Part shown: positions 1 through 36,051 of the stretch, in pieces
Layout: the number at the start of each line of letters is the position of its first letter
How positions within the stretch are numbered: position 1 is the first letter of the stretch
DNA from: a virus
Reading direction: 5' to 3' (one strand)
IMG/VR virus record: IMGVR_UViG_3300004181_000004
Coordinates: 1-36,051 of that record
Length of the DNA stretch: 36,051 bases
The notes under the pieces: model-generated
Databases searched by the model: none
What the model was told of the DNA's origin: nothing
The model's input: the letters and a program-made list of their open reading frames with translations, nothing else
Position numbers and translations under genes: made by a program

Positions 1-573
1 CAGAACCATATCGGCCAGGTAAGTCGGCATGGTCCTGATCAGTTTGTCTTGCTCCGCGATCGAAATAGGTCTCGGCTTCCGCTTCGCGCCTTGGATCGGC
101 GGCAGCATGGGTGCTGTCGCCAGCCATGGGCGGCCATGCTCGTCCCGCCAAAGCTTAGCCGCCAGGTTCAAAACGCGCCTGACGATGGCCAGATCTCGAG
201 TCAGCGTCCCCGCCGTTATTCCGGCCGCTTGCCTGGACTTGATAAATCCATCCAGGGATCCGGAATGGATCATTTTAAGCTCCATGTTGCCGATAAACGG
301 CATGACGGTCTTGAGCGACAAGATGTCCCTATCGATAGATCGTTTATGTCCATATTCTTCGACATATCTTGCCGCGGCCTCATCGAAAGTGCGCTCGATC
401 TTGTCTCCGTAGACGACGATCGCGCGAATTTCTCGGATGCGTTTTTCTAGGTACCGCTCTGCAGCTGCGAGTTCCGTCTCGCCAGTGCTCTCTCGAAGCT
501 TCCGGCCGGCGATGGTTTTGTCGATGTGCCAGATTGCCCCTTTCTTGCGGAGTCCTGGTGTTGCTTTTGCCAT
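1..573 (-). CDS. int: Tyrosine-recombinase integrase, N-terminal part (cut by window edge)
   Basis: Phage integrase that would recombine attP with attB during integration and excision. The visible 191 residues begin MAKATPGLRKKGAIWHIDK and contain the N-terminal arm-binding region (IAGRKLRESTGETELAAAERYLEKR) and the SAM-like core-binding domain (FDEAAARYVEEYGHKRS, then LTRDLAIVRRVLNLA, about residues 60-150). The catalytic domain with the R-H-R-Y residues is left of the window. The ATG at 573 is chosen because a perfect AGGAGG (complement 581-586) lies 7 bases upstream. It overlaps the end of the excisionase-like gene by 127 bases in another frame, as xis and int overlap in lambda. Last gene of the leftward operon from PL. 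Family assignment is firm; activity cannot be judged from a fragment. Confidence 0.9.
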   Translation of the reverse strand, partial: MAKATPGLRKKGAIWHIDKTIAGRKLRESTGETELAAAERYLEKRIREIRAIVVYGDKIERTFDEAAARYVEEYGHKRSIDRDILSLKTVMPFIGNMELKMIHSGSLDGFIKSRQAAGITAGTLTRDLAIVRRVLNLAAKLWRDEHGRPWLATAPMLPPIQGAKRKPRPISIAEQDKLIRTMPTYLADMVL

Positions 574-776
574 GATGTTACCTCCTGTTGTTTTTTCTGC
601 TTCCCGTTCGCCTGCTTAAATTGCTCCACCCAGGCGTCTAAGTCAAGTCTGTCAAACCAGACGGCCCTGCCCTGCTTTATTTCGGTCAGATGCGGTCTCA
701 CGTTTTCGTTGAAATGTGCCTCGCTCATGGCCAGGTATTTATAAGCGTTGGAGTGTCGTATTAATCGTGGTTGCAT
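447..776 (-). CDS. Excisionase-like small DNA-binding protein
   Basis: A 109-aa protein just upstream of, and overlapping, the integrase gene. Residues 1-55 (NAYKYLAMSEAHFNENVRP, then GRAVWFDRLDLDAWVEQFKQ) have the layout of an AlpA/excisionase-type winged helix: a recognition helix, then a hairpin and a V-W-F-D-x-x-D-L-D-A-W segment that normally contacts DNA. The last 45 residues are low-complexity and lie over the int start region. Position and fold suggest a directionality factor for the neighbouring recombinase. It could instead be a transcription regulator of int. The start at 776 has an AGAGAT-like ribosome site. Confidence 0.65.
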   Translation of the reverse strand: MQPRLIRHSNAYKYLAMSEAHFNENVRPHLTEIKQGRAVWFDRLDLDAWVEQFKQANGKQKKQQEVTSWQKQHQDSARKGQSGTSTKPSPAGSFERALARRNSQLQSGT

Positions 777-862
777 TAGCTAATCTCTAGTGTTTTAGCG
801 CCTTGATTAATCGAATTGATGCAATATTTTGCGTCATTTAGGATACCTAATAAGCGTTATAT

Positions 863-1027
863 TTACTCGCCCTCGACCTTGATATTAATTTTAATATCGT
901 GGCCTTTACCGTCGTCAGAGTTGAGAATTGCCATTTGTGGCCCCTCCGCTACTCCGCAATATCCGTAGGCCGCCTTCAAGCGATTGGTGGCATAATTAAT
1001 AATGTCTTTCAATACTTCGTTTTCCAT
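863..1027 (-). CDS. Small 54-aa hypothetical protein
   Basis: A short open frame encoding 54 residues from MENEVLKDIINYATNRLKAA to IKINIKVEGE. The ATG at 1027 is preceded by a good ribosome site (GAGGATA, 5-6 bases upstream). It reads in the operon direction between the cysteine-rich ORF and the excisionase-like gene. The N-terminal half looks helical and the C-terminal half beta-rich and charged. I do not recognise the family. The ribosome site, composition and position make it likely to be real. Confidence 0.5.
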   Translation of the reverse strand: MENEVLKDIINYATNRLKAAYGYCGVAEGPQMAILNSDDGKGHDIKINIKVEGE

Positions 1028-1047
1028 TGTGCTATCCTCATAATAAA

Positions 1048-1136
1048 ATATAACCCGTCGCTCAACCGGAGCGCGGAAGCAAGGCGGTTATGTTTGTTAA
1101 AGCTCTGGGCTGCGCCCGGTTAGCTCTGCGTTATAC
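1048..1136 (+). repeat. Integron attC-like site 1
   Basis: An 89-bp imperfect inverted repeat with attC (59-base element) layout. From the left: R''-like ATATAAC (1048-1054), 5-base spacer, L''-like GCTCAACCGG (1060-1069), a central part, L'-like CCGGTTAGC (1116-1124), 5-base spacer, R'-like GTTATAC (1130-1136). The left arm GCTCAACCGG pairs with CCGGTTAGC leaving one extra unpaired C, the extrahelical base that marks the L'' arm of real attC sites. The R' box departs from GTTRRRY at one position. No integron integrase is in the window. It may be a dispersed attC-derived repeat. Confidence 0.5.
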
Positions 1137-1396
1137 GGCACTATCCATTTTGGCTGTTTTGTCATCCACTCGCCAAAATTGGGTGTGTCAAAATTGATGG
1201 TTCGGCAATTCATGCAGTAATAGCCATGCTCTCCTGCGGCCTGCTCGCATAATGAGTTATATGCTCGCGTGTAGTATCCTGTTCTCAATTCGCCACGCGT
1301 ACTGCACGTATCGCATTTATCGCCAAATACAAAATCTATGGTTAATCTGTATAACCTGGCGCTCAACCGGAGCGCGGCATCAATCTTCGCGTGCAT
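1097..1396 (-). CDS. Cysteine-rich small protein ending inside an attC-like site
   Basis: A 99-aa frame starting at ATG 1396 (MHAKIDAALRLSARL), chosen for the AAGGACT ribosome site 6 bases upstream. A longer frame starts near 1450 but overlaps the preceding gene. Two CxxC pairs (DKCDTCS and YYCMNCRT) about 40 residues apart suggest a zinc ribbon. The last residues (YNAELTGRSPEL) are encoded by the inner arm of an attC-like inverted repeat, and the start lies in a second such site, so the gene fills a cassette-like unit. Function unknown. It reads with the phage operon but opposite to the inferred orientation of the attC-like sites. Confidence 0.5.
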   Translation of the reverse strand: MHAKIDAALRLSARLYRLTIDFVFGDKCDTCSTRGELRTGYYTRAYNSLCEQAAGEHGYYCMNCRTINFDTPNFGEWMTKQPKWIVPYNAELTGRSPEL

Positions 1397-1427
1397 ACTT
1401 AGTCCTTCTGGCAGCGCCATGTTAGAT
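1349..1427 (+). repeat. Integron attC-like site 2 (degenerate right half)
   Basis: The left half repeats site 1: GTATAAC (1349-1355), a 5-base spacer, then GCTCAACCGGAGCGCGG (1361-1377), identical to site 1 over 17 bases. The right end has a canonical GTTAGAT (1421-1427) preceded by 5 bases and CTGGCAGC, which pairs only partly with the left arm. With site 1 in the same orientation it brackets about 290 bp, the size of a gene cassette. The weaker pairing suggests decay or chance for the right half. Confidence 0.35.
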
Positions 1428-1433
1428 CCGCGC

Positions 1434-2006
1434 TCACCATTTCCCAGCAACTCCTTCGGTTCTGACTCTGACGGTTTGCGCGTTTCCTGTCGGCGTTACG
1501 CGGGGCAGGCGTTTCGGTGGCGATGTTAAAAACTGGCGAATGTCTCCGCTCAAGGTTCCTGGCAAAACGATAGGGTCGATTTTTTCGACACGGATCATAT
1601 CCTTTCTTTTGCGACGCAGGGCTTTGTATTCCAGCATTTCCGAGCGGATAAATTCGTAATGACCGAGGCGGCGATAAAATCGCTTGTCGCTGAGCGTTTT
1701 CGGAAAATTCGGGTCTTTCTTGAATAATTCCTTTGTGCGCGTAAAACTCAGTTTGAGCATTTCCGCGGATTCGCGCAGGGTGATTTTGTCGCGGCCGCGG
1801 TTTTTATCGATCAGTCCGAGATCCTGCAGGTGGGCTTCGAACTGATTCAGGCTGAACAATGGAACCCACTTGCCACCGCTGCTGTTGCATCTTTTACCAA
1901 CGGGCTGCGGGCAGTCAGTGCGCCGGTAGTAGAGGTGATGCATTTTTCGCAGCGGGAGCTGAAAGTGCTCGGCCAGCTCGATAAGTGATAGGTGTTTGTC
2001 TGTCAT
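1434..2006 (-). CDS. Hypothetical protein with two putative helix-turn-helix segments
   Basis: A 190-aa protein. Residues 4-30 (HLSLIELAEHFQLPLRKMHHLYYRR) and 75-110 (ITLRESAEMLKLSFTRTKELFK, then DKRFYRRLGHYEFIRSEMLEY) each look like an AlpA/MerR-type DNA-binding helix pair. The C-terminal 60 residues are basic and proline-rich. It starts with an ATGA overlap on the upstream gene, so translation is coupled. Several genes in this operon share this style (aromatic helix, basic linker), which suggests a family of small phage DNA-binding proteins. Specific role unknown. Confidence 0.65.
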   Translation of the reverse strand: MTDKHLSLIELAEHFQLPLRKMHHLYYRRTDCPQPVGKRCNSSGGKWVPLFSLNQFEAHLQDLGLIDKNRGRDKITLRESAEMLKLSFTRTKELFKKDPNFPKTLSDKRFYRRLGHYEFIRSEMLEYKALRRKRKDMIRVEKIDPIVLPGTLSGDIRQFLTSPPKRLPRVTPTGNAQTVRVRTEGVAGKW

Positions 2007-2383
2007 TGGTCTGCTACTCCGCAGCGTTTTTCAATCGCTTTCGCCAGGCCGCTGATCAGCGCCCATTCGTCGGAGTCGAAGTCTTCCAGCGTGAGGGGTT
2101 TGAAGTTAAGTCTTTTGTTGACGGTGTTGATCAGGTTCAGCAGTTCGTCGTCGGTAATGGGGGCCGGTGCTTGGGCGCTGTGCTCGATCGCCCTGCACAG
2201 GTCAGGCATTTCGCCTGGCAGGACCGTGTCTTCCGCCGCGTCTGTCCAGACGCCGTCTGGCCAGAGGATCAATACGCCATAGCTCCATTGATGTTGCGGT
2301 GATGAGGTTGTCCAGGCGCACAGCAGTTGTTGTTTGTCTGCGCCGGGTTTGATATCGACTGTTTTATTCCACATAGTTGCCAT
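2003..2383 (-). CDS. Hypothetical protein
   Basis: About 126 residues from ATG 2383 (MATMWNKTVDIKPGADKQQ). The frame is open to 2446, but an upstream start would overlap the preceding gene, so the start just after its stop is preferred; its ribosome site is weak. The centre (SYGVLILWPDGVWTDAAED) looks beta-rich and the C-terminus helical and acidic. No membrane segment, signal or known motif. It ends in an ATGA overlap with the next gene. Family not recognised. Confidence 0.55.
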   Translation of the reverse strand: MATMWNKTVDIKPGADKQQLLCAWTTSSPQHQWSYGVLILWPDGVWTDAAEDTVLPGEMPDLCRAIEHSAQAPAPITDDELLNLINTVNKRLNFKPLTLEDFDSDEWALISGLAKAIEKRCGVADQ

Positions 2384-2390
2384 CGCTTCG

Positions 2391-2684
2391 TTAAGAGCTA
2401 AAAATATCGCGCTGGGCGTTTTGTTTGTTGAAATGTTCGACGACATAATCCTTCGCCAGAGTCAGTGCGCGCCGGTGGTCAGAGTCCTTATAGAAAAATG
2501 CCTTGTCTTTCATGCCGCTTATTTTCACGATGATCTTGTCGCCATCGATATGACGGAATACGCTCGCCAAAGGCTTCCTGTCGTCATGATATTCGGCCTG
2601 CGGCGTGTCACCGGTGTTGTATTCGAGACTGCCGCCGTCCGGATACAGGCTGAACCAGTTGTTGCCGATAGGTTGGATATCCAT
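2391..2684 (-). CDS. Hypothetical 97-aa protein
   Basis: Begins MDIQPIGNNWFSLYPDGGSL. The start is supported by GAGG 6 bases upstream, only 7 bases after the previous stop. The predicted style is beta-strands (WFSLYPD, KIIVKISG, AFFYKD) followed by a helix (RRALTLAKDYVVEHFNK), a compact soluble domain. No catalytic motif seen and the family is not recognised. Operon membership suggests early phage expression. Confidence 0.6.
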   Translation of the reverse strand: MDIQPIGNNWFSLYPDGGSLEYNTGDTPQAEYHDDRKPLASVFRHIDGDKIIVKISGMKDKAFFYKDSDHRRALTLAKDYVVEHFNKQNAQRDIFSS

Positions 2685-2691
2685 TGCAGCC

Positions 2692-3210
2692 TCACTGTGC
2701 TCGGCTGGTCATCGGCTTGGACGCCAAAAACTGCCGCGCCATGCTGTTTATCGACGAGGTTTCGCGCACCAGTTTGCCCGCTGCCTTCGCTATCCTGCGC
2801 GGGCGCGGGACGGCATAGTAAATGTCGAGCTGGTTCTGGTCGAAGAATTGCAGGCGATTGCAATGATCGCCCGGGATCTTGCGCACGGCCTGCGGGTGGT
2901 CCGGATCGGTCCTGGCGTTGTCGCGGAAATCTTCCAGCGGGATGCCGTAGTGTTTGGCGGCCTCGAGCATGCTGATCTCGCGCACGGCCGGGTCGCGCAG
3001 CGGGATGCCGTGTTTGTGCAGCCAGGCCATGACCGCGGCGCGATCGAAGGCGGTCTCGAAGCGGCCGTTTCCGTTTTTTCCGCCGCGCAGTTTGCCGAGT
3101 TCTGGCGGAAAGTCCTCGCGCGATTTGCTCCAGTTGCGTGCGGCCTGCGCGCTCACGTTGACCAGCTCGGCGAGCTGGTTGACGGTGATGGCGGCGGGCT
3201 GTTGGTGCAT
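2692..3210 (-). CDS. Putative DNA-binding protein (MerR-like helix-turn-helix)
   Basis: About 172 residues from ATG 3210 (MHQQPAAITVNQLAELV), chosen because AAGAGAT lies 7 bases upstream; a GTG start at 3243 is also open. Residues 8-60 (ITVNQLAELVNVSAQAARNWSKSR, then GRFETAFDRAAVMAWLHKHG) read as a helix-turn-helix and wing, the form used by excisionase and terminase-small-like proteins. A second helical segment (ISMLEAAKHYGIPLEDFRDNA) follows, and the C-terminus is basic. Probably a regulator or DNA-remodelling protein of the early left operon. Confidence 0.6.
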   Translation of the reverse strand: MHQQPAAITVNQLAELVNVSAQAARNWSKSREDFPPELGKLRGGKNGNGRFETAFDRAAVMAWLHKHGIPLRDPAVREISMLEAAKHYGIPLEDFRDNARTDPDHPQAVRKIPGDHCNRLQFFDQNQLDIYYAVPRPRRIAKAAGKLVRETSSINSMARQFLASKPMTSRAQ

Positions 3211-3265
3211 CGGTATCTCTTGCAGGTGGTTAAGCAGGATCACGGCGCGGACTCCAGTTGTTCGC

Positions 3266-3433
3266 TCATAGCGGCGCTCCTTTTTTGAGCCATTTGGCGT
3301 TGCGCGATGCGCGGCGCTCTCTGTCTACATGGTCGATGTCGCTGGCTCGCGGCTGGATAAATGAATTGAACGCGCGGTTGACGCGGCGCTTTTTTGGCGG
3401 CTCGAGCGGGCGGAATCTGATCAGGGTGGCCAT
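3266..3433 (-). CDS. Small basic 55-aa protein
   Basis: Encodes MATLIRFRPLEPPKKRRVNR and ends KWLKKGAPL, 55 residues and strongly basic (about a third Arg/Lys). The ATG lies 4 bases after the lytic transglycosylase stop, with GGAAGG as ribosome site, so it is probably coupled to that gene. A competing 65-aa frame on the same DNA is rich in Arg/Pro/Ala and looks like a shadow. Function unknown; a nucleic-acid-binding peptide is plausible. Confidence 0.5.
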   Translation of the reverse strand: MATLIRFRPLEPPKKRRVNRAFNSFIQPRASDIDHVDRERRASRNAKWLKKGAPL

Positions 3434-3437
3434 GCAA

Positions 3438-3953
3438 TCAACCTTCCAGGATCTGGTCGACGAAATAGTCGAAGATGCGCTCGACGTAGGTCGAGGTTTC
3501 GTGGGCGTTTTGGGCGCCGGTCACGTTCGGCAGCTCGGCGATGATGCGGTGGTATTCGCTGGCGTCGTCGGCCAGGGCCTGCGCTTTGGTCAGGTTGCCG
3601 AAGCCGGCGTTGTAGGATGCCAGCGCCAGGGCGTAGCGGTCGGCATCCGGGCGCGGTGATTTCCATTTTGCGTTGAGCTGGGACATGTAGAAGCACAGCG
3701 CCGGGATGGCGTATTGCGGGCTGAAAGGGCTGGCATCGGCCGGCATGCGCATTTGTTTTTTCATATCCAGCCAGGTGGCCGGCATGAACTGGGCCAGGCC
3801 CTGGGCCCCTGCGGGCGATACGGCGTTGGGGTTCAGCCGCGATTCCTGGATCAACTGCGCTTTGACCAGGCGCCAGTCGACACCGGGCAGGAAGTTTTCG
3901 GCGTTGTGCCTGATCACGTCGTCATAGGTATTGATTTGTGTGATTTTCGACAT
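3438..3953 (-). CDS. Lytic transglycosylase (SLT domain)
   Basis: Cleaves the MurNAc-GlcNAc bond of peptidoglycan. The 171-aa product is essentially one SLT domain: catalytic Glu37 in QLIQESRLNPNAVS, the GAQGLAQFMPATW motif (about 45-58) and the ASYNAGFGNL motif near residue 110. No signal peptide is visible, so export would need a holin or another route. ATG 3953 is preferred over 3983 for its AGGACAA ribosome site. It lies two genes downstream of two small membrane proteins, suggesting an early-operon lysis or cell-wall module away from the late genes. It may instead act in DNA entry. Confidence 0.85.
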   Translation of the reverse strand: MSKITQINTYDDVIRHNAENFLPGVDWRLVKAQLIQESRLNPNAVSPAGAQGLAQFMPATWLDMKKQMRMPADASPFSPQYAIPALCFYMSQLNAKWKSPRPDADRYALALASYNAGFGNLTKAQALADDASEYHRIIAELPNVTGAQNAHETSTYVERIFDYFVDQILEG

Positions 3954-3972
3954 CGGTTGTCCTGTGGGTGAG

Positions 3973-4371
3973 TCAGGCCGCATCGGCTGCGGGTCTGGTT
4001 AATTCGGAAATATGGACGTGTTCATGGTTGTGTTCTGCGTCGATGAAGACGTAAACGCAGAAATCTTCGTCATCGTAGCAATGCGCGTTAAGATCGATGA
4101 TGACGCCCTGTCCGAGTCCATGCGTGACTTTCGTGCCGATGCCGAATCCGGCCGCGTCTGCGCGCTCGCGCATGATCCGCTGTTTTTCCTCGTACGGCGT
4201 TTTATCGGGATTCAGGCGTCTTTTCAGTATCAGTTCGACTGAGACTGCAAGGGATGATGCTTCCTCAGGCGTCAGTTCAATATCGCCGTAGCGGGTGCTG
4301 ATCTGGCAGCCGTCGCGCATCGACGGCACCTGCTTCGCCAATGCGTATTCGGTGGCTTGTTGGTCGGTCAT
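3973..4371 (-). CDS. Hypothetical protein with C-terminal beta domain
   Basis: A 132-aa acidic protein. The N-terminus (MTDQQATEYALAKQV) and residues 30-55 (ELTPEEASSLAVSVELILKRR) look helical. The C-terminal half (GTKVTHGLGQGVIIDLNAH, then VYVFIDAEHNHEHVHISEL) resembles a small beta-barrel of the KOW/SH3 kind, and its His-rich stretch (HNHEHVH) could bind metal. It starts 6 bases after the upstream stop. Not recognised as a named family. Confidence 0.6.
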   Translation of the reverse strand: MTDQQATEYALAKQVPSMRDGCQISTRYGDIELTPEEASSLAVSVELILKRRLNPDKTPYEEKQRIMRERADAAGFGIGTKVTHGLGQGVIIDLNAHCYDDEDFCVYVFIDAEHNHEHVHISELTRPAADAA

Positions 4372-4377
4372 GGCGGC

Positions 4378-4656
4378 TTACCGGTAGAACGAGAAGATCA
4401 TCAGTACGGCGCACAATATCAGGGCGTCGCGGTGCAGGATGCGGTCTCTGGCGTGCCGGACGCCGCCTGCGACGGCCTGTGCGGCCGGTTCGCCGCGATT
4501 GACGAATAAATTAACTGCGTGCTCGATGGCGGCGTCGACGTCGGCCTGGGTGCTGCCGCGTACGGCGGCTGCCAGGAGCTCGGTGGAGCTTGCGATCAGG
4601 GCGATCGCCAGGATGCGCAGTTCGCCGGCGTCGCGGCGTTTGATTTGGCGTTTCAC
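4378..4656 (-). CDS. Small protein with C-terminal membrane segment
   Basis: A 92-aa product from a GTG at 4656 that overlaps the preceding stop by 4 bases (GTGA) and has GGAGG 5 bases upstream. An ATG much farther upstream would overlap most of the previous gene. Residues 13-28 (LRILAIALIASSTELL) are moderately hydrophobic and the C-terminus (ALILCAVLMIFSFY) is a likely membrane anchor. Two consecutive small membrane proteins followed by a lytic transglycosylase suggest holin/spanin-like roles, but no specific family is recognised. Confidence 0.55.
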   Translation of the reverse strand: MKRQIKRRDAGELRILAIALIASSTELLAAAVRGSTQADVDAAIEHAVNLFVNRGEPAAQAVAGGVRHARDRILHRDALILCAVLMIFSFYR

Positions 4657-4874
4657 AGCAGCCTCCAGCCTTTGACGGCGGCGTAGGCGTTGAATGCGAT
4701 CGCAGCAATCAGGGTGATGCGCGATGCGGTGAGTTTCAGTTTCGTCGCTCTGAGCTGTGCGCTCTCCGCGTTCATTGTGCGCAGGATGGCGGCGGTGCGG
4801 GCTTTTTCTTGCCGTTGTTTTTCTTGTTCTCTGGCGTTCACGTAGCGGAACGCTTGCTGATTGATAACGCTCAT
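4653..4874 (-). CDS. Small membrane protein, first gene of the leftward operon
   Basis: 73 residues from ATG 4874 (MSVINQQAFRYVNAREQEKQ). The frame is open to 5024, but the upstream part runs through the repeat-bearing leader. A charged helical region (about 12-45, rich in Q/E/K/R, probably coiled coil) precedes a membrane segment (ITLIAAIAFNAYAAVKGW, 53-70). This layout fits a tail-anchored small phage protein such as a lysis accessory factor; the assignment is by architecture only. About 370 bases of leader separate it from the predicted PL start. Confidence 0.55.
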   Translation of the reverse strand: MSVINQQAFRYVNAREQEKQRQEKARTAAILRTMNAESAQLRATKLKLTASRITLIAAIAFNAYAAVKGWRLL

Positions 4875-5018
4875 GTGTGCCTCGCTGTATTGGGTTAATG
4901 GGGCGATGATCCGGCCCCATCGATCGTTCAAGATCGTTGGGGGGTTGTTAATTTCCGATACCATCCACCTGTTAGGTGGCTCCAGCCTTTTTGCGGACCT
5001 GGAGGACTCCGTCCGGAT

Positions 5019-5130
5019 CATCAAGAAATTCCGTAATGGTCATTCGGGACTTACTGCATCCGAAATAATATCGGTCTACCCTGGAGTACCAGCCTGATCC
5101 TTTGCAGGATTTATACGGAATTTCTTGATG
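5019..5130. repeat. 112-bp element with perfect 17-bp terminal inverted repeats
   Basis: The 17 bases at 5019-5035 (CATCAAGAAATTCCGTA) recur as their exact reverse complement at 5114-5130. The 78 bases between contain no gene. This could be a miniature transposon-like repeat or a long stem in the PL leader RNA. No target-site duplication is obvious. Confidence 0.55.
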
Positions 5131-5151
5131 GCCCTATTGTTGCCTATGCGC

Positions 5152-5240
5152 AGTTCGTAGCTCCGATTGGCGCAGCGTAATCGGAGGCTTTTGAATCAAA
5201 ATGCGTACGATTACGCTGTGCTAATCGTACCTACGTCCCT
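5152..5240. repeat. Double hairpin repeat, related to the copy at 6916
   Basis: Two hairpins in tandem. The first has CTCCGATT (5161-5168) pairing with AATCGGAG (5179-5186). The second has GTACGATTA (5205-5213) pairing with TAATCGTAC (5222-5230). The left end AGTTCGTAG and right end CCTACGNCCCT match the ends of the single hairpin at 6916-6960, so both belong to one dispersed palindromic family. Here they lie in the leader of the leftward transcript. Confidence 0.65.
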
Positions 5241-5252
5241 ATTCTGGACATA

Positions 5253-5282
5253 ATTAAAGCATAGCCTTACTTATGTAGTCAA
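5253..5282 (-). promoter_or_regulatory. Leftward early promoter PL
   Basis: On the minus strand, TTGACT (-35, complement of 5277-5282) and TTTAAT (-10, complement of 5253-5258) are 18 bases apart. The same boxes, 17 apart, form the rightward promoter at 8947-8975. It points into the operon that begins at 4874. Two repressor-type operators cover it. Confidence 0.7.
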
Positions 5283-5338
5283 GGCATTGCCTTACTTTTT
5301 TTATGCAGTGATTTTTTGTTTGTAATAAGGTATGCAAA
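5255..5338. promoter_or_regulatory. Left operators OL (two strong sites, one weak)
   Basis: AAGGCATTGCCTT (5281-5293) is a perfect dyad with 6-base arms. AAAGCATAGCCTT (5256-5268) is a near copy 25 bases away centre to centre. Both match, in reverse orientation, the sites at 8936-8948 and 8960-8972 beside the repressor gene, flanks included (GTCAAGGC.., ..TAAAGC). A weaker half-match AAGGTATGC lies about 45 bases from the perfect site (5327-5335). The strong pair overlaps the -35, spacer and -10 of PL, so binding should block it. Confidence 0.75.
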
Positions 5339-5366
5339 GGCAGATGTTCGGGAATTTTGGCAATAA

Positions 5367-5388
5367 AAAACCCGCCGAAGCGGGTTTT
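5367..5388 (-). terminator. Rho-independent terminator downstream of the DUF6941-like gene
   Basis: AAAACCCGC (5367-5375) and GCGGGTTTT (5380-5388) form a perfect 9-bp stem with a CGAA/TTCG tetraloop. Read leftward it is followed by a T-run, so it ends transcription of the three-gene operon to the right and insulates PL. It could act in both directions. Confidence 0.85.
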
Positions 5389-5530
5389 GATTGGTTATAG
5401 CGCCATGACCAACAGGCGTGCTTTGTAGATAATTCAGTTTAGCCTAGACCGTTCCGAACGGGGTGGCGCTTTCTGATTTGGGCATTCTCTGCTTATGCTG
5501 ACAGCCTGCCAGATTAAGGAGGGTGTGTCA
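5389..5530. other. Intergenic stretch with no recognised feature
   Basis: Lies between the terminator and the stop of the DUF6941-like gene. I see no frame with a ribosome site, no strong palindrome and no promoter pair. Together with the leader, PL, operators and terminator it completes the gene-free region 4875-5530. Confidence 0.5.
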
Positions 5531-5968
5531 TCAATGAGCTGGATCAAAGCCGTGGTTTATATGCAATTTGGGGCCTTCGAGGATGCCTGCTTCAGTTTCT
5601 GCTGTAATGCTAAAATATTTACAGGTTGGAGATATCTCCACACCATTGATGGTTACACCCGCCATCAGCATTGCATGTTTTGAATTGAGGTGATTCCCTT
5701 TGGTTATTAATTCGTCAATATCGCTCATGTCAGGCCGTAATTCAGCAAGGACTAGACCGTCGTCGCGAGTAATTTTTAATACCAGAGAGTTAAAGGGTTT
5801 ATCGGTATTTTGAACGACCCAAACGTAAAGGCATAGCCGCTGAAGAATAACGGGGAGCGCAGATTCTATCGTTAATCCTGCAGTATATACCCCCATAAAT
5901 GAAGGCTTATTGCCAACCTCTTGCCTGATATCATCGCACCAAATTGCATGAACATAACTGTCAGTCAT
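5531..5968 (-). CDS. DUF6941-like protein, third gene of a toxin-antitoxin operon
   Basis: A 145-aa soluble protein. Its N-terminus (SYVHAIWCDDIRQEVGNKPSFMGVYTAGL) has the signature I associate with the DUF6941 family: a conserved CDDIRxEVGxKxSxxGVY near the start, then a beta-sandwich-like body. Function of that family is not known to me. The ATG overlaps the antitoxin stop by 8 bases (ATGACTGA), so it is translated with the toxin-antitoxin pair. The product could modulate the pair or be an independent accessory protein. Confidence 0.65.
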   Translation of the reverse strand: MTDSYVHAIWCDDIRQEVGNKPSFMGVYTAGLTIESALPVILQRLCLYVWVVQNTDKPFNSLVLKITRDDGLVLAELRPDMSDIDELITKGNHLNSKHAMLMAGVTINGVEISPTCKYFSITAETEAGILEGPKLHINHGFDPAH

Positions 5969-6506
5969 GGGATGTTTCCGATTGAGAAATGTGGCGAGAA
6001 TTTCCCCATGCTTCTAAAAATAGATCAAGATTTATATTCATCGCTTTGGCCATCTTAGCAGCAATGGTTATCGATGGTTCGTGCTTGCCAGATTCATAAC
6101 GCGAAACATGGGGTTGTTCAATGCCGCAGCTTTCCGCAATCTGGCGTTGAGATAGTCCTGCGGCTAGGCGTAATGAAGCTAAAGTTGGGGCGGCATCTTT
6201 ATAGAATGTGTCGGCCACCCACTTTCGCCCTTCGCTAAGTTGATTTGCCTCAGCCGTGTCGTGCTCTAAAGATTCGACAAGTTTATCGAATTCTGAAAAA
6301 GACGCTGTATCTGATTTAAGAGAGGGAGTAACCTCAAAAGAATAAATTTTACATTTCTCTGTATTGGCTTGAGAACCGGCTAAATTTTTATGAATTAGCT
6401 TATTTTCTCCATCTGATCTCCATACAGATATTGTATTAAGCGTTGGGAAATTCTTCTCTGACTCTTTTAATAATGCGAGCCCTGATAGGGCTATTTGTGT
6501 CGTCAT
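5961..6506 (-). CDS. XRE-family antitoxin
   Basis: A 181-aa protein with a C-terminal helix-turn-helix (about 108-165: LASLRLAAGLSQRQIAESCG, then EQPHVSRYESGKHEPSITIAAKMAKAMNINLDLFLEA). The roughly 100-residue N-terminal part is longer than in a minimal HigA antitoxin and is probably the toxin-binding portion. The start at 6506 has GAGGAAAC 7 bases upstream, but it lies 71 bases inside the toxin gene, an unusually long overlap. Expected to neutralise the upstream toxin and repress the operon. Confidence 0.8.
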   Translation of the reverse strand: MTTQIALSGLALLKESEKNFPTLNTISVWRSDGENKLIHKNLAGSQANTEKCKIYSFEVTPSLKSDTASFSEFDKLVESLEHDTAEANQLSEGRKWVADTFYKDAAPTLASLRLAAGLSQRQIAESCGIEQPHVSRYESGKHEPSITIAAKMAKAMNINLDLFLEAWGNSRHISQSETSHD

Positions 6507-6855
6507 AGTCTAAGTTTCCTCTGTGTATAATGGCCATTATGTTATAGCTTTTATCAGGCCAATAATAAAAATAAATCAAGCGATAGTTAAGCCCTTGCGC
6601 TTCCAAATCCCATGCTCTCAGGCGCCAAATGGGAAGGCGTTCAACTTTATGGGTGCTTAACCACTTTTTGACATAAATAGGTTCATCCTTATCCTTGCCA
6701 AAGTCATGGTCAAGTAGGTGTCTCGTTAGACTGCTGTCGGCCTTGAGCTGCTGTATGAAGGCCACGAGACGACTAAACCCTTTAAGGTCTGTGGCTCGTA
6801 TCTCCAGAAGATCGTTTGTTGCGTCGTTGTGTACCTGGATCAAAGCATATACCAA
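6436..6855 (-). CDS. RelE/HigB-like toxin
   Basis: A 139-aa protein, first in a three-gene operon. The C-terminal half has the RelE/HigB fold pattern: LPIWRLRAWDLEAQGLNYRLIY-type strands, YNIMAIIHRGNLDYDD, and a terminal helix ARIIKRVREEF. Such toxins are ribosome-dependent mRNA interferases or close relatives. The gene order toxin-antitoxin is that of HigBA. Catalytic residues cannot be fixed by eye. It is relatively AT-rich compared with the structural genes. Confidence 0.75.
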   Translation of the reverse strand: MVYALIQVHNDATNDLLEIRATDLKGFSRLVAFIQQLKADSSLTRHLLDHDFGKDKDEPIYVKKWLSTHKVERLPIWRLRAWDLEAQGLNYRLIYFYYWPDKSYNIMAIIHRGNLDYDDTNSPIRARIIKRVREEFPNA

Positions 6856-6915
6856 ATTTGATATTTTATCAAGTTATAGGCGGAGCTGGGTGGTGCGCTC
6901 AACATACCATAGGTA

Positions 6916-6960
6916 AGTTCGTAGGTACGATTAGCGCCGCGTAATCGTACCTACGGCCCT
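6916..6960. repeat. Single hairpin repeat with 13-bp perfect stem
   Basis: GTAGGTACGATTA (6921-6933) pairs perfectly with TAATCGTACCTAC (6942-6954) around an 8-base loop. It shares its outer bases with the double hairpin at 5152-5240 and lies between the toxin start and the lipoprotein stop. Probably a copy of a dispersed REP-like palindrome; it may also cap the 3' end of the repressor operon transcript. Confidence 0.7.
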
Positions 6961-6973
6961 TGAGCCAAGCAGT

Positions 6974-7768
6974 CTACTGTAAGGAGTGAGGATGCGAGAT
7001 GATGAATTTATTGGGCTCGCCTTCCTTGATCGTCACCGATTCTTTTAACTCACCGCCTTGTTGGTTAATGCCGTTATAAAAACCGAAACCGTTATGTCCT
7101 ACATAGCCAACACCCCAACTGACATCAGTAGTAATAACCCAATTTCCTGAAGGGATTTTATGAAACTCGAAATTCCCCTGCGCGTCGCACTGAGTGGTTT
7201 TTATCATGTCTCGCGCTTCCTGGTTAAGATCATAATCCGGCAGCATCCCGCGTTCCTGGTCATCAAGCACCCGATTGAAATAGGGCGTGTCGGGGCGCAT
7301 CTCTACGACGTTACCCGCGCATGTTACAACCCCTCCGCCGACTTGCGTTAAAAACGCTTGTCCCGTCACTGTATTTGAGCCAGACCCATATCCATCCTTA
7401 ACAAAAGCAGGGCTCTTATAAATCGGCATTCCAGATTCGCATTGAAAGTATCGTCCAGTGTAGGCATAGCCGTAAGAGCGTCTGACAACTGTATTCGAAC
7501 CATAGATCGTCGCTCTTTTTTTGAACCAAACATCGCAATCGTCCTGAGTGTCCTTGCATTGCTCCTTAGCACCTTTTGGCAGACATGGTCTATTTTCAGC
7601 CGAATCTGCAATCGTGACGGCCTGCCATCCGGGATATCTTGAGTTCGCGCAGCCGGCGAGCAAGACGACGGCGATTAACCATAAACTTTTTATTTTTGAC
7701 CTAGACAATCTTAAGCAAACATTTAGCTTAAGTTGGCTATTGATAAATGCACTGCGTGAGTAGATCAT
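6974..7768 (-). CDS. Lipoprotein in the repressor operon (candidate lysogenic-conversion gene)
   Basis: A 264-aa protein with a lipoprotein signal: basic N-region (LRLSRSKIKS), hydrophobic core (LWLIAVVLLAG) and lipobox LLAGC with the acylated Cys at residue 40. The long N-region suggests the true start may be an internal TTG. The mature part is extracytoplasmic, with several cysteines (CLPKGAKEQCKDTQDDC; CAG; TQCDAQG) and a C-terminal region (GNFEFHKIPSGNWVITTDVSW) like a carboxypeptidase-regulatory-type beta-sandwich. It follows the repressor and the second XRE gene by 20 bases and so is probably expressed in lysogens, fitting superinfection exclusion or another surface change. Exact role unknown. 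Confidence 0.7.
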   Translation of the reverse strand: MIYSRSAFINSQLKLNVCLRLSRSKIKSLWLIAVVLLAGCANSRYPGWQAVTIADSAENRPCLPKGAKEQCKDTQDDCDVWFKKRATIYGSNTVVRRSYGYAYTGRYFQCESGMPIYKSPAFVKDGYGSGSNTVTGQAFLTQVGGGVVTCAGNVVEMRPDTPYFNRVLDDQERGMLPDYDLNQEARDMIKTTQCDAQGNFEFHKIPSGNWVITTDVSWGVGYVGHNGFGFYNGINQQGGELKESVTIKEGEPNKFIISHPHSLQ

Positions 7769-7788
7769 TATTCAACTCGTAGAATAGA

Positions 7789-8145
7789 TTAAGAAACTCG
7801 TTTTATTTCAATATACTTAGCCGTTGCTTCAGCAACGTCCGCCCAGGCTTCTCTGGTTTCCTTATCGGCATGAGTATAGTTTGCGACGATCTTTTCGATT
7901 GATGAATTTAATAATATATCCACTGGCACATCGGGAAGCAATACATGCCACGTTTGCAAATTGTAGGCTTTGGCCACCAGTGCAACATTTGCCAGCTTGG
8001 GTGACGTATCATCGCCTAGATTCAGCATGTTCGAAATCGATTTCTGACTGACGCTGCTCCTTTTTGCAAGCGAAGTCTGCGTATCCTTGTGGTGCTCCAT
8101 AAGGATACGCAGATTCCTGGCAAAGTTTTTGGATTCTTCGTTCAA
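7789..8145 (-). CDS. Second XRE-type regulator in the repressor operon
   Basis: A 118-aa protein with an N-terminal helix-turn-helix (about 8-65: FARNLRILMEHHKDTQTSLA, SVSQKSISNMLN, SPKLANVALVAKAYNLQTWHVLLP). The C-terminal 45 residues form a helix. It lacks the S24 protease domain of the repressor just upstream, from which it is separated by a single base. Probably co-expressed with it; it may tune the repressor or control the accessory genes. Confidence 0.8.
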   Translation of the reverse strand: MNEESKNFARNLRILMEHHKDTQTSLAKRSSVSQKSISNMLNLGDDTSPKLANVALVAKAYNLQTWHVLLPDVPVDILLNSSIEKIVANYTHADKETREAWADVAEATAKYIEIKRVS

Positions 8146-8146
8146 G

Positions 8147-8899
8147 TTATTCCGGCAATCCTGAGAATATCACCACGCCACATACAATCATATCCTCGGT
8201 GATCTCCTGCATCTTATATTGTTGGTTGAGCGGTTTCAGGTAGCGCAGCCCACCATCTTCCCTGTATTCCTTAAATGTCGCTTCGTTGATTCCCGGCAAC
8301 TTGGCGATGACGCGACAGCCATTGGTGATGGGGCGATCGGGGTCGACAAAGATGAGGGTGCCTTCTGGGTAGCTTTTCTGTCCTGGTATGGAGTTGGTCA
8401 TGGAGTCGCCGTTTACCCGTAGGCAATAGGTATGAGGGCCGTGTAACACGGGGCATGGTAGCCATACTTCAGCATCTCCGACGTGATATAGGTCAATGGC
8501 TTCGCACCATCTTCCTGCCTGTACCCAGCTGATTAGTGGAACTGTACCTCGAATATCAGGTCCCGGCTCAGTATTTTCCTGTTCCTGTGGTTGGTATTTG
8601 GCTTCCGCTTTACTTTCACATGCCTCATCAGTCTGTTTATGCGTGCTTCTGGAGGGATCCATTTTTTGCCCCATCCCAGTAATCAGCCAATTTATGCTGT
8701 AGTGCGTTATTTCTGAGACGATAAGTAGGTTTTCTGTGCTTATCCTGCCTGTGTTGAACCATCCTGTTATCGATTGTGGTTCGATATTGCATCGCGCGGC
8801 AACGTCTCGCTGCCCCCCACGCCCTAACGATTGTATTGCTTCCTTTACTCTTCTTCCGATCGCAAGCTGTTCTGAAGTTGGCGGTTTCTTTTTAGGCAT
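8147..8899 (-). CDS. CI/LexA-like prophage repressor with S24 autoprotease domain
   Basis: Maintains lysogeny and is expected to cleave itself after RecA activation. With the start at ATG 8899 (MPKKKPPTSEQLAIGRR) it has 250 residues: an XRE-like DNA-binding domain (about 10-75), an acidic linker, and an S24 domain with the Ala128-Gly129 scissile pair (QAGRW), Ser166 (GDSMTN) and Lys200 (VIAKLPG). The frame is open to 8983, but that would read through the operators; ATG 8917 is also possible. No clear ribosome site is seen for either. The gene faces cro across the operator region. Confidence 0.9.
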   Translation of the reverse strand: MPKKKPPTSEQLAIGRRVKEAIQSLGRGGQRDVAARCNIEPQSITGWFNTGRISTENLLIVSEITHYSINWLITGMGQKMDPSRSTHKQTDEACESKAEAKYQPQEQENTEPGPDIRGTVPLISWVQAGRWCEAIDLYHVGDAEVWLPCPVLHGPHTYCLRVNGDSMTNSIPGQKSYPEGTLIFVDPDRPITNGCRVIAKLPGINEATFKEYREDGGLRYLKPLNQQYKMQEITEDMIVCGVVIFSGLPE

Positions 8900-8972
8900 T
8901 GCTTTAGGGTAAAACATTTTGAATGCTTTTTTAATAAGGCTATGCCTTGACTCACAATGAAGGCTATGCTTT
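8893..8972. promoter_or_regulatory. Right operators OR (two strong sites, one over the repressor start)
   Basis: AAGGCTATGCCTT (8936-8948) and AAGGCTATGCTTT (8960-8972) have centres 24 bases apart and overlap the -35 and the spacer/-10 of PR. TAGGCATTGCTTT (8893-8905) has the same pattern 43 bases from the nearer site and covers the predicted repressor start codon. The arrangement mirrors the left operators and suggests repression of cro plus negative autoregulation. Confidence 0.75.
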
Positions 8973-8975
8973 AAT
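8947..8975 (+). promoter_or_regulatory. Rightward early promoter PR
   Basis: TTGACT (8947-8952) and TTTAAT (8970-8975) are separated by exactly 17 bases. The expected start, 6-7 bases after the -10, falls on the A of the Cro-like ATG at 8982, so the message is probably leaderless. Confidence 0.8.
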
Positions 8976-8981
8976 TTTCGC

Positions 8982-9182
8982 ATGATAGAAACCTATGTAA
9001 GTAAATACCCTACAAAAGCGGCCTTTTGCCGTGATGTCGGTCTTTGTCAGCAATATCTGAACCAGATAGAAAAGGGCAAAAGACCGATCCCACCAAAAGT
9101 CTGTAATGCATTGGAAAAAAAATTCGGGGCCGACAAGAAAAAGCTTAGGCCCGATATTTTTGGCGACTCCGAACAGGAATAA
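8982..9182 (+). CDS. Cro-like regulator (YdaS-type)
   Basis: A 66-aa helix-turn-helix protein: MIETYVSKYPTKAAFCRDVG, LCQQYLNQIEKGKRPIPPKV, ALEKKFGADKKKLRPDIFG. It resembles the Cro/YdaS small regulators found opposite CI-type repressors and should bind the same operators to favour the lytic course. No Shine-Dalgarno precedes the ATG, which coincides with the predicted PR start site, implying leaderless translation. A strong terminator follows about 100 bases after its stop. Confidence 0.85.
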   Translation: MIETYVSKYPTKAAFCRDVGLCQQYLNQIEKGKRPIPPKVCNALEKKFGADKKKLRPDIFGDSEQE

Positions 9183-9283
9183 GTTGCATGATCAATCACA
9201 GCCGCCGCCTCCCGTCACAGAATGCACTCAACCTCAATGGGCGGATGGCTGTGTCAATTTCAGATGTGCCTCTGAAAGCCAGT

Positions 9284-9314
9284 GCCGCGCCCGACCAGGG
9301 GCGCGGCTTTTTTT
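9284..9314 (+). terminator. Strong Rho-independent terminator after the cro-like gene
   Basis: GCCGCGCCC (9284-9292) pairs with GGGCGCGGC (9299-9307), followed by seven T's. It sits where lambda tR1 sits, so downstream early genes need antitermination or their own promoter. A 64-aa frame across it is not considered coding. Confidence 0.9.
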
Positions 9315-9354
9315 GGCGCCACAAAGGCAGTATCTCCCATAAACACAGAAATGT

Positions 9355-9374
9355 ATTCCGTGCCAGCACGGAAT
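9355..9374. promoter_or_regulatory. 20-bp perfect palindrome upstream of the CII-like gene
   Basis: ATTCCGTGC and GCACGGAAT flank a 2-base centre, 29 bases before the ATG at 9403. With such a short loop a DNA operator is more likely than an RNA hairpin. It does not match the repressor operators, so another regulator is implied. Confidence 0.55.
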
Positions 9375-9402
9375 TATATTAAGTTTGGTTTAAGGTGACA
9401 AC

Positions 9403-10002
9403 ATGAAGACTCAGTTGAACAAGACGCTGCCGCAGATTATCGAGCAACACTTGCTGCAGCTTCAGCACGAAACCGGGATGTCCGGCGCGGCGTTTACGGC
9501 GAGCGTGCGCGAGCATTACGAAAGCGCTTATCCGGAGCATGCGCGGCATATCGAGTGGTCGAGTGTGCGCGATGTGGCAACACGGATGACGCGCGATTAT
9601 GACCGGCTGAAAAGCTGGACGGGGCTGGATGCCAAGGTGCGTTTCCCGCTGGAGGTGCTGGAGTCTGTTGTCGCCGCCTTCCCAGCCGAGCGGAGGTTTA
9701 AGTTGCAACTGGAGCTGGCCGCGCGCCAGGGCATGATGGCGATCCCGATGCCGGCCGGTAACCTTTCGGACGATGGCGTATGCCTGGGACAAATTGCCAA
9801 GGAAACGGGCGAAGCGATTATCGCGATTTCTAAGATGTTTGAAGGCGGCACGATATCCGGCGACAAGTCGAGCGGCCGCGAGGCGGTGCGTGAGATCGAC
9901 GAGGCTATCGCGGTGCTGGCCGGCATGAAGGCGATTATCGCGAATAAGTCGCTCGGGCAGTTGTTTGCGGCATTTGCGATGGATGAGGCGATCGGTAAGT
10001 GA
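9403..10002 (+). CDS. CII-like phage regulatory protein (Phage_CP76 type)
   Basis: A 199-aa protein with ribosome site AAGGTGA. The N-terminal half is helical with a possible helix-turn-helix (SSVRDVATRMTRDYDRLKSWTG). The C-terminal half (IPMPAGNLSDDGVCLGQIAK, then ETGEAIIAISKMFEGGTISG and EAVREIDEAIAVLAGMKAII) matches the style of the CP76/CII-like family, in which a helical pair follows a linker. It is the first gene after the early terminator, the place of cII in lambda. Family assignment is by recognition of pattern and is moderate. Confidence 0.6.
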   Translation: MKTQLNKTLPQIIEQHLLQLQHETGMSGAAFTASVREHYESAYPEHARHIEWSSVRDVATRMTRDYDRLKSWTGLDAKVRFPLEVLESVVAAFPAERRFKLQLELAARQGMMAIPMPAGNLSDDGVCLGQIAKETGEAIIAISKMFEGGTISGDKSSGREAVREIDEAIAVLAGMKAIIANKSLGQLFAAFAMDEAIGK

Positions 10003-10064
10003 TCACCGCGTCTATGGCGGTGCTTTGTTTCGATGGTTACACAATCTGATAAATGAGGACGATG

Positions 10065-10340
10065 ATGAAGAAGTTGTTTGTTCTGTTGGCTTTGGTGCCG
10101 GTTCATGCCCTGGCGGGCGAGCCGAAGTTTAATGCGTTGGATCTTGATGATCCGCTTTATGCCGAGTATCAGCGCAATCTGTGCGCTGGCACTGCGGAAC
10201 TGCGCGACCGTTTCGCGGCTGATGTGTATTGGCTGGAGGCGCGCAATACCCGGCTGACCGCGGCGACGGTCGAGGATTATGTGATCAGCGCGGTGCTTTA
10301 TGAAAATCAGCGCGATCGGTTTGATGCAAACTGCCGGTGA
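10065..10340 (+). CDS. Small secreted protein
   Basis: A 91-aa product with a textbook signal peptide (MKKLFVLLALVPVHALA, cleavage before GEPKF). ATG 10065 is chosen from three nearby ATGs because GAGG is 6 bases upstream. The mature part (about 74 residues) is acidic and helical with two cysteines (NLCAG and ANCR at the end) that could form a disulfide. An exported protein among early genes may alter the periplasm or block superinfection. Family not recognised. Confidence 0.6.
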   Translation: MKKLFVLLALVPVHALAGEPKFNALDLDDPLYAEYQRNLCAGTAELRDRFAADVYWLEARNTRLTAATVEDYVISAVLYENQRDRFDANCR

Positions 10341-10343
10341 GTT

Positions 10344-10586
10344 ATGAATCAGTCTATTGATGCGGTGGTGTTGGCCAGAACGGTTTCGCGGTTGCTTGGC
10401 GAGGCGATGTTGCTGGAGACCAGCATTACCACGGCGCAGAAGCATTGCGATGAAAGTATTGCGCGGATGGAGCGTAGCCTGGTGCCGTTGCGCCGGGAGA
10501 TTGCGCGGCTTGAGGATGCGCTGTATTGGCAGCGTTTGAACGATCTGATTCATACGCCGAGCTGGCGGTATCGGGTGGCGGGATGA
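10344..10586 (+). CDS. Hypothetical coiled-coil protein
   Basis: An 80-aa, largely helical protein (LARTVSRLLGEAMLLETSIT; RMERSLVPLRREIARLEDALYWQRL) with heptad-like hydrophobic spacing. It starts 3 bases after the previous stop and ends in an ATGA overlap with the nucleotide kinase gene, so the three genes are co-translated. Role unknown. Confidence 0.6.
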   Translation: MNQSIDAVVLARTVSRLLGEAMLLETSITTAQKHCDESIARMERSLVPLRREIARLEDALYWQRLNDLIHTPSWRYRVAG

Positions 10587-11122
10587 TCGTCGGGTTTGCG
10601 GGGAAGAAGCAGGTCGGCAAGTCTACGGCGGCCGGGTTTTTGGTGGCGGCCGGGTTTCGGCGGATTTCGTTTGCTGATCCGATGAAGAGGATGGCATCGG
10701 GTTTGCTGCGTGCCGTGGGTTTTTCGGATGGCGATATCAGTTATTACGAGAACAACAAGGAGCTGGCGATGCCGGTGATCGGCGTCAGCATGCGGCATCT
10801 GCTGCAATCGCTGGGCACGGACTGGGGGCGCAATCTGATTCATCCGGATCTTTGGGTGATGGCGGCTTCGTCTTGGGTCGGCGTGTCGATGGCGAACGCT
10901 GTCGATGTGGTAATCGAGGATGTCCGCTTCGAGAATGAGGCGGCTTTTATTCGCAAGCATGGAGGCCTGATCCTGCACATCGAGCGCGAGACGGGCTATC
11001 AGGATGGGCATGCGTCGGAAGCCGGCATCAAGTTTAAGCCTGGCGACGCGGTTATTTACAACACCGACAAAATCGAGGCGCTTCGGGTGGCGGTTTTGGG
11101 GTTGGCTGGAGTTTCCGCGTGA
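10583..11122 (+). CDS. Deoxynucleoside monophosphate kinase
   Basis: A 179-aa P-loop kinase that would phosphorylate dNMPs to supply phage replication. It starts MIVGFAGKKQVGKSTAAGFL with the Walker A motif GKKQVGKST at residues 7-15, followed by FADPMKRMASGLLRAVGF. The MRHLLQSLGTDWGRNLIHPD and VVIEDVRFENEA segments are typical of the phage dNMP kinase family (T4 gp1-like). ATG 10583 overlaps the upstream stop by ATGA; an upstream in-frame ATG is not needed. Confidence 0.85.
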   Translation: MIVGFAGKKQVGKSTAAGFLVAAGFRRISFADPMKRMASGLLRAVGFSDGDISYYENNKELAMPVIGVSMRHLLQSLGTDWGRNLIHPDLWVMAASSWVGVSMANAVDVVIEDVRFENEAAFIRKHGGLILHIERETGYQDGHASEAGIKFKPGDAVIYNTDKIEALRVAVLGLAGVSA

Positions 11123-11349
11123 TGGTTGCCGCCAGTCCCTGGGTTAATCCAAGCATTGAGCAAGAGCAGGCTTGGCATGAGCAGCGACTGGCGGCTTTGG
11201 AGTCCCTGCGCTCGGCGACTGCCGAGGTTTTACGTATCCGCGATGTGAATGCGCGTCGGGTGTTTATGTCAGCCTACCGTGAGCGGTTTGGCCGGTATAG
11301 CGCCGAGGCATTGGAGATTCGGGTGCGCAAGGCATGGGAAAATCGATAG
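11119..11349 (+). CDS. Small hypothetical phage protein (DUF7696-like)
   Basis: A 76-aa protein, all helical in style (EQAWHEQRLAALESLRSATA; RRVFMSAYRERFGRYSAEAL). The GTG at 11119 overlaps the kinase stop by 4 bases; an ATG follows at once at 11122. Length, position beside the helicase gene and the ending RVRKAWENR resemble small phage proteins annotated DUF7696, but this is a loose match. Function unknown. Confidence 0.55.
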   Translation: MMVAASPWVNPSIEQEQAWHEQRLAALESLRSATAEVLRIRDVNARRVFMSAYRERFGRYSAEALEIRVRKAWENR

Positions 11350-11371
11350 AGGCATAGCAAGGTACATAAAA

Positions 11372-11554
11372 ATGTATAACAAAAAGAGAAGACCTACGAA
11401 TCCTACAGGTTGCGGCAATTACTCCTGCCCGATTCGCGTAGGCTGCGCGCGTGCTGACGTTAGCAGGTTTGCGCGAATTTCGATGTTTGTGCCGAGCCGG
11501 GTCCGCGGCAACGCGATTACCTGCGCGATGCGGATCGCCAAGGGGGCGGCATGA
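11372..11554 (+). CDS. Small cysteine-containing protein coupled to the helicase gene
   Basis: 60 residues from ATG 11372 (MYNKKRRPTNPTGCGNYSCP), with AAGGTAC 7 bases upstream, ending in an ATGA overlap with dnaB. Cysteines at CGNYSC and VGC plus a later Cys could bind zinc. Basic throughout. Coupling with dnaB suggests a replication or regulatory role, but no family is recognised. Confidence 0.5.
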   Translation: MYNKKRRPTNPTGCGNYSCPIRVGCARADVSRFARISMFVPSRVRGNAITCAMRIAKGAA

Positions 11555-12927
11555 ATGCGCCGGCGTTGATGACGCCGCCGAATTCGCCGCTGGCGGAACA
11601 GGGCGTGATCGGCGGGCTGCTGATGGATAACAAGGCCTGGCCGAAGGTGGCCGGTCTAATCCGGTTCAGCGATTTTTACCAGAAGAAGCATCAGACGATT
11701 TTTCACGCGATCGGCAAGCTGTTGGCCGACGGCGAGCCGGCCGATGTGATCACGGTGCACGAGCTGCTGGAACGCAAGGGCAAGGCCGCGGATGTGGGCG
11801 GCTTGCAGTATTTGGGCCTGTTGGCCCGCGATACGCCGAGCGCGGCGAATATCGGCAGCTACGCGCAGATCGTGCGCGATAAGTCGACGCTGCGGCAGAT
11901 GCTGGAGCTATCCGGCCTGTTCCGCGAGCTGGCGACCGATCCCGGTGCGGAGGCGAAAACGGCGCTGGAGAAGGCCGAGAAGGCGGTGTTCGAACTGGCC
12001 CAGCGGGATCTGCGCGGCAAGAAAGGGTTTTCGCGGCTCCGCGATATTTTGCGGGAGGTGCTGGATGTGGCCGAGAAGAATTTCGAGCGCCCCGCCAGCG
12101 GTGTGCTGGGAATTTCGAGCGGCTACCGCGATCTGGACAAGTTGACTTCGGGGTTTAATCCGGGCGATCTGATCATTGTCGCGGGCCGGCCGGCGATGGG
12201 CAAGTCGACGCTGGCGGTAAACATCGGCGAGGCCTCGGCGATGGCCGGCATGCCGGTCGCGATATTCAGTCTGGAAATGCCGGATGTGCAGCTGGGCCAG
12301 CGGATCCTCGCCAGCAATTCGAACGTGCCGATGCGCAAGATCCGAGAGAGTTGGACGCTGGATGACAGCGATTGGCCGTTACTGTCTGCCGGTATATTGA
12401 AAACGAACGAGTGGCCGTTCTTTGTGGACGAGACCCCTGCCCTGTCGCTGTCGGAGATCCGCGCGCGGGTGATGAAGCTGAACATGGAGATCGGCGACGA
12501 TCATCCGGATGGCGTGGGGATGGTAATCATCGACTATCTGCAGCTGATGAGTTCGGATACGGACGGCAATCGGAACAGCGAGATCGAGGAGATCACGCGC
12601 GGATTGAAGCGGATGGCGAAGGAGTTCGGCATTCCGGTGATTGCGCTGTCGCAGCTGAACCGGGGGCTGGAAAACCGGCCTAACAAGCGGCCGCAGATGT
12701 CGGATCTGCGCGATTCCGGCGCGATCGAGCAGGATGCGGATATCGTGCTGTTTGTGTATCGAGACGAGGTTTACAACAAGGACAGCGCCGACCAGGGCAT
12801 CGCCGAGGTGATTGTCGGCAAACAGCGGAATGGGCCGCTAGGAACCGTTAGGCTGCAGTTCGATGGGGCGTGTACGCGGTTCCGTAGTTTGGAGGGGTCG
12901 CGTGAATATTCTTATGCAGGTTATTAG
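11551..12927 (+). CDS. dnaB: Replicative DNA helicase DnaB
   Basis: A 458-aa phage-encoded hexameric 5'-3' helicase, the usual length for DnaB. The N-terminal domain (PPNSPLAEQGVIGGLLMDNK, about 9-110) is followed by a linker and the RecA-like domain: Walker A GRPAMGKST (about 211-219), Walker B GMVIIDYLQLM, the motif SEIEEITRGLKRMAKE, and LSQLNRGLENRPNKRPQMSD with the arginine-finger region. It anchors the replication module together with the DnaT-like gene downstream. Confidence 0.95.
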   Translation: MNAPALMTPPNSPLAEQGVIGGLLMDNKAWPKVAGLIRFSDFYQKKHQTIFHAIGKLLADGEPADVITVHELLERKGKAADVGGLQYLGLLARDTPSAANIGSYAQIVRDKSTLRQMLELSGLFRELATDPGAEAKTALEKAEKAVFELAQRDLRGKKGFSRLRDILREVLDVAEKNFERPASGVLGISSGYRDLDKLTSGFNPGDLIIVAGRPAMGKSTLAVNIGEASAMAGMPVAIFSLEMPDVQLGQRILASNSNVPMRKIRESWTLDDSDWPLLSAGILKTNEWPFFVDETPALSLSEIRARVMKLNMEIGDDHPDGVGMVIIDYLQLMSSDTDGNRNSEIEEITRGLKRMAKEFGIPVIALSQLNRGLENRPNKRPQMSDLRDSGAIEQDADIVLFVYRDEVYNKDSADQGIAEVIVGKQRNGPLGTVRLQFDGACTRFRSLEGSREYSYAGY

Positions 12928-12941
12928 GATTTAGCAAAATG

Positions 12942-12971
12942 TTGACAGTTGCCTGGACTATGGATGATACT
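12942..12971 (+). promoter_or_regulatory. Probable promoter of the Ash/C4/RadC module
   Basis: A perfect TTGACA (12942-12947), 17-18 bases before TGATACT (12965-12971), whose GATACT matches four of six -10 bases. It lies just after dnaB and would start the transcript that holds the C4-like RNA. Confidence 0.5.
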
Positions 12972-13080
12972 TTACCCGCTGCCCTCATTGGCGGCAACGG
13001 GTTTGGTAGCCTGTTCAGCACTGACGCAAGAGCTATGCGTCGCAAGTCGTGTGGCTTTTTTTACGCCCAAAGTCCAGTTA

Positions 13081-13140
13081 TGGCGGGCGTAGTGGGGAGC
13101 CTAACGGCTCGCCGGCTCCAGTGCCCGGTCTACCAACCCG
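13081..13140 (+). ncRNA. C4-type antisense RNA candidate
   Basis: GAGCC-TAAC-GGCTC (13097-13110) forms a short hairpin, with an alternative GGAGCC/GGCTCC pairing (13096-13101 with 13114-13119). It is followed by the CCGGTCTACCAACCC motif (13125-13139). CTACCAA (13130-13136) is exactly complementary to TTGGTAG (13161-13167), about 40 bases before the radC ATG. This resembles the C4 RNA of P1/P7 and CI RNA of P4, which are cut from the leader and pair with the same message downstream. Boundaries are approximate. Confidence 0.55.
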
Positions 13141-13208
13141 CTACGTCCGCCGCCCGGCGTTTGGTAGCTCCGGTCGGCGGTAATAAAACCATAGTACTGG
13201 AGTCAGTC

Positions 13209-13811
13209 ATGAACAATCACGCCCAAGGTGCGCCTGCGCCTACCAGTCCATCAGTTTTTACCCTCCGCGAGTCGAACACGATTCGCAAAGCCCTTTCCAT
13301 TATTGAGGCCAAGCGTCTACGCGATGCGCCTGTGCTCTACTACTTCGAGGATTTCGAGCGTTATCTTGTCCTGCGCTTTGCCGGGTTAGTTCACGAAGAA
13401 TTCCACGTCCTCTACCTAGACAGCGGTAGGCGACTTCTGGCCGCTGAGGTAGCAGCTACCGGCGACCAAAAAAGCGTCAGCCCTAACTATCGGCATATCG
13501 CTTTTCGTGCCATTGGTCTGGGCGCTGACTACGTGGTCGTAGCTCATAATCATCCCAGCGATTCCCAGACTCCATCTGATGCTGATGTGGATGCCCTGCA
13601 GTGGTCAGAAAGAGCTTTAGGCTGGCTAAACATTGGCCTGCTCGACAGCTTTGTCGTAACTTCGCAGGGAATTACCAGCATCAAAAAGTATCGCCAACTT
13701 AAGGAAGAAATGGTGCGCCGTGAGCGCGAAGGGGAATGGGAGCGACGTAGCGAAGAGCGGCGTGCTAAGCTCGCTGCTACCAGAGCCGCAAAGTTAGCGG
13801 CGCAGCTTTAA
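13209..13811 (+). CDS. radC: RadC-family JAB/MPN-domain protein
   Basis: A 200-aa protein from ATG 13209 (MNNHAQGAPAPTSPSVFTLR), with GGAG 6 bases upstream. It has a RadC/JAB metalloprotease-like fold: EEFHVLYLDSGRRLLAAEVA, then the metal-binding HNHPSD motif (VVVAHNHPSDSQTPSDADV, near residue 110) and the SFVVTSQGITSI ending. Many prophage RadC proteins lack the N-terminal HhH region, as here. The C-terminus is a basic, Ala-rich helix. Cellular function of RadC is unsettled. Its position behind a C4-like RNA suggests antisense control. Confidence 0.9.
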   Translation: MNNHAQGAPAPTSPSVFTLRESNTIRKALSIIEAKRLRDAPVLYYFEDFERYLVLRFAGLVHEEFHVLYLDSGRRLLAAEVAATGDQKSVSPNYRHIAFRAIGLGADYVVVAHNHPSDSQTPSDADVDALQWSERALGWLNIGLLDSFVVTSQGITSIKKYRQLKEEMVRREREGEWERRSEERRAKLAATRAAKLAAQL

Positions 13812-13828
13812 ACAGTCATGTAATGGCA

Positions 13829-13853
13829 CGGGCGGAAGAATACTTTTCGCCCG
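13829..13853 (+). terminator. Weak hairpin after radC
   Basis: CGGGCG (13829-13834) pairs with CGCCCG (13848-13853), with partial GAA/TTT extension. No U-run follows, so termination is uncertain. Confidence 0.3.
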
Positions 13854-13866
13854 GCTATTAATAACA

Positions 13867-14286
13867 ATGAGATATAAAACCATGAATAAATTTTTGTTTG
13901 TTTTAACAACAGAAAATAAAACTTTAGAGCAGCTAAGTTTCATAGACAGAATGGTATTTAGGTATTTGGCTGAACATACTGATTATGAGAATGGGATTAT
14001 AGGTGGGCTAGGTTTTTTGAGTTATCAAAACATCGCATTTGATTTAACAGAGAGGCCTCCACAACCAAGGAGGGCAAAGAACACTTTGCTAACTGTACAA
14101 TCGGATGAAGTGAAAGAATCAATATTAGAGCTAGAAAGGGTTGGTCTTATTTTAATTTTGTCTGATTCGAAAGGTTTAAAACTATCAAGGCTTCATTACC
14201 TAAGGTCTTGTAGTGATGAAAGAACTCAAGAGGATTTAAATGATTTGTTAGAGATAAGAAGATTAATCTCGCTACTCCATCAGTGA
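13867..14286 (+). CDS. AT-rich paralog of the DnaT-like N-terminal domain
   Basis: A 139-aa protein. The segment FIDRMVFRYLAEHTDYENGI, then GFLSYQNIAFDLTERPPQ and VKESILELERVGLILI, aligns with the first 110 residues of the next gene (PLDRDVFHYLMDRMDFKTGV, ISYGGIAYDLSED, IRRSVNRLIQAGLLRTE). This is a winged-helix pattern. It lacks the C-terminal ssDNA-binding domain of that neighbour. The DNA is far more AT-rich than flanking genes, suggesting separate origin. Possibly a regulator or partner of the replication protein. The start could be 13867 or ATG 13882. Confidence 0.7.
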   Translation: MRYKTMNKFLFVLTTENKTLEQLSFIDRMVFRYLAEHTDYENGIIGGLGFLSYQNIAFDLTERPPQPRRAKNTLLTVQSDEVKESILELERVGLILILSDSKGLKLSRLHYLRSCSDERTQEDLNDLLEIRRLISLLHQ

Positions 14287-15275
14287 ATATTTGCGCCATG
14301 AAGCTTACTGAAGAAACCGATATTTTGAGGGACATGAGGCCATTGGATAGGGATGTGTTCCATTATCTGATGGACAGGATGGACTTCAAGACTGGGGTAA
14401 TCGGAAAGATAGTCCGCATTTCCTACGGTGGGATCGCTTATGACCTTTCGGAGGATCGGGTTGCAAGGCGTAAGTCAGAGTCGTTGATGACGTACGACAA
14501 GGATAATATCAGGCGGTCGGTAAACCGGCTTATTCAAGCCGGTTTGTTGCGGACAGAATCCAGTAAGGGCTGGCGAGAAAGCTTGATTCTGGTGCGTGTT
14601 TTTTATGAGCGTTTATTGGGTTTGGGTCATTGCGCCAAAAATCCAGATGCCACTACAGATGTCATAGATATGCCACTACAGATAATTGCTCAAGTTAAGT
14701 TTTTGTATAATATTTTCAATAATATAGACACAGAAAAGAAGTCTAAAGAGCAGGTAGTTAAAAATCCAGACGCCACCGCAGATGACATAACATTAAATAC
14801 TATCAATCAACCATACACGGCCGAAAAATTTTCGATGCGCTTGGACTGGCGGCCCACGGCCGATGAGTACGACTCGATTATTCGTCTATCTGGATTTTCT
14901 CCTGATCAGGTCAATCCGGTTTGGATTGCCGAGTTTTTATCTTACTGGGCTGATCCTGAACGGCGCGGTCGCCTAGAATCGCAATACTACTGGACGCGCA
15001 AGTTAGCGATGCAGGTTTTGAAATATCTGCGACATCCGGGATTGTTCGAGCAAGAGCAAGGGATTCGTCAACAAGCTGAAAGATCAAACAACAATCCCAA
15101 ATCGATGGGCCGTCCGGAATGGGCGCGCATCCCGATCGATGATGAGCAGTTGCAGCCGTGGGCTGCGCGGCACGGCTATGGCGCGGCTGATATCGGTTGG
15201 AATTATCAGCAGTATCGAAACATGTTGCGTGCGAAAGTCGAGGCACGTTTGAAACAGTGGAGGCAATTGTCATGA
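14283..15275 (+). CDS. DnaT-like replication protein (winged helix plus DnaT DNA-binding domain)
   Basis: A 330-aa protein. The N-terminal winged-helix-like domain (about 15-115) is followed by a low-complexity linker containing a repeated KNPDAT phrase. A DnaT-type ssDNA-binding domain (about 185-255: LDWRPTADEYDSIIRLSGFS, VWIAEFLSYWADPERRGRL, QYYWTRKLAMQVLKYLR) and a basic tail complete it. Proteins of this build load DnaB or act as primosomal factors, which fits a dnaB gene upstream. The GTG at 14283 overlaps the previous stop; ATG 14298 is an alternative. Confidence 0.75.
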   Translation: MNICAMKLTEETDILRDMRPLDRDVFHYLMDRMDFKTGVIGKIVRISYGGIAYDLSEDRVARRKSESLMTYDKDNIRRSVNRLIQAGLLRTESSKGWRESLILVRVFYERLLGLGHCAKNPDATTDVIDMPLQIIAQVKFLYNIFNNIDTEKKSKEQVVKNPDATADDITLNTINQPYTAEKFSMRLDWRPTADEYDSIIRLSGFSPDQVNPVWIAEFLSYWADPERRGRLESQYYWTRKLAMQVLKYLRHPGLFEQEQGIRQQAERSNNNPKSMGRPEWARIPIDDEQLQPWAARHGYGAADIGWNYQQYRNMLRAKVEARLKQWRQLS

Positions 15276-15673
15276 GCAAATCATCGGCGAGTTCGATTGT
15301 TGAATTGTCTCGCAGCAAGTCGCGCTATCACGATCAGGATGCGCTGCTGAAGGCGTTCATCGGGTGCGACGGGTGGACGGCCAAAGAAGTCGCCGTCGAA
15401 GTGTTGGACTGGCGTTATGAGCAGTATGCGAACTGTCCCAAACGGGCGTTCGATCTGCAGGCGTTAGGCTACCTGGAGCAGCAGCCGGGCAAGGTATGCA
15501 GGCACACTGGCAAGGTTGCGCATACGTATCGAATCACTGACAAGGGGCTCGATCATTTGCGTGAGGATGGGGTGCAGGTAAATGCTCCAGCTGCAGTTGT
15601 TGAGCCGGAGGCACGCCCTGCTGAGCGGGTCAATCGGGTATCGGCACTTCGAAGCCTCTTGGGTCCTTCCTAG
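15272..15673 (+). CDS. Putative winged-helix protein at the end of the replication module
   Basis: A 133-aa protein starting with an ATGA overlap on the DnaT-like gene. The centre (CDGWTAKEVAVEVLDWRYEQ, then NCPKRAFDLQALGYLEQQPG and HTYRITDKGLDHLRE) reads as a winged helix with a long beta-wing. The C-terminal 40 residues are Ala/Pro/Glu-rich. Probably a replication accessory or a regulator at the early-late boundary. Specific family not recognised. Confidence 0.65.
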   Translation: MSKSSASSIVELSRSKSRYHDQDALLKAFIGCDGWTAKEVAVEVLDWRYEQYANCPKRAFDLQALGYLEQQPGKVCRHTGKVAHTYRITDKGLDHLREDGVQVNAPAAVVEPEARPAERVNRVSALRSLLGPS

Positions 15674-15741
15674 ATGGCCGCTGTACGGGTAAATCGAACC
15701 GCGGTTTGTCGCTAATTATGAGAACACGCTAAGGGGGTTAA

Positions 15742-16272
15742 GTGTCTGATGTCATTGACATAAGCAACGTTTTTGATATGAACAAGGCTTATGCGCAGAA
15801 GGCTTTTGCCGGGCTTGTTGGTGTTTCAGAACCGGCAGTTTCTGATATGGTCAGCCGTGGCATCATCGTGCCAGGACAGTCGATGGGAGAATGGCTGCGC
15901 CGATACTGTCATCACCTCCGCGAGCAGGCCGCCGGCCGCGCCGCCAAGGGCGATCTCGACCTGGCCACCGAACGCGCCGCCCTCGCCCGCGAGCAAAGGA
16001 TCCGGATCGAATTGGAGAACGCCGTCACCCGCCGCGAACAAGGCCCGATCGACGCCATGGAAACCGGCCTTGCCGACCTGATGGCGCGGGTCGGCAAACA
16101 GCTCGACACCATTCCCGCCAAGCTGCGGATCGCCTCCGATAAACTGACCGCCGACGACCTTGACACCGTCTCTGCGGTGATTGCCTCGGTCCGCAACGAC
16201 ATCGCCGGCTGGAACGTGGACTGGTTCGGAACCGGAGAGACAGAGGAGTCGAATGACATCAGCCTGGATTGA
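15742..16272 (+). CDS. Terminase small subunit (Nu1-like)
   Basis: A 176-aa DNA-packaging protein that recognises the cos/pac region. It starts at a GTG (15742) with AAGGGGG upstream. The N-terminal helix-turn-helix (YAQKAFAGLVGVSEPAVSDM, IVPGQSMGEWLRRYCHHLRE) and central coiled region (ATERAALAREQRIRIELENA) match the Nu1/terminase small family. The C-terminus would contact the large subunit. It overlaps the large-subunit gene by 20 bases. First of the late genes; a late promoter in 15674-15741 is likely but not identified. Confidence 0.85.
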   Translation: MSDVIDISNVFDMNKAYAQKAFAGLVGVSEPAVSDMVSRGIIVPGQSMGEWLRRYCHHLREQAAGRAAKGDLDLATERAALAREQRIRIELENAVTRREQGPIDAMETGLADLMARVGKQLDTIPAKLRIASDKLTADDLDTVSAVIASVRNDIAGWNVDWFGTGETEESNDISLD

Positions 16273-18295
16273 GCGCGCCAATGGCGCCGTCAGAAACGGA
16301 TTGTCGGCCTTGCAAGTCCTGCCGCCGATGCGCCTGTCGAGATGGGCGGCCGAATACTTCTACCTGTCCAAAGAAAGCTCCTACACCGAAGGCCGCTGGC
16401 AGGCCTACCCTTACCAGCGCTTCATTCTCGATGCCTTCGGCAATGACGACATTGAAATCGTCGATGTCCGGAAATCCGCCCGCACCGGCTACACCAAAAT
16501 GCTGATGGCCGCGACCGCCTTCTTCACCGTCTACCGCCGCCGCAACCAGGCCATCTGGCAGCCGACCGACTCCGACGCGCAAGAATTCGTCGAGACCGAA
16601 TACAACCCTATGCTGCGCGACGTGCAGCCGATCAAAAACGTCTTCCCTCACCTCGAAAAGAAACACGCCCACAACAAAAACGACTTCAAGAAATTCGCCG
16701 GCTGCGTGACCTACATCAAGGGCGGCTCGTCCGCCCGCAATTACCGCCGCATTTCGGTCGACGTGGCGATCCTCGACGAAGTCGACGGCTTCGACAAAGA
16801 CATCGACCAGGAAGGGAGCCCCCGCAAACTGTCCAAAAAGCGCACCGAAGGCGCAACCTTCCCCAAACAGATCGTAGGCTCCACGCCCAAGCTCAAATAC
16901 TTGAGCGAAATCGACGCGGCCGTCGACGAAGCCGACGCGGTCTACACCTACCGCGTCCCCTGCCCCCACTGCGGCGCCCGCCAGACGCTGGAATTCGGCG
17001 GCAAGGAAAAAACCCACGGCCTCAAATGGATCGACAAAGACCACGACAGCGCCGCCTACGCCTGCATCGCTTGCGCGGTGCTGTTCACCCAGGCCGAATA
17101 CCTGGGCGTCTGGGACCAGGGCCGCTGGGAAGACGGCCGCGGTAACTGGTACGACGAAGCCGCCGGCAAATTTCTTAGCCCAGAAGGCGATGCGATCCGC
17201 CCGCCCAAACATCTGGCCATCGACAGACTCTGGACCATCTACAGCCCGCAAACCACCTGGCCCAAGATCGTCAAAGAGTTTCTCGACGCTGCCGCCAAAG
17301 CCAAACACGGCGACAAATCCGACTTGAAGGTATTCATCAACACCACCTTGGGCGAGTCCTACGAGGAAGAGGCAGAGAAAACCGACGCCTCCCAGCTCAA
17401 ACAGCGCGCCGAAGATTTCCCGCTGCAGGTCGTTCCACGCGGCGGTTTAATCCTCAAAGCCGGCATCGACGTGCAGAAAGACCGCTTCGAGCTGTTCGTC
17501 TGGGCCTTCGGCCGCGGCGAAGAGATGTGGACCGTCGATTACCAGGTGATCGAGGCCAACCCGGCCCTCGAAAGCGAATGGCACAAGCTGGATCCTTTCC
17601 TGCTCCGCACCTATCCGCACGTGTCCGGCGCCCGGCTCTCGATCGAGCACGCCGCGCTCGACACCGGCGGCCACTGGACCCACGAAGCCTACAACTACGT
17701 GCGCGACCGCCGCCAGGCCGACGGCTGGATCCGGCAGCACCCCGGCCAAACCCCGCCCAGACTCTACGCCACCAAAGGCTCCAGCACGCCCGGCCAGAAG
17801 ATCCACGGCAAATCCAGCCTGGTCGACGTCAACCAGCGCGGCAAGGTCATCAAAAACGGCCTGCGCCTCTATTTGATCGGCACCGACACCGCCAAAGACC
17901 TGGTCTTCAACCGCCTGCAGATCACCTCCCCCGGGCCCGGCTATATGCACCTGTCCAAGCACCTGCCCGATGCGTTTTTCGAGCACATCACCAACGAAGT
18001 GCGCGTCACCAAGCATACGCCGAAAGGTCAGGTCAGCCTCTGGACCTTGCGCCGCGCCGGCGCCCGCAACGAGTGCCTCGACTGCACCGTGATGACTCTG
18101 TTCTGCGCCGACAAAGTCGGCCTGCAGAAAAAGACCCAGAAGGAATGGGACCTCCTGGAAGCGATAGTCCAACCGAACCAGAACGACCTCTTTGCCCTGC
18201 CGCTCGATCAACAAATCGAAATCGATCATGGCCACGGCGTCTTTCCGATCCCGACAAAACAACTGAGACAACCCAACCTCTTCATTCCGGAATGA
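16253..18295 (+). CDS. Terminase large subunit (lambda gpA family)
   Basis: The 680-aa packaging ATPase and nuclease. ATG 16253 has GAGGAG 5 bases upstream. Motifs: Walker-A-like RKSARTGYTKM (about 71-82), Walker-B-like VAILDEVDGFD (about 168-178), a zinc-binding pair CPHCGAR and CIACAVLF (about 236-275) typical of gpA, and the nuclease region with GIDVQKDRFELFVWAFGRGE near residue 400. Length is close to lambda gpA (641 aa). Long frames on the minus strand here are composition shadows. Confidence 0.95.
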   Translation: MTSAWIERANGAVRNGLSALQVLPPMRLSRWAAEYFYLSKESSYTEGRWQAYPYQRFILDAFGNDDIEIVDVRKSARTGYTKMLMAATAFFTVYRRRNQAIWQPTDSDAQEFVETEYNPMLRDVQPIKNVFPHLEKKHAHNKNDFKKFAGCVTYIKGGSSARNYRRISVDVAILDEVDGFDKDIDQEGSPRKLSKKRTEGATFPKQIVGSTPKLKYLSEIDAAVDEADAVYTYRVPCPHCGARQTLEFGGKEKTHGLKWIDKDHDSAAYACIACAVLFTQAEYLGVWDQGRWEDGRGNWYDEAAGKFLSPEGDAIRPPKHLAIDRLWTIYSPQTTWPKIVKEFLDAAAKAKHGDKSDLKVFINTTLGESYEEEAEKTDASQLKQRAEDFPLQVVPRGGLILKAGIDVQKDRFELFVWAFGRGEEMWTVDYQVIEANPALESEWHKLDPFLLRTYPHVSGARLSIEHAALDTGGHWTHEAYNYVRDRRQADGWIRQHPGQTPPRLYATKGSSTPGQKIHGKSSLVDVNQRGKVIKNGLRLYLIGTDTAKDLVFNRLQITSPGPGYMHLSKHLPDAFFEHITNEVRVTKHTPKGQVSLWTLRRAGARNECLDCTVMTLFCADKVGLQKKTQKEWDLLEAIVQPNQNDLFALPLDQQIEIDHGHGVFPIPTKQLRQPNLFIPE

Positions 18296-18579
18296 GCGAC
18301 TACCTCGACCAATTGCGCCACGATGTCATGACCACAGCCGTTGCGTTCGGCATGCAGGAGCCCCTGGCGCGCGATTTCGCCAAAGCCATGGTCGACAGAA
18401 TACAGAACCAGTATGCCGGCCCGGTTTACGTCCCTAAGCCCGATAAGAACCGGCGCAATGAACGCATCCGGCGGATGTTCAACGGCGTCAATCATGAGTT
18501 CGTCTGCCGGGAGTTCGGGATCAGCAAGGCGACGTTGTATCGGGTGGTGGGGCAAGCTAAAAGCGGTAAAACGGATTGA
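18292..18579 (+). CDS. Mor-like transcription regulator
   Basis: A 95-aa protein starting with an ATGA overlap on the terminase gene. The C-terminal half (NRRNERIRRMFNGVNHEFVC, EFGISKATLYRVVGQ) is the helix-turn-helix of the Mor/C family of Mu-like middle and late activators; the N-terminus (DYLDQLRHDVMTTAVAFGMQ) is the dimerisation part. Translation coupled to terminase is odd for an activator and suggests feedback on late expression or a DNA-packaging role. Confidence 0.75.
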   Translation: MSDYLDQLRHDVMTTAVAFGMQEPLARDFAKAMVDRIQNQYAGPVYVPKPDKNRRNERIRRMFNGVNHEFVCREFGISKATLYRVVGQAKSGKTD

Positions 18580-18590
18580 ACTCATGATTC

Positions 18591-18664
18591 GTAAGCGGAT
18601 TCAGCGACTGGCAATACGCCATTTCAGATAAAAACGGCGTTTTGCTTGCGGGAAACCACCCTAC
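18591..18664. repeat. 75-bp dispersed repeat, left copy
   Basis: Runs from GTAAGCGGATTC through GGCAATACGCCAT to TTTGCTTGCGGGAAACC and CCTAC. It aligns along its whole length with 20878-20952. The two copies are in direct orientation and bracket the 18.7-20.8 kb cargo. It contains GGCG/CGCC-type inverted arms, as in REP-like elements. Confidence 0.7.
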
Positions 18665-18674
18665 AGCCCCATGC

Positions 18675-18698
18675 TAGTTTGCGAAATTTCGCAAACTA
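18675..18698. promoter_or_regulatory. 24-bp perfect palindrome, operator of the XRE-ImmA gene
   Basis: TAGTTTGCGAAA joins its exact reverse complement at 18686/18687. It lies 16 bases before the ATG at 18714, and TATATA (18700-18705) follows as a probable -10, so it overlaps the promoter. The first gene carries an XRE domain, so autoregulation is expected. The short distance from the -10 to the ATG and absence of a ribosome site suggest a leaderless message. Confidence 0.75.
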
Positions 18699-18713
18699 AT
18701 ATATAGTTGATAC

Positions 18714-19847
18714 ATGGAAAATGAATTTAAGTCCCCAGGCCAGTTAATAACCCACCTAGTAGAACAACGCGGTTGGTCAAAACGGGTTTTGGCCACAGTG
18801 CTTGATATGAGTGAAACAGTAGTCAACAAAATGACTACTGATGTTCGCCCTATATCTGCGACAGATGCAATTTTGCTTGAAGATGTTTTCGGTATTCCAG
18901 CTTCAACTTTTTTAGATTTGCAAAGTCGCTACGATTTAGCCAAAGCAAGAATTAAATCTGCGCCGGATCCTAAAAGATCTGAGCGCGTGCATTTATTCAA
19001 CGCCTTGCCTATTGCATCTATGATTAAAAGAGGATGGATTGATGTTCAAGATATAAAGGACTACAACGCAATTGAGGCTGAGCTTTCAAAATTTTTTCAA
19101 GTTGAATCCCCTTCTGAAATTCCGGTACTACCACACGCCGCAAAAAAAACCAATGTAGCTAGTGACACGACAGCCGAACAGTTAGCTTGGTTATATCGTG
19201 CTAACCAAATTGCTTTGGAAATGATTGTTCCACCTGCATCCAAAAGCAGCATAGAAAATGCTATAGAATCATTAATTCCTTTGCGAATATCGGAGGCTTC
19301 TATACGAAAGGTGCCAGAAATACTAGCAAAAGCTGGTATACGTTTCGTAATTGTCGAAAGCCTTCCTTCGGCAAAAATTGATGGCGTATGTTTTTGGCTA
19401 GCAGATAATGCGCCGGTCATAGCGCTTACTCTAAGATTCAATAGGATTGATAATTTTTGGTTTGTACTCAGACATGAGCTTGAACATGCACTACGCGGGC
19501 ATGGTAAAAGTTTTGTAAAAATTGATGTTGAATTAGAAAAAGGCAATTCTTTGCCTCAAAATATTGCAGAAGAAGAAAGGTTAGCAAACGAAGCCGCTGC
19601 AAACTTTTGCGTTCCTAATAATAAAATTGAGTCTTTTATTGCTCGTAAATCCCCATTTTTTTCAGAACAAGACCTTCTAGGTTTTGCAAAGATTCACCAA
19701 ATTCATCCAGGACTAGTAGTAGGACAGTTACAAAGACGCACGGGTCGATATGATCTGTTCCGGAAACATTTAGTAAGTGTAAGTTCGTATATCATCCCAG
19801 CTTCGGTTGTAGATGGCTGGGGGACAGTAGCCCCAATAGGAATATGA
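18714..19847 (+). CDS. XRE-ImmA/IrrE metallopeptidase fusion (HigA-like)
   Basis: A 377-aa protein. The N-terminal helix-turn-helix (about 8-75: QLITHLVEQRGWSKRVLATV, DMSETVVNKMTTD, ISATDAILLEDVFGIPAS) is HigA-like. After a long linker comes an ImmA/IrrE zinc-protease domain with HELEH (residues 254-258) and a downstream acidic ligand region (EEERLANEAAANFCVP). Such proteins pair with toxins or cleave repressors. AT-rich relative to the late genes on both sides and preceded by its own operator, so it is a moron-type insertion expressed independently. The partner is the next gene, one base away. Confidence 0.85.
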   Translation: MENEFKSPGQLITHLVEQRGWSKRVLATVLDMSETVVNKMTTDVRPISATDAILLEDVFGIPASTFLDLQSRYDLAKARIKSAPDPKRSERVHLFNALPIASMIKRGWIDVQDIKDYNAIEAELSKFFQVESPSEIPVLPHAAKKTNVASDTTAEQLAWLYRANQIALEMIVPPASKSSIENAIESLIPLRISEASIRKVPEILAKAGIRFVIVESLPSAKIDGVCFWLADNAPVIALTLRFNRIDNFWFVLRHELEHALRGHGKSFVKIDVELEKGNSLPQNIAEEERLANEAAANFCVPNNKIESFIARKSPFFSEQDLLGFAKIHQIHPGLVVGQLQRRTGRYDLFRKHLVSVSSYIIPASVVDGWGTVAPIGI

Positions 19848-19848
19848 T

Positions 19849-20346
19849 GTGAAAAAGAAATCTGGATCAACCCAAAAACAGCAAATGCAACGCATAATCC
19901 AATGGTATCGAGAAGAAACCGGAAATGATGCCATTGATATGCGCGAAGTTGCAAAATTCGCTGTGAAGAAAGGTTGGCAATTGCCTAAGCCTAAAGACCC
20001 ACTTGTACATCTCGCCGAGAAATTCGCTGATGCTGCCCGTGAAGAAACGAGAATAGATGGGAAAACAGGTAGGCCATATCGTGCGAATTTGGCTGTTGTG
20101 GATCACACAGCTTCCGGGCAATACACTTTATGGGGAGATATTGATACCGCACCTCGTAAATTTGCCCAAAAGGCATTTGTACAAAGAAGGGAGCATATGG
20201 TTGGAGAAGCCGTTCAACTTACGCTAGATGTTAATCACTGGAATAGCGTTAATCCATTTGAAGATCCAATATTTATGCCGATGGATTTCTCAGACGATGT
20301 AGATGAGCGTCTGAATGCTCCTGACGATGGAGAGATGGCGGCATAA
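19849..20346 (+). CDS. Partner protein of the XRE-ImmA gene, unknown function
   Basis: A 165-aa protein from GTG 19849, one base after the upstream stop. The N-terminal third is helical (QMQRIIQWYREETGNDAIDM, EVAKFAVKKGWQLPKPKDP). The centre (GRPYRANLAVVDHTASGQYT, LWGDIDTAPRKFAQKAFVQR) and the tail (LDVNHWNSVNPFEDPIFMPM, acidic end) look like a compact alpha/beta domain. I recall similar proteins beside ImmA-type genes but cannot name a function. It may be the toxin or substrate of the metallopeptidase. Confidence 0.75.
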   Translation: MKKKSGSTQKQQMQRIIQWYREETGNDAIDMREVAKFAVKKGWQLPKPKDPLVHLAEKFADAAREETRIDGKTGRPYRANLAVVDHTASGQYTLWGDIDTAPRKFAQKAFVQRREHMVGEAVQLTLDVNHWNSVNPFEDPIFMPMDFSDDVDERLNAPDDGEMAA

Positions 20347-20458
20347 TCTTGTTTTTCCAGCTCCTAGGATGTGCTGAGCTTGCGAAGCGCATCAATCGTG
20401 ATCGATGCGGTTCCTATCGTCACCGTATCCTACGGACCTAAATAGCATCTTGATAATT

Positions 20459-20839
20459 ATGATTACATTCAAAGAGTTTTTGAAAAAATATGGCATTACT
20501 TATGATATAGAAACCATTGATGAAATTATTATTAGCCATGATGGAACTAATGCAGAGTTGTTTGAAGGAAGAAAATGGATTTCAGGACGTTTTGAAAGAA
20601 ATATTGGTATTGATCAACCAAACCATGGAGTAGGACAGACTCATGCCCATGTTTTTGGTCGCAAAGATAATGAGCTAGGCGTTGTAAACTTTGATGGTAC
20701 TAGCAGCCATGGGACTAAAATGAAGTTACATCAGAAAGATGCTGATGCATTGAGAGCGAGAGGTTTTACTATCAAATCAGACGGAATTGTAGAATGGGTA
20801 GTAATCAGAGACTATCCTAATTTTCTTTTACATTCCTAG
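20459..20839 (+). CDS. Hypothetical accessory protein
   Basis: A 126-aa protein beginning MITFKEFLKKYGITYDIETI. An upstream in-frame ATG at 20405 is less likely. The C-terminal part (GQTHAHVFGRKDNELGVVNF, DGTSSHGTKMKLHQKDADAL, RARGFTI) carries several His residues and a strand-turn pattern, reminiscent of small domains near toxins, but I cannot name it. AT-rich and bracketed with the XRE-ImmA pair by the 75-bp repeats. A 112-base gap from the preceding gene leaves room for its own promoter. Confidence 0.6.
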   Translation: MITFKEFLKKYGITYDIETIDEIIISHDGTNAELFEGRKWISGRFERNIGIDQPNHGVGQTHAHVFGRKDNELGVVNFDGTSSHGTKMKLHQKDADALRARGFTIKSDGIVEWVVIRDYPNFLLHS

Positions 20840-20877
20840 CAAGCAGAGATGAATGCAATGAAACACAGCATTAATAT

Positions 20878-20952
20878 GTAAGGCGGATTCGCCGAAAGGC
20901 AATCCACCATACTTTTGGAAATCAGCGGTTTGCTTGCGCGAAACCGCCCTAC
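20878..20952. repeat. 75-bp dispersed repeat, right copy
   Basis: Direct copy of 18591-18664: GTAAGGCGGATTC, GGCAATCCACCAT, TTTGCTTGCGCGAAACC and CCTAC occur in the same order and spacing. A third small palindrome, GGTACGC-ACC-GCGTACC, follows at 20985-21001. The stretch 20840-21070 holds only these repeats and a hairpin, no gene. Confidence 0.7.
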
Positions 20953-21023
20953 GCGACTCATTCGCTCCCTGCTCTTTCTCCAAGGGTACGCACCGCGTAC
21001 CGCTTCCAGTCGAGTTCCCATAC

Positions 21024-21051
21024 GGCGCAATACGGCTTTACCTATTGCGCC
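21024..21051 (-). terminator. Hairpin downstream of the HigA-like gene
   Basis: GGCGCAATA (21024-21032) pairs with TATTGCGCC (21043-21051). It lies 20 bases after the antitoxin stop and may end that transcript, but there is no U-run. Confidence 0.35.
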
Positions 21052-21070
21052 ATACAGTCCTGGCGTAAAT

Positions 21071-29812: not shown

Positions 29813-30181
29813 ATGGCTTTCAAGCTGAATATTTCCCAAACCTACGAATGGCCCGTCAAATTTACCGTCATTGACGAAAAAGGCCGCAAACAAGGACACA
29901 CGATCACGCTGATCTTCAAGCGCGTGGATCGCGAAGAAATGATCGACATGAATCTTCACGATGAAGCGGCCGATCAGCGTACCGGCGCCGAAGTGATCGA
30001 GGCCGATCTGGATTACCTGATGAAATTCGTCGACGGTTGGAAAGACGTTGAAATCGAAGGCGACACCGCCTTCAATCGCGACAACCTGCGCAAATTGCTG
30101 AACGGCGTGCCGTCTATTCATCGTGTAATCACCGCGGCATTTATCGAATCGGCGAACGGCGGCTATCAAACAAAAAACTGA
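29813..30181 (+). CDS. Tail assembly chaperone gpG
   Basis: A 122-aa protein with ribosome site AAGGAT. The pattern MAFKLNISQTYEWPVKFTVI, ITLIFKRVDREEMIDMNLHD, and LDYLMKFVDGWKDVEIEGDT is typical of siphovirus tail assembly chaperones, which coat the tape measure during tail building. It ends in a TGA directly behind a slippery heptamer. Confidence 0.85.
   Translation: MAFKLNISQTYEWPVKFTVIDEKGRKQGHTITLIFKRVDREEMIDMNLHDEAADQRTGAEVIEADLDYLMKFVDGWKDVEIEGDTAFNRDNLRKLLNGVPSIHRVITAAFIESANGGYQTKN
30172..30178 (+). promoter_or_regulatory. Programmed -1 frameshift site
   Basis: The heptamer A-AAA-AAC stands in the correct phase (codons AAA at 30173, AAC at 30176) and is followed at once by TGA. Slipping back one base joins gpG to the downstream T frame. 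The GC-rich stretch after it could supply a stimulatory stem. Confidence 0.9.
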
Positions 30182-30516
30182 TCGCCGCCGCCGAGCACTG
30201 GGCGCGCGGCGGCAAAGACGACGGCAAGCAACTGGCGGCCGATGCGGAACTGCTCGGCATCCGCTTGCCGGAACAAGACGAGGAAGATCCGGACTTTCCG
30301 GTCGATCCCGATAACTGGGATGCGGTCGAGCTGTTTTGCCGCTGTGCTACCCAGTGGCGCTACGGCCCGATGGGCGGCGCTTTCGGGCTGGATTATCCCG
30401 GCGTTAAAACGGTGCTCGACCTAGCGCATCCGAAAAAGCGGCATAACGAGTTATTCACGGCAATACAGATCATGGAGCAGGCCGCCCTGGCGGTCATCAA
30501 CGGCAAACTGAAATAG
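30178..30516 (+). CDS. gpT portion of the gpGT frameshift fusion
   Basis: After the -1 shift, translation continues LIAAAEHWARGGKDDGKQLA and EDPDFPVDPDNWDAVELFCR, to QAALAVINGKLK, giving a fusion of about 234 aa. There is no good independent start with a ribosome site. T domains recruit the tape measure and tube proteins. The stop lies 3 bases before the tape measure ATG. Confidence 0.85.
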   Translation: MIAAAEHWARGGKDDGKQLAADAELLGIRLPEQDEEDPDFPVDPDNWDAVELFCRCATQWRYGPMGGAFGLDYPGVKTVLDLAHPKKRHNELFTAIQIMEQAALAVINGKLK

Positions 30517-30519
30517 GCA

Positions 30520-33500
30520 ATGGCGAACGATATTACTTTAGGCATCAAGATCAAAATCGATGGCAAAGATGTCGATGGTCAGTTGCGTATTTTGACCAGC
30601 GATCTCGACAAGCTGTCGCGCGCCACGCAATCCCAAGGCCAATCCGCGCGCGAGAGTGCGCAGCAAACCGACACACAGTCGAAGTCGATGCGCGGCCTGA
30701 CGCAATCGGCGCGCGATGCGGCTGATGCAATGCAAAATGTCGGGAAGACCGCAGTCAACGTCGTCGGTAACATTACCGGGCTCAAGCAAGATGTCGAAGG
30801 GCTGCGCGGTGGTCTGCTCGGCTTTGCCGCCACGGCGGCCGTAGTCGGGCTGCAAACGGCCAAGGCCATCTCGTTCGAATCGGCCTTTGGCGATGTACGC
30901 AAAGTCGTGGAAGGCTCGCGCGAAGAGCTGAAAAAACTGTCGTCCGACTTAAAAACGCTCTCGACCAATATTTCCGTGCCGCTCGAAGGCTTGGCCCAAA
31001 TCGCCGCGCAAGGCGGCCAGCTCGGGCTGCCCATTCGCGAATTGACCGCGTTTACCGAATTGGTCTCGAAGGTCTCGGTAGGTTTTGGGTTATTGCCCGA
31101 AGAGGCCGGCCAGGCGCTGGGCACGCTGCGCAATATTTACCAGTTATCGCTATCCGATCTGGAGCGCTTCGGCGACCAGATCAATACCGTGGCCGATAAC
31201 TCCAACACCAGCGAACGCGAACTGCTTAACCTGATCACGCGCGTCGGCGACACGGCGCAGCAATTCGGCCTGCTGCGCAGCGAAACGCTCGGACTGTCGG
31301 CGGCAATCCTTTCTCTCGGCAAGCCGCCGGAAGTCGCGGCCACCGCGCTCGAAAACATGCTGACCTCGCTGCGCAATGCCGATCTGCAGTCGAAAGATTT
31401 CAAGGAAGCGCTGGCCGCGATCGGTCTTGACGCCCGCAAGCTCGCGCAAGACATCGACAAGCATCCCAAGGAAGCCCTTGAAGGCTTCCTGAAGACACTG
31501 GAGAAACTCGATAGCCGCTCGCGCTCCGGCATCATTACCCAGTTATTCGGTAAAAGCCAGGATGCGGTCGTCATCAACCAGCTGATCAGCTCGCTCAACG
31601 AATACCGGCGTATCGCCGGTTTGGCGCAGGATGAATCCGTCTTTTCCGGCAGCTTGTCGCGCACGTTCGAAGAGCGCGAGAAAACCGTCTCTGCGGCATT
31701 GCAACGCATGCGCAATTCATTCAGCGTGTTGTCGGTCAATATCGGGCAGGTATTTTTGCCGGTCGTCAGTTTTGCGGCCGATCGAATGCGCGATTTGGCG
31801 GCGGGGATTGCCGATTTTGCCGAGCGGTTTCCCAATGCGACCACATTTGCGCAAATTTCGGCGGTTATGTTGCCGTTGGCGGGCGCGTTCCGCTTGGTGG
31901 CAACAGGCGTGGGCTTGATTGCGCCTGCAATAGGGCCTGCTATTGCGGGATTGCGCAGCTTGATCGGGCTGGCAGCAAGCAGCGGCGTCTTCGCCGCCAT
32001 TACCGCAGGCGTCGCCGGTCTGGGCACAGCCTTTAGTTCGCTGGCGAGCGGCGTCCTCGGCCGGCTCATCATTGGCGTCGGCGCCGCGGCGGCCGCTTTT
32101 TCAGGGCTTGGCGGCGCCTTAGCGCTGATCGCCAATCCGCTCACCTTATTTGCCGCCGGAACGGCCCTCATCGCTGCTCGCATTGCAGGCGCCGGATCTG
32201 CGCTGGGCGGGCTTGTTGCCGGGCTGGGCGTATTGGGTCGCGGCTTGTTTGCTTTGGTCGGCGGGCCGATCGGTGCGACAGTAGCCGGCTTAACTTTTCT
32301 GGGCGTTAAATTCCTGCAGGTCAAGGACAATGTCATCGAATTCGGCGGCGTGCAGACGACGGTTGGCGGTGTCATTGAAGCGGCATGGGGCGCGGCGAAA
32401 GATGCGGTCGGTCATGCGGCAACGGCCATCGGGGGCAATCTGAGCGAATTGGGAAATGGCTTGCTTAGTTTGGTCGGCATTAATGATCAAACCTGGTTGT
32501 CGATCGGCGCCACATTGGACGCCGCAGGACAGGCGATTGCCGGGTTTGCGAAAGATGCGGTCAATGTGTTGATTCGTGGTTTTGTCGGCGTCGCCAGCGT
32601 TGTCGGTGCCGAGTTCGATTATCTGGTTAACACGGTCTCTACCAAACTCCAAAACATCGTCAGTATTGCCAAGGCGGCCGGTGACGACGTTCGCAGCGCT
32701 TTTTCTGGTGAGCTCGGTATCAGCAATCTGACTGCCGCCTTGGCGGCGGCCGATGCGCGCAATCAGCAAAACCTTTCGAACACTACAGATCGCATCAAAC
32801 AGTCGCTGGCTGAAATAACCCAAACCGATTATGTCGGGCTATTGGTCGAAGATTTCAAGATCGGCGCTGAGGGCTTCGGCAGCTATCTGGAAAATACTAT
32901 TGCGAATAAGCTCCGCGAGGGCGCTAAACAGGGTGCTAAGGCTGTTGTCGAGGAGACGCGCAAAACCGGCTCGGGCACCTCGTTGGCAGGGGGGCTTGGC
33001 GGCGCTGACAAAGCAGCGGAAAAAGCGGCCAAAGCGGAAGCCAAAAGGCGCGAAGAAATCGCCAAGACGATCGAGCAGATCAAGCAGGAAACCGCCCTGA
33101 TCGGTCTGTCCGACAAACAGCGGCAGCGGGCCATAGAGCTGACGCAATCGCTGGCCAAGGCCAAAGGCGCCGAAGCCGCCGCGATCAAGTCGGCACTGGA
33201 AATCAAGTGGGCCGAGCTGGACGCCGATCAGCGCCGCAACGATATGTGGGGCGAGCTGGTCAACCAGGCCAACGCGCTGGACAAACTGCACGACGATGCG
33301 GCCGAGGCGCAGCGCCTTGCAACCATTGCAAAAGAGTTGCAGGTACAGGGATTGAGCAATGATGCGATTCGCGAACGGATCGACCTGGAGCAGCAGCTGG
33401 CCAGCGCGCGCGAGGCTAATCCGGACCTCGATCCGAAACAGGTCGAGCAATACGTGCGCGACCGGTCGACCGCCGAAAAGACCCTGGCCGAGATCACTGA

Positions 33501-36051
33501 CGATGGCAGCAAGAAAAGCGCCGACTTCATGGAAGCTGCGTTCAAGCGGGCCGCCGAGAATATCCAGGACGCATTCGCGCAGATGTTCGAAAACATGCTG
33601 AACGGCGATGCGCTGGGCAGCTTCGAGGATTTCTTCGACAACATCAAGCGATCACTGAATAAAGTCTTTGCTCAGAACTTTGCCCAAGGTATCCAAAACA
33701 TTCTGCAACGTGCATACACTTCCGGCAGTTCTTCCGGCACGTCCGGATCAGCCGGCGGATTTCTTGGGGGCATCGGCGATTGGTTCAGCGGTATGTTTGG
33801 CGGGGCCTCTTCAGTAGGCAACTATTTTAAAGGCAACGGACCGCTGCTGAGTTATCAGAACCCAGGCAGCGGCGGTGGCCTTGGCGGATTGTTCAGTCAG
33901 TTATTCAGTAGCGGATCGGGCGGCGGTTTCAGTTTCAGCAGTGCGAGCGGCGGCGGTTCAGGTTGGGCGATGCTGGGCGGTTTAGCTAAGCTGATTCCAG
34001 GCTTAGGCGACTTCAAAATGTCAGGGCCAGGGCGCAACAAATCGTTCGAAACGATGTTGGGTGTTGAGAACGGCATCACGGATATGGTCGGTAATGTTTT
34101 TCCGCTGTTCAAGCTGATAGCTCCGTTGAAAAATGGAATGATGAGCCTTGGGCATAAGCTGTTTCCTGATCGCAAGCCCTCTATGATGGGGCACTTGTCC
34201 GCACCATTGTTTGCGGCAGCATTCGGTATGCCGGGCTTGGCTCCGCTGTTCGATATGCTCACGACTTTCATGTTTGGCGAGAAAATCCCGCAGCCGACGG
34301 AGTGGACCAAGGGCCGCTACAGCGCCGGCAAGATCACGATCGGCAAGTCTGGCACCGAGGATGGTGGCAACAAGCGAAACACGATCGATTTTACGACCGG
34401 TTTCGGCGACATGATCACCAGCCTTGGGCATCAGTTGAACATGACGTTTCGGGATTTCAACACGACGTTCTGGCATCAACTGGATAAAACCGGAACGGAC
34501 CAGTTCGCTGGCGGCCTGTCCGATAAGGGCGGCAATTTCTGGACGCGCAGCATGAGCAGCGGCGGCGATTTTAAAACATTGGCCAACCAGGCATCGCTGG
34601 CGGTGATCAAGCGCAATGTTTCGAACCAGGACGATCTGCATTACCGCGAAGCGATCCGGGATAGCAAGTCGCTGAAGAAGTTGTCGAAAGCCATCGAGGA
34701 AATCGACAGCATTGGCCTGACGATAGGCGAATATGGTCAGTCGTTGCAACAACTGAAGGAGATCAACGCGCAGTTTGACGAGCTGGCCATCAAGGCAAAA
34801 AAATACCGCTTTGCCGAGGCCGAAGTCGAGGCGGCGCGCCAACGCGCGATCGCCGCGTTGAAAAACGACACGCTGACCGCCTTCCGCGAACTGGCCGGCC
34901 TTGGCCCGACCCTTGGCGCGCAACTCGGCGCGCTGAACGATCAACTGATGGCGCTGGCCGCCAACGCTAAAACCCTGAAGATCGCCGAGACCGACCTGCT
35001 CGGCCTGCGCGAAAAAGCGATCGCCGTGGCGAAAGAGCAATACCTGGCGCCGCTGACCGACGTAACAAACAGCATCGCCGACCAGATCGCGCAACTGACC
35101 GGCAATTTGCCGCAGCCGGAAGACGTTGCCCCGCTCTATCAACTGCTCGCCGCCTCGACCGACCCGACCGAGCAGGCGCGCTACATCGAGCGCATCCAAC
35201 GCGCGATGTCTCAACGCTACAACATCGAGATCGCCGCGATCAATAAAACCGCGCAGGCGGTCAACGGCCTGAAGGCATTCGTCGACGGGCTGAAATTGAG
35301 CGACCTGTCGACGCTGGACCCCGCAGCCAAGCTGCGCGAGGCGCAAGGCCAGTACGGCACCACGCTGCTGAAGGCGCAGGCCGGCGACCAGGCCGCGCTG
35401 TCCGACTTGCCGAACGCGGCGCAGAGCTATTTGTCGCAGGCGCGCAGCTTTTATGCCTCGTCGCCTGAGTATGCGGCGATCTTCGGCAACGTGACCGATA
35501 CGCTCGAAAGCCTGGGCGCCTCGATCGGCAGCGGTATCGACGCCAACGCTACCGCGGCTACGGCGGCCGATCAACTGGCGGCCAGCCTGCAATCATTGAA
35601 TGACGTGGTGCGGCAGATCGTCGCCACGCAGGGCGGCGGGTTCGATCAGCAAGCCGGCGGTCTGGGATCGGGATCCAATGGCCCGGCGAAAAACTTTCCG
35701 GATTTGACCGAGGATCAGAAGCGGGCGAATATCGATGCGCTGTCCGACACGGCAAGCAAGGCCGAGCAGACAGCGGTCAAAGCGGCGAACAAGCAGCTCG
35801 ACAGCCAAATCAAGGCCTGGTTGTTCGGCGGCGACGCCGAGCTGGCGAAAACCAAGGTCTATCAAGAGCTGACGGCATCGATCGATGATATCAATGAGCA
35901 GCTCAAGACTACAAAGCAGAACGACCCGCAGCGCGGCAACCTGAAAGCGCAACTGGCCGGCCTGGTCGCGCAGCGCAAGGCGCTCGGCAAGGTCAAGTTT
36001 AAAGAGGCCGGCGGCTGGACGCAAGGACCGACGATCGTCGGCGAAAACGGC
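30520..36051 (+). CDS. Tail tape measure protein (cut by right edge)
   Basis: At least 1844 residues from ATG 30520, with no stop before the edge. It sets tail length and is ejected with the DNA. Residues about 110-350 match the TP901-type tape measure core (SFESAFGDVRKVVEGSREEL, LGTLRNIYQLSLSDLERFGD, NLITRVGDTAQQFGL). Residues about 440-590 contain several hydrophobic segments rich in Ala/Gly. Coiled coil follows (about 825-1000), then a Gly/Ser-rich stretch (about 1068-1150) and further coiled coil. The last visible residues GGWTQGPTIVGENG resemble the conserved GPTxVGExGPE motif near the C-terminus of many tape measures. Minus-strand frames here are shadows. Confidence 0.95.
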   Translation, partial: MANDITLGIKIKIDGKDVDGQLRILTSDLDKLSRATQSQGQSARESAQQTDTQSKSMRGLTQSARDAADAMQNVGKTAVNVVGNITGLKQDVEGLRGGLLGFAATAAVVGLQTAKAISFESAFGDVRKVVEGSREELKKLSSDLKTLSTNISVPLEGLAQIAAQGGQLGLPIRELTAFTELVSKVSVGFGLLPEEAGQALGTLRNIYQLSLSDLERFGDQINTVADNSNTSERELLNLITRVGDTAQQFGLLRSETLGLSAAILSLGKPPEVAATALENMLTSLRNADLQSKDFKEALAAIGLDARKLAQDIDKHPKEALEGFLKTLEKLDSRSRSGIITQLFGKSQDAVVINQLISSLNEYRRIAGLAQDESVFSGSLSRTFEEREKTVSAALQRMRNSFSVLSVNIGQVFLPVVSFAADRMRDLAAGIADFAERFPNATTFAQISAVMLPLAGAFRLVATGVGLIAPAIGPAIAGLRSLIGLAASSGVFAAITAGVAGLGTAFSSLASGVLGRLIIGVGAAAAAFSGLGGALALIANPLTLFAAGTALIAARIAGAGSALGGLVAGLGVLGRGLFALVGGPIGATVAGLTFLGVKFLQVKDNVIEFGGVQTTVGGVIEAAWGAAKDAVGHAATAIGGNLSELGNGLLSLVGINDQTWLSIGATLDAAGQAIAGFAKDAVNVLIRGFVGVASVVGAEFDYLVNTVSTKLQNIVSIAKAAGDDVRSAFSGELGISNLTAALAAADARNQQNLSNTTDRIKQSLAEITQTDYVGLLVEDFKIGAEGFGSYLENTIANKLREGAKQGAKAVVEETRKTGSGTSLAGGLGGADKAAEKAAKAEAKRREEIAKTIEQIKQETALIGLSDKQRQRAIELTQSLAKAKGAEAAAIKSALEIKWAELDADQRRNDMWGELVNQANALDKLHDDAAEAQRLATIAKELQVQGLSNDAIRERIDLEQQLASAREANPDLDPKQVEQYVRDRSTAEKTLAEITDDGSKKSADFMEAAFKRAAENIQDAFAQMFENMLNGDALGSFEDFFDNIKRSLNKVFAQNFAQGIQNILQRAYTSGSSSGTSGSAGGFLGGIGDWFSGMFGGASSVGNYFKGNGPLLSYQNPGSGGGLGGLFSQLFSSGSGGGFSFSSASGGGSGWAMLGGLAKLIPGLGDFKMSGPGRNKSFETMLGVENGITDMVGNVFPLFKLIAPLKNGMMSLGHKLFPDRKPSMMGHLSAPLFAAAFGMPGLAPLFDMLTTFMFGEKIPQPTEWTKGRYSAGKITIGKSGTEDGGNKRNTIDFTTGFGDMITSLGHQLNMTFRDFNTTFWHQLDKTGTDQFAGGLSDKGGNFWTRSMSSGGDFKTLANQASLAVIKRNVSNQDDLHYREAIRDSKSLKKLSKAIEEIDSIGLTIGEYGQSLQQLKEINAQFDELAIKAKKYRFAEAEVEAARQRAIAALKNDTLTAFRELAGLGPTLGAQLGALNDQLMALAANAKTLKIAETDLLGLREKAIAVAKEQYLAPLTDVTNSIADQIAQLTGNLPQPEDVAPLYQLLAASTDPTEQARYIERIQRAMSQRYNIEIAAINKTAQAVNGLKAFVDGLKLSDLSTLDPAAKLREAQGQYGTTLLKAQAGDQAALSDLPNAAQSYLSQARSFYASSPEYAAIFGNVTDTLESLGASIGSGIDANATAATAADQLAASLQSLNDVVRQIVATQGGGFDQQAGGLGSGSNGPAKNFPDLTEDQKRANIDALSDTASKAEQTAVKAANKQLDSQIKAWLFGGDAELAKTKVYQELTASIDDINEQLKTTKQNDPQRGNLKAQLAGLVAQRKALGKVKFKEAGGWTQGPTIVGENG

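Follow-up and report, generated by a model that had tools for sequence, protein, structure and literature searches.

C4 is a phage antisense RNA known for silencing antirepressors. In the window, by which we denote the whole 36,051-nt stretch of viral DNA analyzed here (IMG/VR record IMGVR_UViG_3300004181_000004, positions 1 to 36,051), nucleotides 13076-13157 are a C4 antisense RNA, and across C4 loci both pairings of this RNA covary with each locus's own target. Given this family-wide covariation, C4 most likely represses the adjoining gene, radC, at the level of translation as in P1 and perhaps also by termination as in P4. The module is intact and canonical and belongs to an RNA class with an already known mechanism; the gene it would control is unusual. 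In our view it is highly probable that a self-contained C4 immunity cassette, with radC as its controlled gene, extends from 12928 to about 13870 and was inserted between dnaB and the next replication gene.

Layout of the locus

The following features were assigned in the window:

8147-8983 (-): CI-like S24 repressor of the phage
dnaB, stop at 12927: upstream neighbour of the C4-radC region
12942-12971 (+): predicted sigma-70 promoter of the C4 transcript, TTGACA-18-GATACT; transcription start expected near 12978
12965-13017 (+): upstream target region with hairpins, resembling Rfam c4-a1b1/IsrK; suggestive only, because the RF03163 score of 21.0 bits is under the cut-off of 46.7
13003-13009 (+): upstream target site TTGGTAG, equivalent to P4 seqA; exact complement of 13130-13136
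13076-13157 (+): C4 antisense RNA, Rfam RF01695; mature 5' end expected near GG 13082-13083
13116-13122 (+): C4 hairpin loop CTCCAGT, antisense to the radC Shine-Dalgarno; exact complement of 13196-13202
13130-13136 (+): C4 single-stranded segment CTACCAA, equivalent to P4 seqB; exact complement of both TTGGTAG sites
13161-13167 (+): downstream target site TTGGTAG, equivalent to P4 seqC; complement of CTACCAA
13196-13202 (+): ACTGGAG, radC Shine-Dalgarno and second C4 target site, 6 nt 5' of the ATG
13209-13811 (+): radC, encoding a 200-aa RadC-like JAB (JAMM) protein, Pfam PF04002
13816-13870 (+): strong hairpin 3' of radC (RNA fold -23.7 kcal/mol), without a T run; possible cassette end
13867-14286: 139-aa gene between radC and the DnaT-like gene

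A preliminary description of this DNA had noted a TTGACA promoter downstream of dnaB and a protein repressor elsewhere in the phage, and both were recovered. The promoter-like match TTGACA-18-GATACT occurs once, compared to 0.2 occurrences expected in shuffled sequences, and of 79 non-redundant C4 loci, 65 have their best -10-like element at a fixed distance of about 36-40 nt 5' of seqA. A search for a shared operator yielded no 8-mer common to the repressor region (8984-9403) and the C4 promoter region (12901-13000). The position between dnaB and the DnaT-like gene was given correctly, except that the 139-aa gene separates radC from the latter; the span 12939-13811 is that of an open frame crossing the C4 RNA into radC, and radC proper starts within it.

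Identity and fold of the C4 RNA

The Rfam covariance search that had been proposed as a check matched the C4 model RF01695 with 64.7 bits against a gathering score of 45, the sole Rfam match in the whole window, and the hairpins with the GGTCTACCAACC motif singled out in the preliminary description proved to be part of this structured RNA. The segment folds into the three-stem C4 shape (-47.9 kcal/mol, z -4.55), and compensatory double changes over 51 loci support 10 of 15 consensus stem pairs. C4 may be processed by RNase P at the GG of 13082-13083, which agrees with the GG(W/C) cleavage site known from the literature (PMC5320573).

Covariation of the two pairings

For comparison, C4 loci were gathered with an exact pattern covering the RNA and not its targets, with the outer stem required, which yielded 87 non-redundant loci. 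As the a'/b' nomenclature varies between sources, we name the C4 loops by sequence. The compared loci are related sequences, and the cross-locus control preserves family composition.

The TTGGTAG site predicted just upstream of radC was found at 13161-13167; the second copy upstream of C4, and the perfect complementarity between the CTCCAGT loop and the radC Shine-Dalgarno, had been overlooked in the preliminary description. For the CCAA pairing, target sites were located solely by the invariant TTGG..A. Both variable positions then agree with the locus's own C4 in 75 of 77 loci; when the pairing was permuted 10,000 times, this number averaged 22.5 and did not exceed 38. Seven versions of the segment occur (CTA, CTT, CTG, TTA, TTT, ATG and GTT), each with its own complement, and the upstream site matches its own C4 exactly in 72 of the 73 loci that have TTGGNAN at this place. 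For the Shine-Dalgarno pairing, a complement of at least 7 nt to the C4 loop is present in the locus's own downstream leader in 82% of the 87 non-redundant loci, compared to 3.8% in cross-locus pairs. A Shine-Dalgarno-type site upstream of C4 is not conserved, its complementarity within the locus being no better than across loci.

Both perfect 7-nt pairings of the window are at canonical positions: its downstream site follows 21 nt past the end of the C4 segment that was matched, and its Shine-Dalgarno site and ATG come at +56 and +69. Among 81 non-redundant C4 loci, the start codon is nearly always ATG and falls between +57 and +79, counted from the CCAA segment. The predicted duplex of the window's C4 with its own target amounts to -34.5 kcal/mol, compared to a mean of -20.0 kcal/mol with the targets of other loci. 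As the following gene's Shine-Dalgarno can be predicted from the variable loop, C4 targets can be read from sequence alone; the rule that this loop is the complement of the next gene's Shine-Dalgarno should give access to many of them, and it renders C4 control directly testable.

The frame that is open from 12939 through to radC had been described as Ash-like, and could be taken for an Ash-type leader protein translated through C4, with the RNA features secondary to the coding sequence. This reading is almost certainly wrong, and an Ash protein was rejected as a candidate. The frame, searched with or without radC at E-values up to 0.1, has no match to Phage_ASH in Pfam or NCBIfam; its putative ATG (12939) is just upstream of the -35 hexamer and therefore cannot be on the C4 transcript; among 83 C4 loci, the frame at the Ash position does not stay open more often than the remaining two frames (47, 50 and 53 open); and the covariation tracks base pairing, not codons.

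Proposed mechanism

In P1 and P7, RNase P cuts C4 from the transcript, and C4 then makes the following gene's ribosome-binding site inaccessible (PMC5320573, PMC12197685, PMC8198154), while in P4 an antisense segment pairs with sites on both its sides, which leads to premature termination (PMC4825925). For the window, we propose that the promoter at 12942-12971 drives a single transcript with the upstream target site, the C4 RNA, the downstream target site and radC. C4 would be excised from this transcript, by analogy by RNase P, and act both in cis and in trans: CTACCAA would pair with TTGGTAG at 13161-13167 and at 13003-13009, and the CTCCAGT loop with ACTGGAG, blocking radC translation in the way C4 acts on icd-ant in P1/P7. 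Early termination may add to the effect, as with CI RNA in P4. A lysogen would thus keep RadC switched off, and if a phage with matching specificity entered, its radC mRNA would be silenced in trans as well. RadC would be an early lytic or infection-phase function. Plausibly, C4 may provide the phage with a further level of immunity in addition to the protein repressor.

It is conceivable, but unlikely, that the module acts in P4 fashion only, with pairing of the flanking TTGGTAG sites causing early transcription termination and with radC, the 139-aa gene and the DnaT-like gene as the regulated unit, not radC translation. In line with this, the RNA is flanked by two TTGGTAG copies in the manner of P4 seqA and seqC (PMC4825925), and a DnaT-like replication gene is located downstream. 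However, the loop pairs with the next gene's Shine-Dalgarno in most C4 loci, which termination alone would not need, and the hairpin at 13816-13870 could form a boundary between radC and the later genes. We retain repression of radC translation, with termination as a possible addition, as the preferred reading.

RadC and other predicted C4 targets

The product of radC matches Pfam PF04002 with an E-value of 3e-23 (82.4 bits, threshold 22.1). Its JAMM motif E..HNHPS..SDAD is intact, with E, HNHP and S..D invariant in an alignment with plasmid and phage RadC proteins; it lacks the N-terminal RadC domain and carries a charged C-terminal tail. A role in the processing of nucleic acids or nucleotides has been proposed for RadC domains, with the remark that phages have solo versions of domains of this kind (PMC5512222). 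Close relatives were found neither for the Ash-RadC frame in the viral contigs searched nor for radC in the genome contigs searched.

We assigned Pfam domains to 79 proteins encoded at the controlled position of C4 loci. DUF6124 is found in 19, Bro-N in 9 and DUF3077 in 5 of these, and further antirepressor domains comprise P22_AR_N, AntA, KilA-N, pRha, ORF6N and ANT; PHROGs labels many of the 79 as antirepressors. Up to 24 of the 79 loop-matched genes fall into DUF6124 (19) or DUF3077 (5), families of unknown function, and many of the corresponding C4 loci (L078, L085, L099 and others) are in Pseudomonas genomes. RadC occurs once among the 79, in the window itself, and the earlier claim that the target here is radC and not an antirepressor is supported by the Rfam covariance match and by the family-wide covariation of both pairing sites. 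The antirepressor of the P1/P7 immI operon has no counterpart here: the gene adjoining C4 is radC, and the next two genes match no antirepressor family.

A wider set of 181 C4 loci (121 non-redundant) contained one further RadC target:

L534, IMGVR_UViG_3300012838_000029: C4 at 5917-5999 (73.9 bits), radC at 6045

In this locus, CTTCCAA in C4 faces TTGGAAG on both sides, and the loop CCTTCGG faces CCGAAGG at the radC Shine-Dalgarno. Its RadC is 31% identical to that of the window over the domain and shares with it the charged C-terminal tail, which is absent from the aligned plasmid and phage RadC proteins. The neighbourhood differs and consists of an integrase, an unknown 882-aa frame, the C4-radC pair, an HNH endonuclease and a portal-like protein. 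L534 is a second, independent C4-radC locus with different specificities at both sites; considering the divergence and the different neighbourhood, either C4 acquired RadC as a target on two or more occasions, or the pair moved and diverged greatly.

Among the loci compared, RadC as a C4 target is rare, being confined to the window phage and L534. A coordinate comparison found no RadC adjoining the C4s listed in 29 and in 74 C4-bearing genomes, and no C4 was found beside the 80 nearest viral RadC loci, 20 of which were run against Rfam. In the literature searched, which was itself limited in coverage, we did not find radC described as a C4 target. With two cases, this rarity could be taken to mean that the module may be broken or recently re-targeted; against this, both pairings in the window are perfect.

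If C4 also silences radC, phages treat a RadC-like protein as one that needs an off state during lysogeny, which would bear on the long-disputed function of RadC. Tentatively, C4 could be regarded as a portable silencing cassette with its variable loop re-fitted to the Shine-Dalgarno of each gene it precedes, and the RadC-like JAB protein as a recurrent infection-phase payload. Such a protein might counteract host defence or act on incoming DNA, and the RNA would silence it both in the lysogen, which must keep it off, and in a sibling phage that superinfects; we see this as possible, with the odds rather against it.

Origin of the cassette

The nearest phage relatives by dnaB (L311, L312 and L313, 53-55% identity) have the DnaT-like gene directly 3' of dnaB, with neither C4 nor radC. 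The 139-aa gene and the DnaT-like protein, in its N-terminal part, are paralogous (36%), and the gene is AT-rich, with a GC content of 33.6% compared to 60.8% for dnaB. Given these relatives without C4-radC and this AT-rich paralogue, the region 12928-14286 is most simply interpreted as an inserted cassette. At the DNA level, no relatives of the cassette were found in phages, and the only match was a short one of 76% in Arsenophonus plasmids. In two more distant dnaB relatives, L360 (1372-1469) and L337 (1641-1732), a C4-like RNA lies about 1.5 kb upstream of dnaB, a place different from that in the window.

An insertion with a composition unlike its neighbours, together with the frequency of antirepressor families among C4 targets, would also fit a relic, in which C4 and its sites were kept from an antirepressor-targeting ancestor and radC moved in unregulated. 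This is very unlikely: the 7 nt complementary to the loop fall directly on the Shine-Dalgarno of radC at normal spacing, L534 shows the same pairing with different sequences, and no part of the module is degraded. A functional cassette with radC under C4 control remains the favoured interpretation.

Comparison with known RNA systems

The window RNA shares with P1/P7 C4 the covariance model RF01695, the three-stem fold, and loops that complement the leader and the ribosome-binding site of the next gene on the same transcript (PMC5320573, PMC8198154, PMC12197685). It differs from P1/P7 in that the next gene is radC instead of icd-ant, and in having CCAA-complement sites on both sides of the RNA. 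In P4, RNA replaces a protein repressor and the replication operon is controlled by termination, whereas the window phage has the CI-like S24 repressor and radC is the gene adjoining C4. Common to the window and P4 CI RNA are the complementary sites up- and downstream in its own transcript (PMC4825925) and a promoter just upstream. The label P4-type in the preliminary description is thus apt for the sites on both sides, but not for the Shine-Dalgarno pairing, which is P1/P7-like; the window carries sequence signatures of both mechanisms.

In IsrK and c4-a1b1 of the Gifsy-1 prophage, too, hairpins in the leader precede a processed RNA on the same transcript, but the window scores 15.2 bits with RF01394 and 21.0 bits with RF03163, below the cut-offs. 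The radC RNA motif (RF01754), a structured RNA that owes its name to proteobacterial radC genes and is given as a motif separate from C4 (PMC2864571), was considered and rejected, with no match in 12800-13400 even at E-values up to 1. Group 1 C4-like sRNAs of Acinetobacter baumannii have the C4 fold and a variable loop and are cut from longer transcripts (PMC5320573); they are dispersed host sRNAs with unknown targets, whereas the target in the window is adjacent and identified by complementarity. Resembling these sRNAs, dispersed or tandem C4-like RNAs occur in three further genomes: one Chromobacterium genome (L159, G004) has 35 C4 matches across the genome, G280 has 10, and G267:C9:1700-3092 contains several tandem matches a few hundred bases apart.
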